DNA from: Chryseobacterium formosum
GTDB taxonomy: Bacteria > Bacteroidota > Bacteroidia > Flavobacteriales > Weeksellaceae
Direction of reading: 5' to 3'
DNA length: 64,000 nt
NCBI RefSeq assembly: GCF_026460885.1
Contig: NZ_JAOVZW010000018.1
Location: 62,001 to 126,000, forward strand
Positions within the stretch are counted from its first letter, which is position 1, and the number at the start of each line of letters is the position of its first letter. The notes beneath the pieces are model-generated. The model was not told where the DNA came from. It searched no databases and saw nothing but the letters and a program-made list of their open reading frames with translations. Position numbers and translations under genes: made by a program. Shown here in pieces: positions 1 to 64,000 of this stretch.

Positions 1-789
1 AGCTTTATCGGAAACTACAACTTCCGGAGATATTGAGAAAATATTCGGGAACATTTCAAACATTTCTTCGGCAGTCACGTGGAAACAGTTTTCTTCACCG
101 AAAATATCAATGATTAAATTATAATCGCTTTCATCAACAAATCCGTCTTTGTAAATAATGCATTTATCTTTTCCAATCGGATTGAAAGTGCAGTCTAAAT
201 GCAAAATTCCTTCGTATGGAATTCTGTCATTTTTCTTTAATTCTAAATCGATAATTCTCTTTTTAGGAAAATATTCTTTAAGAATTTCGATAGCGTATTC
301 GTTAGTTCTCGCTGTTTTATAACTTCTGTAATCTTCGCTAAAACAAGTTCCGATAAAAATGAAATCGTTCCAAACGATAACATCGCCACCTTCAATATGC
401 GCTGTTTCTGGAAGATTAATAATATCTCTCCATTTCACATTTTCATATACAGTTTTATAAGCTTCCTGTTCATCGGCTCTATCTGCAATCACATTGGAAA
501 TAATCATTTTATCATCAATGACAAATGCAACGTCTCTTGCAAACACCTGATTGTAATCTTCGATAATATCCGGGCGAAAAACTTCGACATTATATTTTTT
601 CAAAACAGCTTCAAAAGCGTTCATTTCATCAATAATATCTGCTTCTTTCGGATACATATTGTGCTCAATCGTGTAGTAAGATTTAGCATCATAGCTTTCT
701 TCCAAAGTGGGAATTCCTCCCATAGAATTGGGCTGTCCTAATACGACCGACCTCAGTCTTCCTGTTTCGTTTTTTATATTTAATTTCAT
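1..789 (-). CDS. Arginine deiminase/amidinotransferase superfamily protein, 3' end cut off by window
   Basis: The first 263 codons are present; the reading frame is open to base 1, so the C-terminus lies outside. The ATG at 787-789 starts MKLNIKNETGRLRSVVLGQP, as is usual for this family in Bacteroidota. Visible family motifs are FARD (substrate/guanidinium Asp), HIEGGDV, and LHLDCTFNPIG carrying the catalytic His. The nucleophilic Cys should sit near the missing C-terminus. These enzymes act on guanidino groups (arginine, dimethylarginine, citrulline precursors or amidino transfer); the exact substrate cannot be read from this part. It is probably cytosolic, with no signal peptide. gltA follows downstream on the window side with its own terminator, so the two are not co-transcribed. 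Confidence 0.8.
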   Translation of the reverse strand, partial: MKLNIKNETGRLRSVVLGQPNSMGGIPTLEESYDAKSYYTIEHNMYPKEADIIDEMNAFEAVLKKYNVEVFRPDIIEDYNQVFARDVAFVIDDKMIISNVIADRADEQEAYKTVYENVKWRDIINLPETAHIEGGDVIVWNDFIFIGTCFSEDYRSYKTARTNEYAIEILKEYFPKKRIIDLELKKNDRIPYEGILHLDCTFNPIGKDKCIIYKDGFVDESDYNLIIDIFGEENCFHVTAEEMFEMFPNIFSISPEVVVSDKA

Positions 790-1107
790 TTGTAGAAATT
801 TTTATTCTAAAGGTCAAATGCAATCGCCTTATATCGTTGGGTATTTATCTTTAAATTTAGTAAAGGGCGATTTCATAAATAATGAGAATTACGCAAATAT
901 AATCAAACGGTTGTGATGTGGAAAGCTTTTTATTTAGCTAAGATTGAGACGTGTTTTAATGGTTTTGAAGATTGTTGATTCTTCACTAATTTCATCTGAT
1001 GAACTAAAAACTCACAGATAGAATTAATGATAATCAGTGAAAATTCAAGCACAAAATCTGTGTTAAATTTTAAAATAATTTTTAAAAACTAAATTATAGA
1101 ACAACAA
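790..1107. other. Intergenic stretch without a supported gene
   Basis: This lies between the start of the arginine-deiminase-like gene and the gltA terminator. It is AT-rich. Around 1009-1070 is a degenerate stretch of the kind ACTCACAGATA ... AAAATCTGTG, with arms related to CACAGAT/ATCTGTG, probably a decayed dispersed repeat. Short open frames here lack any recognisable protein. Confidence 0.4.
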
Positions 1108-1140
1108 AAATCCCAAAGCAAAAAACTTTGGGATTTTAAA
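1108..1140 (-). terminator. Intrinsic terminator of gltA
   Basis: Arms AATCCCAAAG and CTTTGGGATT pair perfectly around a short A-rich loop, with T-runs on the outside of both arms. It sits about 20 bases past the gltA stop. Confidence 0.85.
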
Positions 1141-1159
1141 TTGATATGAGAAGTCAATA

Positions 1160-2446
1160 TTATCTGTTTGAAATATCGATATAATCTCTTTTTTGAGCTC
1201 CTTGGTAAACCTGTCTTGGTCTTCCGATCGGATCTCCTTTTAGTCTCATTTCTTTCCATTGAGCGATCCATCCCGGAAGTCTTCCCAATGCGAACATTAC
1301 GGTAAACATTTCTGTAGGAATTCCTAATGCTCTGTAGATGATTCCTGAATAGAAATCTACGTTTGGATATAATTTTCTTTCGATGAAGTATTCGTCTTCA
1401 AGAGCTACTTTTTCTAATTGCATTGCAATATCAAGCGCTTTGTCTTCAATTCCTAAAGCAGCTAATAAATCATCAGCAGCTTTTTTGATGATTTTTGCTC
1501 TTGGATCGAAGTTTTTGTAAACTCTGTGTCCGAATCCCATCAAACGGAAACTGTCATTCTTATCTTTAGCTTTAGCCACCCATTTATTAACGTCTCCACC
1601 ATCTTTTTCGATTAATTCAAGCATTTCAATAACCGCTTGGTTTGCACCACCGTGAAGTGGTCCCCAAAGTGCAGAAATACCCGCTGAAACTGAAGCGAAA
1701 AGACCTGTGTGAGCAGAACCTACCATTCTTACAGTAGATGTAGAACAGTTTTGCTCATGGTCAGCGTGAAGGATTAACAATTTATTTAAAGCAGCAGTAA
1801 CCACAGGGTTGATTACAAACTCTTCGTTGGGTAATCTGAAAGCCATTTTATAGAAATTTTCTACATAATCAAGGCTGTTATCTCCATGGTTTAATGGTAA
1901 ACCAAGAGTTTTTCTGTACGTCCAAGCTGCAAGATGAGCAAATTTAGCTATCAATAATTCTGCTGCAAGATCCATCTCTTCTTTAGATTGTACATTAACA
2001 GATTTAGGGTTAAATGCTGTTAACGCAGAAGTAAGAGTAGACAAAACTCCCATTGGATGAGCAGAACGAGGGAAAGCATCGATGATTTTTTTCATCTCCT
2101 CTGCTACGAAGTTATATTTTTTAATATTACCGTTGAAAGTATCAAGCTGATCTTCTGTAGGCAATTCACCGTGCAATAAAAGATACATTACCTCAGTAAA
2201 GTTTGATTTCTCAGCGATTTGCTCGATAGGATAACCTCTGTAGAACAACTCTCCTTGGTCACCATCAAGATATGTAATCTCGCTTAATGTAGCACCTGTA
2301 TTTTTGTACCCTAAATCTAAGGTAATAAGACCAGTTTGGTCTCTTAATTTTGAAATATCTATTCCTCTGTCTCCGATTGTACTATCCACGACTGGATATT
2401 CATACGAATTACCGTCGTAATTCAATATAACTTTGTTGTCTGACAT
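1160..2446 (-). CDS. gltA: Citrate synthase (type II, hexameric class)
   Basis: Condenses acetyl-CoA and oxaloacetate to citrate, the entry step of the TCA cycle; cytosolic. The 428 residues match the usual length of Gram-negative type II citrate synthases, including the N-terminal beta domain (1-60). Catalytic residues are visible: His265 in WGPLHGGANQ, His307 in GFGHRVYKNFDPRA, and Asp364 in YPNVDFYSG. The ATG at 2444-2446 follows an A/T-rich leader. The gene stands alone between two hairpins: the eno terminator upstream and its own terminator downstream. Confidence 0.97.
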   Translation of the reverse strand: MSDNKVILNYDGNSYEYPVVDSTIGDRGIDISKLRDQTGLITLDLGYKNTGATLSEITYLDGDQGELFYRGYPIEQIAEKSNFTEVMYLLLHGELPTEDQLDTFNGNIKKYNFVAEEMKKIIDAFPRSAHPMGVLSTLTSALTAFNPKSVNVQSKEEMDLAAELLIAKFAHLAAWTYRKTLGLPLNHGDNSLDYVENFYKMAFRLPNEEFVINPVVTAALNKLLILHADHEQNCSTSTVRMVGSAHTGLFASVSAGISALWGPLHGGANQAVIEMLELIEKDGGDVNKWVAKAKDKNDSFRLMGFGHRVYKNFDPRAKIIKKAADDLLAALGIEDKALDIAMQLEKVALEDEYFIERKLYPNVDFYSGIIYRALGIPTEMFTVMFALGRLPGWIAQWKEMRLKGDPIGRPRQVYQGAQKRDYIDISNR

Positions 2447-2489
2447 TATTTTAAATTTATTTTTTTAAATATACTATTTATTATAAAAT

Positions 2490-2518
2490 ACGGCAAACAA
2501 AAAATTTCGTTCGCCGTT
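2490..2518 (-). terminator. Terminator of eno
   Basis: On the minus strand, AACGGCGAACGAAA pairs with TTTGTTTGCCGT (one G-U), followed by TATTTTAT. It lies 19 bases past the eno stop and overlaps the region where a gltA promoter must sit. Confidence 0.65.
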
Positions 2519-2536
2519 ATTTATAAATTCGATTAA

Positions 2537-3862
<1,326 letters not shown>

Positions 3863-4078
3863 GTCAAAATTTAATTTTTTACATTATATTGAATGCTTCA
3901 TTTGAGTTTTTGTGAGTTAAATTTTAGTTAATTCTTAAACTATAAAATACATTTTATAAATTCAAGGAAGAATTTTAATAATCTAGAATAAGAAAAAAGT
4001 TTTCATGGCTATTGGTTCTTAATCTTTACCATTCAAAATTCTGTTTATTTTAATTTTCTAAACGATTAATTTTACAAT

Positions 4079-4111
4079 AAAAAAGCATCATTTTTTAATG
4101 ATGCTTTTTTG
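4079..4111 (-). terminator. Terminator of the two-component operon
   Basis: AAAAAGCATCATT and AATGATGCTTTTT form a perfect stem with a T-run, about 10 bases after the stop of the histidine kinase gene. Confidence 0.85.
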
Positions 4112-4121
4112 CTTAAAATAA

Positions 4122-4910
4122 TTATAAATCTATTTTGAAAAACAAATTCGTTCCGTTATCGTTCGTCACTTCGCAATGTCCTTTTTGTTCCTCCATTCTT
4201 CGTTTCATATTTCGGAGTCCATTTCCGTCTGTTTTTTCATGACTGATTCCTATACCGTTGTCTGAAATTTTCATTATGAATTCTTTATCATTTTGAATAA
4301 ACGATAGTTTTAGTTGATCAGCCTGACTGTGTTTATAGGCGTTATTCAAAGCTTCTTTTAAACATAAGAAAAGATTTCTTCGTTGCTCAGTCGTGATTAT
4401 TCTTTCAAAAGCTATATTTTCTTCTTCGAGAATAAGTCGAATTTTTGTTTTTTTAAGAAAACTCGCTGCATATATTTTAGCATATTCAACTAAACTCCCA
4501 ATAGTGTCATTTCCTGAATTTAAGCTCCAAAGCATTTCTCTCATAGAAATATTCATTTCTTCAGATGTTTTCAGAAGTTCGTCGATATCTGTTTTTAAAT
4601 CTTCGTCTTCTGCTTTTTGTTTGAGAAATTCTGCCTGAAGTTTAAGTGCAGAAATTCCTGCGCCAAGATCGTCGTGCATATCGTGGGAAATACGTTCACG
4701 CTCGAGTTCTATTGATTTTTGCTTTTCAAGTTCTTTTTGAAGGAGTTGGTTTTGATATTCTGATTCTTGAAGTTGTTTTTCTTTTAAATAAAGCAGTTGT
4801 TTTCTGTTATAAATAAAAACTACAAAAACGATGAACAAAACTAAAATCATCATAATTGCTATTGCAATGATGTAAGTAATTTTTATTTCATCCTGAAGCT
4901 CACTCATCAT
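4122..4910 (-). CDS. Membrane-anchored sensor histidine kinase (HisKA_3 type)
   Basis: Autophosphorylating kinase expected to phosphorylate the NarL-type regulator encoded first in the same operon. Order: short N-terminus, one membrane helix (about 12-34), coiled-coil linker (about 38-72), HisKA_3 dimerisation box with phospho-acceptor His79 in SHDMHDDLG, then a HATPase_c domain with N-box (LKEALNNAYKHS), G1 (SDNGIGI) and G2 (GNGLRNMKRR). There is almost no extracytoplasmic part, so it must sense through its membrane helix or a partner. Its start overlaps the end of the membrane protein gene by 11 bases, implying translational coupling. ATG codons at 4908-4910 and 4905-4907 are both possible. 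Confidence 0.92.
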   Translation of the reverse strand: MMSELQDEIKITYIIAIAIMMILVLFIVFVVFIYNRKQLLYLKEKQLQESEYQNQLLQKELEKQKSIELERERISHDMHDDLGAGISALKLQAEFLKQKAEDEDLKTDIDELLKTSEEMNISMREMLWSLNSGNDTIGSLVEYAKIYAASFLKKTKIRLILEEENIAFERIITTEQRRNLFLCLKEALNNAYKHSQADQLKLSFIQNDKEFIMKISDNGIGISHEKTDGNGLRNMKRRMEEQKGHCEVTNDNGTNLFFKIDL

Positions 4911-5562
4911 TAGAATTCAAATATATTTTATTTTCATATTTTTTCATTCCTACATATAGCAAAGCGTACATAATTATATTAATTATATTTTGGTTTACCC
5001 TAATTAATTTTAAAAATTCGGGATCTATTTTATTAAACAAAAACATCGGTACGGATCTAAATACGAAGAAACAACTCCACATTAATATTGCGGTCGATAT
5101 CCAAAAAACAGGATCAGATGTAATTTTATTTTCATCAAACAACATAATTTTCTGATAAAACCATAATAAAGAAACAACTATGTAAAATAGAGATATTAAA
5201 ACTCCAATTTTAATATCAAAATCTGTTTTATAAAATTTTGTAAAACCAAAATAAACGAATAGTGAAGCTGTAAAAATTATATCTAAACTTCTTTTCCTTA
5301 ATTTCTCGAAAATTTTCCTGTAAAAAAAATAAAAAAAACCTATACTAAAAAGGCAATAAAAATTATATAAGATTCCTGTTGATATCGATGTATCTATGTT
5401 TAGCAAAACATAAGAATATATTTCAAGACAAGCTGTAACTATGATATAAACATTCAAAAAGTTTAGTCCTGCAAATCGATATTTTCTTAAACCAAATATC
5501 GATTTAAGAGCCAGCAAAAATAATACTGAATAGTAAGTAATCTCGATTATTAAAGAAATCAT
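4900..5562 (-). CDS. Polytopic membrane protein of the two-component operon, unknown function
   Basis: 220 residues with about six or seven hydrophobic helices (roughly 5-20, 32-53, 62-82, 92-110, 121-138, 153-172, 190-207) separated by short basic loops. There is no signal peptide and no motif I recognise. The start overlaps the stop of the preceding gene by four bases (ATGA) and the end overlaps the kinase start, so the three genes are coupled. It could be the sensory or accessory partner of the kinase, which lacks its own sensor domain; that is inference from position only. The last segment is basic and polar (KKYENKIYLNSNDE). Confidence 0.7.
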   Translation of the reverse strand: MISLIIEITYYSVLFLLALKSIFGLRKYRFAGLNFLNVYIIVTACLEIYSYVLLNIDTSISTGILYNFYCLFSIGFFYFFYRKIFEKLRKRSLDIIFTASLFVYFGFTKFYKTDFDIKIGVLISLFYIVVSLLWFYQKIMLFDENKITSDPVFWISTAILMWSCFFVFRSVPMFLFNKIDPEFLKLIRVNQNIINIIMYALLYVGMKKYENKIYLNSNDE

Positions 5563-6362
5563 GGTCTCAGACTTCCCATGTCATAATAGTCAGCTCCTGA
5601 CTCGAAAACCATAGTTAACTGTTTTACACGAGATTCAAAATGTTCTTCATACAATGCTACATTAAGTTGATCACCCAAATTATTTTCTTCAATAATTGCC
5701 AAAACATCACTTATTTCACACATATACACATTAAATTTAAGAGTGTTTACCTTTGCCAAAGTATCTTTTATATCTTCTATATTATAAAAAACAGAGCATG
5801 TATTTTTCTTAGATGAATATGGCCCTGGAAAATACTCTTTAAGTTTAGAACTACTACTATTATCAAATACTTCCTTATACATTAAAAATTCAGTATCCGT
5901 AATTTTCAATTCTTCTAAACTTTGATCGCTTTTTGCATTCATAATTAAATAATTAAGCTCAGGAATATTTTTTTCATCAATTGTTTGTAGAGACGCAACC
6001 ATATAAATCATTTTACCACTAGTCATAGGATTTACATCTAGTCTTGAATCATTAGAAGGTATTTCTACTAAAGTAAAATTGAGGTTTACAGCATTATTAT
6101 CTTCCATCATTTCACAAATTTCTCTTAGCAAATCGCAACTTACCTCGTAAATACCATCATTGTTATAGTTTATATTATTTTCATTCAAAAATGGTAGCAT
6201 TCCGTTATTTGCATTGTCAATAAAACTTTTTGCTATTATAGTGTTAATTCCGCCAATTGGATTGACATCAACTAAATGATCTAATTTATTACCAATTGGC
6301 CCTTTTGCATAATTCTTATTTTCTACTTTTCCTTCCTGATTGATCTCGTTTAAACTGCTCAT
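5559..6362 (-). CDS. Soluble protein of unknown function between regulator and kinase genes
   Basis: 267 residues, not recognised. No signal peptide or membrane helix; the N-terminus is polar (Asn/Lys-rich) and the whole is acidic. Features: VDVNPIGGINTIIAKSF near 32-48, and a run around 85-130 resembling an alpha/beta core (NLNFTLVEIPSND, GKMIYMVASLQT). The start is five bases downstream of the response regulator stop and its stop overlaps the membrane gene by four bases, so it belongs to the same transcript. It looks like a cytosolic effector or input protein of this signalling unit, but no function can be assigned. Confidence 0.6.
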   Translation of the reverse strand: MSSLNEINQEGKVENKNYAKGPIGNKLDHLVDVNPIGGINTIIAKSFIDNANNGMLPFLNENNINYNNDGIYEVSCDLLREICEMMEDNNAVNLNFTLVEIPSNDSRLDVNPMTSGKMIYMVASLQTIDEKNIPELNYLIMNAKSDQSLEELKITDTEFLMYKEVFDNSSSSKLKEYFPGPYSSKKNTCSVFYNIEDIKDTLAKVNTLKFNVYMCEISDVLAIIEENNLGDQLNVALYEEHFESRVKQLTMVFESGADYYDMGSLRP

Positions 6363-6367
6363 GTTTT

Positions 6368-7000
6368 TTAGTTTTTAAAATGGTTAAATTTATTTATAGC
6401 TTCAACTTTATTATTTACCTGAAGCTTTCTATATATATTACCGACGTGTTTTTTTACGGTATCGATGCTTACGAATATTTTATCTGCAATCTCTTTGTAT
6501 AAAAGACCTTGAGACAAAAGTTCTACAATTTCCGTTTCCCTTTTTGTAAGTTCTTCAAAGTATTTTACTTCAATTGTTTTTTTTTCAAAATGAGTTAAAA
6601 CTTTTCTGGCAATTGAAAAACTCATTGGGGCACCACCGTTGTAAACATCACGAATTGATGAGAGAATTTTATCCATGCTTTCACCCTTTACGAGATAGCC
6701 CATTGCTCCGGCTTTTAAAGAATTAAAAATCATTTCGTCATCCTCAAAGCTTGTACACATGATAAATTGTGTTGAAGGTAAATCTTTTTTTAACTTAGTA
6801 ATGATTTCTATACCAAGCATATCCTGTAATTGAATATCCATCATCACAACATCCGGAGAAATCTCTGATAGATTTTTGAGCGCAGCATTTCCGTCAAAGA
6901 ACTGAGCAATTACCTTCATATCAGTTTGGTAATCGATGATTTTCTTCAACGCATTGTTGTAGTTTTTTTCGTCTTCTACTATGGCTATGGAAATGCTCAT
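6368..7000 (-). CDS. LuxR/NarL-family response regulator
   Basis: The N-terminal receiver domain (about 1-120) has the acidic pocket EDE at 9-11 and phospho-acceptor Asp55 in VVMMDIQLQD. The C-terminal LuxR-type HTH (about 143-205) has LTKRETEIVELLSQG and SIDTVKKHVGNIYRKL. The frame could be extended 13 codons to 7039, but MSISIAIVEDE starting at 7000 fits the usual response-regulator N-terminus, so I chose that start. First gene of a four-gene operon with the unknown soluble protein, membrane protein and HisKA_3 kinase, the normal partner class for NarL-type regulators. DNA targets are unknown. Confidence 0.92.
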   Translation of the reverse strand: MSISIAIVEDEKNYNNALKKIIDYQTDMKVIAQFFDGNAALKNLSEISPDVVMMDIQLQDMLGIEIITKLKKDLPSTQFIMCTSFEDDEMIFNSLKAGAMGYLVKGESMDKILSSIRDVYNGGAPMSFSIARKVLTHFEKKTIEVKYFEELTKRETEIVELLSQGLLYKEIADKIFVSIDTVKKHVGNIYRKLQVNNKVEAINKFNHFKN

Positions 7001-7172
7001 GTTTATGATTTTGTTAAGACAAATTTCATTAAAAAACAAAGCAGAATCAATTACACCTTTGGGTAATTTTTAAAGTTTTGGGTTTTCGGTTATTGGTTTG
7101 TTTTTTGTTTTATTAAATTTAAAGAAATTTCTGCAAATAGAAAATTAATTTAAATTAATAATAAATAACTGA

Positions 7173-7601
7173 ATGAAAAAAGGACTTATACTATCCATTG
7201 GGATTTTAACTCTTTCGTTATCAAGCTGTAAAAAGTCAGAAGAAGGAAATAAAGGAATCATTAAATCTGATTCTGAAAACATTGAAGTTCTTGCCGATAA
7301 TGGAGCGATTGATTCTACGATTGCCTACAATACAGATATTAACGGCAATAAAAGCATAAAAACAGATTACGTTTACAAGGCAACAGACGGAACTTTGGTA
7401 AAAGTAGTATTTAATTACGATCCTAAAAGTAGAAATGTTTCTATCACGAATAACAAGAAAACCTTTGTTTTGGATAAATCTGAAGCGAAAGTAAATGAAA
7501 CCATTTATCAAAAGGATGATATGAAAGCTACCGTAAAAGGTGACAGCTTAATTATTCATCAAGGTGAAAACATTATTGAATTGGTAAAAACCAAAATATA
7601 A
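7173..7601 (+). CDS. Small predicted lipoprotein, unknown function
   Basis: 142 residues beginning MKKGLILSIGILTLSLSSCKK: a lipoprotein signal with lipobox LSSC (Cys19) followed by Lys-Lys and a Gly-Asn linker. The mature part (about 35-142) is polar with beta-rich patterns (TLVKVVFNYDPKSRNVSITNN) and no recognised domain. Monocistronic on the plus strand between divergent and convergent genes, and it shares a bidirectional terminator with rplQ. Likely sits in the outer or inner membrane facing the periplasm. Confidence 0.7.
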   Translation: MKKGLILSIGILTLSLSSCKKSEEGNKGIIKSDSENIEVLADNGAIDSTIAYNTDINGNKSIKTDYVYKATDGTLVKVVFNYDPKSRNVSITNNKKTFVLDKSEAKVNETIYQKDDMKATVKGDSLIIHQGENIIELVKTKI

Positions 7602-7606
7602 GAAAC

Positions 7607-7640
7607 AAAAAAACCGCTCAGAAATCTGAACGGTTTTTTT
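7607..7640. terminator. Bidirectional terminator between lipoprotein gene and rplQ
   Basis: AAAAACCG-C-TCAGA pairs with TCTGA-A-CGGTTTTT, with A-run and T-run flanks, so it can end transcripts from both sides. It closes the long ribosomal array on the minus strand. Confidence 0.85.
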
Positions 7641-7657
7641 ATATATCTGTAAGAATA

Positions 7658-8176
7658 TTATTCTCCAGATTTTTCTTCAGTAGAATCAGTTGATTCAGCT
7701 TTAGCCTCTTTAACTTTTTCTATTGCTACAGGAGCAGCTTCAACAGCTACTTTTGCAGTAGTAGATCTTCTACTTCTTCTTGTCGTCTTTTTCTCCTCAG
7801 CATTAGGATTGTAAAGTTCGTTGAAATCAACAAGCTCAATAAGAGCCATGTCTGCAGCATCACCTTGTCTGAAACCAGTCTTGATGATTCTTGTATATCC
7901 ACCGTTTCTTTCTGCGATTTTAGGAGCTACTGTTCTGAAAAGTTCAGTAACCGCCTCTTTACTTTGAAGATATGCAAAAACAATTCTTCTATTGTGTGTA
8001 GTATCTTCTTTTGCCTTTGTTAATAAAGGTTCAACATATACTCTTAAAGCTTTAGCTTTAGCTACAGTAGTGTTGATTCTTTTATGCTCAATTAGAGAAC
8101 AAGCCATATTAGAAAGTAAAGCGCTTCTGTGCGAAGACGTTCTTCCTAAGTGATTGAATTTTTTACCGTGTCTCAT
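7658..8176 (-). CDS. rplQ: 50S ribosomal protein L17
   Basis: Starts [20 protein letters not shown], the L17 signature. The conserved domain covers about 1-118. Residues 120-172 are a low-complexity Lys/Ala/Glu/Thr tail not present in E. coli L17 (127 residues); such tails are common in Bacteroidota. Last gene of the array, seven bases after rpoA, before a bidirectional terminator. Confidence 0.97.
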
Positions 8177-8182
8177 TATTAT

Positions 8183-9178
8183 TTAATTATCAGCGTCTAA
8201 TTTATATTTTGCAACGTCAAAACCGAAGTTAAGACCTTTTGAATGCACCAATTCTTCTAGTTCTGTCAAAGATTTTTTACCAAAATTTCTGAATTTCATC
8301 AAATCAGACTTACTGTAAGAAACAAGCTCACCAAGAGTTTCTACTTCAGCTGCTTTCAGACAGTTTAGGGCTCTTACAGAAAGATCCATATCTGCTAATT
8401 TAGACTTAAGTAATTGTCTTGTATGAAGAGTTTCTTCATCGTACTGGATAGATGCTTTTACAGCTTCAGTCTCCAAAGTGATTCTCTCATCAGAGAACAA
8501 CATGAAGTGATAAATTAATATCTTAGAAGCTTCAGTTAAAGCATTCTGAGGGCTGATTGAGCCATCAGTTTCTATATCTAATACAAGTTTTTCGTAGTCT
8601 GTTTTTTGCTCTACACGGTAATTTTCAATACTATACTGTACTTTTTTGATCGGCGTAAAAATAGAGTCGATAGCAATAGTTCCTACAGGAGCATTGTTTG
8701 ACTTGTTTTGTTCAGAAGGTACATACCCTCTTCCCTTTTCTATGTTAAACGTAATTTCAAAAGTAACATCAGAGTTTAGGTTACAGATCATCAAATCTGG
8801 ATTCAAGATCTCAAATCCGTTGATAGACTGTCCTAAATCTCCAGCAGTAATTACGGTTTGACCAGAAACTTTAGCAACAACCTGCTCTGAAGCTTGGTTT
8901 TCTGCTGTAGCTTTAAGTCTCACCTGCTTAAGGTTAAGAATAATTTCGGTAACGTCTTCGATTACTCCTGGAATAGTTGAAAATTCGTGCTCTACACCTT
9001 CTATTTTGATAGATGAAATAGCGTATCCTTCCAGAGAAGAAAGCAACACTCTTCTCAAAGCATTACCGATTGTAAGCCCGAAACCTGGTTCTAAAGGACG
9101 AAATTCGAATTGACCTTTAAATTCATCAGAGTTAAGTAGAATTACTTTATCGGGTTTTATGAATTGTAAAATTGCCAT
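8183..9178 (-). CDS. rpoA: RNA polymerase alpha subunit
   Basis: 331 residues. The N-terminal dimerisation/assembly domain (about 1-235) carries [19 protein letters not shown]; the C-terminal domain (about 255-325) has the helix-hairpin-helix region [15 protein letters not shown] and [13 protein letters not shown] used for upstream DNA and activator contacts. Sits between rpsD and rplQ, the standard order. Confidence 0.98.
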
Positions 9179-9211
9179 ATTATTGGGTTGAGCAAAAAAT
9201 TGATTAAAAAA

Positions 9212-9820
9212 TTATTTAGAGTAAAGTTCGACGATAAGCTGTTCCTTGATGTCTTCCGGGATTTGGATTCTCTCAGGAGCAGAAATGAAGGTACCTTCTT
9301 TTTTCTCGTCGTTGAATTGCAACCACTCATAGTTTGCTTTTGATGCCAAAGCATCAGCAACTACTTCAAGAGACTTAGATTTCTCTCTTACAGCAATTAC
9401 ATCACCAGCTTTTACTAAATAAGATGGAATGTTAAGAATCTCACCATTCACAGTGATGTGTCTGTGAGAAGTTAACTGTCTTGCTCCAGATCTAGTTTTA
9501 GCAAAACCTAATCTGTAAACAACGTTATCCAATCTTGATTCGCAAAGCTGTAATAGAACTTCACCTGTTACACCTTTACTTCTGTGCGCTTTTTCGAATA
9601 AGTTAGCAAACTGTCTTTCTAAAATACCGTAAGTATATTTAGCTTTTTGCTTTTCCATCAACTGGACAGCGTATTCTGATTTCTTTGCTCCTCTTCTTTT
9701 GTTAACGCCATGTTGTCCTGGCGGTTGGTTTTTTCTTTTCTCGAAGTTTTTATCATCTCCGTAGATTGCAGCACCAAACTTTCTAGCAATCTTAGTTTTA
9801 GGTCCAATATATCTTGCCAT
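9212..9820 (-). CDS. rpsD: 30S ribosomal protein S4
   Basis: 202 residues starting [16 protein letters not shown]. The S4 RNA-binding domain is at about 93-155 ([20 protein letters not shown]). No zinc cysteines in the N-terminal arm, so it is the Cys-free form. Primary 16S rRNA binder; 33 bases precede rpoA. Confidence 0.97.
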
Positions 9821-9839
9821 AATGGGTAAATTCTAAAAA

Positions 9840-10229
9840 TTAAACTCTTCTTCTTTTCGGTGGTCTACATCCATTGTGTGGCATAGGAGTAACGTCGATA
9901 ATTTCGCTTACTTCGATACCTGAATTGTGAATTGTTCTGATAGCAGATTCTCTACCTGCACCTGGACCTTTCACATACACCTTTACTCTTCTAAGACCCG
10001 CTTCGTGAGCTACAGTAGAGCAATTTTCTGCTGCCATTTGAGCAGCAAAAGGAGTGTTCTTTTTAGAACCTCTGAACCCCATTTTACCGGCAGATGCCCA
10101 AGAGATAACTTCTCCGCTTTTATTTGTTAAAGAAATGATGATGTTATTGAAAGAAGCTTGAATATGCGCTTCACCAATAGCCTCAACTTTTACTTTTCTT
10201 TTTTTAACTACTTTAGTTTGTTTTGCCAT
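9840..10229 (-). CDS. rpsK: 30S ribosomal protein S11
   Basis: 129 residues with the family C-terminus [16 protein letters not shown] and the core [18 protein letters not shown]. Platform protein of the 30S subunit. Spaced 12 bases from rpsM and 19 from rpsD. Confidence 0.98.
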
Positions 10230-10241
10230 AATTCCTAACGA

Positions 10242-10619
10242 TTATTTACTTGCTTTTTTCTTGTTAGCAACTGTTTTTCTCTTTCCTTTACGGGTTCTAG
10301 AGTTGTTTTTCGTTCTCTGGCCTCTTAAAGGTAGTCCTAGTCTGTGACGTATTCCTCGTTGGCATCCTATGTCCATTAATCGCTTAATGTTCAATTGCAC
10401 TTCAGATCTAAGCTCTCCTTCCACTTTAATGTTTTCTGAGATATAAGTTCTGATTGCAGCCAATTCATCGTCATTCCATTCGTTGACTTTCTTGTCTTCG
10501 CTGATACCGGCAGCCTTAAGGATTTCAGAAGAAGTACTTCTTCCAACTCCATAAATATAAGTTAAACCGATAACACCTCTTTTGTTTTTTGGTAAATCAA
10601 TACCTGAAATTCTCGCCAT
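10242..10619 (-). CDS. rpsM: 30S ribosomal protein S13
   Basis: 125 residues. [15 protein letters not shown] start, helix-two-turns-helix ([16 protein letters not shown]), and the basic tail [19 protein letters not shown] that reaches P-site tRNA. Three bases separate it from rpmJ. Confidence 0.98.
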
Positions 10620-10622
10620 AAT

Positions 10623-10739
10623 TTAGCCTTGTCTTTGTTTAAATTTTGGGTTTTTCTTGTTGATTACGAAGAGTACACCCTTTCTGCGTACAATTTTGCA
10701 ATCAGCACTTCTTTTTTTAATTGATGCTCTAACTTTCAT
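10623..10739 (-). CDS. rpmJ: 50S ribosomal protein L36, zinc-free form
   Basis: 38 residues beginning [20 protein letters not shown] and ending NPKFKQRQG. Compared with the zinc-binding form (Cys11, Cys14, Cys27, His33), only Cys14 is kept; positions 11, 27 and 33 are Ser, Asn and Phe. It is therefore a C-minus, zinc-independent L36, the usual form in flavobacteria as far as I know. Sits between infA and rpsM in the canonical place. Confidence 0.96.
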
Positions 10740-10767
10740 TTGAAATATTTATATTTTTTTAACAATA

Positions 10768-10798
10768 GCCAAATGGAGATCAGAAGATTCCACTTGGC
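10768..10798 (-). promoter_or_regulatory. Hairpin in the infA-rpmJ spacer
   Basis: GCCAAATGGA and TCCACTTGGC pair over 10 bp (one G-U) around an 11-base loop in the 65-base spacer. No T-run follows on the minus strand, so it is not a standard terminator; it may be an mRNA processing or protection element. Confidence 0.4.
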
Positions 10799-10804
10799 AT
10801 TTGT

Positions 10805-11020
10805 TTAATATCTAAATGTAATTCTCCCCTTCGAAAGATCGTAAGGAGACATTTCTAATTTTACCTTATCACCAGGTAATAGTTTAATATAATGCATACG
10901 CATTTTACCAGAGATATGAGCAATAAGAATATGCCCATTTTCTAGCTCTACACGGAACTGCGCGTTCGAAAGTGCTTCCGTAATAACGCCATCCTGCTCG
11001 ATATGTTTCTGTTTTGCCAT
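10805..11020 (-). CDS. infA: Translation initiation factor IF-1
   Basis: 71 residues, a single S1-like OB fold: [24 protein letters not shown] and [20 protein letters not shown]-type strands are visible, with SKGRITFRY at the end. Occupies the A-site during initiation. Three bases after secY. Confidence 0.97.
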
Positions 11021-11023
11021 AAA

Positions 11024-12403
11024 TTAATATCCAGTCGATCTTGATAATTTAGACTGCATTAAGCCATCATAATGATGATTCAGCAGATAAGTGTTAATCT
11101 GTTGAACAGTATCTAATACTACCCCAACCATAATTAGCAACGAAGTTCCCCCGAAAAATAGGGCGAACGCATCTGTCTGAACAAGACTTCCATGCACTAT
11201 TGCTGGAAGGACTGCAAAGATAGATAAAAATATTGCACCTGGCAAAGTAATTTTTGATAAAATATCATCCAAATAATCAGCGGTTTCTTTACCGGGTCTT
11301 ACTTTAGGTACCAAACCTCCGTTTCTCTTTAAATCATCGGCCATTTGGTTTACCGGAATTGTAATTGCGGTATAGAAAAATGAAAAGATAATAATCAGTA
11401 ATGCAAACAATACGTTGTATTGCCAGCTGAAAACATTTTTGAAACCAGCAAGAAAAGTATTAGACTCATCAAATTTAGTCAACAAACCAGGTACGAACAT
11501 CAATGCCTGAGCAAAGATAATCGGCATTACACCGGCCGCATTTACTTTTAATGGAATCCACTGTCTTGCTCCCTGCATAAGATTTTTATTTACACCTCCT
11601 CTTGCCTGAGCTCTGCTTACATACTGAATAGGGATTTTCCTTACTGCAACAGATAATACTACTGCTAAAAGAACCACCAACATCCAGAATATTACTTCAA
11701 CAAGGATCATGATTGAACCTAATCCTCCTTTTCCGTTTTGTACTGCGATTTCCTGTACAAATGCTTCTGGTAATCTAGATAAAATACCTACCATAATAAG
11801 GATAGAAATACCATTTCCAATACCTTTATCGGTAATTTTTTCACCCAACCACATTGCAAATACAGAACCACCCACCAAGATTACAATACTTGGCAACCAG
11901 AACATAATAGAATTAGGATCTACAAAATATGCAGACTGGAACTGAGCATAAGGTAAGAACAATTGAGTAATAGAAGTTAAGTAAGAAGGCGCCTGTACAA
12001 GACAAACCCCAATTGTTAACCATCTAGTAATTTGATTCAATGTATTTCTACCAGATTCTCCGTCTTTTTGAAGTTTCTGAAGATAAGGAATTGCCATCCC
12101 CATCAACTGAACAATAATAGAAGCAGAAATGTAAGGCATGATACCTAACGCCATTACAGAAGCGTGGCTGAAAGCTCCTCCTGTAAACGACGAAAGCAAG
12201 CCAAGGAGACCTGCTCCTTGCTTGTTACCGCCTTGATTTTTATAATGCTCTAAGAGATCACCTACTTCTGCAAGGTTAATTGCGGGAAGTGAGATGAAAG
12301 ATGCGAATCTATACACAAGGATAATACCCAAAGTAAAGAGAATCTTATCTCTCAATTCTTTAAGGCTCCAAATATTTTTGAGGGTTTGTATAAATTCTTT
12401 CAT
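11024..12403 (-). CDS. secY: Protein translocase subunit SecY
   Basis: 459 residues with ten membrane helices. Family signatures: LGIMPYISASIIVQL in TM2, the plug region before it, NGISILIMVGILSRLP, and the cytosolic loop with KVRPGKETADYLDDIL before the last helices. Central channel of the Sec translocon in the inner membrane, needed for the many secreted products of this window. Follows rplO by nine bases, as in the classical spc operon. Confidence 0.98.
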   Translation of the reverse strand: MKEFIQTLKNIWSLKELRDKILFTLGIILVYRFASFISLPAINLAEVGDLLEHYKNQGGNKQGAGLLGLLSSFTGGAFSHASVMALGIMPYISASIIVQLMGMAIPYLQKLQKDGESGRNTLNQITRWLTIGVCLVQAPSYLTSITQLFLPYAQFQSAYFVDPNSIMFWLPSIVILVGGSVFAMWLGEKITDKGIGNGISILIMVGILSRLPEAFVQEIAVQNGKGGLGSIMILVEVIFWMLVVLLAVVLSVAVRKIPIQYVSRAQARGGVNKNLMQGARQWIPLKVNAAGVMPIIFAQALMFVPGLLTKFDESNTFLAGFKNVFSWQYNVLFALLIIIFSFFYTAITIPVNQMADDLKRNGGLVPKVRPGKETADYLDDILSKITLPGAIFLSIFAVLPAIVHGSLVQTDAFALFFGGTSLLIMVGVVLDTVQQINTYLLNHHYDGLMQSKLSRSTGY

Positions 12404-12412
12404 TAGTAATTA

Positions 12413-12862
12413 TTATAAAGTAATTGCTTGACCACCTGCTTTAGCAATAAGCTCTTGAGCAGATTTAGTGAATTTGTCAGCTGTAATTGAAACCGCAGAT
12501 TTCAATTCTCCTCTACCCATAATTTTCACTAATTCGTTTTTAGTAGCTAAACCGAATTGTACCAAAACTTCTTTTGTAATATCTCCTGTTACAGATTTAT
12601 TTTCAATTAAAATTTGGATATCATCTAAGTTGATTGCTCTAAATTCTTTTCTGTTTACGTTTTTGAAACCAAACTTAGGTAATCTTCTTTGTAAAGGCAT
12701 CTGTCCACCTTCGAAACCGATTTTCTGAGAATAACCAGCTCTAGCTTTTTGACCTTTATGACCTTTTGTAGAAGTACCTCCTTTTCCACTACCTTGTCCT
12801 CTACCAATTCTTTTTGAACTAAATGTAGAACCTGCAGCAGGCTTTATGTTGTTTAAATTCAT
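12413..12862 (-). CDS. rplO: 50S ribosomal protein L15
   Basis: 149 residues with the Gly/Lys-rich N-terminal extension (GRGQGSGKGGTSTKGHKGQK) that threads into 23S rRNA, and the globular C-terminal part with AITL end. Between rpmD and secY. Confidence 0.98.
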   Translation of the reverse strand: MNLNNIKPAAGSTFSSKRIGRGQGSGKGGTSTKGHKGQKARAGYSQKIGFEGGQMPLQRRLPKFGFKNVNRKEFRAINLDDIQILIENKSVTGDITKEVLVQFGLATKNELVKIMGRGELKSAVSITADKFTKSAQELIAKAGGQAITL

Positions 12863-12881
12863 TTTAAAATTATTTTAAAAA

Positions 12882-13058
12882 TTATTTTTGAACTTCAAGT
12901 AAGTGGCTAACTGCAGCTATCATTCCTAAAATAGAAGGTGTAGCTTCGTGCTCGATAACTTGGTGAAGTTTCTTAAATCCTAATGCTTCAAGCGTTCTCT
13001 TTTGGGTTTTTGTTCTACCAATAGCGCTTCTTACTTGCTTTACTTTAATTGTTGCCAT
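12882..13058 (-). CDS. rpmD: 50S ribosomal protein L30
   Basis: 58 residues, MATIKVKQVRSAIGRTKTQK at the start, then TLEALGFKKLHQVIEHE; the normal L30 length and core. The stop is 19 bases from rplO and the ATG 10 bases from rpsE. Confidence 0.96.
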   Translation of the reverse strand: MATIKVKQVRSAIGRTKTQKRTLEALGFKKLHQVIEHEATPSILGMIAAVSHLLEVQK

Positions 13059-13068
13059 TGTTTATTTA

Positions 13069-13590
13069 TTAACCGTTAAACACTTTAGTTAGAGAAACTC
13101 CTCTCATTCTTGCAATTTCTTCTGGTCTTCTGATGTCTAACAATGCTTTGAAAGTTGCCTTTACAACATTGTGAGGGTTTGAAGATCCTTTAGATTTTGA
13201 AAGGATATCGTGAACACCAGCAGATTCAAGTACCGCTCTTACCGCACCACCTGCGATAAGTCCTGTACCGTGAGAAGCAGGTCTCAAGAAGATATCTGCA
13301 CCACCGTATCTAGCAGAAGTTTGGTGAGGGATAGTATGGTTCATTACAGGAACTTTTACTAAGTTTTTCTTAGCATCTTCTACCGCCTTAGCAATAGCAG
13401 AAGCAACTTCCTTAGATTTTCCTAAACCAAAACCGATAGTTCCAGCTTCGTCTCCTACAACAACAATTGCAGAAAATCCGAAAGCTCTACCTCCTTTAGT
13501 TACTTTTGTTACTCTATTAACAGCTACGAGACGATCTTTTAATTCTAATCCTCCCGGTTTTACTCTTTCTATATTATCTAGTCCTAACAT
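13069..13590 (-). CDS. rpsE: 30S ribosomal protein S5
   Basis: 173 residues: N-terminal double-stranded-RNA-binding-like domain ([20 protein letters not shown]) and C-terminal domain with [19 protein letters not shown]. Involved in decoding accuracy. Standard place between rplR and rpmD. Confidence 0.98.
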
Positions 13591-13608
13591 ATTTCCGAAA
13601 TTTAATGA

Positions 13609-13962
13609 TTAGAATTTAAGTCCTCCTTCTCTCGCTCCGTCAGCTAGAGCTTTTACTCTACCATGGTAAACGAATCCGTTTCTATCAAATACAATAGATT
13701 CGATTCCTGCAGCAAGGGCTTTAGCAGCAATTGCTTTACCTACAGCAGCAGAAACTTCACTTTTTGTTCCGTTAGCATCTACTCCTTTCTCTCTAGAAGA
13801 AGCTGAAGCTAAAGTTTTTCCGTCTTTATCGTTGATTAACTGAGCGTAAATTTCCTTATTACTCTTGTATACAGATAATCTTGGCAAATCAGCAGATCCA
13901 GAGATTTTTCCTCTTACTCTTCTTTTGATTCTTATTCTTTTTTCTAATTTACTTAGTGCCAT
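13609..13962 (-). CDS. rplR: 50S ribosomal protein L18
   Basis: 117 residues. Basic N-terminus ([15 protein letters not shown]), [18 protein letters not shown], and the C-terminal [20 protein letters not shown]. Binds 5S rRNA with L5. Canonical position. Confidence 0.98.
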
Positions 13963-13976
13963 TTTCTTAAATTTTA

Positions 13977-14522
13977 TTAAGCAGATTTACCAGCTTTACG
14001 TCTTACAATTTCTCCTACGAATTTCACACCTTTTCCTTTGTATGGCTCAGGTTTTCTGAAAGATCTGATCTTTGCAGCTACCATCCCTAAAAGTTGGTTA
14101 TCGTGAGACGTTAAAGTAATAATTGGGTTTTTACCTTTTTCAGTCAATGTATCAACTTTCACTTCATTTGGAAGTTCTAATACGATACCGTGAGAGAATC
14201 CTAAAGCTAGCTCAAGTTTTTGACCTGCGTGTGAAGCTCTGTATCCTACCCCTACTAATTCTAGTTTCTTTTCGAAACCTGTGTTAACACCAGTGATCAT
14301 ATTAGCGATTAACGCTCTGTATAAACCGTGAAGTGCTTTGTGTTGTTTAGCTTCAGATGGTCTGCTAACAGTTAACTGACCTTCGTTTTGCTCAATAGTA
14401 ATTCCTTCTGTAAGCTCCTGAGAAAGTTCTCCTTTAGGACCTTTTACTGTAACTACACCTTCTTTTTCAGAAACTGTGATACCAGCTGGAATTGTTATAA
14501 TTGCTTTACCAATTCTTGACAT
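13977..14522 (-). CDS. rplF: 50S ribosomal protein L6
   Basis: 181 residues, two repeated alpha/beta domains. [17 protein letters not shown] start and C-terminal signature [14 protein letters not shown], followed by VRRKAGKSA. Near the factor-binding site of the large subunit. Confidence 0.98.
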
Positions 14523-14539
14523 TTTCCTTTGATTAAAAA

Positions 14540-14938
14540 TTAATAAACATAGCAGATTACTTCACCACCTACTTTCTCTTCTCTAGCTTTCTTGTCAGTC
14601 ATTACTCCTTTAGAAGTAGAGATGATAGAAATACCCAAACCGTTTAGTACTCTTGGAAGTTCACCTGAACCTTTGTACTGTCTCAAACCTGGTCTAGAAG
14701 CTCTTTGGATAGATTTAATAGCTGGTTTGTTAGTTTGCTTATCGTACTTCAAAGCGATTTTGATGTTTCCTTGAACAGCGTTATCTTCAAACTTAAAGTT
14801 TAAGATATACCCTTGATCAAATAAAATCTTTGTAATCTCCTTTTTGATTTTCGATGCAGGAATTTCCACCACTTTGTGGCCTGCGCTTTGTGCGTTCCTT
14901 ACTCTAGTCAGGAAATCTGAAATTGGATCTGTTACCAT
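14540..14938 (-). CDS. rpsH: 30S ribosomal protein S8
   Basis: 132 residues; TDPISDFLTRVRNAQSAGH at the start and the S8 motif GISIISTSKGVMTDKKARE near the end. In E. coli, S8 represses the spc operon by binding its mRNA. Here rpsH is separated from rpsN by an unusual 351-base gap that contains a promoter-like element, making rpsH the first gene of a second transcript. Confidence 0.98.
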   Translation of the reverse strand: MVTDPISDFLTRVRNAQSAGHKVVEIPASKIKKEITKILFDQGYILNFKFEDNAVQGNIKIALKYDKQTNKPAIKSIQRASRPGLRQYKGSGELPRVLNGLGISIISTSKGVMTDKKAREEKVGGEVICYVY

Positions 14939-15157
14939 TTCTTTGTTTTAAATTATTGGTTAATGACAATCAGTATTGAAAAGACTTGAAGATTAAAGAC
15001 TATATGGTTCCGAATATTTCTTCACCTGATCTCTTTACCTTCAGTATCTCAACAACTTAATTGTCACTTTGATTTTTTTAATTTCATTTTATTCTAATAA
15101 ACATAGCCAAAACGAAGATTAGTCTCCCAGAGAAATAATAATTTTCCTGAGCGGGTG

Positions 15158-15165
15158 CAAAAATA
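15158..15165 (-). promoter_or_regulatory. Candidate promoter -7 box for rpsH (TATTTTTG)
   Basis: On the minus strand TATTTTTGCACCC matches TAnnTTTG and shares TTTTGCACCC with the rpsL promoter region in this window. A -33 TTG at 17-19 bases is not clear. The match lies about 220 bases before the rpsH ATG. Confidence 0.55.
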
Positions 15166-15239
15166 CAAAAAAAAATTAATAATATTTATTTTTTTCTCTG
15201 CCTCTAAGCCGACTAAATTTTGTACTTTATTTATTAAAA

Positions 15240-15275
15240 TACAGCTGACTTATAAAAATATAGAAGTCAGCTGTA
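15240..15275 (-). terminator. Strong hairpin after rpsN, possible (attenuating) terminator
   Basis: ACAGCTGACTT and AAGTCAGCTGT are perfect 11-bp arms, extendable by one pair, around a 12-base AT loop, 15 bases after the rpsN stop. The downstream minus-strand sequence is ATTTTAATAAAT, only moderately T-rich, so termination may be partial. Confidence 0.6.
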
Positions 15276-15289
15276 AAAATTTTTATTGC

Positions 15290-15559
15290 TTACCAACTAG
15301 CTTTTTTAACGCCCGGGATAAGTCCGTTGTTTGCCATTTCTCTGAAAGTTACTCTCGAAATACCAAACGTTCTCATGTACCCTCTTGGTCTACCTGTCAA
15401 TTTACATCTGTTGTGTAATCTTACAGGAGAAGCATTTTTTGGTAATTTTTGAAGTCCTTCATAATCACCAGCTTCTTTTAAAGCTTTTCTTTTCTCAGCG
15501 TATTTAGCTACAGTAGCTTCTCTTTTGCGCTCACGCGCTTTCATTGATTCTTTAGCCAT
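15290..15559 (-). CDS. rpsN: 30S ribosomal protein S14, zinc-free form
   Basis: 89 residues, the long Cys-free class (a single Cys at 52, no CxxC pair). [19 protein letters not shown] is the family core. Four bases after rplE. Last gene before the break in the array. Confidence 0.97.
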
Positions 15560-15562
15560 TTC

Positions 15563-16114
15563 TTAGTTCTTTTTGAACGGTAAACCGAAGTGAGTTAATA
15601 ATGATTTAGCTTCTTTATCTGTTTTCGCAGTTGTAACGAAAGTAATGTCCATCCCTTGGATTTTCTTTACTTTGTCGATTACGATCTCAGGGAAGATAAT
15701 CTGCTCAGTAATACCTAAGTTATAGTTACCTCTACCATCAAAACCATCAGCTTTGATACCAGAAAAATCTCTGATACGTGGTAAAGCAGAAGCAGTAAGT
15801 CTGTCTAAGAATTCGTACATTTTTGTAGCTCTAAGAGTTACCTTAGCTCCTACAGGCATACCTTTTCTTAATTTGAAAGCAGCTTCATCTTTTTTAGAGA
15901 TAGTACCAACAGCCTTTTGACCAGTGATATTTGTAAGTTCTTCTACAGCATAATCGATGATTTTTTTATCAGCAGTAGCGTCTCCTAAACCTTGAGATAA
16001 AATAATTTTCTCAAGTCTTGGTACCTGCATTACTGATTTGTATCCGAATTCTTCCATCATTGCTGGAACAATCGTTTCTTTATATGCTTTTTTGGGTCTT
16101 GCTATAAATTCCAT
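15563..16114 (-). CDS. rplE: 50S ribosomal protein L5
   Basis: 183 residues; [16 protein letters not shown] and [20 protein letters not shown] are L5 signatures. Contacts 5S rRNA and P-site tRNA. Between rplX and rpsN. Confidence 0.98.
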
Positions 16115-16125
16115 GTGTTATTTAA

Positions 16126-16452
16126 TTATAAAGTTTCACCCGTTTTTTTGTTGATTCTTACTTTCTTATCTCCTTCGATTTTGTAACCTACTTTGATAGC
16201 TTTTCCGTCTTTATCAACTAGAGCTACGTTTGAGATATGAACAGAAGCTTCCTTCTCAGTGATTCCTCCTTGAGGGTTAGAAGCTGAAGGCTTAACGTGT
16301 TTTTTAACGATGTTAAGACCTGCAACAATAACTCTAGGGTCTCTTCCTTCTTTTTTGATCACTTCAATAACTTCACCAGTTTTACCTTTGATATCTTTTT
16401 TACCAGTAGTAATGATTACGTTATCTCCTCTTTTTATTTTTAACTTTGACAT
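16126..16452 (-). CDS. rplX: 50S ribosomal protein L24
   Basis: 108 residues with an N-terminal KOW motif (KRGDNVIITTGKKDIKGKTG) and the GLNIVKKHVKPS segment. Assembly initiator of the 50S subunit. Confidence 0.98.
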   Translation of the reverse strand: MSKLKIKRGDNVIITTGKKDIKGKTGEVIEVIKKEGRDPRVIVAGLNIVKKHVKPSASNPQGGITEKEASVHISNVALVDKDGKAIKVGYKIEGDKKVRINKKTGETL

Positions 16453-16474
16453 TTTCTTTTAAAAATTTTAAAAA

Positions 16475-16843
16475 TTAAAGTACTTCAGGAGCTAATGAAA
16501 TGATTTTCATATATTCTTTGTCTCTCAACTCACGAGCAACCGGTCCGAAAACACGTGTTCCTCTCATTTCTCCTCCAGCGTTTAGTAATACACAAGCATT
16601 GTCTTCGAATTTGATGTATGAACCATCTTTTCTTCTTACTGCTTTTTTAGTTCTTACTACAACTGCTTTAGATACCTGACCTTTTTTTGCGTTTCCTGAT
16701 GGTGTAGAATCTTTAATAGTAACTACGATTTTATCACCAACTGAAGCATATCTTCTTCTGGTTCCTCCCAGAACTCTGATAACCAATACTTCTTTAGCAC
16801 CTGTGTTATCAGCAACTTTTAATCTTGATTCTGTTTGTAACAT
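16475..16843 (-). CDS. rplN: 50S ribosomal protein L14
   Basis: 122 residues starting [20 protein letters not shown]; the C-terminal [16 protein letters not shown]-like end ([11 protein letters not shown]) is present. Lies two bases after rpsQ. Confidence 0.98.
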
Positions 16844-16845
16844 GA

Positions 16846-17100
16846 TTACTTAGCTTTTTCAATGATTCTTACTAATCTCCATCTTTTACTCTTGCTCAAA
16901 GGTCTAGTTTCAGAAATTAAAACTGTATCTCCTTCGTTGCATTCGTTGTTTTCGTCGTGTGCAGTATATTTTTTCGTTTTCAAAACGAATTTACCGTACA
17001 TCGGGTGTTTTACTCTCGTAGTTTCACTAACAACAATAGTTTTTTCCATTTTATTACTGGAAACCACTCCGATTCTTTCTTTTCTTAAATTTCTATCCAT
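16846..17100 (-). CDS. rpsQ: 30S ribosomal protein S17
   Basis: 84 residues, OB fold; [17 protein letters not shown] and [20 protein letters not shown] are diagnostic. Binds helix 11 of 16S rRNA. Confidence 0.98.
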
Positions 17101-17114
17101 TGTAAAAAGGAATA

Positions 17115-17300
17115 TTATTGTTTGTTAGTTAACTCAGTGTTTAATCTTGCGATTGTCTTTCTCAAATCTCTGATTTGGATCGGGTTTTCAAGTGGGCTGA
17201 TTTTGTGAGCCAATTTCATTTTTGAAAATTGAGCTTTAGCTTCAGTCAATTTAGCTTGAACATCTTCCGCGCTTAGATTTTTAATTTCAGCTTGTTTCAT
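17115..17300 (-). CDS. rpmC: 50S ribosomal protein L29
   Basis: 61 residues, two helices: [17 protein letters not shown] and [17 protein letters not shown]. Near the peptide exit tunnel where trigger factor and SRP dock. Between rplP and rpsQ. Confidence 0.96.
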
Positions 17301-17312
17301 TGTATTCAGAGA

Positions 17313-17738
17313 TTAAAGAGGTTTAACAAAATCGTTAGCAACTACAAATCTAGTCGTAACTGGTAATTTTTGTGCAGCAAGTCTTAATGCTTCTTTAGCG
17401 ATTTCGTAAGATACACCTCCGACTTCGAACATAATTTTACCTGGCTTTACTACAGCTACCCAATATTCTACAGCACCTTTACCTTTACCCATCCTTACTT
17501 CGGCTGGTTTTTTAGTAATAGGTTTATCCGGGAATATTTTGATCCATAGTTGACCTTCTCTCTTCATATATCTTGTCGCAGCGATACGAGCAGCTTCGAT
17601 TTGTCTTGCAGTGATCCAAGCACCTTCGTTAGCTTTGATTCCGAAAGTTCCATAAGCAAGTTGATTACCTCTTTGAGCAATCCCCTTCATTTTCATCTTA
17701 TGAACTCTACGGAATTTGGTTCTTTTTGGTTGTAACAT
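17313..17738 (-). CDS. rplP: 50S ribosomal protein L16
   Basis: 141 residues beginning [19 protein letters not shown], with [19 protein letters not shown] and the [10 protein letters not shown] end. Located at the A-site side of the peptidyl transferase centre. A 76-base spacer to rpsC contains AT-only direct repeats (ATTTTAGATTTTAGA). Confidence 0.98.
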
Positions 17739-17814
17739 AATTTTAAATTTTAGATTTTAGAATTTAGATTTTAAAAAAGTAACGGTCGTTTAAAAACTAT
17801 CCTCTAAAATTTTA

Positions 17815-18561
17815 TTAATTATTTTTTTTATCTCTAGAAGGTCTTCTGTTATCTCTATCTCCTCCTCTTTCTCTGTTTCCACCACCTGAAGGACCACCTT
17901 TCTTCTGTTGTCCTACTAATGGCATAAGATCTCTCTTACCATAAACTTCTCCTTTCATGATCCAAACTTTAACTCCTAGTTTACCGTATTGAGTTAAAGC
18001 TTCACCGATATGATAATCGATGTCTGCTCTGAAAGTAGACAATGGGATTCTTCCGTCTTTGAAAGACTCAGATCTTGCCATTTCAGCACCGTTCAATCTA
18101 CCAGAGATTTGAACTTTGATACCTTCAGCACCCATTCTCATTGTAGAAGCGATAGCCATCTTCACAGCTCTTCTGTAAGAGATTCTGTTTTCGATTTGCT
18201 TAGCGATACTGTCTGCAACTAATACTGCGTCAAGTTCAGGTCTTTTGATTTCGAAGATGTTGATTTGAATATCCTTTTTTGTAAGTTTCTTCAATTCTTC
18301 TTTCAACTTGTCAACTTCCTGACCTCCTTTACCGATGATTAATCCCGGTCTAGCAGTAGTGATTGTTACAGTTACTAATTTAAGTGTTCTCTCAATATAA
18401 ATTTTTGAGATCCCACCCTTAGATAATCTTGCTTCAAGGTATCTTCTGATTTTGTAATCTTCAGCGATTCTATCACCGTAGTTTTTACCACCAAACCAGT
18501 TAGAATCCCATCCTCTGATGATACCTAATCTGTTACCAATTGGATTTGTCTTCTGTCCCAT
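17815..18561 (-). CDS. rpsC: 30S ribosomal protein S3
   Basis: 248 residues: KH domain with [18 protein letters not shown], the C-terminal S3 domain with AGARGIKV-like [20 protein letters not shown], and a Gly/Arg-rich tail (about 218-248) that is low-complexity. Part of the mRNA entry channel. Confidence 0.98.
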
Positions 18562-18569
18562 ACCTTGAA

Positions 18570-18965
18570 TTAATTTTTAGTACCTAAGATTAATGTAATG
18601 TGGTTTGATCTTTTTCTGATTCTGTACCCTCTACCTTGTGGAGCTGGTCTTAGTCTCTTCAATTGTCTTGCACTGTCTACAAAAATTTCTTTAACGATAA
18701 GGTTTGCTTCTTCAATATCAGCACCTTCGTTTTTAGACTGCCAGTTTGCCATTGCAGAAAGTAAAACTTTCTCCAATTTGTTTGACGCGTCTTTCTTTGA
18801 ATATTTTAGAATGCTTAATGCTTTATCTACTTCTACTCCTCTGATGATATCAGCTACTAATCTCATTTTTCTTGGAGAAGAAGGGCAATCATTGTGTAAC
18901 GCTTTCGCTACATCCTGATTTGTTAATTTACGTGCTAATGCACTTTCTCTTTTTCTTGATCCCAT
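18570..18965 (-). CDS. rplV: 50S ribosomal protein L22
   Basis: 131 residues. [14 protein letters not shown] and the C-terminal [20 protein letters not shown] containing the tunnel loop. N-terminal charged leader [14 protein letters not shown]. Two bases after rpsS. Confidence 0.98.
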
Positions 18966-18967
18966 GA

Positions 18968-19246
18968 TTATCTGCTACCTTTGTTTTTGTTACCACCATG
19001 ACCTCTGAAAGATCTTGTTGGAGAAAATTCGCCTAACTTGTGACCTACCATGTTTTCTGTAACGTAAACAGGGATAAAAGATTTCCCGTTGTGTACAGCA
19101 ATAGTTTGTCCTACGAAGTCCGGAGAGATCATTGATGCTCTAGACCAAGTTTTGATAACTGTTTTTTTACCAGCTTCTACGTTTGCCTGAACCTTCTTAT
19201 CTAAAGTATGATGAATGAATGGTCCTTTTTTAAGTGATCTTGCCAT
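18968..19246 (-). CDS. rpsS: 30S ribosomal protein S19
   Basis: 92 residues; [19 protein letters not shown] start and [16 protein letters not shown] end are classic. Binds near the head of 30S with S13. Confidence 0.98.
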
Positions 19247-19248
19247 AA

Positions 19249-20070
19249 TTATTTTCTTTTAGATACGATGTAACGGTTAGACGCTTTGTTTTTCTTTCTG
19301 GTTTTGTAACCTTTAGCCGGCATACCGTTTCTAGATCTTGGGTGACCTCCAGAAGAACGTCCTTCACCACCTCCCATTGGGTGATCTACAGGGTTCATTA
19401 CTACTGGTCTTGTTCTAGGTCTTCTACCTAACCATCTGCTTCTACCAGCCTTACCTGAAACAGTTAACTGATGATCAGAGTTAGAAACAGATCCAACCAT
19501 TGCATAACATTCAGTAAGGATCATTCTAGATTCTCCTGAAGGCAATTTTACGATTGCATATTTACCGTCTCTTGAAGTTAATTGAGCTGATGAACCAGCA
19601 CTTCTAGCTAAGATTGCACCTTGACCTGGCTTCATTTCGATACAAGAAATTACAGTTCCCAAAGGAATGTTTTTCAATTTCATTGCATTACCTACATTAG
19701 GCTCTACACTTTCTCCTGAAATGATTTTTTGATCAACTTTGATCCCGTTTGGAGCGATGATATATCTCTTCTCTCCGTCTGCATATTCAACTAAAGCGAT
19801 GAAAGCAGTTCTGTTTGGATCGTACTCTACAGTTTTTACCGTTGCTTCAACATCATGCTTGTTTCTTTTGAAGTCGATAATTCTGTATTTCTTTTTGTGT
19901 CCACCTCCGGTGTAACGCATGGTCATTTTACCAGTTTGGTTACGTCCACCTGACTTACTAATACCAACTGTTAGAGACTTCTCTGGTTTGTTGGTAGTAA
20001 TTTCCTCAAAATTGTTTACAATTCTGAATCTCTGTCCTGGGGTGATAGGTTTTAATTTTCTAACAGACAT
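19249..20070 (-). CDS. rplB: 50S ribosomal protein L2
   Basis: 273 residues; C-terminal [19 protein letters not shown] including the conserved His important near the peptidyl transferase centre. N-terminal OB-fold and SH3-like domains in the normal order. Between rplW and rpsS. Confidence 0.98.
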
Positions 20071-20092
20071 TACTATTATTTATAATTAATAA

Positions 20093-20383
20093 TTAATTTA
20101 CAGCAAAAATGTCGATTACTTCTCCTTCAGCAAGAGTGATAACCGCCTTTTTCAATTTGTTTGTCTTTCCTACTTGAAGACCTTTTTTAGTGTATTTCGA
20201 AGAAACTTTAGGAGCATAAATCATGGTTCTAACGTCTGCTACTTTCACACCGTAAGCTTGCTCAATTGCATTTTTAATTTGGATTTTATTCGCCTTAGGT
20301 TGAACTAAGAAAGAATAAGCACCTCTTAAATCTGTAAGATAGTTAGCTTTTTCTGAAATAACTGGTTTAATAATTAGTGACAT
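20093..20383 (-). CDS. rplW: 50S ribosomal protein L23
   Basis: 96 residues; IIKPVISEKANYLTD and ANKIQIKNAIEQAYGVKV. Exit-tunnel docking site for SRP and trigger factor. Three bases after rplD. Confidence 0.97.
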   Translation of the reverse strand: MSLIIKPVISEKANYLTDLRGAYSFLVQPKANKIQIKNAIEQAYGVKVADVRTMIYAPKVSSKYTKKGLQVGKTNKLKKAVITLAEGEVIDIFAVN

Positions 20384-20386
20384 GAT

Positions 20387-21016
20387 TTATTTCTTTAAAT
20401 TTTCCTGGAATTTTTCAACTGCACCTTCTAAGAAAACAATCTCACCTGCATTAATTAAGTCATAAGAAGAAATTTCGTTGAATTTCATAACTTTAGTCTT
20501 AGGTAAGTTTCTTGAAGATAAATATACATTCTTGTTTGTTTCAGGAAGAATGAATAAAGATTTCTTATCGTTCAATGCCAATGCATTCAAAATAGTGATG
20601 AAATCTTTAGTTTTAGGAGCAGCAATGCTCAATCCTTCAACAATTCTGATGCTGTTATCTCTCATTTTCTGAGAAAGAACAGATTTTTTAGCTAATCTCT
20701 TAAGAGCTTTGTTCAATTTGAATCTGTAGTCTCTTGGCTTAGGACCGAATACTCTACCTCCACCTCTAAAAGTAGGAGATTTAATATCACCGTATCTAGC
20801 AGAACCAGATCCTTTTTGCTTCTTAAGTTTCTTAGTAGAAGCAGTAATTTCGCTTCTTTCTTTTGATTTATGAGTACCTTGACGCTGCGCAGCAAGATAT
20901 TGTTTTACTTCTAAGTAAACCGCGTGCTTATTTGGCTCAATTCCGAATACTGTTTCGTCTAGAGTTACTTTTTTTCCGGTTTCTTTTCCTGATGTATTTA
21001 ATACTACTAGTTCCAT
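20387..21016 (-). CDS. rplD: 50S ribosomal protein L4
   Basis: 209 residues with the tunnel loop ([20 protein letters not shown] followed by [15 protein letters not shown]). The start overlaps the end of rplC by ten bases. In E. coli, L4 also regulates the S10 operon; no such leader can be recognised here. Confidence 0.97.
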
Positions 21017-21633
21017 TTTCTGATAATTACATAAGAATTTTTAGCTCCCGGAACAGCACCTTTTACTACTAAAAGATTTTGTTCTTGATCCACTTTTAAT
21101 ACTTGAAGGTTTTGTACAGTCACCTGCTTACCTCCCATTCTACCTGCCATTCTCATCCCTTTGAATACTCTCGAAGGATCCGATCCCGCACCGATTGAAC
21201 CAGGAGCTCTTAATCTGTTGTGCTGACCGTGAGTAGCTTGCATTACACCTCCAAATCCGTGTCTTTTAACAACACCTTGGAAACCTTTACCTTTTGAAGT
21301 TCCTGTTACATCAACAAATTCACCTTCAGCGAATAAATCAACTTTTACTTCTTCTCCTACTTTTACTTCGTCAACGAATTCTCTGTAGAATTCTACCAAC
21401 TTAGCTTTAGGAGTTGAACCAGCCTTTTTAAAATGACCAGCTAACGCTTTACCAACGTTCTTCTCACTCTTGTCATCGAAACCTAACTGAACAGATTTAT
21501 ACCCGTCCTTTTCAATGGTTCTGACCTGTAAAACTGAGCAAGGACCTGCCTGGATAACGGTACACGGCATATTTTTGCCGTTTTCGTCAAACAGAGAAGT
21601 CATCCCAATTTTTTTTCCAATAATACCTGACAT
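21007..21633 (-). CDS. rplC: 50S ribosomal protein L3
   Basis: 208 residues; [20 protein letters not shown] start and [13 protein letters not shown] core. First gene of this array: rpsJ, its usual upstream neighbour, lies 10 kb away at the end of the str operon. A well-formed promoter stands 109 bases ahead of the ATG. Confidence 0.98.
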
Positions 21634-21741
21634 TATTTATATAATATGTTATAAAATTTTCTTGTATTCACTTTCATTTTTCGGGTTCTCAAATAATTAC
21701 CAAGTTTGAATTGGGCATATTCCTCCCCTAAAATGAGTGTG

Positions 21742-21771
21742 CAAATGTATGAATAAAATTTAATTTGACAA
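21742..21771 (-). promoter_or_regulatory. Promoter of the rplC ribosomal array
   Basis: On the minus strand a -33 TTG (21769-21771) and -7 TACATTTG (21742-21749) are separated by 19 bases, an exact fit to the Bacteroidota sigma-A-type consensus TTG-N17-19-TAnnTTTG. The leader before the ATG is about 100 bases. Confidence 0.85.
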
Positions 21772-21875
21772 ATATTTCTTGCAAAATATTTTGATTTTTA
21801 ATCATTTAGCAGATTTGCATCATTTTTGAAATAAAATTCTTTTAATTAATTTTTTAATTTTGAGAAAAAAGAAAT

Positions 21876-22289
21876 ATGAGAGCTATTTTCACCACGCTTT
21901 TAATATGTTTTAGCATTGTCGTGTTTTCACAGGCTAAAACACCTTTTATAGGCAAAAGACATTTCAATATCGAACAGGGAGCAAGCGGTTCCGGAACTCC
22001 TGCCTATTATTTAGATATAAGGAAAAATGGAAATGTACATTTTGGATTTCTTCAAATCAACCAAGCCGATGGAAAAGAAACAAAAGAAGAAATCAATGCA
22101 GGAAAATATAATCCTGAAGCAATGAGAGTTCATTTTAAAACTTATAATGAAACGTTTTATGTAAAATTCAATAAAGAAAAAATTTACCTGACTGACGAAA
22201 AAGGGAATATAAAAAAATCTGATGATTGCTGCCCTATTTCTGAAATGGCTGAAATGAACTGCAACTGTCAAAGCATTCTTTACAAATAA
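21876..22289 (+). CDS. Secreted protein of unknown function
   Basis: 137 residues with a Sec signal peptide (MRAIFTTLLICFSIVVFSQA, cleavage likely after SQA). The mature part resembles a small beta barrel-like domain (YLDIRKNGNVHFGFLQIN, VHFKTYNETFYVKF, IYLTDEKGNIKK) and ends with three cysteine positions (DDCCPISEMAEMNCNC) that could form disulfides. No family recognised. Its stop and the next ATG overlap (TAATG), so it is coupled to the lipoprotein gene. Confidence 0.65.
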   Translation: MRAIFTTLLICFSIVVFSQAKTPFIGKRHFNIEQGASGSGTPAYYLDIRKNGNVHFGFLQINQADGKETKEEINAGKYNPEAMRVHFKTYNETFYVKFNKEKIYLTDEKGNIKKSDDCCPISEMAEMNCNCQSILYK

Positions 22290-23260
22290 TGAAAGTCTTA
22301 TCTTATCTTTTTATTTTCCTGCTCATCTTTTCATGTGGCAAAAAAGAAAAACATCCTTACTCTTTTTATTATTGGAAAACCAACCTCAAACTCAATGATA
22401 CTGAAAAAGAAGTTTTAGCCAAAGCTAATACTTCATATTTATATACAAGATTTTTCGATGTTGATAAAGTCAATGGAAAATTTGAACCAGTTGCCGTTAT
22501 TACAAAAGACAAAAGTTTTAAAACAGAAAAAGAAATTATTCCAACAGTTTTTATTACGAATCGGAGTTTTATTAATATTCAAAAAGAAGAAATTGGTTTT
22601 TTGGCTGAAAAAGTGAGCGATTTAATTCAAAAGAAAATCAAAGATTACGGTTTAAAAGTCAATAACGAAATTCAGATCGATTGCGACTGGACTTCCGGAA
22701 CGAAAGACGATTATTTTGAATTTTTAAAACAGTTAAAAAAGATTTCACAAAAAGAAATTACCTGCACTTTAAGACTTCATCAGGTAAAAGATAAAAGTCT
22801 CACAGGAATTCCGCCCGTCGAAAAAGTTTACTTGATGTGCTACTCTACTTCTTCACCATTAGAAAATTCAGATAAAAATTCAATTTTAGATTTGAATGTT
22901 CTGAAAAGCTATTTATCAAAACTGGAAGATTATCCCATCAAAAAAATTGAAGTCGCACTTCCGATTTATTCGTGGGGAATTGTAACCAATCATTTCGGAA
23001 AGCACAAGCTCATTAATGCACTTTCAACAAAAGATTTAGATAATCCTGATTTCAAAAAAATTTCCGAGAATGAAATTGAACTTTTAAAAGACGGATTTTA
23101 CTTTGGAAACTTTTTAAATAAAGGTTTTAAAATAAAAATCGAAGAAATCTCTGAAGAACAACTTGAAAATGCCATTCAGTTTTTAGATAAAAAAATCGGT
23201 TCTTATAACATTATATATTATCAATTAGATAGTAAATTTGTGGAAGGACGGAATCTTTGA
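22289..23260 (+). CDS. Predicted lipoprotein with a TIM-barrel-like look, unknown function
   Basis: 323 residues; MKVLSYLFIFLLIFSCGKKE is a lipoprotein signal with Cys16. The mature part has alternating beta-strand/helix segments: TSYLYTRFFDVDKVNG, IIPTVFITNRS, EIQIDCDWTSGTKDDYFEFL, TCTLRLHQVKD, VYLMCYST, IEVALPIYSWGIV. The DCDW motif and strand order suggest a glycosidase-like barrel facing the periplasm, but this is inference. Same transcript as the small secreted protein before it; the large TPR-like protein follows. Confidence 0.6.
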   Translation: MKVLSYLFIFLLIFSCGKKEKHPYSFYYWKTNLKLNDTEKEVLAKANTSYLYTRFFDVDKVNGKFEPVAVITKDKSFKTEKEIIPTVFITNRSFINIQKEEIGFLAEKVSDLIQKKIKDYGLKVNNEIQIDCDWTSGTKDDYFEFLKQLKKISQKEITCTLRLHQVKDKSLTGIPPVEKVYLMCYSTSSPLENSDKNSILDLNVLKSYLSKLEDYPIKKIEVALPIYSWGIVTNHFGKHKLINALSTKDLDNPDFKKISENEIELLKDGFYFGNFLNKGFKIKIEEISEEQLENAIQFLDKKIGSYNIIYYQLDSKFVEGRNL

Positions 23261-23416
23261 TTTGCTTGATGATAGAAGTTTTTAAATGCATCAAAAAATT
23301 CGTGCATTCGTGGCAGTAATTTCACTCACAGATAAATTGAAACACTTATAACCATGTCTAGACTTAAAAGCTTGACACGGTTGTTAGAAAAAATATATAA
23401 AACACCAACCAACAAT

Positions 23417-26128
23417 ATGAAAAAGTATATCATTTCACTTTCAATCGCATCGCTGTTCTACACAAAGACCGAAGCTTGTGCATGGTCTGATCCTGATCAT
23501 GATTATTTTAATCTTTTCACGCAGAGCATTATAAAAGACAAATCTTATCTCCCATTTTTACATAATTATTCTGACCGATTTTATACTAACTATAAACCTT
23601 CTCAGATTCCTGATGAAAATATTGAATCGTGGAGAATTTTTTTTGGAAATCAATTGAGTTATACCGAGACAAATTATTTGGTAAACAAAATCAGCTTAAA
23701 TGATTTAAACGAATTAAAAAAAGGGAATCCCAATAATCAGCTTTTAAAGAAACTAGGAACTGGATTTTATGCTAAATATCGTGAAGCTATAGATTATTTA
23801 ATTGAAGCAAAATATCTTGAGCCTTACATGAGAATTAATTTTGTGGAAGGTGCAGATTCTTTTTATTACAGAGAAAACGAAAATGATAAAAATGCAACGA
23901 AATTAGATTACAACAAAACCATTTCAGCATTAAATTCTCTATATAACGCAGCAAAAAATCCTGAAATCAAGCAGCGTTATGGTTATCAGTTGGTGAGATT
24001 CAATCACTATACAAGAAATTATGATTCTGCGGTTGAAGCTTTCAAAAAATATGTACAACCTATAAAATTGAAAGGCGCTCCTTATTATATGGCGCTCGAT
24101 CAATTAGCAGGAGCTCAGAGAGGACTTCAGTTGGGAAATGAAGCCAACTGGAATTTTTTTCAGGTTTTTATGAACTCCAAAAGCCGTAAAGAATCTTCTT
24201 TTGTTTCGATGAAGCTTTCAGATTCTGCTTCTTTTAACAATATTATGAAAAGAGCGGGAACGAGCGAGGAGAAAAATATGGCGTATTTTCTGTTGGGATA
24301 TGAAGATTTTACCAATCCGATTCCCATGATGGAAAAGATGTACGACATAGATCCAGACTCCGAAATTCTAAAAGTAATGGCTGCAAGAAGCATCAATGAA
24401 CTCGAAAGAAATTATCTTCCTACTTACTATTACTCTTCGAAAGATTCAAGTAAAAATTTAGATAAAAAAGACAATAATTCTACCACTACAAAAACAGAAG
24501 TCAAGAAAAAGGAATTGAGTTTCTGGCAGAAAATTGTTCTTTTCTTTAAAAACCTTTTTGGCGGAAAAAAATCTGAAAAAACGGATTCTAAATCTGAACA
24601 AAGCAATGATGAACTGTTTGAAAACCCAGACAGGATCCCAACTTTTGTAAAAAATAATTCTTATTACTGGTCTGAAGATCAAAATCAGAAAGATTTCATC
24701 GATGATCTTGAAAAATTCACGGCTAAAACGAAAGAGAAATCTAAAGATGAATATTGGCAGATTGCAGATGCGTATTTAAAATTCCTTAAAAAAGATTACG
24801 AAGATAGCAGTGATATTTTAGCAGATATTAAAACGAATAATCCTGAATATCTTGAAGAAATCAAGCGAATGAAAGTATTGAATGATATCGTTTCACAACC
24901 AAAAATCGATGCGGATTATGAAGGCCATTTAATGAAAGATTATCCTGAATATTTTGTTGCGAAAAAACAAAAAAGAGACAGCGTACTGATTGAATATGAT
25001 AATTACGATTATTTTGGTGAAGCCCCTTCAACCGCAGAATTTCTGAAAGATGTTTTGGCAAACCGTTATTTCCTTCAAGGTGAAGACGGAAAATCTTTCT
25101 TGATGAATAATAAACTTTCTGACTTACAATACAATCCTAATTCAAGTCTTGTAAAAAGTGTAGAAGAGTTTTACAGAAAACCGAATAAAACCCAATTCGA
25201 ACAGCAGATTATTGCTAAAAATCTTGATAACGTAGGAAATATTGATGCATTCTTTGCCGATATTTATGGTGACAGAGCGATGAGGCTGGCTGATTTTGAT
25301 AAAGCTAAATCTTATTATCAGAAAGCGCTGAAATTCTCAGGAATTCCTAGAGAGAACTATGAAACTTATAATTCTGAAACCGGAAAATATGAAAAACTAG
25401 TTTACAATGGTGAAAATTATGATGGTTACAACAATATTCCGAATCTCGTTTTCGGACATAACAATTGGGAAAGCTTCCAAGGTTCTGATGCGGAAAGTAT
25501 GAAAGCCGAGGATTACACTCAATTTCCTTTTATTAAAACCAAAATGAATAAGCTGGAATTAGCAGATGCATTGGTTCAGCTTAGAAAAATAGGAACCGGA
25601 AAAGATGCAAAAGCAGTTCAAGCCAACCAACTTATTGGAAATGTTTTGTACAACACTTCAATTCTCGGTTATTACAGACAGCTTTTCGTGATGGATGTTG
25701 ACAACAGCAACGGCGGAAAATATGATTTCTGGGCAACGGAAAGACAAAATCCTTTTCAGTATTATTATAAAGATTTCACCAATACTACTTTCATAGAGCC
25801 AGATAATTTTGATTTAGCAATTAATTATTACAAAAAAGCATTTGATTTATCGACCGACAGAGAACAAAAAGCGAGAGTTTTATTTCAAATGGCAAGTGCA
25901 GAACAGGGAAAATATTACCAGTACGAAGCGAAACATCAAGCCAATATTGATTATTCTGATCCAAAATGGTCTGAGAAAAATGACAGCTATGAAAAACAGA
26001 TGGGCGATCTGAAAAATCAAAAATACAGAACCTACTTTACACAATTGAAATCTCAGTTTTCAAATACAGAAACTGCGAGAGAACTTTTGGGAAGCTGTAG
26101 TTATTTTGATTATTTCATGAAGAGATAA
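23417..26128 (+). CDS. Large secreted TPR-like protein, unknown function
   Basis: About 903 residues from MKKYIISLSIASLFYTKTEA, a clear signal peptide; the frame is open 21 codons further upstream (23354) but that extension would bury the signal. The mature part is helical with TPR-like pairs (for example 120-200, 270-340 and 620-680), and a Lys/Ser-rich hinge at roughly 350-400 with a short hydrophobic run (LSFWQKIVLFFKNLFG). The C-terminal part again looks like TPRs (NYYKKAFDLSTDREQKARVLFQMA). It likely works in the periplasm or on the surface. It follows the lipoprotein gene by 156 bases; whether it shares that transcript is unclear. Confidence 0.7.
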   Translation: MKKYIISLSIASLFYTKTEACAWSDPDHDYFNLFTQSIIKDKSYLPFLHNYSDRFYTNYKPSQIPDENIESWRIFFGNQLSYTETNYLVNKISLNDLNELKKGNPNNQLLKKLGTGFYAKYREAIDYLIEAKYLEPYMRINFVEGADSFYYRENENDKNATKLDYNKTISALNSLYNAAKNPEIKQRYGYQLVRFNHYTRNYDSAVEAFKKYVQPIKLKGAPYYMALDQLAGAQRGLQLGNEANWNFFQVFMNSKSRKESSFVSMKLSDSASFNNIMKRAGTSEEKNMAYFLLGYEDFTNPIPMMEKMYDIDPDSEILKVMAARSINELERNYLPTYYYSSKDSSKNLDKKDNNSTTTKTEVKKKELSFWQKIVLFFKNLFGGKKSEKTDSKSEQSNDELFENPDRIPTFVKNNSYYWSEDQNQKDFIDDLEKFTAKTKEKSKDEYWQIADAYLKFLKKDYEDSSDILADIKTNNPEYLEEIKRMKVLNDIVSQPKIDADYEGHLMKDYPEYFVAKKQKRDSVLIEYDNYDYFGEAPSTAEFLKDVLANRYFLQGEDGKSFLMNNKLSDLQYNPNSSLVKSVEEFYRKPNKTQFEQQIIAKNLDNVGNIDAFFADIYGDRAMRLADFDKAKSYYQKALKFSGIPRENYETYNSETGKYEKLVYNGENYDGYNNIPNLVFGHNNWESFQGSDAESMKAEDYTQFPFIKTKMNKLELADALVQLRKIGTGKDAKAVQANQLIGNVLYNTSILGYYRQLFVMDVDNSNGGKYDFWATERQNPFQYYYKDFTNTTFIEPDNFDLAINYYKKAFDLSTDREQKARVLFQMASAEQGKYYQYEAKHQANIDYSDPKWSEKNDSYEKQMGDLKNQKYRTYFTQLKSQFSNTETARELLGSCSYFDYFMKR

Positions 26129-26131
26129 TTT

Positions 26132-26173
26132 AAAAACAAAGCCTTACAAAATTTTGTAAGGCTTTGTTTTTTT
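26132..26173. terminator. Bidirectional terminator
   Basis: AAACAAAGCCTTACAAA and TTTGTAAGGCTTTGTTT form a perfect long stem with T-runs on both strands. It ends the TPR gene (+) and the GLPGLI gene (-), whose stop codon overlaps its edge. Confidence 0.9.
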
Positions 26174-27005
26174 ATTCTACTTCAAAAGGATCATAAAGCA
26201 AAGGTTTAGATTTAACAACCATTGTTGAGCCATCTGCATTTAAAGCTTTACCGTGAAAAGCTCCCGGATTGTCATGATACGTTTTTTCAACTTCTCTAAA
26301 TTTTGTACGGTTAATTTTTAGGATTTCTTTGTCGTTTCTTAAATAAATATCCATTGGCTTTTTATCAATTGCAAATGCTGTAAAATGATATTTGTTTTCT
26401 GAATCTTCCAGTTCCAAAATCAAACCCGGTAATCCTTCAAAAACAAACGGGCCATTGTTTACAGGAATTTCTGATGTGTACCACGCTGTAAATTCTCTTC
26501 CTCTGTATTTTACGGTTGCTTTCCTACATTGATAGTCAAGAATTTTTTTTGATTCGTTATGAAGTTGCCATTTGAATTCCGGCTGCAGTTCTTCATATTC
26601 GTATTTTGTTTTATATCTTCTTTGGTAAATAATCTTCCTCTCGACAACAGATTTTAAACTTTCAATTTCCCATAAAGGTTTATGCATCAAAAGCTGATTC
26701 ATTTCCTTCGCTCCGTTAGTATCTCGATCAGAAAAATTCTCAGACAAAGAATCTATCTTCAGTGTTTTAATATCGCTGAATTTTGAATAGCTTTCACCGA
26801 TTTGTAACACACACAATCCCTCTCTTGGATTTTGAGACAACTTGATGTCTTTTAAAAACTTAAATTGATAATAAATATTAAACTTGCTCTTTTCAAAAAC
26901 CTTTGCAGAATAGGAAGATGGTTTCATCGAAAAATCGCCCAAAATTTTGGGTTGTGCTGAAAATAAAACCGAACAAAATATCAAAATTGAAAATAAAAAT
27001 TTCAT
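26172..27005 (-). CDS. GLPGLI family secreted protein (copy 1)
   Basis: 277 residues with signal peptide MKFLFSILIFCSVLFSAQP and the family name motif in GPFVFEGLPGLILELED (about 191-207). Other conserved parts are CRKATVKYRGREFTAWYTSE before it. GLPGLI proteins are Bacteroidota-specific, exported, and of unknown function. It differs from the other two copies in this block, which are closer to each other. Monocistronic. Confidence 0.9.
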   Translation of the reverse strand: MKFLFSILIFCSVLFSAQPKILGDFSMKPSSYSAKVFEKSKFNIYYQFKFLKDIKLSQNPREGLCVLQIGESYSKFSDIKTLKIDSLSENFSDRDTNGAKEMNQLLMHKPLWEIESLKSVVERKIIYQRRYKTKYEYEELQPEFKWQLHNESKKILDYQCRKATVKYRGREFTAWYTSEIPVNNGPFVFEGLPGLILELEDSENKYHFTAFAIDKKPMDIYLRNDKEILKINRTKFREVEKTYHDNPGAFHGKALNADGSTMVVKSKPLLYDPFEVE

Positions 27006-27098
27006 CGTAAAAAACTTTAATCACAAAAATAATGTGAAAAAGTCAATTCAAACTACTTCAATCAATAAAAACACACCCAAAAGTGACAAATTTAATCT

Positions 27099-27593
27099 TT
27101 ATTGGTTTTTAGATTGCTGTTTCAGAAGCCATTCCTCATGCTTCCTCTTAAAAAAATGATGCTTATAATCTTGATTTCTTTTGGCTGCATCAATAGAATG
27201 TGAAGTGTGAATATCCGTATCATCTTCAGCAAAGTCAGCAAGTTTTTCGTAATAGCAATGTAATTGGTCGAGTTCTTTTTCGGTGAGATCTTCGATGTCA
27301 ACAATTCGGTTGCTTGCTTTTTCATTAGCGGCAATTAATTCATTTAATTTTATCTGAATCGCTTTTGAGTCTTTATTCTGAGATTTTTGAATGAGGAAAA
27401 CCATTAGAAAAGTAATAATAGTTGTTCCAGTATTGATGACCAATTGCCAAGTTTCAGAATAATTAAAAACCGGTCCGGAAACTGCCCAAATTACAACGAT
27501 AGCAACCGCTCCTATAAAAGCATACGAACTGCCCGTAAATTTCGTCGCCCAATTGGCAAATTTTTCAAAAACACTTTTATCTGATGTCGACAT
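27099..27593 (-). CDS. Low-affinity iron permease family protein
   Basis: 164 residues with two membrane helices (about 22-42 and 52-70), then an amphipathic and coiled-coil C-terminus. The order KFANWATKFTGSSYAFIGA, WQLVINTGTTIITFLMVFLI, then KLNELIAANEKASNRIVDIE matches the low-affinity iron permease family (Pfam Iron_permease). The name comes from yeast Fet4-type homology; transport by the bacterial proteins is not established to my knowledge. Stands alone. Confidence 0.8.
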   Translation of the reverse strand: MSTSDKSVFEKFANWATKFTGSSYAFIGAVAIVVIWAVSGPVFNYSETWQLVINTGTTIITFLMVFLIQKSQNKDSKAIQIKLNELIAANEKASNRIVDIEDLTEKELDQLHCYYEKLADFAEDDTDIHTSHSIDAAKRNQDYKHHFFKRKHEEWLLKQQSKNQ

Positions 27594-27611
27594 TTATTTT
27601 TAATTAAAATT

Positions 27612-27643
27612 ACAAAAAAACACTTACCATTAAGATAAGTGTT
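27612..27643 (-). terminator. Intrinsic terminator on the minus strand with no annotated gene before it
   Basis: Minus strand: AACACTTA, 9-base loop, TAAGTGTT, followed directly by TTTTTTG. It is well placed to end a transcript coming from 27.7-27.9 kb, that is, the small frame at 27699-27866 or an RNA. Confidence 0.65.
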
Positions 27644-27698
27644 CATAATAACTTTTCATCATTCAGAAACTCTATGTTTAAAATAAAAAATATGGTTA

Positions 27699-27866
27699 TT
27701 AGTTTTTATCGATTACTAGACATTTCGTTTCCTTAAATTTTTTCTTTAAAAAATCATTTATTACATTTAATGTTTTAAAGATTGTCTCATTATGTTTAAG
27801 ACTCTCCAAAAATATAGGTATATTATAAAAATACAAAAAAACTGGGGTGGACAATAAGGTGGACAT
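27699..27866 (-). CDS. Possible 55-residue protein upstream of the TPR-HTH gene
   Basis: ATG at 27864-27866, then MSTLLSTPVFLYFYNIPIFL, and a Lys-rich end (NDFLKKKFKETKCLVIDKN). The start overlaps a GGTGGACA direct repeat. It ends 56 bases before a strong terminator in the same direction, which is the main support for a transcript here. No family recognised; the segment could instead be a non-coding RNA or the remnant of a longer gene. Confidence 0.3.
   Translation of the reverse strand: MSTLLSTPVFLYFYNIPIFLESLKHNETIFKTLNVINDFLKKKFKETKCLVIDKN
27846..27865. repeat. Direct repeat GGTGGACA x2
   Basis: GGTGGACA occurs at 27846-27853 and 27858-27865, 12 bases centre to centre (a little over one helical turn), about 120 bases ahead of the TPR-HTH regulator start. 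This is a possible operator. Confidence 0.4.
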
Positions 27867-27985
27867 TTTAAAATAAACTAATTATCAGAAACTTGCATTT
27901 AAATCTTTCTAAGCACTTTTAGTTAATACGTCTATTTTAAAATTAACATAAAGATTTAAAAAACAGATTTGAATATTGAAAATCT

Positions 27986-29722
27986 ATGGTAAAATTTTTA
28001 TCATTTTTAATTCTCATTTTCTTTAATGCATTTTTTTGTGCACAGATTTTCTTTACATCAAATCATTCTTCGTCTGATAAAAAAGTAATTGATGAGATTG
28101 CCCATCAATATCCTGATTTTAAAAATAAAACAACAAAGGATTTCACCGATTTTATTGATGAATACACCCGAAAAAACTCTTTGGAAAACCCAAAAGTTAA
28201 AGAGATCGTCATCAATGTTTTTTCAGCATTAAAAATCGCCGAAAAAAGAGATCAACTCAATTTCACCTCCAATCGTCTTTTTGAAAAAGCGATTGCAGAT
28301 TCCCGAGCTGAAAAAAGAATTGACCTTGAAATTTGGGCTTCATTGCATTACGCTTTCTATTTTTATACTTATCGGAAATATGAAAAGTCATTTCCTCTTT
28401 TCATGTTTTGCATTGAAAATTTAGACAAAACTGAAGATGAAGATGTAATTCAGATAAGTGAAACCTATAAGAAGATTGCCTATTTTCTGACAACAACAGA
28501 TGAATTTTCAAAAGCTGAAGAATACCTGAAGAAAGCCAAAAAATATGCAGAGCCAAACAGCAGCGAATTGGCAAGTATTCTAAATACTTTAGGACATTGC
28601 AGCGCAAAAACGAATAAATTATCAGAAGCGAAAAATTATTTCGAACAAACTTTAAAAATTGCTCGGAAAAGTGGAGATGAAGTTCGGTATGCAAAAGCAT
28701 TGGGGAGTTTAGCTGAAATCGAACTTAAAAAGAAAAACTACGACAAAGCAATCTCACTTGTAGAAAAAGATATTGAGATTTCGGAGAAGAATAAAAACAA
28801 TCAAAATACAATGTATGCTTTGACGGTTTTGAGTAAAATTTATTTTGAAAAAGGCGACGTCAACAATGCCGAAAAGTATCTTGAAAAAGCTAAAAATTAT
28901 TCTCAGTCTAAATCTTATTTCAGAAGTGCGGAATATGGTATCAATGAAATGATTTTAAAAATTGCCGAAATTAAAGGTGATGACAAAACAGAGCTTCAGG
29001 CAAGACGCAGACTAGAAAAGCTAAAAGATTCTCTTAAAGATTACGACGGGAAAGAAACCGTTCTAAAAGTTGGTTGGGAATCTCAAAAAAATCAGCTGCA
29101 GTTAAAAATTCAGATGGAACAGGCAAAACAGGAGAAAGAATCTTACATGAAAATGGCAGCGATTGTTGTCTGTTTTCTGCTTGTTTTAATCATTATTTCT
29201 ATTATTCGCACTTACCGTCACAAGATGAAAAGTAAAAAAAGCGAGTATGAGGCAAAAGTTTTGAACCTTTTAATAGATAAAATAAAATCAGAAAATAAGC
29301 TCAATACCACTCACAAAACCATTCATTCTTATCAGGTTTATCTTGCTGAAAAAAATAAGCAAATCGAAGTACTCGAAAAAGAGATGGAAAAAGTAAAAAA
29401 CTCATCTTTTTCTGAGCTTGAAGAAAAATCTGGTGAGCTGCAAAAACTATTGGAATCTCATTTGATGACCGATGAAAACTGGAAGAATTTCAGAAATGCA
29501 TTTATTCAACGGTATCCGTCGCAATATAAAGAGCTCACAGATCAATATCCTGATCTAACCGATTCTAATATGCGAATCATTATTCTTACCAAACTGAATA
29601 TGAATAACACGGAAATATCGCGTCTTTTGGGCGTTACTTTGGATGCGGTAAAAAAAGCGAAACACCGTCTCCGCAAAAAGTATGAAAATGATTATAAAAA
29701 TCTTTTTGAGCAGATTTTATAA
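27986..29722 (+). CDS. Membrane-spanning TPR sensor with C-terminal LuxR-like HTH
   Basis: 578 residues. Order: signal peptide (MVKFLSFLILIFFNAFFCAQ), periplasmic TPR array (about 100-350; AEEYLKKAKKYAEPNSSELA, YFEQTLKIARKSGDEVRYAK, AEKYLEKAKNYSQSK), one membrane helix (about 391-411, MAAIVVCFLLVLIIISII), cytosolic coiled coil (about 415-480), and a C-terminal HTH (about 520-570; MNNTEISRLLGVTLDAVKKA). This is the flavobacterial one-component regulator type that joins periplasmic sensing to DNA binding. It lies amid GLPGLI genes. Its stop is two bases from the convergent GLPGLI gene. Confidence 0.85.
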   Translation: MVKFLSFLILIFFNAFFCAQIFFTSNHSSSDKKVIDEIAHQYPDFKNKTTKDFTDFIDEYTRKNSLENPKVKEIVINVFSALKIAEKRDQLNFTSNRLFEKAIADSRAEKRIDLEIWASLHYAFYFYTYRKYEKSFPLFMFCIENLDKTEDEDVIQISETYKKIAYFLTTTDEFSKAEEYLKKAKKYAEPNSSELASILNTLGHCSAKTNKLSEAKNYFEQTLKIARKSGDEVRYAKALGSLAEIELKKKNYDKAISLVEKDIEISEKNKNNQNTMYALTVLSKIYFEKGDVNNAEKYLEKAKNYSQSKSYFRSAEYGINEMILKIAEIKGDDKTELQARRRLEKLKDSLKDYDGKETVLKVGWESQKNQLQLKIQMEQAKQEKESYMKMAAIVVCFLLVLIIISIIRTYRHKMKSKKSEYEAKVLNLLIDKIKSENKLNTTHKTIHSYQVYLAEKNKQIEVLEKEMEKVKNSSFSELEEKSGELQKLLESHLMTDENWKNFRNAFIQRYPSQYKELTDQYPDLTDSNMRIIILTKLNMNNTEISRLLGVTLDAVKKAKHRLRKKYENDYKNLFEQIL

Positions 29723-29724
29723 TA

Positions 29725-30552
29725 TTATTTGACGGGATATTTTACTACTTTATCAATTTCTATAGGATTATTTTCTTTGAGCATCGTTTTTCTTCTCTCA
29801 TCAGACATTCCTTTTATTTGATCTAAACTTTTTATCTGCACACCCATTACATAAAATGTGTTTTCAGAATTGGTATTAGACTTGAATGATTCTGCAATAT
29901 CCTGCAAGGGATTGTTATAAAGTTCTAGTTGCTTTTTAGCAATGATTTTTTCAGAGACAGGAATCGGTTTTTTCCCGATAAAACTATCAAGGAATTTAGC
30001 TTCATAGGTTTTAGGGAATTTCATGCTTTTTGAGAGTTTAAAAATGAAGTTTTTCTTATCATCTTCAATCTCGAAAATCAATCCGGGAAGTCCTCTAAAT
30101 TTATATGGACCTTCACTCAAATTAACATCTGTAGAAAACCAGGCAATCCAATTTCTTCCACCGAAGGTTGTAGTTGCTTTTTGTAATTTGTATTGTCCTT
30201 CAACTTTTGTATCATTTAGAAGTTTCCAATTCATTTTGTCTGTAGATTTTAAAGAAAATAGATCATTCAGCAAAATCAAAGAAGTATTTTCAAAAGAATC
30301 TTTTTTTCTGATAATCGCAGGAAGATGATCATCCCATCTTGACCTTCTCTGACCACGAATAATATTTAAAGAATCGGTTTCGGCATACGAATATGGGTAA
30401 AATTTAACATCATCAGGATTGATGTCCAAAATCATATTTTCGGCAGCTAATTCTATTGCTGTTGAATCTAATTTATAGTGAAACTGATAAATAAAACGGT
30501 GCGTCTGTGCCGAAAAGAGTAAAGGAAATAATAGCAGAATCAGTTTTTTCAT
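29725..30552 (-). CDS. GLPGLI family secreted protein (copy 2)
   Basis: 275 residues: signal peptide MKKLILLLFPLLFSAQT, THRFIYQFHYKLDSTA, ATTTFGGRNWIAWFSTD, and GPYKFRGLPGLIFEIED, then a conserved C-terminal region ending NPIEIDKVVKYPVK. It is clearly paralogous to copy 3 (same THRFIYxxxxKxDST start and NPIExDKxxxYP end). Probable recent tandem duplication; function unknown. There is no terminator in the two-base gap to the convergent TPR-HTH gene. Confidence 0.92.
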   Translation of the reverse strand: MKKLILLLFPLLFSAQTHRFIYQFHYKLDSTAIELAAENMILDINPDDVKFYPYSYAETDSLNIIRGQRRSRWDDHLPAIIRKKDSFENTSLILLNDLFSLKSTDKMNWKLLNDTKVEGQYKLQKATTTFGGRNWIAWFSTDVNLSEGPYKFRGLPGLIFEIEDDKKNFIFKLSKSMKFPKTYEAKFLDSFIGKKPIPVSEKIIAKKQLELYNNPLQDIAESFKSNTNSENTFYVMGVQIKSLDQIKGMSDERRKTMLKENNPIEIDKVVKYPVK

Positions 30553-30629
30553 TTCTAAATTTTAATCAAATTTATCAATACTATTTGAATTAACTGGGAT
30601 TGTATTTTAATTAATTCAATTTAAAATAA

Positions 30630-30658
30630 AAAATCCCTCTTTTATTGAAAAGGGATTC
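30630..30658 (-). terminator. Terminator of GLPGLI copy 3
   Basis: AATCCCTCTTTT and GAAAAGGGATT pair with one bulge, seven bases past the stop. A near-copy lies after rpsJ. Confidence 0.75.
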
Positions 30659-30665
30659 AGTAAGT

Positions 30666-31499
30666 TTATCTCATCGGATAATGAATTGCTTTATCAAGTT
30701 CTATTGGATTATTATTTTTGCGAATATTTATCTGCATCCTGTCCGATAACTCTTTAATTTGCTCTGGACTTTTCACTTCTATTCCCATAACCATAAATCT
30801 TGCATTAGGATCTGTATTATTTTTATAATGCTCTTTAAACTCATGAAGAGGATCATTATAATTATCAAGCATCATTTTTTTGAGTTTTGCTTCGTTGATT
30901 TTAACAGGTTTTTGTCCGGCAAAGTTTTCTATAATTCCTATAGTTTCATAAGTTTTAGCAAGTTTATAGCTTTTGACTAAAGAAAATTTAAAATTATTTT
31001 TATCATCAGAAATTTCAAAAATCATTCCTGGCAAACCGTTAAATTTATATGGACCTTCGCTGAGAGCAATATCTTTTGTGAACCAAGCCGTCCAGTTTCT
31101 ACCGCCAAAATTTGTTGTTGCTTTTTGTAATTGATAACCTGCCACACTTTTAGTCTCATTTGAAAGTTTCCAATTAACTTTGTCTTCTGTATCTACAATA
31201 AACATGTTTTGTACATGGATATAATTGGAATTCACACTTGAATTTTTCTTTCGAATTACAACCGGAGTATCATCCCAAATGATATTGTTCTGACCTTTCG
31301 TTTTATTGGCAGAATCGGCAACAATAAAATCATAGTTATAAAATTTAACATCTTCTGGATTTACATCTAAAACCATACTTGATTTTCTTGCTTCTGCTGA
31401 TGTGGAATCCATCTTAAATTGATATTCATAAATAAAACGATGTGTTTGAGCACTCAATGATAAGCTAAATGTTATCAAAAATAATAATACTATTTTCAT
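30666..31499 (-). CDS. GLPGLI family secreted protein (copy 3)
   Basis: 277 residues from MKIVLLFLITFSLSLSAQT, a signal peptide; a start six codons earlier is open but gives a poorer leader. Contains ATTNFGGRNWTAWFTKD and GPYKFNGLPGLIFEISD and ends ELDKAIHYPMR. Paralog of copy 2, about 110 bases away and on the same strand. Exported; role unknown. Confidence 0.92.
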   Translation of the reverse strand: MKIVLLFLITFSLSLSAQTHRFIYEYQFKMDSTSAEARKSSMVLDVNPEDVKFYNYDFIVADSANKTKGQNNIIWDDTPVVIRKKNSSVNSNYIHVQNMFIVDTEDKVNWKLSNETKSVAGYQLQKATTNFGGRNWTAWFTKDIALSEGPYKFNGLPGMIFEISDDKNNFKFSLVKSYKLAKTYETIGIIENFAGQKPVKINEAKLKKMMLDNYNDPLHEFKEHYKNNTDPNARFMVMGIEVKSPEQIKELSDRMQINIRKNNNPIELDKAIHYPMR

Positions 31500-31587
31500 T
31501 TTGTTAATTTTAAGCAAATATACAAATTAAATAGAACCTTGCAATACATAATAGTATTCAATGTAGCATAATCAATTTAAAAACAAA

Positions 31588-31616
31588 AAATCCCTCTTCT
31601 TTCGAAAAGGGATTTA
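31588..31616 (-). terminator. Terminator after rpsJ (end of the str operon)
   Basis: AAATCCCTCTTC and GAAAAGGGATTT form a stem with one bulge, 32 bases after the rpsJ stop. It shows that the str operon ends at rpsJ and does not read on to rplC. Confidence 0.75.
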
Positions 31617-31647
31617 TATCAATATGATAAGCCAAAAGGCTTAATTA

Positions 31648-31953
31648 TCACACCTTAATTTCAACGTCAACTCCTGAAGGAAGTTCTAATTTCATTAGAG
31701 CATCAACAGTTTTAGAAGAAGAAGAGTAGATATCCATCAATCTCTTGTGAGCTGATAATTGGAACTGCTCTCTAGCTTTCTTGTTTACGTGCGGAGATCT
31801 CAACACTGTGAAGATTCTCTTGTTCGTAGGTAATGGAATTGGTCCGTTTACAACAGCACCAGTAGCCTTTACCGTTTTTACGATCTTCTCAGCAGACTTG
31901 TCTACCAAGTTGTAATCATAAGATTTTAATTTTATTCTGATTCTTTGTGACAT
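31648..31953 (-). CDS. rpsJ: 30S ribosomal protein S10
   Basis: 101 residues; [20 protein letters not shown] and [17 protein letters not shown] are diagnostic. Also known as NusE, part of the antitermination complex. Here it is the last gene of the str operon, 17 bases after fusA, and is cut off from rplC by a 10-kb block. Confidence 0.98.
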
Positions 31954-31970
31954 TTCTTGTACTTTAAAAA

Positions 31971-34088
31971 TTAACCTTTTGCTTTAGCAATGATATCTTC
32001 AGCAACGTTTTGAGGAGTCGCTTGGTACTTCTCTAATTCCATAGAAGAAGTAGCTCTTCCTGATGAAAGTGTTCTTAGAGTAGTTACATATCCAAACATT
32101 TCAGACAATGGAACTGAACCTTTGATAACAACTGCACCGTTCTTTTCTTCTTGTCCACTGATTGTACCTCTTCTCTTGTTAAGGTCACCAATGATGTTAC
32201 CCATATACTCTTCCGGAGTTACAACCTCCAATTTCATAATAGGCTCCATAATTACTGGCTTAGCAGCACGTCCCGCTTCTTTGAATCCTAATTTTGCAGC
32301 TAATTCGAAAGAAAGTGCATCAGAATCCACTGCGTGGAAAGATCCGTCTTTAAGAGTAACTTTAATACCTTCAACTTCGAAACCAGCCAAAGGACCGTTT
32401 TTCATTGCAGCTTTAAAGCCTTTTTCAATTGCAGGAACAAATTCTCTAGGAACGTTACCACCTTTGATCTCATTGATGAATTCTAAACCAATTTTACCTT
32501 CGTCAGCTGGTCCAAGATCAAATACGATATCAGCAAATTTACCTTTACCACCAGATTGTTTTTTGTAAACTTCTCTATGGCTGGCAACTTTTGTAAGATT
32601 TTCTTTGTATTCTACCTGAGGCTGTCCTTGGTTAACTTCAACTTTGAATTCTCTTCTCATACGGTCAACAATGATATCCAAGTGAAGCTCACCCATACCA
32701 GAAATGATCGTTTGTCCAGAAGCTTCATCAGTTCTCACTGTGAAAGTAGGATCTTCTTCAGCCAATTTAGCTAGAGCGTTACCCATTTTATCCTGGTCAG
32801 CTTTAGTTTTAGGCTCAACAGCGATACCAATTACCGGATCAGGGAAAACCATCGATTCTAGAACGATTGGGTTTTTCTCGTCACACATTGTATCACCAGT
32901 TTTGATAGATTTGAAACCTACCGCTGCACCAATATCTCCTGCTTCAATATATTCTACAGGGTTTTGCTTGTTAGCGTGCATCTGATAGATTCTTGAGATT
33001 CTTTCTTTATCTCCTGAACGCGTATTCAAGATATAAGAACCAGCATCTAGTCTTCCAGAGTATGCTCTGAAGAATGCTAATCTTCCTACGAAAGGATCGG
33101 TAGCAATCTTAAATGCTAAAGCCGAGAAAGGCTCTTTTACGTCTGGTTTTCTGAAAATTTCAGCGTCAGTTCTTGGGTCAGTACCTTTAATATCATCTTT
33201 ATCCAATGGAGAAGGCAGGTATTTACATACTGCATCCAACATAAACTGTACTCCTTTATTCTTAAATGAAGAACCACAAGTCATTGGGATAATAGACAAA
33301 TCGATAGTAGCAGCTCTCAATGCAGCATTGATTTCTTCTTCTGTAATTGAATCCGGATCTTCGAAGAATTTCTCCATCAAAGTTTCGTCATATTCAGAAA
33401 CAGCTTCTACTAATTTCTCTCTGTATTCAAGAACTTCATCCTTCATATCTTCCGGAATTGGAACTACCTCGAAAGTAGCACCTTGTCCAGCTTCATCCCA
33501 GATGATCGCTCTGTTTTTAATCAAGTCAACAACACCTTTGAAATCTTCTTCAGCACCGATTGGTAAAACGATTGGAACTGCATTTGATCCTAACATTGTC
33601 TTAACCTGGTTTACCACGTTAAGGAAGTCAGCACCTTGTCTGTCCATTTTGTTTACAAATCCCATTCTTGCAACTTTGTAGTTGTCGGCAAGTCTCCAGT
33701 TTGTTTCAGACTGAGGCTCTACTCCATCTACTGCAGAGAATAAGAATACCAATCCATCCAATACTCTTAAAGATCTGTTTACTTCTACTGTGAAGTCAAC
33801 GTGTCCCGGTGTATCAATGATGTTGAAGTGGTAAGGTTTAGTATCAGCTAATGGCTTACCTTGGTCTGTTGGGAAATTCCAAGAACAAGTAGTTGCAGCA
33901 GAAGTAATAGTAATACCTCTTTCAGCTTCCTGCTCCATCCAGTCCATTGTAGAAGCACCATCGTGAACTTCACCAATTTTGTGGTTTACACCTGTATAAA
34001 ATAAAATTCTTTCTGTAGTGGTAGTTTTTCCCGCATCAATGTGCGCAGCAATACCAATATTTCTTGTAAATTTAAGATCTCTACTCAT
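31971..34088 (-). CDS. fusA: Elongation factor G
   Basis: 705 residues. GTPase motifs: P-loop [15 protein letters not shown], switch region [28 protein letters not shown]. Domains II to V follow in the normal order, with the domain IV tip segment [20 protein letters not shown]. Drives translocation on the ribosome and, with RRF, recycling. Between rpsG and rpsJ; tuf, often next in other phyla, is not in this cluster. Confidence 0.98.
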
Positions 34089-34094
34089 TTCAGA

Positions 34095-34571
34095 TTAGAA
34101 TTTAAAGTGTGAGAAAGCTTTGTTAGCTTCCGCCATTTTGTGAGTATCAGATTTTTTCTTATAAGCAGCACCTTCTTCTCTTGAAGCAGCTACAACTTCG
34201 TTAGCCAATTTCAAAGCCATTGACTTATCATTTCTCTTTTTAGAGTAAAGGATCAACCATTTCATTGCCATAGAAATTTTTCTGTCAGCTCTGATTGGCA
34301 TAGGAATCTGAAAGTTAGCTCCACCTACTCTTCTAGAACGTACTTCTACGTGAGGCATAACGTTAGTTAATGCATCTTTCCAGATTTCTAGTGCAGTCTT
34401 TTCAGTTTCTCCTTTTTTAGTTTCTACGATCTCTAAAGCATCATAGAATATTTTGAATGCGATTGACTTCTTACCGTCAAGCATCAAGTTGTTTACAAAT
34501 CTAGTTACCAATTGATCATTAAACTTTGGATCTGGTAACAACGGTCTTTTTTTCGCTTTTGTCTTTCTCAT
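34095..34571 (-). CDS. rpsG: 30S ribosomal protein S7
   Basis: 158 residues; [20 protein letters not shown] and [20 protein letters not shown] match S7. It nucleates assembly of the 30S head. Between rpsL and fusA. Confidence 0.98.
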
Positions 34572-34594
34572 TGTTTCTGTACCTTATTTAATGA

Positions 34595-35008
34595 TTATTT
34601 TTTCTTTCCTTTAGCCGGTGCAGCTGCAGCTTGACCTGGCTTAGGTCTCTTAGCTCCGTACTTAGATCTTCTTTGAGTTCTTCCGCTTACTCCAGCAGTA
34701 TCCAACGCACCTCTTACGATGTGGTATCTTACTCCTGGTAAATCTTTTACTCTCCCCCCGCGTACCAATACTATCGAGTGCTCTTGAAGATTATGTCCTT
34801 CACCTGGGATATAGGCGTTAACTTCTTTACCGTTTGAAAGTCTTACCCTTGCAACTTTTCTAAGTGCAGAGTTAGGTTTCTTAGGTGTGGTAGTATATAC
34901 TCTCGTACATACACCTCGTCTTTGTGGACAAGAATCAAGTGCAGCCGATTTACTCTTCTTGGTAAGTGCGACTCTTCCTTTTCTAACTAATTGTTGAATA
35001 GTAGGCAT
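34595..35008 (-). CDS. rpsL: 30S ribosomal protein S12
   Basis: 137 residues. The decoding loops [16 protein letters not shown] and [20 protein letters not shown] are intact, with the lysines whose changes give streptomycin resistance unaltered. A short Ala/Lys tail follows KYGAKRPK. First gene of the str operon with a strong promoter just upstream. Confidence 0.98.
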
Positions 35009-35031
35009 TTAATTGCTTTTATTTTAGGGTG

Positions 35032-35061
35032 CAAAAGTAGTAATAATTTTTTAATCTACAA
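35032..35061 (-). promoter_or_regulatory. Promoter of the str operon
   Basis: A minus-strand -33 TTG (35059-35061) and -7 TACTTTTG (35032-35039) with a 19-base spacer, an exact fit to TTG-N19-TAnnTTTG and the same geometry as the rplC promoter. TTTTGCACCC follows, shared with the box ahead of rpsH. The ATG is 24 bases on. Confidence 0.85.
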
Positions 35062-35142
35062 GTAGTTGCGAATAAATTATTTATATTCTTAAAAATTAAT
35101 TAACAGAAACTTACGTTGTCATTTCATGATAATCTAAAGAAT

Positions 35143-36519
35143 CTATTGTGTCGAAAAATTTATTTCTGAAGTATATAAAACTTTAGACTTATCTTTTATA
35201 GTGTCCTGCATCAACCATTTTATTTTAGGATTTAAAGACCCAATAATATTTTCTTTAATGCTTCCTATTTGCTTATTGGTGTGGATATAATTGAAAGATT
35301 TATTAATAACAGGAATATGATAATTTGTGGTTGTAACTTTATTTTTTTCGTCATTAAACAAATACTTCTTACCAACAAAACGTGACATCTGAGGCTCGAT
35401 TTTATTTTTATTTTTCAGGAAATTACTCGGATCTTTTAAATTATAAACTGTAAGAAAAGCAAAGAAGAAACATCCAATTCTCCAAATCCATTTATCGGAT
35501 ATTGAATATTTAAAATATAAAATAAGAAACGAGAAAAAGATTGCAACATTTGCGGCGGCCAACATTCTCACATTCATCTCCTCTATCTGTTGAAACCAAC
35601 CAGAAACAAATAAAGCTATCGAATATACAAACGTTATAATCCACAAAAATATATGAAAGTAATAATTTGAATCATTTTTAGCCTTTTTAAGAAATTTCAG
35701 CATATAAATAAATAGACAAACATCTATTAAAAAAACAAAAAATTGAAATGTTATACTTAAAAAACTATTAGATGCCGGTTTTATCCCAATAAAAGGATCG
35801 ACAACATTTGTCACACCTAAAATACTTCTCAATATAAATATTGGAGATCTTCCCATCGGAGCACCACGTAAATTTTCACCGGTAAAACTTCCGAAATGCA
35901 AATAATTAAATAATAAATAAGAACCAATTCCCAATCCAGACAAAAAAACAAACAACGTAAAAGGCTTGAAATACAGTTTAATTTTCAGCTTAAAAAACAA
36001 CAATAAAAAGAAAACCAATATTGATGCATATATATAGATACCGGAATACCTTACCAGAAACATACAAATCAACATTACGGAAGCATAAATTGCATTTTTA
36101 TAATCTTTTTTTTCTTCAGAAAACAATTGATATAAAAAATAGAAAAGAAAATATAAGAAGAAAATAAAAGGCTCTTCAGACATTGCCTGAGTAAAGACAA
36201 AAAAGCAGGTTTTTCCTGTGAATAATAAGACAGTTTCTCTGAAATAAAACTTTTTAAAATATGAAAAGCTTAAAATAATGATCATAAAAAGCAGACTCAG
36301 AATTCTGGCCGTCCAACACCAATCGCCTACAAGATTATAAATCATTCTCAACATCACAGGATAACCCAAAGGAAAAAGATTGGTTTCAGGATGCGGCAAA
36401 TCAACAGCAATTCCAAAATAAGAAAGACTATCTGCTCCAATCCCGCCATTTGAAAAGAAAAATGGCTGTATAAAATAAATGATTACTATTAAGACCGCTA
36501 AAACTTTGTACTTAAACAT
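35143..36519 (-). CDS. Polytopic membrane protein, possible GT-C-type glycosyltransferase
   Basis: 458 residues with about ten to twelve membrane helices and a soluble C-terminus (about 375-458). After the first helix the loop has GGIGADSLSYFGIAVDLPHP, with an acidic residue where GT-C enzymes carry theirs; TQAMSEEPFIFFLYFLFYFL resembles the S-E-P/T segment of PMT/ArnT-like transferases that use lipid-linked sugars. Assignment is by resemblance only. Lies alone, divergent from the Dps gene. Confidence 0.55.
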   Translation of the reverse strand: MFKYKVLAVLIVIIYFIQPFFFSNGGIGADSLSYFGIAVDLPHPETNLFPLGYPVMLRMIYNLVGDWCWTARILSLLFMIIILSFSYFKKFYFRETVLLFTGKTCFFVFTQAMSEEPFIFFLYFLFYFLYQLFSEEKKDYKNAIYASVMLICMFLVRYSGIYIYASILVFFLLLFFKLKIKLYFKPFTLFVFLSGLGIGSYLLFNYLHFGSFTGENLRGAPMGRSPIFILRSILGVTNVVDPFIGIKPASNSFLSITFQFFVFLIDVCLFIYMLKFLKKAKNDSNYYFHIFLWIITFVYSIALFVSGWFQQIEEMNVRMLAAANVAIFFSFLILYFKYSISDKWIWRIGCFFFAFLTVYNLKDPSNFLKNKNKIEPQMSRFVGKKYLFNDEKNKVTTTNYHIPVINKSFNYIHTNKQIGSIKENIIGSLNPKIKWLMQDTIKDKSKVLYTSEINFSTQ

Positions 36520-36656
36520 TGCTTTCTGTATATTTTTTCACAATAATAAGAAATCTTATTCAGACAATTTTTAAAAACTTGCCATAGTCAACTTCTATCA
36601 GATTAATCAGTTTTATGGCACAATATTTCCTTCTAAAATCACAAATAAATAAACTT

Positions 36657-37133
36657 ATGAAAAATGCCAACATTATCGGTCTTGAAGAATCCGATTGCAA
36701 AAACATTTCAGAGAAGCTGAATGTACTTTTAGCCAACTACTCCGTTTTTTATCAAAACACAAGAGGTTCACACTGGAATATTAAAGGAGAACAATTTTTC
36801 ACATTACACCCAAAATTTGAAGAACTTTACAACAGTTTAGTTTTAAAAATTGACGAAATCGCAGAAAGAATTCTTACACTTGGCGCAACTCCGGCTCATA
36901 ATTACTCAGATTATTTAACGGTTTCTACAATTAAAGAAAGCAAAGAAGTAAGCGACGGAAATAAAAGCGTCGAAATTATTCTAAATTCTTTCAAGATTGT
37001 CATCGATTTACAAAGAGAGCTTTTAGACATCACGGAAAAAGCCGGAGATGAAGGAACAAATTCACAAATGAGCGATTACATTACCGAACAGGAAAAAGAA
37101 GTTTGGATGTACAATTCGTACTTAGGAAAGTAA
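36657..37133 (+). CDS. dps: Dps/ferritin-like DNA starvation protection protein
   Basis: About 158 residues from MKNANIIGLEESDCKNISEK; the frame is open 14 codons upstream (36615), but Dps homologues start near this Met and an A-rich leader precedes it. Ferroxidase residues can be seen in YQNTRGSHWNIKGEQFFTLH and KFEELYNSLVLKIDEIAERI (His/Asp/Glu positions). Forms a dodecamer that oxidises and stores iron and binds or shields DNA in stress. Monocistronic, followed by a terminator. Confidence 0.93.
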   Translation: MKNANIIGLEESDCKNISEKLNVLLANYSVFYQNTRGSHWNIKGEQFFTLHPKFEELYNSLVLKIDEIAERILTLGATPAHNYSDYLTVSTIKESKEVSDGNKSVEIILNSFKIVIDLQRELLDITEKAGDEGTNSQMSDYITEQEKEVWMYNSYLGK

Positions 37134-37161
37134 ACTGGACAAAAACCAAACTTATATTAGA

Positions 37162-37190
37162 AAAAATCGTCTTACATTTAGACGATTTTT
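37162..37190 (+). terminator. Terminator of the dps gene
   Basis: AAAAATCGTCT and AGACGATTTTT form a perfect 11-bp stem with a 7-base loop and T-run. Confidence 0.88.
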
Positions 37191-37203
37191 ATTTTTAAAT
37201 AAC

Positions 37204-37211
37204 TAAATTTG
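37204..37211 (+). promoter_or_regulatory. Candidate -7 box for pncB (TAAATTTG)
   Basis: Matches TAnnTTTG. It overlaps the GTG at 37211, so transcription would begin downstream of that codon and the ATG at 37229 must be the real start. No clear -33 TTG is seen. Confidence 0.5.
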
Positions 37212-37228
37212 TGTTAAAATTACACAAT

Positions 37229-38407
37229 ATGCAAAATATACATTTAAACTCTATTCTCGACAACGATTTCTATAAAATCACCATGCAAAATGCGGTGGTC
37301 AAATTGTTTCCAAGTCAAATTGTAAAATACGAATTTATCAATCGTGGAAAACATCATTTTCCTGAAGGTTTCGACCATTCTTTAAAAGAAATCGTCAACA
37401 AAATGGCAGAACTTAAGCTCACAAAAGACGAGAAAAAGTTTTTAGCTAAAACCTGTCCGTATTTAGATTTGCCGTATTTAGATTTTCTTGAAGGTTATCA
37501 TTACGATCCGTCAGAAGTAAAAATTGTACAAACAGGAAATGATTTATCGGTTACTGTTGAAGGGCTTTGGTACAGAACAATTCTTTGGGAAGTTCCTTTA
37601 TTAGCCTTAATCAGCGAACTTCACTACGAAATGAATCACATGGAAAGAGATTCCAACGAAGTCGTAATGAATAAAACTCTTGAAAAAGCAGATTCTTTAA
37701 ATAAACTTGGCGTTACTTTCGCAGAATTCGGAACACGAAGAAGACATTCTCACAAAGTACAAAATCTTGTAATGGAAGCTTTAACACAGAAAAAAGATTC
37801 TACGTTTATTGGAAGTTCTAACGTACATTTTGCGATGAAATATAATGTAAAACCAATCGGAACCCATGCTCACGAATGGTTTATGTTTCATGGAGCAGAG
37901 TTTGGATTTAAAATGGCAAACGAATTAGCCCTTGAACATTGGGTTGATGTTTATCGAGGTGATTTGGGAGTTGCACTTTCTGACACCTATACAACAGATG
38001 TTTTCTTCCAGCAATTTGACAAAAAATTCGCAAAACTTTTTGATGGAGTTCGTCATGACAGCGGTGACCCATTAGAATTTGCAGACAAAACCATTGCGCA
38101 TTATCAGCGTCACGGAATTAATCCTTTATTTAAATATATTATTTTCTCAGATAATCTGAATCTTGAAAAAGTCGAAGAAATTACCAATTACTGCAAAGGA
38201 AAAATAGGAGTTTCTTTCGGAATAGGAACTAATCTGACCAACGATGTCGGTTTAAAACCAATGAATATCGTGATGAAATTAATCGGTGTACAAGCCACAA
38301 ACAAAGAATGGATTCCTACAGTAAAACTATCAGACGAACACGGGAAATATACAGGCGATCCAAAAATGATTGAATTAGCAAAGGAGTTTTTGAGAATTAA
38401 AGATTAA
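37229..38407 (+). CDS. pncB: Nicotinate phosphoribosyltransferase
   Basis: 392 residues from MQNIHLNSILDNDFYKITMQ. Makes nicotinate mononucleotide from nicotinate and PRPP in NAD salvage, using ATP. Family motifs: NDFYKITMQNAV, EFGTRRRHSHKVQ with the regulatory/catalytic His region, FRGDLG-like YRGDLGVALSDTYTTDVF, RHDSGDPLEFADK and FGIGTNLTND. A GTG six codons upstream is rejected because it overlaps the -7 box. Cytosolic. Confidence 0.95.
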   Translation: MQNIHLNSILDNDFYKITMQNAVVKLFPSQIVKYEFINRGKHHFPEGFDHSLKEIVNKMAELKLTKDEKKFLAKTCPYLDLPYLDFLEGYHYDPSEVKIVQTGNDLSVTVEGLWYRTILWEVPLLALISELHYEMNHMERDSNEVVMNKTLEKADSLNKLGVTFAEFGTRRRHSHKVQNLVMEALTQKKDSTFIGSSNVHFAMKYNVKPIGTHAHEWFMFHGAEFGFKMANELALEHWVDVYRGDLGVALSDTYTTDVFFQQFDKKFAKLFDGVRHDSGDPLEFADKTIAHYQRHGINPLFKYIIFSDNLNLEKVEEITNYCKGKIGVSFGIGTNLTNDVGLKPMNIVMKLIGVQATNKEWIPTVKLSDEHGKYTGDPKMIELAKEFLRIKD

Positions 38408-38425
38408 CTTTCATCTTAAAATCAA

Positions 38426-39109
38426 ATGCGAATTAAACATTTTGTTATCATAATATTGCTTCTTTTTTCTTGTAATAAAAGAGGTAATTATCATAATGAA
38501 TTTGAGAATATCGATGTTTTCAATGAAGAACAAATAAATAATTTTACTCAGTTTTTCATTGAAAACTTAGATCACAAAAATGATTTACCTTCATTTGTAA
38601 AGAGCACAAAATTTTATGGTAACAAACTTGAAAAAAATTCAATTCTATTAAAACCTGAGAGATGGATTATCACAAAAACTCAACAGGATTCTTTATTTAC
38701 CAATGAAGATTTAATTTTTCTGAAACAACAAATTACTGATAAGAAAGAATATTCTCTTAACAGAAAAAACTTCACGCAAAAAATCATCAATTCTGATTCC
38801 TTGAGAAAAGAAAATAATAAATTTAGTGATTGGCAAGATAAAAAAACAGACTCTTTAAGAAAAATAAGCATTTCAAAAGCAAAGGAATATATCTCACATG
38901 AAGCATCTAGCGAATATCAGAATTACATCAAAAAATACACTCCAATATTACATATCAATAAGCCAATATTTTTAAAAGATAAAAACAGAGTTATTTTTTC
39001 CTATTACATGTATTCAGGATACTTGAGTGCGTATAGTGAAACTGCCATTTTTGAATTTAAAAATGGTAAATGGCATAAACTGAAAATTATTTATTCTACA
39101 ATTAGCTAA
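38426..39109 (+). CDS. Predicted lipoprotein, unknown function
   Basis: 227 residues; MRIKHFVIIILLLFSCNKRG has a lipobox (LFSC, Cys16). The mature part is highly charged and helical (about 60-170, Lys/Asp/Ser-rich), ending in a beta-rich stretch (RVIFSYYMYSGYLSAYSETA, then AIFEFKNGKWHKLKI) typical of periplasmic domains that close with a product-of-measurement strand. Unrecognised. Starts 18 bases after pncB on the same strand. Confidence 0.65.
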   Translation: MRIKHFVIIILLLFSCNKRGNYHNEFENIDVFNEEQINNFTQFFIENLDHKNDLPSFVKSTKFYGNKLEKNSILLKPERWIITKTQQDSLFTNEDLIFLKQQITDKKEYSLNRKNFTQKIINSDSLRKENNKFSDWQDKKTDSLRKISISKAKEYISHEASSEYQNYIKKYTPILHINKPIFLKDKNRVIFSYYMYSGYLSAYSETAIFEFKNGKWHKLKIIYSTIS

Positions 39110-39157
39110 AACTTCCGACATTTATAGTTGCTAATAAACTTATTATAAAACTTCAAG

Positions 39158-39667
39158 ATGATGAAAAATTTATTTCTACTTAGCGGAATTATCTTCACTT
39201 TAGTTTCCTGCTCGATTCAGACAAAAGCACAAAATGGCAAATCTGGAAAAGATGGTGTTTCTTCAAATTCTAAGATTACATTTAATCAAAAATTGGCAGA
39301 TTCTTTAGGTGCAGACAAATACGGAATGAAAGGCTACACAATTGTAATGCTCACCACCGGAACTGCAAAAATTGATGATAAAGATAAAAAAGCCGAACTG
39401 ATGAAAGGTCACATGGAAAACATCGGAAAGCTTGCCAAAGAAGGAAAAATCACAGTTGCCGGTCCGTTCTTGGAAAAGAATAAAGAAAACTATCGTGGAA
39501 TGTTTATTTTTAACACAAAATCAAAAGAAGAAGCCGAGTCTTGGGTGAAAACCGACCCCGCTGTTGCTGCCGGAATTTTCAATTATGAAATATTTTCTTG
39601 GTATGGTTCTGCAGCTTTGCCTTTGTATTTGAAACATCATGACGAGATTGCGAAAGAAAATCCTTAA
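39158..39667 (+). CDS. YCII-domain lipoprotein or exported protein
   Basis: 169 residues. N-terminus MMKNLFLLSGIIFTLVSCS is a lipoprotein signal (Cys18). From about 55 on it has a YciI-like dimeric alpha/beta barrel fold: KGYTIVMLTTG, LMKGHMENIGKLAKEGKITV with the conserved His (GHMENI), AGPFLEKNKENYRGMFIF, VKTDPAVAAGIFNYEIFSWY. Members are usually cytosolic; here it is exported. Its activity is not known. ATGs at 39158 and 39161 are equivalent. Confidence 0.8.
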   Translation: MMKNLFLLSGIIFTLVSCSIQTKAQNGKSGKDGVSSNSKITFNQKLADSLGADKYGMKGYTIVMLTTGTAKIDDKDKKAELMKGHMENIGKLAKEGKITVAGPFLEKNKENYRGMFIFNTKSKEEAESWVKTDPAVAAGIFNYEIFSWYGSAALPLYLKHHDEIAKENP

Positions 39668-39678
39668 ACCTTTTGTTT

Positions 39679-40416
39679 ATGAAATCTTACAGCATCTTAC
39701 TTTTTCTGTTAGTTTTAATTAATTGCAAGAAAGAGCAAGAACCAAAAGTTTTTGAATATACAACAGAAACTGTTGATAAAAATATTGTCCAAGAATTAAA
39801 ACAAATAAAAAGCTGGAAACCTTACGGCTTACTTTTTCAAGATGAAAAATATGAAGTATGGAATAGTTGTTCTGGAGAATGGGGCGGAACCATTTATTTT
39901 AAAAATAAACACAATGGAGAAATTTGCCATGCACGTTCTACTTGTGCCGTTTCAGTAAATAAAATCAATGGCAAATATTATATTTCTAATACTTTGGCTC
40001 ATTTATATGAAAGTTCTTCTGTTTTAGAAATAACAAATCCTGAAAAATTAGAACTTACATCAAAATTACCACTCTTTCATCCTGAAATACTAACTAGAGA
40101 ATACGAAGCTGAAACCGATTTAGGAACAACAAGAATTGCAGATTCTACCGGAGTGATTATTCTTACAAGTTTTTCCTACAAAGACAAACTCTATTCAGTG
40201 ATAAAAGACATTACGGACGAATCACTTACCATTTCTGAGATTAAAAACAATAAGTTTAAAACGGTTCAAACATTGGATGGATTAATTTTAAACGACTCAC
40301 CACAGATTTTAAAAGAATCAGAAAATCATCAAAAAATTTATTTTCAAAATCCCACATCTGGAGTTTTAGATATTAAAGACAACAAAATAAAATTTACATT
40401 TTACAAAAATAACTGA
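39679..40416 (+). CDS. Predicted lipoprotein, unknown function
   Basis: About 245 residues from MKSYSILLFLLVLINCKKEQ, lipobox LINC (Cys16). A TTG two codons upstream is open but unlikely. The mature part looks like an all-beta propeller-type or WD-like protein: YEVWNSCSGEWGGTIYFKNK, HGEICHARSTCAVSVNKINGK-like segments, YYISNTLAHLYESSSVLEIT and a repeated pattern of short strands. Follows the YCII gene by 11 bases, so probably co-transcribed. Confidence 0.65.
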   Translation: MKSYSILLFLLVLINCKKEQEPKVFEYTTETVDKNIVQELKQIKSWKPYGLLFQDEKYEVWNSCSGEWGGTIYFKNKHNGEICHARSTCAVSVNKINGKYYISNTLAHLYESSSVLEITNPEKLELTSKLPLFHPEILTREYEAETDLGTTRIADSTGVIILTSFSYKDKLYSVIKDITDESLTISEIKNNKFKTVQTLDGLILNDSPQILKESENHQKIYFQNPTSGVLDIKDNKIKFTFYKNN

Positions 40417-40475
40417 AAATTCAATTTCGCAAATCTTTGAGGTTTTTTCTTATCTTTAAATAAAACTAAACCATC

Positions 40476-41231
40476 ATGAAAACCATCGAAGAAGTTCTGA
40501 AAAAATTAGATGAAATTATTCTCTGGAGCAAAACAAACCAAAGTCCGGTTGGATATTTTGCGTGTACTTACAGAATTATGACTGCTCAGGTTTTGAAAGG
40601 AATTCAGCAGAAAAAATTTGAAGACAATCCGAGAATGACAATGATGGATGTTGCTTTTGCAAGTCGTTATCTTGACGCGTGGGAAAATTATTCTAAAGGT
40701 AGAAAATGCAGCAATTCGTGGTATTTAGCTTTTGAGGCAACAAAAAACAAAGACCTTTTAATTCTTCAGCACATCTTTTTGGGAATAAATGCTCACATCA
40801 ATTTAGATTTGGGAATTTCCGCTGCATCGATTATGCCTTACCGAAAAATCAATCCGCTGAAAACCGATTTTGAAAGAATCAATTCTGTGATTTCTTCGAT
40901 TAATCAAAATGTTCAGGATTCTTTAAATAAAATCTGCTATCCCGTCAATCTCATCGACAAACTTTCAAACGGAAAAGACAATGCAGTTTTAGATTTTGCC
41001 ATTTCAAAAGCTAGAGATACTTCCTGGGCAACCGCAGTAATTTCTTCAAATACTCCAAATTTTCTGAAAGATTCGGTTATCCATATTGTAGATTACGCAG
41101 CAGCGAAAGTTGCTTCACAGATTTTAAATCCGAAATTACTTTCATCATCTTTAGCAAAAGAATTAAAGAAATGCGAAAGCAATGATGTTGTGAAAAATAT
41201 TGAGATTTTAGAACAAACGAAGACAACTTAA
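40476..41231 (+). CDS. DUF5995 family protein
   Basis: 251 residues, no signal peptide, mostly helical. The N-terminal region reads LDEIILWSKTNQSPVGYFAC and FACTYRIMTAQVLKGI; HIFLGINAHINLDLGISAAS carries conserved His/Asn/Asp residues typical of DUF5995. Function unknown in the family; a metal site is conceivable from HIFLGINAHINLD. Stands alone on the plus strand. Confidence 0.75.
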   Translation: MKTIEEVLKKLDEIILWSKTNQSPVGYFACTYRIMTAQVLKGIQQKKFEDNPRMTMMDVAFASRYLDAWENYSKGRKCSNSWYLAFEATKNKDLLILQHIFLGINAHINLDLGISAASIMPYRKINPLKTDFERINSVISSINQNVQDSLNKICYPVNLIDKLSNGKDNAVLDFAISKARDTSWATAVISSNTPNFLKDSVIHIVDYAAAKVASQILNPKLLSSSLAKELKKCESNDVVKNIEILEQTKTT

Positions 41232-41290
41232 TTTATCAACATTAAGGTTTTCCTCAAAGAAGCTATTTTATTGTTTTGTAATTTTGAAAA

Positions 41291-42646
41291 ATGGAAATCA
41301 CTTATCTTATCATCGGATGTTTTGCCGGAGGAATTGTCGGAGCTATTATTATTTACTTTGTTTTGAAATCTACGATGATTTCAAGAAACTCTTATGATGA
41401 AATAAATAATTCCCATATTAAATCAAATGCAGATTTAGAGAATTCCAACACTAAAATTAGGGAATTAGATCAAATTATCAAAAATGAAAAAGAAAACAAT
41501 CTTCAACAATCAGATCTTTTAAATGATTTAAAGGCAGAATTTGCAAAAGTTTCTGCCGAAAATACTTTTCTTAAAGCTCAGAAAGAAGAAACAAAAAGAA
41601 TTCAGGAAGAAGGGAAATTGCAATTTGAAAATTTAGCGAATAAAATTTTAGAGGAGAAAACTGAAAAGTTTACAACACTTAATCAAAATAATTTAAAAAA
41701 CATCCTCGATCCTTTTCAGGAAAAAATAACCGATTTAAAAAACAAGGTTAACGAAGTTTACGAAAAGGAAAACAAAGAACGTTTTTCATTGGGCGAAAAA
41801 GTAAAAGAATTATCCTTACTCAATCAACAAATTTCTGAAGACGCAAAAAAATTAACCCGAGCTTTAAAAGGCGAAAGTAAAACTCAGGGGAATTGGGGAG
41901 AAATGATCCTGGAAAGTATTCTGGAAAAATCTGGCCTGGTAAAGGGAAGAGAATATTTTCTGGAGCATGAACTTAAAGATGAAGACAACAAGGCTTTATT
42001 TTCAGAATTTTCGGGTAAAAAAATGCGTCCGGATGCCGTTGTAAAGTATCCCGACGAGAGAAATGTGATTATTGATTCTAAAGTTTCTCTTACCGCTTTT
42101 ACAGAATTAGTTGACGAAACAGATTCAGATATTTACCAAATCAAAGTGAACCAACATTTGTCTTCTATCAAAACTCACATCAATCAACTAAGTCAAAAAG
42201 CTTACGACGATTATGGAAAATCATTGGACTTCGTAATGATGTTTATTCCGAGCGAACCAGCATATATTGCAGCAATGCAGGCCGACCAAAATCTTTGGAA
42301 TTTTGCTTATGAAAAAAGAATTTTACTTTTAAATCCAAGCAATCTTATTACTTCCTTAAAATTGATTGCTGACCTTTGGAAAAGAGAGTATCAAAACAGA
42401 AACTCTATGGAAATCGCAGATCGTGGAGCAAAGCTGTATGACAAGTTTGCAGGTTTCATAGAAAATCTTGAGAAAGTAGGCAAGAATATCGATCAGGCAA
42501 AAAATGTTTATAATGACGCTTTCAAGCAATTATCAACTGGAAACGACAACTTAATTTCTCAAACCCAAAAACTAAAATCTTTAGGAATTAAAAACAAAAA
42601 AGAGCTTCCACAAAGTCTAATCAACAGTATAAATGAGGATTTATGA
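41291..42646 (+). CDS. rmuC: DNA recombination protein RmuC
   Basis: 451 residues: one N-terminal membrane helix (about 5-26), a long coiled coil (about 35-115 and 140-185), then the RmuC nuclease-like domain: GNWGEMILESILEKSGLVKG, MRPDAVVKYPDERNVIIDSK with the PD...DSK-like core, and AYIAAMQADQNLWNFAYEKR. Limits inversions and rearrangements at short inverted repeats in E. coli. TAATTTTG sits only 5 bases before the ATG, so its role as promoter is doubtful. Confidence 0.95.
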   Translation: MEITYLIIGCFAGGIVGAIIIYFVLKSTMISRNSYDEINNSHIKSNADLENSNTKIRELDQIIKNEKENNLQQSDLLNDLKAEFAKVSAENTFLKAQKEETKRIQEEGKLQFENLANKILEEKTEKFTTLNQNNLKNILDPFQEKITDLKNKVNEVYEKENKERFSLGEKVKELSLLNQQISEDAKKLTRALKGESKTQGNWGEMILESILEKSGLVKGREYFLEHELKDEDNKALFSEFSGKKMRPDAVVKYPDERNVIIDSKVSLTAFTELVDETDSDIYQIKVNQHLSSIKTHINQLSQKAYDDYGKSLDFVMMFIPSEPAYIAAMQADQNLWNFAYEKRILLLNPSNLITSLKLIADLWKREYQNRNSMEIADRGAKLYDKFAGFIENLEKVGKNIDQAKNVYNDAFKQLSTGNDNLISQTQKLKSLGIKNKKELPQSLINSINEDL

Positions 42647-42668
42647 TGGTTAAATGATTTTTAAAAAT

Positions 42669-42676
42669 TATTTTTG
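42669..42676 (+). promoter_or_regulatory. Candidate -7 box for the SpoU methyltransferase gene (TATTTTTG)
   Basis: Matches TAnnTTTG followed by CATC, 30 bases ahead of the ATG at 42706, in the 60-base gap after rmuC. No clear -33 TTG. Confidence 0.5.
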
Positions 42677-42705
42677 CATCAATTATCATTTATTATTCAT
42701 TAATC

Positions 42706-43473
42706 ATGATTATCGAGAGCTTCCAAAACGAAAAGATAAAACACATTACAAAACTTCTTACAGACAACCGATTTAGAAAAAAATCAGTTGTTTTTGTTGT
42801 TGAAGGACAACAAGAAAACGAAAGAGCACAGAAATACGATTTCGAACCAGTTGAGTTTTTTATCTGTGAAAATATTTTCAAAGGAAAACTTCCTACTGAA
42901 AAAACTCATTTTGTAACCGATAAAGTGTATGAAAAAATTGCTTATCGTGGAAGTTCTGAAGGAATCATCGGAATTTACAAAGCTAAAGAATCAAATTTAA
43001 ATGATTTTAAACCTAAAAAAGATTCTACGATCATTATTGTAGAAGGTGTTGAAAAACCAGGAAATTTGGGTGCAATTTTGAGAAGCTGTGAAGCATTTGG
43101 AATTGACGCATTGATTGTTGCGGACGGAAAAACCGATTTTTATAATCCAAATGTTATTCGTTCAAGTGTAGGCTGTCTTTTTGGGATGGAAATTTTTCAG
43201 GGAGAAAATAATGAAGTGTATGAATTCTTACAAAAACAAGATTTCAATATCTACACAACAATAATGGATGAAACTTCCGAAGATTTATACAAAAGGGATT
43301 TCAAGAAACGTTCAGCAGTTTTATTTGGAACAGAACATTCTGGATTAAGTGATTTCTGGTATGGAAAAGGGCAAAATACTTTAATTCCTATGAGCGGAAG
43401 TATTGATTCTTTAAATTTGAGTAATGCCGTTGCAATTACTTGTTACGAAACTTTGAAACAGAAAAAGTCTTAA
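42706..43473 (+). CDS. TrmH/SpoU-family RNA methyltransferase
   Basis: 255 residues: an N-terminal substrate-binding domain (about 1-95) and a SPOUT knot domain. The three SpoU motifs are visible: GVEKPGNLGAILRSCEAFG, FGTEHSGLSDFW, and IPMSGSIDSLNLSNAVAI. Uses S-adenosylmethionine to 2'-O-methylate rRNA or tRNA ribose; the exact nucleotide is not readable. Ends at a terminator shared with the small lipoprotein gene. Confidence 0.92.
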   Translation: MIIESFQNEKIKHITKLLTDNRFRKKSVVFVVEGQQENERAQKYDFEPVEFFICENIFKGKLPTEKTHFVTDKVYEKIAYRGSSEGIIGIYKAKESNLNDFKPKKDSTIIIVEGVEKPGNLGAILRSCEAFGIDALIVADGKTDFYNPNVIRSSVGCLFGMEIFQGENNEVYEFLQKQDFNIYTTIMDETSEDLYKRDFKKRSAVLFGTEHSGLSDFWYGKGQNTLIPMSGSIDSLNLSNAVAITCYETLKQKKS

Positions 43474-43487
43474 GCTTTAAAATTATA

Positions 43488-43530
43488 AGACATAAAAAAA
43501 CCGTCTCACTGAGTGAAACGGTTCTTTTAT
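43488..43530. terminator. Bidirectional terminator
   Basis: AACCGTCTCAC and GTGAAACGGTT pair over 11 bp with one mismatch; an A-run precedes and a TTCTTTTATTTT tract follows. Lies between two convergent genes. Confidence 0.75.
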
Positions 43531-43546
43531 TTTAAGTCGGAGCTGA

Positions 43547-43804
43547 TTAGTGTTTAGCTTCTTCTTTCTTAGCTTCACCTTTAGCAGCTTCAGTAGCAAC
43601 TTTAGCGTCAGCTTTTACTGAATCAACAGCAACATCAGCAGTAGTTTTGATAGAATCTACAGCAGCATCTTTAGTAGAATCGATAGCAGTAACTACTGAA
43701 TCTTTGTTAGCTTCTACAGAATCAGTTGAAGTTGTAGCTTCACCTTTTTTACAAGCAACTAAAGAGATTGCAGCGATAGCAGCTACGAATAATGACTTTT
43801 TCAT
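43547..43804 (-). CDS. Small Ala/Lys/Asp-rich lipoprotein
   Basis: 85 residues; MKKSLFVAAIAAISLVACKK has lipobox LVAC (Cys18). The mature part is low-complexity with heptad-like DSV/DSIK units (TDSV, DSVV, DSIK, DSVKADAK) and an acidic-basic alternating tail. It recalls Lpp-like or late-embryogenesis-type helical periplasmic spacers, but no family is certain. Strong -7 element upstream suggests high expression. Confidence 0.7.
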   Translation of the reverse strand: MKKSLFVAAIAAISLVACKKGEATTSTDSVEANKDSVVTAIDSTKDAAVDSIKTTADVAVDSVKADAKVATEAAKGEAKKEEAKH

Positions 43805-43874
43805 AATAAATTAAATTTAATTTGTTAATATTGTTTTTTTAAATCTTTTTCTCTGTTCGGTTATTTGAACAAGA

Positions 43875-43882
43875 CAAAGGTA
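43875..43882 (-). promoter_or_regulatory. Candidate -7 box (TACCTTTG) of the small lipoprotein gene
   Basis: Matches TAnnTTTG on the minus strand, 71 bases before the ATG. The -33 element is not evident. Confidence 0.5.
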
Positions 43883-43988
43883 TAGCAGATGTAAAATTTG
43901 TTTATGAAAAATAATTGTAATAACTTTGTAAAATAGTTTTACAAATAAGATAAACTGAAAATCAACATTTTAACTACTTTTTTAAAAA

Positions 43989-45155
43989 GTGACAGATCTA
44001 GACCTCTTACATTTTGAGCAACTTAAAAAGGACGTTCAAGCTCAATATTTGAAAGAATATAACCCTTCCTATGATGAAATTTCAAAATGGAAGGGTATTG
44101 ATATTATCTATTTTCAGGAAGACCTTAGAAAAAAGGCTAAAGGTAACATCAGCGAAAAGTCTTTTTACACTTACTTTAAATCTTCTCCGGTTTCAAAATT
44201 ACCACGTATTGACATGCTTAATTTATTGAGTATTTATACGGGTTACAACTCTTGGTACGACTTTAAAAAGAGCCATCTTTTTGCAGGAGAATTATTGACA
44301 GATGATAAAGATTTAAGTGATGATGAAATGAAAGAACTTGAAAAAACAGTTTCAAGCGCATTAAACTTACCTAAAACTGAAGAAGAACCTAAAAAAACAG
44401 AGTTTAAAGCAGAAGAAACTACTATTTTACAAGAAATCAATACTGAAAATCAACACATTGAACAAAATACAATAAATTCAGATATAACTGAAAAATCACA
44501 AATAAAACTGGTAAAAAAGAATTATCAAAGAACCGCTTGGATTGCCGCAACATCAATTTTTGTGGTCTTATTAGGACTTTTAGGTTTCAAAGACGAAATT
44601 TTTCAAAAAAATTACGTGTATTGTTTTACTGATGCTGATAGAAATCTAAGCGTACAAAGAGATATTGAAATAAAAGTTATTAAAGAAAACGAATCTCCTA
44701 TTTTATACAGAATAAAACCAGGTGAATGTTTCAAATACCAAACTAAAGACAAAACGCTGAAAATGCAGATTAGTTCTACGACTTATGAAAATCTTGAAGT
44801 CAACAGAACTCTTGAAAATGCACCTGAACAAGAAACCATTGAGCTAAAACCTGATGATTATAAGATGGCGCTTTATTATTTCTCTATGAAAGACATCAAT
44901 GGAGAAAATTCTGAGGAGTTAATCAAACAAAAAAGAAAACAATTAGAAAATCTTATCAGTAATGAAGCTGTTATTACACAGGTTTATGACAGCGATGTTT
45001 ACGGTTTAGAGTCACTCGACAAACAAAAATACATAACACTAGTAACCACACCTACTACTGCCTTAAAAAACCTTAATGTAATTGAGATGAAAAAAGAAAA
45101 AGGCAAAATAGTATCTATTAAATTCAAAATATCGACCCATGAAAACAGCAAATAA
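43989..45155 (+). CDS. Single-pass membrane protein with N-terminal helical domain, GTG start
   Basis: 388 residues from a GTG at 43989 (no ATG nearby in frame before the conserved-looking N-terminus MTDLDLLHFEQLKKDVQAQY). Order: helical, possibly HTH-like cytosolic domain (about 1-100: ISEKSFYTYFK, LPRIDMLNLLSIYTGYNSWY), a disordered acidic linker (about 105-175), one membrane helix (about 184-200, AWIAATSIFVVLLGLLGF), and a periplasmic beta-rich domain (about 208-385). This topology suits a membrane-anchored regulator or sensor. Its last 17 bases overlap the next lipoprotein gene. Function unknown. Confidence 0.65.
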   Translation: MTDLDLLHFEQLKKDVQAQYLKEYNPSYDEISKWKGIDIIYFQEDLRKKAKGNISEKSFYTYFKSSPVSKLPRIDMLNLLSIYTGYNSWYDFKKSHLFAGELLTDDKDLSDDEMKELEKTVSSALNLPKTEEEPKKTEFKAEETTILQEINTENQHIEQNTINSDITEKSQIKLVKKNYQRTAWIAATSIFVVLLGLLGFKDEIFQKNYVYCFTDADRNLSVQRDIEIKVIKENESPILYRIKPGECFKYQTKDKTLKMQISSTTYENLEVNRTLENAPEQETIELKPDDYKMALYYFSMKDINGENSEELIKQKRKQLENLISNEAVITQVYDSDVYGLESLDKQKYITLVTTPTTALKNLNVIEMKKEKGKIVSIKFKISTHENSK

Positions 45156-45714
45156 ACTATGGATTTTCATCCTATTGATGGGCTTATTTACTTCTTGCGT
45201 AAAGAAAGAAGAACCAACCGTAAGTGATCTTGAAAAATTAAGAACCAGCAATAATACAAAGTCATATCCGGCTGTGCAGATGGACAGCGCTCAGGTAATT
45301 AAAGATATTACCACCCAGAAAGTACAGCAACTGCTTGAACTTTCTACGCTCTATCTTTCAGGAAATAAAAACACAGAGATTGACAATACAATTTACTCTC
45401 AAATGCAGGGATATTTTCATAATCCCGATAGTTTGACGCTTAAACCTTTATTTAGAGAATTAGACAGCTTAAAAGTAAAAACAATCAAGGTTAACAATCT
45501 GCAAGTGTACAAAGAAGTACAGAATCAGGATACTTTGGATCTTGCTAAATTTAACGTAGAATATTTTGACAGTAAAAATAAACCCATCGGAACATTTGAA
45601 AGAAATGCACGTTACACATTGATTTCAAAGGAGAAAAAGGAGTTTAAGTTTTATTTTATCAGCATTTATTCTCAGCCTAAAAAAGACAGCACATCAGTTG
45701 GCGTAACAAGATAA
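45139..45714 (+). CDS. Predicted lipoprotein coupled to the membrane protein, unknown function
   Basis: 191 residues; MKTANKLWIFILLMGLFTSC is a lipoprotein signal with Cys20, followed by VKKEEP. The mature part has a helical segment (about 50-95) and a beta-rich end (YKEVQNQDTLDLAKFNVEYF, KFYFISIYSQP). It starts inside the end of the preceding gene and overlaps the convergent folate gene by 43 bases at its 3' end. Likely the periplasmic partner of the single-pass protein. Confidence 0.68.
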   Translation: MKTANKLWIFILLMGLFTSCVKKEEPTVSDLEKLRTSNNTKSYPAVQMDSAQVIKDITTQKVQQLLELSTLYLSGNKNTEIDNTIYSQMQGYFHNPDSLTLKPLFRELDSLKVKTIKVNNLQVYKEVQNQDTLDLAKFNVEYFDSKNKPIGTFERNARYTLISKEKKEFKFYFISIYSQPKKDSTSVGVTR

Positions 45715-46238
45715 TCTAAGGGAATGTCATTTTTCCAAACATCTTCAACCATAGCTTCGGGGTTAAAATAATTAACTCCGATTTTTTTTGTTTCTTTTGA
45801 AATATTTTCAAAAAAATGATCGTAAAAACCTTTCCCGTAACCTACTCTATTTCCATTAGAATCACAATACAGCAAAGGTGTAATTACAAAATCAAAGTCT
45901 GAAATTTCGGAATCTTCAATAGAAATTGGCTCAGAAATACCCCAACTATTAACTTCAAATTTTGATTCAGTAAAAATTTCGACCGAAATCAATTTTGTAT
46001 CGACGATTTTAGGAACAAAAACCTGAATATTTCGACTTAAAAAATAGTCGATGAAAATCTGTGTTCGTATTTCGTTAAATTTCTCAATTGGAATGAAAAC
46101 ATGTACTTTCTGTCCGGAAATTGGTTTGAAATAATCAATAAAATTTTTAAAAATATTTTCTGAAAGAGAAAAAATCTCATCGGATGATAAAGCTTTTCGT
46201 TTTTGCAGATACAATTTTCTGATTTCAGATTTCTTCAT
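45672..46238 (-). CDS. 5-formyltetrahydrofolate cyclo-ligase
   Basis: About 188 residues from MKKSEIRKLYLQKRKALSSD; a start 13 codons upstream is open but does not fit the family. Converts 5-formyl-THF to 5,10-methenyl-THF with ATP. Signatures: KRKALS near the start, VFIPIEKFNEIRT, FVPKI, and the C-terminal NRVGYGKGFYDHFF nucleotide loop (GYGKGFYD). Overlaps the convergent lipoprotein gene tail to tail by 43 bases. Confidence 0.92.
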   Translation of the reverse strand: MKKSEIRKLYLQKRKALSSDEIFSLSENIFKNFIDYFKPISGQKVHVFIPIEKFNEIRTQIFIDYFLSRNIQVFVPKIVDTKLISVEIFTESKFEVNSWGISEPISIEDSEISDFDFVITPLLYCDSNGNRVGYGKGFYDHFFENISKETKKIGVNYFNPEAMVEDVWKNDIPLDYLVTPTDVLSFLG

Positions 46239-46332
46239 TTTCAAATTTAAAAAAAGTTGCGTTCCTGAGAAACGCAACTTTATAGTTTTAGATGAATAAA
46301 TTTAAATCTATTTTATCCAAATATGTTTAATT

Positions 46333-47691
46333 CTAAAGAATTTTATACATTTTATCTGACAAACGCACTCTAAAAGGAATTTCAAATGTAATTTGATCAC
46401 CGATATTTGCAGTTTCAACAGTATTTCCGTTTACATGAAGCTCAGTAATCGTTAATTCTTGTTCTCCTGTAGTAGATCCTGAAATTAAAACTTTGTCACC
46501 AACAGAAAGCTCTTTTTCAATTAGAAACTGTCCGATTTTAGATTTTGTGTAATAATGTTCAACTTTTCCAACCAAAACTTTCTTAATCTTAATTTTCTGA
46601 CGAATATCTTTTGTTTCAGTTTTTGCCGCCTTTGCTAAAGTCTGAGTTGATAAATCTCCAGAATTTTTAAATGTTAAAGCATCAGATTTACCCTTTCTGA
46701 ATACTTTATTTCCAACTTGCAAGCCTTTTCTTAATCTCAATTGTTCTTCAACAGGTAAATGCGTGATGTCTAAACATTCTGTTGAACAAGTATTTTCCAT
46801 CGCAACTTTACAATCATCACATTGTATAAACAAAAGGTGACAAGCATCATTTGCACAGTTTGTATGATTATCGCAAGGTTTTCCGCATTGGTGGCATTTT
46901 GAAATGATATCGTCTGTAATTCTTTCGCCTAAACGGTGATCAAATACGAAGTTTTTCCCGATAAATTTACTTTCAATATTTTCTTCTTTAATTTGACGGG
47001 TATATTCAATAATTCCGCCTTCTAACTGGAAAACATTTTTAAAACCTTGATGCTTAAAATATGCACTCGCTTTTTCACAACGGATTCCACCGGTGCAATA
47101 CATTAATAAGTTTTTATCTTCTTTAAAATCCTGTAATTGCTCGTTAATAATCGGCAAACTTTCTCTGAAATTTTCAACATCCGGAGTAATTGCTCCTTCA
47201 AAATGCCCAACTTCACTTTCATAATGATTTCTAAAATCTACTACAATCGTGTTTGGATCTTCCAACATATTGTTGAATTCTTGAGCTTTTAAGTGAACTC
47301 CTTTATTGGTTACATCAAAAGTTTCGTCATTCAAACCATCGGCAACAATTTTGTTTCTAACTTTTATTGTTAATTTTAAAAAAGAGTGATTATCCTGCTC
47401 AACTGCCACATTCAAACGAATACCTTTCATAAAATCATAAACTTCTAAAGTCTCTCGGAAAGCTTCAAAATTTTCTGCAGGAATACTCATTTGAGCGTTG
47501 ATACCTTCTTTGGCAACATAAATACGACCGAGTGTATCAAGTGCATTCCAGGCTATAAATAAATCGTTACGGAATTTTTGGGGATCTGAAAGATTGGCAT
47601 ACGCATAGAAAGACAATGTAAGACGTTCCTTACCAGCTTCATCAATAAGTTGAGCTCTTTCTTCTGCGCTTAAGGTGTTGTACAGTTGCAT
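46333..47691 (-). CDS. trhO: tRNA uridine(34) hydroxylase TrhO with a C-terminal beta-barrel extension
   Basis: 452 residues against about 350 in E. coli TrhO (YceA). Order: N-terminal acylphosphatase-like domain (about 20-120, GRIYVAKEGINAQMSIP), rhodanese domain (about 145-235) with active Cys199 in YCTGGIRCEKASAYF, then a Cys-rich zinc-type segment (about 266-306). The family makes 5-hydroxyuridine at tRNA position 34 using O2. Residues about 368-452 are extra: VLVGKVEHYYTKSKIGQFL, VGDKVLISGSTTGEQELTI, a pattern like the C-terminal beta-barrel of U32 peptidase-family proteins such as TrhP. Monocistronic. Confidence 0.93.
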   Translation of the reverse strand: MQLYNTLSAEERAQLIDEAGKERLTLSFYAYANLSDPQKFRNDLFIAWNALDTLGRIYVAKEGINAQMSIPAENFEAFRETLEVYDFMKGIRLNVAVEQDNHSFLKLTIKVRNKIVADGLNDETFDVTNKGVHLKAQEFNNMLEDPNTIVVDFRNHYESEVGHFEGAITPDVENFRESLPIINEQLQDFKEDKNLLMYCTGGIRCEKASAYFKHQGFKNVFQLEGGIIEYTRQIKEENIESKFIGKNFVFDHRLGERITDDIISKCHQCGKPCDNHTNCANDACHLLFIQCDDCKVAMENTCSTECLDITHLPVEEQLRLRKGLQVGNKVFRKGKSDALTFKNSGDLSTQTLAKAAKTETKDIRQKIKIKKVLVGKVEHYYTKSKIGQFLIEKELSVGDKVLISGSTTGEQELTITELHVNGNTVETANIGDQITFEIPFRVRLSDKMYKIL

Positions 47692-47726
47692 GCTATAAAC
47701 GTTTTAAGTGAGAAAAATAATTTTTG

Positions 47727-47734
47727 CAAAGGTA
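47727..47734 (-). promoter_or_regulatory. Candidate -7 box of trhO (TACCTTTG)
   Basis: Minus-strand TACCTTTGC, 35 bases before the trhO ATG, fits TAnnTTTG. The -33 region is not clear. Confidence 0.55.
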
Positions 47735-47973
47735 AGAAAATTTTAAAATGACTTTAGCATGACATGAAGCACATTTTGACATATCTTTCAATCGGAAATT
47801 TAACCTTTTGACACTTTTAGCAATCTATAACTATGACATTTTGTCTTTAATAATTTTTTAAGCAGTGTTAAACTAACAGCAAAATTATTACATAAACTAT
47901 AAAATGGCATAATTGTCGTTAAATTTTAGTTAAAAATGAAACACTTAAGAGTATTTACATACTTATTTAGCAT

Positions 47974-47981
47974 TAAATTTG
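47974..47981 (+). promoter_or_regulatory. Candidate -7 box of the HtrA gene (TAAATTTG)
   Basis: Matches TAnnTTTG, 43 bases ahead of the ATG at 48024. No clear TTG in the -33 position. Confidence 0.55.
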
Positions 47982-48023
47982 TGTAGATAAAAACAACAAT
48001 TAAACAAACAAAGAAGACATACA

Positions 48024-49547
48024 ATGAAGAGTACATTTAAAAAACTATTACCATTTGCCGTAGTTGGAGTGCTTTCAGGAGCAACAACAGTCGGTGTACA
48101 ACAATACTTAGGTCACGATTCTAATAGCGGAGACCAATCTTATTTTACAAAGTCGAATAACGCATCTTTTGTCGGCATGAATACCGCAAATGTGGGAGAC
48201 GATTTTGTGAAAGCATCAAAAACAACAGTTCCGGCGGTTGTTACGATTAAAAATTATCAAAACAGGGCGACAAGCAGAGCTTCAGAGCAAGATTTGTTTG
48301 AGCATTTCTTTGGAAATCCTTTTGGAGACAGAGGTCAACAAAGACAGCAACAGCAATCACCTGACAATATGCCTTCAGGATTAGGTTCAGGAGTAATTAT
48401 TTCGCCGGATGGATATATCATTTCAAACAATCACGTTGTTGCAGGAGCGAATAAGCTTGAAGTTGTTTTAAGCAATAAAAAATCTTACATCGCAACTTTA
48501 GTAGGTACTGATCCCAATACAGATATTTCCTTACTAAAAATCGAGGAAAAAGGACTGCCATTTTTAAATTTTGCCAATTCGGACAACATCGAAGTTGGAC
48601 AATGGGTTTTAGCAGTGGGTAACCCTCTTGGATTAAATTCTACGGTAACAGCGGGAATTATTTCAGCAAAAGGAAGGGGTATAGGAATTTTGAGCGGACA
48701 AGGAAAAGCAGCTAACCCAATTGAAAGTTTTATACAAACAGATGCAGCGATTAACCCTGGAAACTCTGGAGGAGCTTTGGTGAACGTAAACGGAGATTTA
48801 ATTGGAATTAACTCTGCGATTTCTTCTACAAACGGATATTACCAAGGATATGGTTTTGCCGTTCCAGCGAATTTAGCAAGAAAAATTATTGAAGACATTA
48901 AGAAATTTGGTATTGTACAAAGAGGTTTCTTGGGTGTAACATCTATCGATTTATCAAACGATCAATTGGTTGCAGCTTATAATAAAGATAAAAAGACAAA
49001 TCTTAAACCAGGATCCGGAGTTTACGTTACAGGTTTCTCTGCAAGTAGCGGAGCCGAAGATGCAGGTCTGAAAATTGGTGATATCATTACAAAAGTAGAC
49101 GGTGTAGAAATTACAGATTTTGCAGACTTATCAATCTCAATCGGAAGCAAAAGACCAGGAGATAAAGTACAGTTAACTTATTCCAGAAATGGTAAAGAAA
49201 CTTTAACAACAGTAACTTTAAAAGACCAAAAAGGTGGAACCTCAGCAAGAACAAAAGCTGATCTAAGCGTAACTGAAAAAATTGGAGCCGAATTCCAAAG
49301 CTTGGATGACAGAACAAAATCTTACTATGGTCTTACCAGCGGAATTGTTGCTAAAAACGTTATCGAAGGAGGCGAAATGGCCAAAGCCGGAATTGTAGAC
49401 AATTACATCATTACAGATATCAACGGAAAACCTGTTAATTCTCAAAAAGATGTAGAAAATATCTTAGGTAAATTCTCAGGAACAGTTCAGATAAAATATA
49501 TGGACGACTACGGTAGAAATTATACCAGAGGATTTAAAATGCCTTAA
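48024..49547 (+). CDS. degP: HtrA/Do-family periplasmic serine protease
   Basis: 507 residues: N-terminal membrane/signal segment (about 8-26), flexible Gln/Arg-rich loop (105-115), trypsin-like domain with the triad His137 (SNNHVVAG), Asp167 (NTDISLLKI) and Ser248 (GNSGGALVN), then two PDZ domains (about 290-400 and 415-500). Degrades or refolds damaged envelope proteins. The upstream TGACA boxes and divergent trhO suggest separate control. Ends at a strong terminator. I use the symbol for family recognition; DegQ-like roles are not excluded. Confidence 0.95.
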   Translation: MKSTFKKLLPFAVVGVLSGATTVGVQQYLGHDSNSGDQSYFTKSNNASFVGMNTANVGDDFVKASKTTVPAVVTIKNYQNRATSRASEQDLFEHFFGNPFGDRGQQRQQQQSPDNMPSGLGSGVIISPDGYIISNNHVVAGANKLEVVLSNKKSYIATLVGTDPNTDISLLKIEEKGLPFLNFANSDNIEVGQWVLAVGNPLGLNSTVTAGIISAKGRGIGILSGQGKAANPIESFIQTDAAINPGNSGGALVNVNGDLIGINSAISSTNGYYQGYGFAVPANLARKIIEDIKKFGIVQRGFLGVTSIDLSNDQLVAAYNKDKKTNLKPGSGVYVTGFSASSGAEDAGLKIGDIITKVDGVEITDFADLSISIGSKRPGDKVQLTYSRNGKETLTTVTLKDQKGGTSARTKADLSVTEKIGAEFQSLDDRTKSYYGLTSGIVAKNVIEGGEMAKAGIVDNYIITDINGKPVNSQKDVENILGKFSGTVQIKYMDDYGRNYTRGFKMP

Positions 49548-49566
49548 TAAGTAAAGTACATAAACG

Positions 49567-49597
49567 AAAAACGCTGCAAAATCTGCAGCGTTTTTTT
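49567..49597 (+). terminator. Terminator of the HtrA gene
   Basis: AAAAACGCTGCA and TGCAGCGTTTTT form a perfect stem with a 5-base loop and a T7 run. Confidence 0.92.
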
Positions 49598-49616
49598 ATT
49601 TTCTGAAATGAATTTT

Positions 49617-50069
49617 TTATTTCTTATTCATTTTCTCAGCAATTCTTTTCTTTTTATTTCTTTCATAAATTACCTCAACGATTTTCCCACCCATCCAAGC
49701 AAATGGAAAAAAGACAAGGAAAATAGAAATTTTATAAAATGTAGGATGATAAGGAAGAATAATTACATCAAGCATTGCAATAAACAGCATGATGAAACCA
49801 ATAAGAATTGCATAAGCTACTTTAGCATATTTTACAATCATGGCAGTAACAACACCTCCAACTGTAGTTCCCAATCCTGAAATAAACAGCAAAAAACCAA
49901 AGAAAGCATCGTTATTTTTCATGCTTTCTAAAAATCTCTGCCAATGCTCAAAAGGAGCGAATGCTTCAAAGGTAACCCACTTGGGAAATGCTCTTATGCC
50001 AAGCGTAATAATAAGCCCTGCAATCGCAAGACCCACCAAAACAGCAAATGTATTTCTTATAAAACTCAT
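49617..50069 (-). CDS. Four-helix membrane protein, unknown function
   Basis: 150 residues with membrane helices at about 5-24, 56-77, 83-103 and 112-133, and a strongly basic C-terminus (ERNKKKRIAEKMNKK). No recognised motif. The start touches the stop of the ridA gene (overlap of one base), so both are on one transcript. Inner-membrane location is inferred. Confidence 0.7.
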   Translation of the reverse strand: MSFIRNTFAVLVGLAIAGLIITLGIRAFPKWVTFEAFAPFEHWQRFLESMKNNDAFFGFLLFISGLGTTVGGVVTAMIVKYAKVAYAILIGFIMLFIAMLDVIILPYHPTFYKISIFLVFFPFAWMGGKIVEVIYERNKKKRIAEKMNKK

Positions 50070-50449
50070 TAATCCTGATGTGCAATCATAGAAATTTCGA
50101 TGTCAACATTTTTAGGAAGACAAGAAACCTGTACCGTTTCACGAGCGGGGAAACTTTCAGCATCAAGGTATGATGCATAAATATCATTCATCACCGCAAA
50201 ATCATCCATACTTTTTAGGAAAATACTAGCTTTTGCAACATTTTTAAATGTCATCCCGGCTTCTGTAAGAATCGCCTCAAGATTTTTCATTACCTGATGT
50301 GTTTCTTTTTCAATACCTTCTACTAACTTACCTGTTGCAGGATCTATAGGAATTTGTCCTGAGATATACAAAACTCCGTTTGCAAGATTTGCCTGAGAAT
50401 AAGGTCCGATTGCCGCAGGAGCATTTATTGTGTTGATTATTTTTTTCAT
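50069..50449 (-). CDS. RidA-family enamine/imine deaminase
   Basis: 126 residues; NTINAPAAIGPYSQANLANG and the C-terminal FPARETVQVSCLPKNVDIEI with the substrate-carboxylate Arg (ARE...V) fit RidA. Hydrolyses reactive enamines produced by PLP enzymes, protecting other enzymes. First gene of a two-gene unit with the membrane protein. A -7 box lies upstream. Confidence 0.94.
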   Translation of the reverse strand: MKKIINTINAPAAIGPYSQANLANGVLYISGQIPIDPATGKLVEGIEKETHQVMKNLEAILTEAGMTFKNVAKASIFLKSMDDFAVMNDIYASYLDAESFPARETVQVSCLPKNVDIEISMIAHQD

Positions 50450-50473
50450 GTATAGATTTATCTACTCTGGGTG

Positions 50474-50481
50474 CAAAGATA
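50474..50481 (-). promoter_or_regulatory. Candidate -7 box of the ridA gene (TATCTTTG)
   Basis: Minus strand TATCTTTGCACCC, 25 bases ahead of the ATG; the GCACCC that follows is shared with the rpsL promoter. Confidence 0.55.
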
Positions 50482-50509
50482 AAATTTAAATTGTAAAATC
50501 AGTATGACT

Positions 50510-53098
50510 TTAGAAAGGAGCATTAGGTTGAGTAAAACTTCTGTCTTTATATTTCAATGCATCACTTAAGATATTAGCTTTAATTCCGATAAAGAAATCA
50601 TACACTTTGTACTGCCCGAAAGGAACCCAGTTGAAATTTATCGTAAAACTTCGCTGATCTCTCGAGAAACCAATTCTTGTATATGCCAATTCTTTTGAAA
50701 CCATATCGTAATGCGTACTTCCGTTGATATTCCAGTAAGGAGTTAACTTAAGACTTCCATCTAAACCAATTGAAGCCATTTTTGTGGCTGTTCTCGAAAG
50801 ATTTCGGGAATATTGGTAATTTGCATTCACATTTAAAGTCCAGGCTTGTTCGAAATGAGCATAATTATCATCATCGAAGAAATAATTTTCATTTCGAATT
50901 TCTCCTTTTTGAGAATATACTTTAGAGTAGTCCTTTTTCTCCCCAAATAATTCATTGCTTAAAGGATAAGAAACCTGCATATTGAAACCTTGCACACTGA
51001 ATGAACCAAAATCTTCAGTTCTGATTCCTGTATCTGATCCCGGAGCAAACAAAATTTTGTACGGATCTATTGTTAAACTTGTATTAACGCTTAATTTATT
51101 ATCAAAGAAAGAAGATTGTCCGTTCACAGAAATAATTGACCAAGGATGGTCTTTTGCAGCAAAATTGTAGTTTCCACTAATGTTTAAAGATTCAAACAAT
51201 TTCATTTTTTTCACACCGGTAGAATCGCTTTTAGACCTTACTTTCATCTCGACGTTATTACCTATGCTGTAACTTAATGCTCCAACCATACCTGTAGAAG
51301 GTGACCCAACAATTCCCTGATCAAAAATAGAATACGGAGTTAAAGCGCCATTCGCATTATAATAATTTCGGGTGTAACCAAACTGAGAACCTCCAAAATC
51401 TGGTGAATAGGTAAAACCAATACTTGGCGTAACCATGTGTCTGATTGCCTCAATCGCAGATCCTTTTTTAAAATTCAGCATTCCATAAAGCTGAGTCTGC
51501 ACACTTGCGGTAGTAGAAAAAGTACTGTAACCTGCAATCTTTTTATTGAACTGATCAACCTCAATATTGATAACCGGGTCGTAGTATTTGGTAAGTGTCT
51601 TTGTTGTTAATGCATTATCAATATTTGCTCCTAAACTAAATGTAAAATATTTTGCAAATGTAGTATTGGTTCCTAAAGCGATATTATTTTTCAAACCAGT
51701 CTGCAATTTATCCCACATTGCATCGGTAAACATCTCACCAGACTCTGTAACTACAGAATTTGTTAAATTTAAACCTGTATTTACGGTAATATTCTCCAGC
51801 AAACCAGATCTTACACCTGTTTTTGATTTAAATAAATAAAACTGATTGATGGCTACGTTCATTTGAGGCAAACGCAAACTTGCACTTCCATCTGCAAAAT
51901 TCTGAGAGTATGAAGCTGTACTGGTAATCGTTGCAGGAAGCTTTAAAAATCTTTTAGTTAATGAAAGCGTTGAGTTTTGTTGTGTTCTCAAGACACTTTG
52001 ATCCATAATAAAGTTATTATTAACTGTATTATTGTAAAAAGAAGTACTCGTCATATCCACAGAGGCAGAAAATGTAAGAAAAGGATTTGCTTTTGCATCC
52101 TGAGTATGTCTCCAAGCAATTCTGTACGTTCCTGTTTTTGAATAATTGCTCAAACCTTTAATTCCACGAACTGTACTTCCAATATCTGCTGAAAAGTTAC
52201 CTGTGTATCTGTATTTTTTAAGATAATTTACTTCAGGCCGTAAATTCCAGCTTCCTTTTGTATAAACATCTGCAAGAACTTTAAGGTCGAAATGCTCTCC
52301 GATCGGTTGATAATAGCCAATTCCATTCAGGAAGAAACCAACATCTTCTCTTTCCCCAAAACTAGGAATCAAAATACCCGCAGATCTTTTACTTGAAAAA
52401 GGCAAGATCGCAAATGGCATTACTAAAGGTGTGGGAACATCTTCAATATACATTTGAGCTGGGCCAACAATTAAAGTTGAACTCTCCTTCCCTTTCTGCA
52501 TTTTAATATAAGATGCCAAAAGGTGATAATCGGGTCTTGTATCTTTTTTGGAGATGTAATAAGTATCTGTTGTAAATTCTGCGTGACGCATCACAAAAAC
52601 AGAATCGTTGTATTTTTTGGTTTTATCAGCTACAATTAAACCTTCGCTTTCTTCAGTTCTTGCATTGTAAGCAATGGCTTCTCTAGTTTTTGTATTATAA
52701 CTAAAGCTTTCTACTTCATACTTTTTTCCACCCTGATTTACCTGAGCCCACTCAAATACTTTGCCTAAAGAATCTAGCTTTCCGCGGGCAAAAAATATGT
52801 TTCGCTCTTCGTCAATTGATATATAATCTGCATCAATCTGCATATCCTGATATTTTACCTGAGCATTTTTGTTCAGATAAATCATTTTTTTCGGGACATC
52901 TCTACGAATATCATCAGCTTTGTAGTCTAAAACATCCTCAAGAGATTCTTTTGCTGCAACTGTGGTATCCTTTTTGGAAATGGTATCATTAATTATCGTA
53001 GCTTTAATTGGTCTTTTAGGACTTTCCTGTGCTAAAAAACTGTTAAAAATTAGGATAATTAAAATTTGTAATATATTTTTGAAGACGGTTTTGTCCAA
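50510..53098 (-). CDS. lptD: LPS-assembly outer-membrane protein LptD
   Basis: 862 residues: N-terminal signal/hydrophobic segment (about 7-23), an OstA-like beta-jellyroll (about 60-190; MIYLNKNAQVKYQDMQIDAD, ARGKLDSLG), and a large C-terminal beta-barrel (about 215-862) with alternating aromatic strands and SKRSAGILIPSFGEREDVGF at the barrel start. Inserts lipopolysaccharide into the outer leaflet together with LptE. Divergent from the amidase gene, 52 bases away, forming an envelope gene pair. Confidence 0.93.
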   Translation of the reverse strand: MDKTVFKNILQILIILIFNSFLAQESPKRPIKATIINDTISKKDTTVAAKESLEDVLDYKADDIRRDVPKKMIYLNKNAQVKYQDMQIDADYISIDEERNIFFARGKLDSLGKVFEWAQVNQGGKKYEVESFSYNTKTREAIAYNARTEESEGLIVADKTKKYNDSVFVMRHAEFTTDTYYISKKDTRPDYHLLASYIKMQKGKESSTLIVGPAQMYIEDVPTPLVMPFAILPFSSKRSAGILIPSFGEREDVGFFLNGIGYYQPIGEHFDLKVLADVYTKGSWNLRPEVNYLKKYRYTGNFSADIGSTVRGIKGLSNYSKTGTYRIAWRHTQDAKANPFLTFSASVDMTSTSFYNNTVNNNFIMDQSVLRTQQNSTLSLTKRFLKLPATITSTASYSQNFADGSASLRLPQMNVAINQFYLFKSKTGVRSGLLENITVNTGLNLTNSVVTESGEMFTDAMWDKLQTGLKNNIALGTNTTFAKYFTFSLGANIDNALTTKTLTKYYDPVINIEVDQFNKKIAGYSTFSTTASVQTQLYGMLNFKKGSAIEAIRHMVTPSIGFTYSPDFGGSQFGYTRNYYNANGALTPYSIFDQGIVGSPSTGMVGALSYSIGNNVEMKVRSKSDSTGVKKMKLFESLNISGNYNFAAKDHPWSIISVNGQSSFFDNKLSVNTSLTIDPYKILFAPGSDTGIRTEDFGSFSVQGFNMQVSYPLSNELFGEKKDYSKVYSQKGEIRNENYFFDDDNYAHFEQAWTLNVNANYQYSRNLSRTATKMASIGLDGSLKLTPYWNINGSTHYDMVSKELAYTRIGFSRDQRSFTINFNWVPFGQYKVYDFFIGIKANILSDALKYKDRSFTQPNAPF

Positions 53099-53150
53099 TT
53101 TTATTTTGTATAATTTGGCTCAAAATTAATATAATTTTTAAAACTGTAAG

Positions 53151-54443
53151 ATGTACAAACTAAATTTTAAAACAATTTTAGCATTTCTCCTCATATTCTC
53201 TTCCACATTTATCTTAGCTCAGAAAAAATTCACGGTCGTTTTGGACGCAGGACATGGGGGAAGTGACAACGGAGCCAACCGAAATTATCCGGATCTAGGT
53301 CTTGTTCAGGAAAAGTATGTTACCTTGGGAATTGTTCTTAAATTGGGAGCAATGCTTGAAAAAAATAAAGATTTTAAAGTAATTTACACCAGAAAGATTG
53401 ATGAATATCCTTCATTAACCGACAGAACGAATACTGCAAACAGAAGTAAAGCAGATTTATTTATTTCAGTGCACGTTAATTCTTCGCCAAGCAGGTCTGC
53501 AACAGCAAGAGGTACGGAAACTTTTGTACAGGGACCTGCTCAAAACAGAGAAAATCTTGAAGTGGCAAAACAGGAAAACAGCGTAATTTATCTTGATGAA
53601 AAAGATAAAGAAACCTTTGCTTCGTACGACGCCTCTTCTCCCGAATCTTTAATTGCATTAAAACTTCAGCAAAGTAAATACCTCGAAAACAGCTTAATCG
53701 TTGGAAGTTTCGTAGAAGGAAATTTCGAAAAAAGCGGTCGTTTTTCAAGAGGTGTAAAGCAGGAAAACCTTCACATTTTAAGAAGAAGTGCGATGCCATC
53801 AATTCTTATCGAGACAGGCTTTGTAAATAATTATGATGATGCAGCTTTCTTAAATTCAGAAAAAGGTCAGGAAGAGACTGCCGAAAATATTTACAAAGCC
53901 ATTATTGACTATAAAAAAGCAGTTGACAGAAAATCTGGAACTCCTCAAATAGTTAAAAAACCTGAGCCTGAAAAACCTGCAGAAGTTGCATTGAAGAACG
54001 ATTTCAGAATTTTATTGATGACAATGCCTGTAAAATACAACGATGGAGATCCTGAATTGAGAGGTTTAAACTATATTTTACCAATCAAAGAAAACGGATT
54101 GTACAAATATTATTACGGAGTTACCAACATGGCTTCTGTAAAAGATATTAACTTAAAAACTGCCAAAGATGCAGGTTTCAGAAATTCTTATGCGGTAGGA
54201 TTTATGCCAAATCAAAAACTGAGCATCGGATATTATAATATTGAAGTGTATGTAGGAAAAGATAAATTGAGCGCCAATTCGTTTATTCTTCAGACATTAA
54301 AAGATGTAGAAAGAAACAAATCAAACGGAATGTTCTACTACACCTACGGAAAAGTTTACACCTTGGAAGATGCCGTAAAGCTTCAGAAAGAGTTGGAAGG
54401 CAAGGGAATAAAAAATACAGTTATTCAGAAGAATTTTAAATAA
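53151..54443 (+). CDS. N-acetylmuramoyl-L-alanine amidase (Amidase_3)
   Basis: 430 residues: signal peptide (MYKLNFKTILAFLLIFSSTF), zinc amidase domain (about 28-260) with VVLDAGHGGSDNGA (zinc His), a catalytic/zinc Glu in LVQEKYVTL, SVHVNSS (zinc His), and ILIETGFVNN. The C-terminus (about 290-430) has a SPOR/Rlp-like look (SYAVGFMPNQKLSIGYYNIE, VYTLEDAVKLQKELEGKGIK). Cleaves peptide stems from glycan strands during cell separation or wall turnover. It shares the intergenic region with lptD. Confidence 0.93.
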   Translation: MYKLNFKTILAFLLIFSSTFILAQKKFTVVLDAGHGGSDNGANRNYPDLGLVQEKYVTLGIVLKLGAMLEKNKDFKVIYTRKIDEYPSLTDRTNTANRSKADLFISVHVNSSPSRSATARGTETFVQGPAQNRENLEVAKQENSVIYLDEKDKETFASYDASSPESLIALKLQQSKYLENSLIVGSFVEGNFEKSGRFSRGVKQENLHILRRSAMPSILIETGFVNNYDDAAFLNSEKGQEETAENIYKAIIDYKKAVDRKSGTPQIVKKPEPEKPAEVALKNDFRILLMTMPVKYNDGDPELRGLNYILPIKENGLYKYYYGVTNMASVKDINLKTAKDAGFRNSYAVGFMPNQKLSIGYYNIEVYVGKDKLSANSFILQTLKDVERNKSNGMFYYTYGKVYTLEDAVKLQKELEGKGIKNTVIQKNFK

Positions 54444-54498
54444 CCTTTGTGATTTTGAAGTTTAAAAGTTTATCAATACTTTTGCGACCTCAAAATTT

Positions 54499-54570
54499 GG
54501 TCTATTCGTCTAGTGGTTAGGACTCAAGGTTTTCATCCTTGCAACAGGAGTTCGATTCTCCTATAGACTA
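54499..54570 (+). tRNA. tRNA-Glu (anticodon TTC)
   Basis: A cloverleaf can be folded: acceptor GGTCTAT/ATAGACT (G1-U72 wobble), D arm with TAGTGGTTAGGA, anticodon stem CAAGG/CCTTG around loop TTTTCAT, T arm AGGAG-TTCGATT-CTCCT. The CCA end is not encoded. It sits at the border between housekeeping genes and the accessory region to the right. Confidence 0.95.
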
Positions 54571-54592
54571 CAAAATGGAATTGAACTACATT

Positions 54593-54620
54593 AAAAAAAG
54601 CTCTATTAATAGGGCTTTTT
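54593..54620 (+). terminator. Terminator after tRNA-Glu
   Basis: AAAAAGCTCTA and TAGGGCTTTTT pair with one G-U around TTAA; the T-run is on the plus strand. Confidence 0.8.
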
Positions 54621-54718
54621 CCGTTTCTATACTTTAATTTAGTTGACATCATTTTATATTAATTCATACAATTTTGTCCCCTATTTGTCTCTGATAATAT
54701 TGCAGTAAGCTACAAGGA

Positions 54719-55084
54719 TCACAAGTTTATCTTTTTATACTGTCGTGGAGTTTTACCTGTCCATTTTTTAAAGAATTTGGAGAAATTAGAAGGGTCGTAG
54801 GTAAGGTTTTTGGCAACAGCTGCAGGTCTCATATTCTGATCCGTCAGCATTTTTTTTGCTTCTTCCAATATTTTTGTTTCATAAAAATAGCGCGGTGATT
54901 TTCCTGTATGTGTTTTTACAATATCTATGAGATGTTGATGAGATATTGCAATTTCAGTGGAGATTTTTTTTAATGTTAAAAACTTTTGAGAGCTTCCATC
55001 CACCACATTCTTCAAATGATTGTCTAAAAATGAGAAATACTTACCAATAATTTCTTCGCTTCTCAAATTATTTATTTTGCTCAT
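54719..55084 (-). CDS. Small AraC-family transcriptional regulator
   Basis: About 121 residues from MSKINNLRSEEIIGKYFSFL; 11 more codons are open upstream but look like leader. Nearly the whole protein is one AraC-type double HTH: LKKISTEIAISHQHLIDIVK, GKSPRYFYETKILEEAKKML, and LTYDPSNFSKFFKKWTGKTP at the end. It has no sensor domain, so it resembles an orphan DNA-binding unit of the SoxS/MarA size class. It lies beside the tRNA at the edge of the accessory region. Confidence 0.88.
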   Translation of the reverse strand: MSKINNLRSEEIIGKYFSFLDNHLKNVVDGSSQKFLTLKKISTEIAISHQHLIDIVKTHTGKSPRYFYETKILEEAKKMLTDQNMRPAAVAKNLTYDPSNFSKFFKKWTGKTPRQYKKINL

Positions 55085-55181
55085 TGGTGTTTTTAATTTA
55101 ATAATACATTTATTCAAAATTTAAAAGATCAAAGTCTTCTAAACTCTTTATAATCGATATTTAGTGAATCCTCAAAGAGAT

Positions 55182-55472
55182 TTAATTAAAAAAAGAAACT
55201 TCTTTATATTCCGGATTTTGACCCTCCATATAAAAAATGCTTTTTACTTCCCTCCAAAGAAAATATTTATTGGTACAAATATCTACCACCACATCATCAT
55301 CAAAAATGAATAGTATTTCATCTTTATAAGGACTTAAATGAAACTTCCTATAAAACCAAACTCCATCATCTGATTTTTTAGAAGGTGTTCCAAAAACTAT
55401 TTGTATTTCAGTTTTAGATTTACCCAGATTTTCATTAATCAGTTTTTTGAGTTTCTGTATGTCTTTAGTCAT
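55182..55472 (-). CDS. Small cytosolic protein, unknown function
   Basis: 96 residues without signal peptide. The segment LGKSKTEIQIVFGTPSKKSD followed by DGVWFYRK and LFIFDDDVVVDI resembles the BamE/SmpA-like fold pattern (turn-G-x-P-x-x-x...W-x-Y, then two strands), but those are normally exported, so this is a fold guess. Flanked by regulators on the same strand. Confidence 0.5.
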   Translation of the reverse strand: MTKDIQKLKKLINENLGKSKTEIQIVFGTPSKKSDDGVWFYRKFHLSPYKDEILFIFDDDVVVDICTNKYFLWREVKSIFYMEGQNPEYKEVSFFN

Positions 55473-55632
55473 TGTTATTGTACGGTATGGATATATTTTA
55501 GAGGCTTATCTTTCCTGACTTGTTCATTTCATCTACTATTAAATCATCCTCTTTTTAGCTGAAAAAAAATCCTCCTTTGCATTGCTGATATTGTGGGGAA
55601 TACAATACAAATCCCTATAAAGAATCAGTTTT

Positions 55633-55971
55633 TTAGTTCTCAAGAGTTTTATACAGTCTTCTCCATTTGCTCACTGTATTTCTGCTCAGTTTAAAATGAT
55701 TGGCAAGCTGAGCATTGTTGAGCTTCTCTTTGTTTTGATATGCCAAAATCTGAAGGATAGCTTCCTGATCATAAGACCTATGCTTTTGATTGAAGGTGAG
55801 TGTATCTCTATCTTTTAATCCGAATATTTTATTATTTAGCTCAATCACATTCATAATCGAAAGGTTTTCTTTTTGTAAAAGATTGCTAAATTCTTCTCTT
55901 CGCTCCGGACATTTTTCAGCAATGATATCTTCGAATATTTTTTTATAATTGGGTTGTTTTAATTCTTTCAT
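55633..55971 (-). CDS. Small helix-turn-helix protein (transposase-orfA-like)
   Basis: 112 residues; the C-terminal half is a homeodomain-like HTH (QAILQILAYQNKEKL then NNAQLANHFKLSRNTVSKWR, residues about 70-108), as in the first frame of IS3-type elements or small flavobacterial regulators. No partner transposase frame and no inverted repeats were seen around it, so it may be a domesticated regulator. Confidence 0.65.
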   Translation of the reverse strand: MKELKQPNYKKIFEDIIAEKCPERREEFSNLLQKENLSIMNVIELNNKIFGLKDRDTLTFNQKHRSYDQEAILQILAYQNKEKLNNAQLANHFKLSRNTVSKWRRLYKTLEN

Positions 55972-56031
55972 AATGTGTTTTTCAATGTTAGGGTGATTAT
56001 TGGTGAAATTTCGGTTTGGGTTATGAGTGAA

Positions 56032-56460
56032 TTACTCAATTCCATCTGTATTGTATTTTGAAAACCATTTGTATAAAGTGGTTTTAGGGATATGATAGGT
56101 ATTAATGACTTCTTGCCGAGTCTTTTCCCCCGAGTTTATTTGGTTGAGGATAAACTCAATAATTTCTTTGGTATAAATGTTTTTCCTGAACTGAGGTAAG
56201 GAGGTCTTATCGCTTTTTACAGTCTCTTTTGCAGTAGAAGAAAACAATAAAATGTGTTGTGAATAAATTCTGAAAAAATCATAATGCAATAACTTGCTCC
56301 ATTTAAGAAGTTGTTGAGAGTCTATACTTTCTAACTTATATGTTTCTATAATATCCTTTTCAGAGCATTTCAAAAAATTACATGCCCTTATCATATCAAC
56401 CTGGGTTTCCTTCACTCTTTTTTCAATGATCTCACCGATATGTATCCTTTTAAAATTCAT
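56032..56460 (-). CDS. Helix-turn-helix protein of a flavobacterial transposase-like family
   Basis: 142 residues from MNFKRIHIGEIIEKRVKETQ. There are two HTH-like regions: near the N-terminus (DMIRACNFLKCSEKDIIETY) and at the C-terminus (RQEVINTYHIPKTTLYKWFS). Proteins of this kind are common in Chryseobacterium genomes from what I recall and are often labelled transposase, though no DDE catalytic part is present here. Same strand as the neighbouring HTH gene, 60 bases apart, next to the surface-protein cluster. Confidence 0.65.
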   Translation of the reverse strand: MNFKRIHIGEIIEKRVKETQVDMIRACNFLKCSEKDIIETYKLESIDSQQLLKWSKLLHYDFFRIYSQHILLFSSTAKETVKSDKTSLPQFRKNIYTKEIIEFILNQINSGEKTRQEVINTYHIPKTTLYKWFSKYNTDGIE

Positions 56461-56555
56461 CACTGTGTTATTTTATATTTAATTTTCTGTAACGTGCCTT
56501 TTCAATCATATTTTCACCTGATTGATTAATTATTGTTTTCTACTAAAAGATTATT

Positions 56556-57341
56556 CTACTGGAGCACCGGCGCTGTATTCCCTGCCTTGCATGTGGAAAC
56601 CGAAAAATTATCAAACAGATAATACGCTCCGTTTGATGCAGCTAAACTTGTTCCTCCGGGTCTGAACTGTCCTACAGTCATGTATTGTTCTCCTCCTACC
56701 GAAGTGTAGCTTAGGGTTACTTTTACCCAATTGTTACGGGATACTGCTCCGTAAACATCTGTATTGGTATTGGGAATTAATGCTCTGCCGATTCCAAAAT
56801 CATTTCTAATGGAATTGTATCTCGGGTTTCCGCCACCGCCGTTCCCTGTGTTTGTAGCAGCAGGAACCGCCGCAGAAAAAACCAATCCTAAATATCCCTG
56901 CTCTGCAGCCGGTAAATCAGTAAGGTTAACTCCCGCAGGAGTAAAACTTGTAGGTGCTGCACCATATAGATGATTGGTGTAGAAGGAAAATGAATAAGTA
57001 GTACCACTTACCAAAGGAGTTGAAAACTGCGCCGTAAAATATTCTTTGTAATCAGTAAAGGTACTGTTGAACTCTGCATAAATTCCGGCAAACCCGACTC
57101 CGCTCTGAGGCAAGATAGGTGTTGGGTAAGAAGACAGATTAAATACTCCGCAAGAGTTATAGTAATCCGGAGTTCCTGCCATCGCTCCCAAAGAAGACAC
57201 CCAGCTTTGAACATTACCGGCAAACCTTGATTGCTGCGTTGGACAGGTGGTGTATAATTCAATATCAGGATTGGGGATGCTTTGTGCCGAAACCCCTACA
57301 CTCATCAACGTAAGTAATGATAAAATGTTGATTTTATTCAT
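56556..57341 (-). CDS. Secreted surface-type protein with a truncated C-terminal linker
   Basis: 261 residues from MNKINILSLLTLMSVGVSAQ, a signal peptide (13 more codons are open upstream). The mature part is a Gly/Ser/Thr/Asn-rich beta-sandwich-like domain: YNSCGVFNLSSYPTPILPQS, SGTTYSFSFYTNHLYGAAPT, YLGLVFSAAVP, KVTLSYTSVGGEQYMTVGQF and YYLFDNFSVSTC. This resembles carbohydrate-binding or adhesin N-terminal modules. It stops just after CKAGNTAPVLQ, a linker that in the 60.9-kb neighbour leads into further repeats. Confidence 0.7.
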   Translation of the reverse strand: MNKINILSLLTLMSVGVSAQSIPNPDIELYTTCPTQQSRFAGNVQSWVSSLGAMAGTPDYYNSCGVFNLSSYPTPILPQSGVGFAGIYAEFNSTFTDYKEYFTAQFSTPLVSGTTYSFSFYTNHLYGAAPTSFTPAGVNLTDLPAAEQGYLGLVFSAAVPAATNTGNGGGGNPRYNSIRNDFGIGRALIPNTNTDVYGAVSRNNWVKVTLSYTSVGGEQYMTVGQFRPGGTSLAASNGAYYLFDNFSVSTCKAGNTAPVLQ

Positions 57342-57437
57342 TCTTTTACTTAGGTATTGTTTAATAGTATTTTTCATCAACTTTTAAATAATTAATTGAA
57401 ACTATTGTTAGCCCGTTTTGTATTTTGAGAAGTTTCC

Positions 57438-57554
57438 GTCACTTCGAGTAGATTTTTAAAGAAAATCGTATCGAGAAGCTTGTAATTGCAAGAATAAACC
57501 CTATTCTCGATACATTTTTTCTCCACTTTGTTACGAAAAAACACTCGAATTGAC
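57438..57554. repeat. Nested palindromic (MITE-like) element
   Basis: The outer arms GTCACTTCGAGT and ACTCGAATTGAC (one mismatch) enclose perfect inner arms GTATCGAGAA (57468-57477) and TTCTCGATAC (57504-57513). About 117 bases, in the gap upstream of the 56.6-kb secreted gene. Single copy in this window and distinct from the TGTCATGTTGAGC family. Confidence 0.7.
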
Positions 57555-57617
57555 GAATCTCCATTTAAAACTTCGCAAAATGCATCACGGATATTATATA
57601 TTAATAAGCATGAAGAT

Positions 57618-58136
57618 TTATGGTTTCCAAAACGACCAAACGGTACCGTTGTAAACCGCAATCTGTTTTTTTGTAAGATCATAAACCATCATTCCGGAAG
57701 CAGGATTAATGATGTTGAGATGCGGACTTGCCACTCTTGGTAAAATCATTGCCTTATCGCTATCAGACAAAACCAGTACTCCCGCTGTACCATCTGTAGC
57801 ACCGTTGGTTCCTATTGCAGATTTTGCTGCTGTGTTTTCGGTTTTTGTAGTTTGTATAGCTATACTTGCTGCGCCTGTTGCGTCTACAGACATATCAAAC
57901 CAACTGTTGTCTTTCAGGTATTTTACCTTATAATCGGTAACATCGTAAATGATGGTACCATTTTCTGTGATAGACGATTTATTTTCTACGTAAGGCAATA
58001 TCATCCCTTTGTTTTCTGTGTCGGCGAATTCCAGAGAGACTGAGGTATTAGATACAGCTGGTTTTCCTATTGCGACTTGTGATTTTGCTGCAGTTGCTGT
58101 GATTAGCATGGCAAGGATTAGGAAGGTATTTTTCAT
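57618..58136 (-). CDS. Secreted protein with repeated MMVYD-type motifs
   Basis: 172 residues: signal peptide (MKNTFLILAMLITATAAKSQ), then two similar units. The first has VSLEFADTENKGMILPYVEN ... TIIYDVTDYKVKYLKDNSWF; the second has VLVLSDSDKAMILPRVASPH ... GMMVYDLTKKQIAVYNGTVW. The latter tail closely matches the C-terminus of the large adhesin at the right edge (EGMMVYDATNKCLKIY). Typical of flavobacterial surface proteins; ligand unknown. An inverted-repeat element lies just upstream. Confidence 0.75.
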   Translation of the reverse strand: MKNTFLILAMLITATAAKSQVAIGKPAVSNTSVSLEFADTENKGMILPYVENKSSITENGTIIYDVTDYKVKYLKDNSWFDMSVDATGAASIAIQTTKTENTAAKSAIGTNGATDGTAGVLVLSDSDKAMILPRVASPHLNIINPASGMMVYDLTKKQIAVYNGTVWSFWKP

Positions 58137-58186
58137 AGTGTGTATTTTAATTTTTTCACTCCTTATACGGGAGATTGTTGTTTTTG

Positions 58187-58324
58187 TTTGTTATGTTGAG
58201 CAGAGTGTAACGACATCGAAACATTTCTGCGGCTTTTATATGAACTTCTTCTCTTCGTGGAGATTCTTCGACCTCGTTTCAGAACTCCGTTCGTTGACCT
58301 TCAGTCAATGCTCAGAATGACAGT
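58187..58324. repeat. Inverted-repeat element, copy A
   Basis: It begins TTATGTTGAGCAGAGTG and ends CTCAGAATGACAGTG; the core contains ACATCGAAACATTTCTG and GAGATTCTTCGAC. Compared with copies B-D it carries extra bases (TTTCAGAACTCCGTTCGTTG) before the right end. Between the start of the 57.6-kb gene and the GIY-YIG gene. Confidence 0.75.
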
Positions 58325-58336
58325 GTCTCATAATTC

Positions 58337-58645
58337 TTATATCTCATCATTTAAAGATTTCCATTCGGGATTAAAAGCATTAATCAATTTTTCTTTCTTT
58401 TCCCTTTTCCAACCTTTCAGCTGTTTTTCTCTGTTAATCGCTACTTCCACATCTTGAAAGTGTTCATAGTAGATGAGATAAAAACTTTTATACTTCTGCG
58501 AGAAATGCAAATCATGAGCTTCCGGATTCCGATGCCAAAACAGCCTTTCTTTTAAGTTGTTTGTAATCCCTATGTACAAAACAGTTTTGATTTTGTTTGT
58601 CAGGATGTATACATAATAATTATGCGTTCCTTTTGTTTTGTACAT
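58337..58645 (-). CDS. GIY-YIG nuclease domain protein
   Basis: 102 residues forming one GIY-YIG domain: YYVYILTN (first motif), VLYIGITNNLKERLFWHRN (second motif with the conserved Arg), and INREKQLKGWKREKKEKLIN with the catalytic-type Glu. The family contains structure-specific or homing-type endonucleases; standalone short members (UPF0213-like) have unproven roles. Here the gene is bracketed by inverted-repeat copies A and B, 12 and 27 bases away, which is notable. Same strand as the surface genes. Confidence 0.88.
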   Translation of the reverse strand: MYKTKGTHNYYVYILTNKIKTVLYIGITNNLKERLFWHRNPEAHDLHFSQKYKSFYLIYYEHFQDVEVAINREKQLKGWKREKKEKLINAFNPEWKSLNDEI

Positions 58646-58672
58646 TTTAGTTTTACTTAAACTGTTATTGAT

Positions 58673-58780
58673 TTGTCATGTTGAGCAAAGCAGCAACGTC
58701 GAAACATCTCTTTATCTTTTATAAGAACTTCTATGCTTCGAGAGATTCTTCGACTCCGTTGCACTTCGCTCAGAATGACA
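58673..58780. repeat. Inverted-repeat element, copy B
   Basis: Left end TTGTCATGTTGAGCAAAGC, core AACGTCGAAACATCTC and ATGCTTCGAGAGATTCTTCG, right end CGCTCAGAATGACA. Shares ACTTCTATGCTTCGAGAGAT with copy C. About 108 bases, immediately upstream of the GIY-YIG gene. Confidence 0.8.
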
Positions 58781-58805
58781 TTAGTTCGCTTTAATTTACG
58801 GCGGT

Positions 58806-58938
58806 TTGTCATGTTGAGCAGAGCGTAGCGGCGTCGAAACATCTCTGCAGTCTTTGTATGAGCGTCTTCTCTTTATTTTTATGAACTTCTATGCTTCGAG
58901 AGATTCTTCGACTTCGCGCTGCTTCGATCAGAATGACA
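58806..58938. repeat. Inverted-repeat element, copy C
   Basis: Left end TTGTCATGTTGAGCAGAGCG, right end GATCAGAATGACA. About 25 bases longer than B, with TGAGCGTCTTCTCTTTATTT inserted before the shared segment. Same orientation as A, B and D. Confidence 0.8.
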
Positions 58939-58963
58939 GAATCTCTCTTTTAGAATCATCGTC

Positions 58964-59028
58964 TCTCACCGTTCGGGTGAAGACTCTCTTACCGCTCGGG
59001 TGAGGGGGTCTCACTCGGGCGGTGAGAG
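58964..59028. repeat. Three-fold CACCG-TCGGGTG palindromic cluster
   Basis: CTCACCGTTCGGGTGA (58965-58980), CTTACCGCTCGGGTGAG (58988-59004) and CTCACTCGGGCGGTGAG (59010-59026). The last two pair as a hairpin of about 19 bp with a 5-base loop of G/T; GC-rich in an AT-rich genome. It lies just past the stop of the HU/Ig-fold gene but has no T-run. Confidence 0.65.
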
Positions 59029-59037
59029 CATCTCTTC

Positions 59038-59769
59038 CTATTGTACTGTTAGTACCTTATCAAATTCTGCTGTTCTAGGGTCTTTTAAAAGCTTACTTGC
59101 AGAATATTGCGTTACCACCTCAAGCTTGTAAGTTCCGGCAGACAAAGCAGGAATAATCACGATTAGCTCCGAAGGATTGTTCACTACTACCTCGCTTTCT
59201 TCTACCTGAGTACGATCATTAGTATCTGTATTGATAAAGAATATCCCGTTTGCTGCGGCATCTCCTGCTACTTTAATTTTGCTTCCAGATACTTTCAGAT
59301 TTCGTCCCGGTGTAAGTATATCGTTGATGGTACCACTTTTCACATCTTTTACCTGTAAGATGGCTGATGAAGCATCTGCCACACCCAGAATATTAATTTC
59401 TATATTTGGGATTTCTGCTCTCAGCTTTTCTCCCTGGTTGAACTGGAAAAGAATGCTGTGCTTGGTGCTGTTGAAAGTCTCAGACGGACTGTCAAATACC
59501 CCACGGATCTGAGTTCCTGCCGTGAAATATCCCGTGTTTACCGAATAACCGTCGCATAGTTGATACGCCATTTCCTTAAGAAAAAGCTCTGTAGCATGCT
59601 CCATGGCACCGGCAGAAACATCTGCTCCTCCTCTATTTGCTGCTGATTCACAGATTTGTTTTACGGATAATGAACGCTCACTCACAGTACGTGCGATGAA
59701 ATCGTTCGGGTTGTCTTTGGTTAAAAAGTTATCGTATAGATACGCTTTGATTTTGTGTAAGATTGGCAT
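59038..59769 (-). CDS. HU-like DNA-binding protein with DUF4469 Ig-fold domain
   Basis: 243 residues, no signal peptide. N-terminal HU/IHF-like domain (about 1-125: KAYLYDNFLTKDNPNDFIAR, SERSLSVKQICESAANRGGA, YQLCDGYSVNTGYFTAGTQI) and a C-terminal Ig-like DUF4469 domain (about 135-243: LTPGRNLKVSGSKIKVAGDA, SELIVIIPALSAGTYKLEVV). Bacteroidota-specific; abundant in gut Bacteroides as well. It is unusual to find this cytosolic nucleoid-type protein inside a run of exported surface genes. Repeat copy D lies 37 bases upstream of its ATG. Confidence 0.85.
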   Translation of the reverse strand: MPILHKIKAYLYDNFLTKDNPNDFIARTVSERSLSVKQICESAANRGGADVSAGAMEHATELFLKEMAYQLCDGYSVNTGYFTAGTQIRGVFDSPSETFNSTKHSILFQFNQGEKLRAEIPNIEINILGVADASSAILQVKDVKSGTINDILTPGRNLKVSGSKIKVAGDAAANGIFFINTDTNDRTQVEESEVVVNNPSELIVIIPALSAGTYKLEVVTQYSASKLLKDPRTAEFDKVLTVQ

Positions 59770-59806
59770 TTGTGTATGTATTTAATTGTTAATTTTTTGT
59801 TTTCGT

Positions 59807-59906
59807 TTGTCATGTTGAGCAAAGCGTAGCGACGTCGAAACATCTCTGCAGTCTTTGTAAGAACTTCTTCTCTTTGAGAGATTCTTCGACTTCGCTCAGA
59901 ATGACA
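59807..59906. repeat. Inverted-repeat element, copy D
   Basis: TTGTCATGTTGAGCAAAGCG ... CTTCGCTCAGAATGACA, 100 bases: the most compact copy, with GACGTCGAAACATCTCTGCA and GAGAGATTCTTCGACTTCGC. Lies between the 59.9-kb secreted gene and the HU/Ig gene. Confidence 0.82.
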
Positions 59907-59949
59907 ATACCATGTCTGCCGAAGTCGATCTCTCTCTCTTTTATTATTT

Positions 59950-60588
59950 TTAGCTTCCGTTGCCACTAAGCGCCGGAGCAGTTGTACCCGCTTTACAAGT
60001 GGTAACAATCGATGTACTACAAATTGCCAGCAAAGCACCAGAGGTACCACCACCACCATTCATCGTTAGTGTTGTAAAAGGTGCAGGAGCATGTATGCGG
60101 AAGCGACCACCACCACCATAAGGAGGAAGAGTTCCTGTCCCGGTTATAGTATTCCCGCTGATTGAAGTACTGCAGCTATTGAGTGCAGTTATAGAGATTG
60201 TCCCCCCATTGGATACAAAACGGAAATTTTCACCAGCCTCTGTAGCAGATATTAAAACCACAATATCATTAACGGGATAAGAAAAGGTAAGTGCCGTTTG
60301 CCATGTAGCACTTCCACCAGAACTACTTCCTACCAAAAGACTGTTATTGGAAAATGAATCTACACCGCAACTTGAGTATGTAGCAGCAAATGTTGATACA
60401 AATCCTGTAGAAGCAGATGTTACTGTGATCCCATTAACACTAAATGTGCCATTGGGAGGTATGTTTGCTGTACCTCCACATGCCTGTGCTTTTACCATAC
60501 CGGCACCGGCAAACAGCATTGCCCCCAAAGCCAATATCTTGACTGACGCAAAGGTTTTTCTTATTAAATTATTTTTTATTTTATTCAT
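59950..60588 (-). CDS. Secreted surface-type protein, short paralog
   Basis: 212 residues from MNKIKNNLIRKTFASVKILA; 16 more codons are open upstream but the shared leader fixes the start. Signal peptide ends near VKAQ. The mature domain is Gly/Ser/Thr-rich with beta strands (ITVTSASTGFVSTFAATYSS, VVLISATEAGENFRFVSNGG) and Cys pairs. It stops shortly after TTCKAGTTAPALSGNGS, the same linker as the 56.6-kb and 60.9-kb genes. The leader and 5' UTR are nearly the same as those of the frameshifted neighbour. Confidence 0.7.
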   Translation of the reverse strand: MNKIKNNLIRKTFASVKILALGAMLFAGAGMVKAQACGGTANIPPNGTFSVNGITVTSASTGFVSTFAATYSSCGVDSFSNNSLLVGSSSGGSATWQTALTFSYPVNDIVVLISATEAGENFRFVSNGGTISITALNSCSTSISGNTITGTGTLPPYGGGGRFRIHAPAPFTTLTMNGGGGTSGALLAICSTSIVTTCKAGTTAPALSGNGS

Positions 60589-60614
60589 CTTATTTGTTGT
60601 TATTTTTTTATTAA

Positions 60615-60681
60615 AGATGTTTCTGCAGGTCAGCATGACTGCGCTCTATTCTGAGATCCTTCGGCAGGCTCAGGATGACAG
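60615..60681. repeat. Partial inverted-repeat element, copy E1
   Basis: AGATGTTTCTGCAGGTCAGC ... CTGAGATCCTTCGGCAGGCT then CAGGATGACA. The right half is family-like with GATCCTTCGGC instead of GATTCTTCGAC. It abuts the conserved 5' UTR of the 59.9-kb gene. Confidence 0.6.
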
Positions 60682-60705
60682 TGCTATACTCATAATGACA
60701 GACTT

Positions 60706-60849
60706 TTGTCATGTTGAGCACAGATGAGGTACAAGCACAGCTTGTAACGAAATCTTCGAACGTAGTTCTGTAGCGACGTCGAAACATCTCTGCGACTTTA
60801 TAAGAACATCTTCTCTTTTTGAGATCCTTCGGCTGCGCTCAGGATGACA
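60706..60849. repeat. Inverted-repeat element, copy E2
   Basis: TTGTCATGTTGAGCACAGAT at the left, GCTGCGCTCAGGATGACA at the right. The middle has TAGCGACGTCGAAACATCTC as in D plus an insertion carrying AGCACAGCTTGTAACGAA, which recurs inverted in copy F (TTCGTTACAAGCTGTGCTTG). Confidence 0.7.
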
Positions 60850-60897
60850 GTGCGCAAGCTTAGGATAAGAATACTTTGTTAATAGATTCTTCGGCGA

Positions 60898-60931
60898 GCT
60901 CAGAATGGCAGTGAATATGCCATTCTGAGCG
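60898..60931. repeat. 13-bp perfect palindrome, possible terminator of the 60.9-kb gene
   Basis: GCTCAGAATGGCA and TGCCATTCTGAGC separated by 7-8 bases, 23 bases beyond the stop at 60954 on the minus strand. It is made from two family right ends facing each other (compare GCTCAGAATGACA). Confidence 0.65.
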
Positions 60932-60953
60932 TTTGCCCAAGCATATTTTTATT

Positions 60954-62214
60954 TTAATTAATACTAGGTCCCGTAGATAAGCAACAATTGATTGTTACGG
61001 TTACTGCATTACTTACAGGGCTATAGCAATTATTGGTACTGTCGTAATAAAAAGCATAGTATGTACCTGCCGTACCTACAGCAGCAGGAGTGGAAACAGC
61101 TGTACCGGCATGTGTATTATTATTAAACCATACCAAGCTCGATCCCGAAGGTACGGTTGCTGTATGCAGACTGTTAAGATTCACTGTAGTAGTAGTAGTA
61201 GTAGGACACGTATTGCTAAGCGCAGTACCGGTAAGTGGTGGTGCAGTATATCCTGCGCTACACTCTAAAGAAGTAGTAGAAACAGGACAGAAACTGTTAA
61301 CATTTGCTGCTGTTTTAGACCATGCTCTGCGAGTTATCATAGCAGCCGGGTTATATAGAAAATCATACATCAACTGAGCCAGATTAATGTTTGCCTGACT
61401 ATTATCTCGAATAGCTGTTGATGATGGTGTTAATCCTGTCAGAGAACCTTGCACTTCTCCACTGAGATAGGCGAAACCATTGATTCCCGCTGCTTTTGCA
61501 TTAACATCTCCCGGATAAGAGGGAGCAATAAAATCTGAAGCTGGAGTTCCGCATGTTGCAGCGCTTATAGGTTTTACATATGAGAATACAACAGATTCAC
61601 GTGGTATACCGGAAAATGAATAAGCAGAACCCGTGGTGGCAACAGAAGTAGCTGAGGCATTTAGATTCAACGGACCGCCATTGTTATGATAAGCTCTTAC
61701 AGGATTGGGAAAAGAGGTTGCATCCCATGTACTTACAATAGTTACTCCTGATTGTATCAAAAGCTTTTCGCCAATATATTTATTGACTTCTGTTCCACTG
61801 GCGCTGTCAATGAATACACGCTCCATACTCCCTATCAATATGCCGCCCTGCTTTACGTATGCCACCAGCGCATCTGCCTGTGCCTGTGAAATGATACGTG
61901 AAACCGCAAAATCATTTATAAAAATAGCCTGTATATTTGCATAAGCACTTACCGAAGTAGCCAGGTTAGATGCTATTATTCGGAGCAGTATCTGTAGTCC
62001 GTACGACTCCGTTCATAGTTACATCTCCAAATATACTAGTCAATGTGCTTACATCAACAGGAGTAGCACCAGTACCACTCCCTCCAAATGCAAGCATATT
62101 CAGGTTTTGCTGTCCTTTTGCAGTAACTGCAGTAAATAACAGTAAAACTCCCAAAGCCAATATCTTAAACGATGCAAGGGCTTTCCTTATTAAATTACTA
62201 TATGTTTTATTCAT
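60954..62214 (-). pseudogene. Secreted surface protein split by a frameshift
   Basis: Frame 1 (61966-62214) gives signal peptide MNKTYSNLIRKALASFKILA and the start of a domain (LNMLAFGGSGTGATPVDVST) but stops after TAPNNSI. The rest continues in another frame, open from near 61985 to 60954: IASNLATSVSAYANIQAIFI, VKQGGILIGSMERVFID, then CSAGYTAPPLTGTAL and one C-terminal repeat (LVWFNNNTHAGTAVSTPAAV, YYAFYYDSTNNCYSP). Dropping one A in CCGAATAATAGC (about 61975-61983) would restore one protein of about 419 residues. The 60954-61865 part has only an internal GTG as start. The N-terminal half looks like a GATase-like/DUF4350 alpha/beta fold. It could be a true pseudogene, a phase-variable switch or a sequencing error. 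Confidence 0.75.
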
Positions 62215-62240
62215 CTTATTCGTTGTTATTTTTTATTAAA

Positions 62241-62387
62241 AGATGCTTCGGCAACCATCATGTTCTGAGATCCTTCGACTGTTTCGCTTCGCAGAACTAC
62301 GTTCGCAAACTTCGTTACAAGCTGTGCTTGCTTCTCATTTGCGCTCAGGCTGACAGAGTGCCATACTGAGCGCTTGCCGAAGCATCT
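62241..62387. repeat. Inverted-repeat element, copy F, with 14-bp perfect ends
   Basis: AGATGCTTCGGCAA (62241-62254) and TTGCCGAAGCATCT (62374-62387) are perfect inverted ends. Inside are TGAGATCCTTCGACTGTTTC, TTCGTTACAAGCTGTGCTTG and GCGCTCAGGCTGACAGAGTG. Lies between the stop of the large adhesin and the 5' UTR of the frameshifted gene. Confidence 0.75.
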
Positions 62388-62394
62388 TATTTAT

Positions 62395-64000
62395 TTAGTC
62401 CGGGCAGGTTTGTGTGGTTACACAATGCCATGCCATCGCAGTATCACCAGCTTTTAATGTATATATTTTCAGACACTTATTTGTAGCATCATATACCATC
62501 ATCCCTTCTACAAAGTTTGCCGGTGCAACTCCTACCGGGTTTCCTCCTGAGAATGCTACACGGTTTGGTACAAATCCTTTTGTTTTAGATTCAAGAGCAA
62601 TCCAGCCTCCTTTTCTTGCCATTGGCCAGTTATCATTGTCTGTTGCGCCAGCTCTTCCAAGAGATGTAATTCCTACCTTGGTATCAAGGGTTGTACCTGT
62701 GGTTACACCAGGTTTGTAGCAAGCTGTATTACACTGGCTGTCTACTCCTACTAATACCGGCGTACCTGCCTGAGAATAGCAATTAAGAGCAGGGTCATAG
62801 AAGAACGGCCAATAAAGACCGCTGCCTATAGCTGTAGGATTGTTCACTTGTGATCCTGGTAATCTGCCACTTGTAGAATACCACACCAGCTGCGTTCCTG
62901 CTGGTACAGCGCTGTGTGACAATGCTGCAAGATCTACCGTAGGATAGTTACAACAACTGTTACCTACTACAGTTGCTTTACTTCCCGGGCTGTAGCAATT
63001 GCCTACAGAATCATAATAATAAGCCCAATAGTTGGTAGGTGTAGATGTTGCATTTACCGTAGTGCTGCTAAGCAAGGTAGATGCAGACGGCGTTGCAGAG
63101 TTGTGCCATTGCAGCACAGATCCTGTAGGGGCTGCTGCCACAGTAATTGAAGTAAGGCTTACCTGTTGAGGTATTGCTGCCGTACAAGCTGAGCATACTA
63201 CTGCCAAAACATTGACCGGAGATGATGCCGGAGAATAGCAATTGCTTGAAGAGTTAAAGTAGAATGCATAATACGTACCCGCTCCCACCGCTGTAGGATT
63301 GGTTACCATATTGGTACGGGATGCATCTGTGTACCATATCAACGTAGAGTTAGCAGGTACAGCTCCTGTATGCGCCTGAGTATTAAGGTTGGCAGTGCCT
63401 GCAGGACATTGCGTTGTAGTAAAGGTATTTACCGTTGGCGCTGTAGTTGCACCAGCGCAAGGCGTTACATTTACCTGTACAGTTGCAGAAGGCGTGCTAC
63501 AAGCCGCATTTGTTGCAACCATGTAATAATATCTTGTTCCTGCAATATTGGTAGGCGGAGTATAAGTAGTAGAAGTTGCACCCGAAATCAATGTACCGGT
63601 AGTGTTATCATTAGCCGTATTGCTGTACCATTGATAAGAGGTAGCCCCCGTCGCCGAACCGGTAAGATTGGTTGGCGTTGCATTGTATGCTACGGTCTGT
63701 GTAGCAGGAGTTACTGTAACTGCAGAAGGTGCAGCCGTAACGTTAATTGTAGTCTGAGCTGTGCTGGTACATGTTCCCGTTGTAATTGTCCAGTCGAAAG
63801 TGTAGGCTCCTGTATTCACAAGATTGGTTACTCCACTGTTGTATTGAGCCGGATTTGTAATTACCGGATCTGGTGCACCAGCAGGTTTGGAAGCGATTGT
63901 CCATAATCCTGTGCTTCCTCCTGTTCCCGGATTGTTTCCGTTAAGAGTGGCTGTGGTAATACATGAAATACTTTGAGCTGATCCTGCATTTGCCCCCACT
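62395..64000 (-). CDS. Large secreted adhesin-like protein, 5' end beyond window
   Basis: 534 or more residues; the frame is open to the right edge, so the N-terminus with its signal peptide is missing (the GTG at 63999 is not a real start). Order: PKD-like domain (CITTATLNGNNPGTGGSTGL), Ig-like domain (TPATQTVAYNATPTNLTGSA), then three Cys-bounded repeats with the pattern Val-Asn-Leu...Pro-x-Gly-Thr-x-Leu-x-Trp-Tyr...Tyr-Tyr-Ala-Phe-Tyr...Asn-Cys-Tyr-Ser-Pro, and a C-terminal module CYKPGVTTGTTLDTKVGITS ... GWIALESKTKGFVPNR ... EGMMVYDATNKCLKIYT. Very Thr/Ser/Ala-rich. A cell-surface role is inferred. Confidence 0.8.
   Translation of the reverse strand, partial: VGANAGSAQSISCITTATLNGNNPGTGGSTGLWTIASKPAGAPDPVITNPAQYNSGVTNLVNTGAYTFDWTITTGTCTSTAQTTINVTAAPSAVTVTPATQTVAYNATPTNLTGSATGATSYQWYSNTANDNTTGTLISGATSTTYTPPTNIAGTRYYYMVATNAACSTPSATVQVNVTPCAGATTAPTVNTFTTTQCPAGTANLNTQAHTGAVPANSTLIWYTDASRTNMVTNPTAVGAGTYYAFYFNSSSNCYSPASSPVNVLAVVCSACTAAIPQQVSLTSITVAAAPTGSVLQWHNSATPSASTLLSSTTVNATSTPTNYWAYYYDSVGNCYSPGSKATVVGNSCCNYPTVDLAALSHSAVPAGTQLVWYSTSGRLPGSQVNNPTAIGSGLYWPFFYDPALNCYSQAGTPVLVGVDSQCNTACYKPGVTTGTTLDTKVGITSLGRAGATDNDNWPMARKGGWIALESKTKGFVPNRVAFSGGNPVGVAPANFVEGMMVYDATNKCLKIYTLKAGDTAMAWHCVTTQTCPD

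Follow-up and report, generated by a model that had tools for sequence, protein, structure and literature searches.

A small GIY-YIG gene in the 64,000-nucleotide stretch of DNA analysed here (the window) sits between two pairs of short hairpin arms, and its association with such arms is strongly supported and specific to one GIY-YIG subfamily. The gene probably forms the coding core of a tiny selfish element with tagged hairpin ends; how the arms would be cut, as what substrate and by which route the unit would be copied belong to the conditional part of this reading and are set out below.

The repeats and the GIY-YIG gene in the window

The repeats are present in the window as first described. 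Repeat families and alignment bore out the family named in the initial annotation (copies A–D, E2 and F and a partial E1), with F degenerate and E1 consisting of one good arm; the five elements A, B, C, D and E2 were delimited by direct-repeat families together with alignment. The unit had been taken to be an element of about 100–150 bp. Inverted pairs do exist, but the basic repeat unit is an arm of 25–45 bases that is itself a hairpin; an element is two inverted arms, whose stem triplets may differ from each other (here GTT/AAC and TCT/AGA).

Element A (58188–58323) contains two inverted arms, the left with the tag TGTT and the right (58262–58322) with a very long loop, and lies 13 bases off the 3' end of the GIY-YIG gene (58337–58645, minus strand). 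Element B (58673–58781), with arms at 58674–58708 on the plus strand and 58744–58780 on the minus strand, lies 27 bases off the 5' end. The earlier spacing for B is thus retained, and the 12 bases given for A become 13 by coordinates. Element C (58806–58940) is structured from arms at 58807–58843 (plus) and 58902–58938 (minus), and element D (59807–59907) from arms at 59808–59844 (plus) and 59880–59906 (minus). Element E2 (60706–60850) has a left end that is longer than in A–D by extra sequence and a right arm at 60823–60849 (minus). No strand is assigned to these five elements. The single arm E1 (60655–60680, minus strand) has the stem ATCCT/AGGAT, and a relaxed scan added a degenerate arm with the tag TGCC (60885–60910, minus strand). 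The degenerate element F (62258–62362, minus strand), a relative of A–E2, was identified from repeat families and alignment; its positions 62292–62355 are 83% complementary to 60707–60770 of E2.

Strict hairpin arms number eight in the 64-kb window, all at 58674–60849. TGTCATGTTGAGC occurs 12 times in the window at up to two mismatches, compared with 1.39 expected by chance, and 10 of the 12 occurrences fall in 58.1–60.9 kb. No Rfam match was found in 57.5–63.0 kb at E values up to 1. The surroundings had been described as a run of surface genes; of the three neighbours scanned with Pfam, the one at 59038–59769 is an HU-like DNA-binding/DUF4469 protein and the remaining two gave no match.

The GIY-YIG gene, at the centre of the unit, encodes 102 residues that match PF01541 (E = 1.1e-15). 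The predicted fold (pLDDT 89.7) is closest among solved structures to the UPF0213 protein BH0048, followed by Slx1 and the UvrC N-domain. Tyr-13, Tyr-24, Gly-26, Arg-34, His-38, and Glu-73, which we take to be catalytic-type residues, are invariant across 37 proteins, and Asn-92 is nearly invariant. On the domain match, these conserved residues and the modelled fold, the protein belongs to the GIY-YIG nuclease superfamily.

Paired changes in the arm stems

The arms follow the layout TGTC-AT-XYZ-loop-Z'Y'X'-AT-C, usually with two arms facing each other. The loops in 80 related loci are mostly 9–21 bases long, 11 being the commonest length, and the tail is C or CT. Fold energy compared with shuffled sequences was mixed across six elements: B (z = −4.96) and E2 folded better than shuffles, A (z = −1.18) and D (z = −1.97) weakly so, and C and F no better. 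The stem triplets were therefore examined instead of relying on fold energy alone. They are complementary at 375 of 768 sites (shuffled mean 64, maximum 84) in a scan that, like the density scan below, demands AT or A[CT] after the tag beforehand; the triplets change on both sides together. With three scrambled tags, no arm pair and no more than a single arm turned up within 250 bp of the gene.

Arms flank the gene at related loci

Within 250 bp of the gene, arms detected by the strict pattern lie on both sides at 41 of the 80 loci, compared with 7 of 1110 other ORFs from the same loci; the corresponding figures for arms on at least one side are 63 of 80 and 114 of 1110. Arm density falls from 8.44 per kb at 0–100 bp from the gene to 0.05 per kb at 7–10 kb. 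An inverted-arm flank score of at least 20 was reached by 24 of the 77 GIY-YIG genes with enough flank and by 16 of 1042 other ORFs in these loci. The strict detector found no arms at 17 of the 80 loci, a few of which show variant inverted arms. Within the same genus, a strict arm is present at all 22 high-scoring loci and at six of the eight lower-scoring ones, all eight of which have inverted arms.

Arm similarity also tracks protein similarity: with loci that have no genus name counted as different genera, the Mantel correlation across genera is r = 0.51 (0 of 2000 permutations); shared host ancestry may account for part of this correlation. Paralogues within one genome carry different arm types.

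The pairing is specific to one GIY-YIG subfamily

Across 41 Bacteroidota genomes, and among the matches listed, arms accompany 17 of 19 genes of the subfamily (score limit 94, chosen after the scores were known) and 2 of 72 other GIY-YIG frames, which include broken fragments, tandem copies and one 435-residue frame. The initial annotation had proposed enrichment beside this subfamily as a test; such enrichment was found both here and at the 80 loci. Omitting the four genes of the source genome leaves 13 of 15 with arms, and a score of at least 70 admits 24 GIY-YIG genes, 18 with arms, again among the matches listed. Nearly all short frames listed were surveyed, the exceptions being a frame at the end of a contig and three frames of 271–278 residues; counts cover profile-matching frames, which excludes UvrC-size loci and a few others, and the duplicate regions L255 and L258 were removed before the subfamily count. 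Arms were not found at two subfamily genes, L211 and L246.

These arms occur at 0 of 28 GxxExxY genes and 2 of 24 DUF559 genes, and at Y1/RAYT-type transposase genes in 1 of 34 cases in one scan and 0 of 27 in another (scorable loci: 28 of 30 GxxExxY, 24 of 30 DUF559, and 27 of 34 Y1). The Y1 genes have their own, different palindromes, with inverted flanks scoring at least 14 at 19 of 27.

Arm abundance is tied to the subfamily in part. The median number of pattern arms per genome is 47 in the 11 genomes with the subfamily and 4 in the 30 without it (p = 7e-4), but eight of those 30 still have at least 15, all among the matches listed. G002 is the richest of the 41, at 271 pattern arms, and lacks both a small GIY-YIG gene and a Y1 gene; in G010, with 72, the sole GIY-YIG match is UvrC-size as judged by eye or length; G005, also arm-rich, has no Y1 match. 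Because the arm pattern behind these counts captures a single layout, it undercounts genomes whose arms are laid out differently. An opposite arm within 200 bp, forming an inverted dimer, is present at 14 of 15 loci read in G002 and 7 of 15 in G010. The arm list of the source genome holds many plus/minus neighbours, and gene-less arm dimers are scattered through genomes.

The arm–gene–arm unit at different sites

In sequence comparisons, the unit with both arms recurs at more than one site, and homology stops at the left end of the element. The unit lies between transporter-like and sensor-kinase-like ORFs at locus L008 and between YfhO-like and glycosyltransferase-like genes at the homologous loci L009 and L397 (names assigned by eye). 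Homology of L008 with the other two begins at the left TGTC tag; the right end is less sharp, as the automatic alignment overran the tag into AT-rich sequence. Gene-less deletion derivatives (L272 and L281) retain one or more arms and the last codons of the gene, and one site is empty, filled or decayed among related genomes.

The unit is located between sufB and sufC in A. lipoferum and is missing from five other Azospirillum records, in which comparison the intergenic region appears replaced, not cleanly interrupted. No target-site duplication was evident at the suf site, at the YfhO–glycosyltransferase site or by element comparison, none of which offered a very close filled/empty pair; the matches listed for the Rhizobium site L131 included no useful empty site. 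Because several sites are common to related species, the copies are not all recent arrivals.

The pairing recurs in several bacterial phyla

The pairing had been suggested for a Bacteroidota repeat. The association holds there and extends to Proteobacteria and a cyanobacterial plasmid, so that it recurs in several bacterial phyla. CGTC arms lie on both sides of the gene in Azospirillum, Shinella, Rhizobium, Neorhizobium, Sphingobium, Aeromonas, and Neisseria, and TGTC arms flank it in the cyanobacterial plasmid (Planktothrix). Eighteen of 32 plasmid records were examined; 14 of these 18 non-Bacteroidota records have arms on at least one side and 11 on both. The 18 reduce to about 15 independent sites, since three Sphingobium records have one site in common and two Shinella records another; of these sites, 11 have at least one arm and nine have both. 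Clear arms were not seen at the Photobacterium and R. tumorigenes copies, the Sinorhizobium K101 copy has weak arms only, and a Novosphingobium arm is without the stem-initial AT.

A proposed mechanism and its alternatives

We infer that the unit works as follows. Inward-pointing REP-like arms, the hairpin repeats tagged TGTC or CGTC, would form its ends. Most likely these arms are recognised by the unit's own protein when they have folded into hairpins, whether in single-stranded DNA or in a cruciform; the protein would then cut at the hairpin base, after which repair would copy or move the unit. Internal deletion of the gene would leave inverted arm dimers, such as A–F in the window, and on these gene-less dimers the protein could act in trans, a relation much like that between REPINs and RAYT. 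The GIY-YIG nuclease is a strong candidate for the driver of CGTC/TGTC repeats.

It is unlikely that another transposase (RAYT/Y1 or an IS) moves the arms and that the GIY-YIG gene is its cargo or frequent neighbour. The source genome does have six Y1_Tnp matches, and some genomes rich in arms have no such GIY-YIG gene; yet Y1 genes carry palindromes other than these arms, which are missing from all 27 in one scan and 33 of 34 in the other, G002 and G005 have no Y1 match, and arm number shows no clear relation to Y1 presence (p = 0.11), Y1 being the transposase family that these comparisons covered. For REPs it is established that hairpins as large as these can terminate or stabilise a transcript, but arms that are terminators or mRNA-stabilising hairpins bordering a small gene by chance are a highly improbable explanation for inward-pointing pairs so much commoner around this gene than around other ORFs, for the scarcity of arms at other GIY-YIG frames and for gene-less dimers spread through genomes.

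The protein might also be a host repair nuclease that clears cruciforms, beside which repeats gather by selection or chance and not as mobile ends. The fold nearest to UPF0213 and the branched-DNA nuclease Slx1 would suit this role, and in several species of the genus the gene keeps to one site, as if some copies had been inherited vertically. The explanation is nevertheless quite unlikely in view of the unit with both arms at another site, the site that varies between related genomes from empty to filled or decayed, the differing arm types of paralogues in one genome, and the lack of a match, at the cut-off used, in 24 of the genus's 78 genomes.

Should the selfish-element reading be true, an unrelated nuclease fold would have arrived at the REP–RAYT way of life. 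The odds seem even for a broader reading, in which the short interspersed repeats of these bacteria would be traces left by single-gene nuclease elements, and several folds unrelated to one another would each have their own repeats: HUH/Y1 (RAYT) its own palindromes, GIY-YIG the TGTC/CGTC hairpins (as the missing enzyme of the CGTC repeats in several phyla), the PD-(D/E)XK protein GxxExxY the ACCACAGAGG-type repeats, and DUF559 the CCCCTCC..GGAGGGG palindromes. A small, specific candidate enzyme with a clear putative substrate makes the question of the CGTC-repeat enzyme testable at the bench.

Comparison with known systems

Among the papers listed by a literature search covering few subscription papers and no bioRxiv preprints, none was on a GIY-YIG/hairpin-arm pairing, and those listed for the repeat words as text were unrelated. 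A close parallel is with REP/REPIN–RAYT (TnpA-REP) systems, or REPtrons. There too, short hairpin repeats with a tag form inverted dimers, the gene of a small nuclease lies inside its own repeats, gene-less copies are many, and protein and repeat type vary together. The differences are the enzyme, GIY-YIG rather than an HUH/Y1 tyrosine enzyme, and the tag, TGTC/CGTC rather than GTAG. A REPtron has a PF01797 gene bracketed by the repeats; the gene bracketed here is GIY-YIG, and none of the 27 Y1 genes is.

By protein alone, the GIY-YIG protein resembles the small UPF0213 proteins such as BH0048 (1zg2) in size and fold. Free-standing GIY-YIG homing endonucleases, of which the T4 seg genes are an example, are also small GIY-YIG nucleases that spread their own gene, as is proposed here; they are not known to carry tagged hairpins at their ends or to have a large family of gene-less repeats.

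The CGTC-tagged REP superfamily defined by Di Nocera et al. 2013 (PMC3733652) is characterised by 8–9 bp stems, 4–5 bp loops, a CGTC or TGTC tag, a complementary AT start and inverted dimers. These palindromic repeats are widespread, including some of Neisseria and Rickettsia, and according to the paper that defined them no dedicated transposase appears to serve them (PMC3733652). The taxa overlap with our gene–arm cases in A. lipoferum, S. meliloti, N. aromaticivorans, and Neisseria. The arms described here have an unpaired CGTC/TGTC tag at one end, a stem-initial complementary AT by reading (the scans presuppose AT or A[CT]) and mostly an inverted-dimer arrangement, clear in G002 but less so in G010. 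Most Proteobacterial arms share the tag, AT stem start and inverted dimers of the superfamily, and many fit its 8–9 bp stem, 4–5 base loop and CCA tail; Bacteroidota arms differ in often having shorter exact stems and longer loops.

Anatomy of the repeat arms

The repeat copies A–D, E2 and a degenerate F, together with single arms, are present in 58.1–62.4 kb of the window as the initial annotation had claimed, and the GIY-YIG nuclease ORF it had placed between A and B is found there (58337–58645, minus strand, 102 aa). The basic unit is an arm of ~25–45 bases rather than the whole element. Each arm runs from a TGTC tag through a stem (AT plus three variable bases) and a loop to the complement of the stem and a final C. 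Arms frequently occur in facing pairs, and the triplets may differ between both arms of one element, including in the window. Among 80 loci carrying relatives of the gene, the triplet was complementary in 375 of 768 TGTCAT...ATC sites, against a mean of 64 and a maximum of 84 after shuffling, and in only 7–20 of 257–581 sites at control anchors. Thirteen triplet types were found in at least two of these loci each, and the most frequent loop lengths were 11, 21, 9, 12, and 10. GCT/AGC, CCT/AGG, and GGT/ACC versions of a single arm occur together in one genome (G002). The 64-kb window holds eight strict arms, all within 58674–60849, and the 4.54-Mb genome has 56 arm-pattern matches vs 2 with the reversed pattern. 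A different inverted repeat, CTCTCACCGTTCGGGTGA / TCACTCGGGCGGTGAGAG, adjoins element C at 58963–59028, and a protein with an HU-like DNA-binding domain and DUF4469 is encoded between C and D (59038–59769).

Arms lie beside one subfamily of small GIY-YIG genes

The association of arm and gene is well established. The 80 loci are the best of at least 551 relatives, picked by protein similarity alone. Scanning 250 bp to either side of each gene detected strict arm pairs at 41/80 GIY-YIG loci vs 7/1110 other ORFs, and arms on at least one side at 63/80; one-sided arms were found at 107/1110 other ORFs. Among 784 ORFs more than 2 kb from the gene there were 2 pairs and 35 one-sided cases, and arm density drops with distance from 8.44/kb to 0.05/kb. 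Flank inversion scores of at least 20 were reached by 24/77 GIY-YIG genes vs 16/1042 other ORFs.

In an even sample of 41 genomes of the phylum, covering nearly all short GIY-YIG frames among the matches listed, frames were scored by a profile built from the 80 proteins. The predicted enrichment beside subfamily genes was borne out: arms accompany 17/19 genes scoring at least 94, a cut-off set once scores were known, vs 2/72 lower-scoring frames (Fisher p = 2.4e-14), two subfamily genes lacking them. The window's own genome supplies 4 of the 17; leaving it out gives 13/15. In that genome the window gene, L001, L003, and L004 have arms, and L005, L006, and the UvrC-size L007 showed none in the scanned flanks. 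Within the genus, where 54/78 genomes have a match, 30 loci were examined. Each of the 22 with a high score has one or more strict arms; the 8 with lower scores each have inverted GTCATTGCGAGG-type arms, which the strict detector recognises in 6. Other small GIY-YIG genes in close tandem copies (L157, L168, L225, L226, and L242) are armless.

TGTC arms were absent at 33/34 Y1_Tnp genes (0/27 with arms in a second scoring) and at all 28 GxxExxY genes, and were present at 2/24 DUF559 genes. These families can have palindromes of their own, with flank inversion scores of at least 14 at 19/27 Y1_Tnp, 17/28 GxxExxY, and 7/24 DUF559 genes, vs 35/1042 control ORFs for the GxxExxY comparison. Y1_Tnp palindromes such as GGGCTTTAGCCC (L118–L122, L170–L198) are unlike TGTC arms; GxxExxY (PD-(D/E)XK) genes (PF13366 loci L325–L354; also L269, L283, L285, and L294) frequently show inverted ACCACAGAGG..CACAGAG-type flanks, and some DUF559 genes (PF04480 loci L355–L384; L262:853-1338) inverted CCCCTCC..GGAGGGG-type palindromes.

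Protein similarity follows arm similarity between different genera (r = 0.51, 0/2000 permutations, 89 genes), a correlation from which host ancestry is not fully removed. The left and right arms of one gene resemble each other (about 0.58 vs 0.22 for random arms, 62 genes), and paralogues within one genome carry different arms (L232 and L233 of G011, for example).

The relationship is looser in the other direction. Of the initial proposal that repeats go with the gene, the enriched pairing stands; abundance agrees with it only in part, and 8/30 subfamily-free genomes hold at least 15 arms. One of these arm-rich genomes, G002, has 271 TGTC pattern arms, many adjoining or nested in CGTCATTGCGAGG arms (L415–L443), yet no Y1 gene and no small GIY-YIG gene was found in it. 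Such genomes may have lost the gene, or something else may drive the arms.

Probable movement and decay of the unit

Of 78 genomes of the genus, 30 were read at the site between genes named by eye as YfhO and glycosyltransferase, and arm–gene–arm is present there in five, one copy being broken. L272 retains both arms with only the gene start and last codons, L281 one arm and the last codons, and L291 a single arm; the remaining genomes have different arms, another ORF, or an empty site. Tiny palindromes in L277 and L289 may be scars. GxxExxY-like ORFs occupy this site in several genomes, and in G012 a PF13366 match adjoins its gene. A homologous unit lies elsewhere, at a transporter–kinase site, in L008, and its homology with L009 and L397 (both YfhO site) begins at the left tag. 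The A. lipoferum unit lies between sufB and sufC and is absent there in five other Azospirillum records read; in a Shinella record, too, the interval between these two genes holds a GIY-YIG gene, flanked by CGTC arms. One palindrome-flanked DUF559 gene occupies the same interval in Sphingomonas. No target-site duplication was found at the sites compared.

Relatives outside Bacteroidota

A plasmid tblastn search returned 32 records with relatives, some from taxa (A. lipoferum, S. meliloti, Neisseria, and N. aromaticivorans) named for CGTC repeats in PMC3733652. In 14 of the 18 records fetched, arms stood no more than 250 bp from the gene on one or both sides, with 11 records having them on both; the 18 represent about 15 independent sites. 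Flanks, when read, showed a CGTC tag and a stem without the AT start in Novosphingobium, only weak arms at L133, and no clear arms at L132 and L136. The 80 loci also include MAGs with the labels Chlorobiota, Neomarinimicrobiota, Clostridiales, and others; several of these have arms, and MAG labels need caution. On a Planktothrix plasmid (L127:9678-10594), an arm-flanked GIY-YIG gene lies inside a DISARM defence cluster, with an MmeI-like enzyme on one side and drmA on the other.

A candidate enzyme for TGTC/CGTC repeats

The fold model of the GIY-YIG protein (pLDDT 89.7, pTM 0.81) is nearest to UPF0213 BH0048, the sole solved match at E <0.001, followed by the branched-DNA nuclease Slx1 and the UvrC nuclease domain. 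Such a fold would suit a structured DNA substrate. Residues that we take to be of catalytic type are conserved in 37 proteins. We propose that the protein would nick its own arm at the hairpin base, and that repair after the nick may spread the arm–gene–arm unit.

Our literature search found no report of a small GIY-YIG gene paired with TGTC/CGTC repeats, and a term search found no "GIY" in the main text of PMC12306157 or PMC6006769. According to the 2013 paper defining CGTC-tagged repeats, these elements apparently lack a dedicated transposase, and no RAYT or IS200 genes are flanked by CGTC units (PMC3733652). The small GIY-YIG nuclease, a candidate as yet unproven, is likely the dedicated enzyme of TGTC/CGTC repeats.
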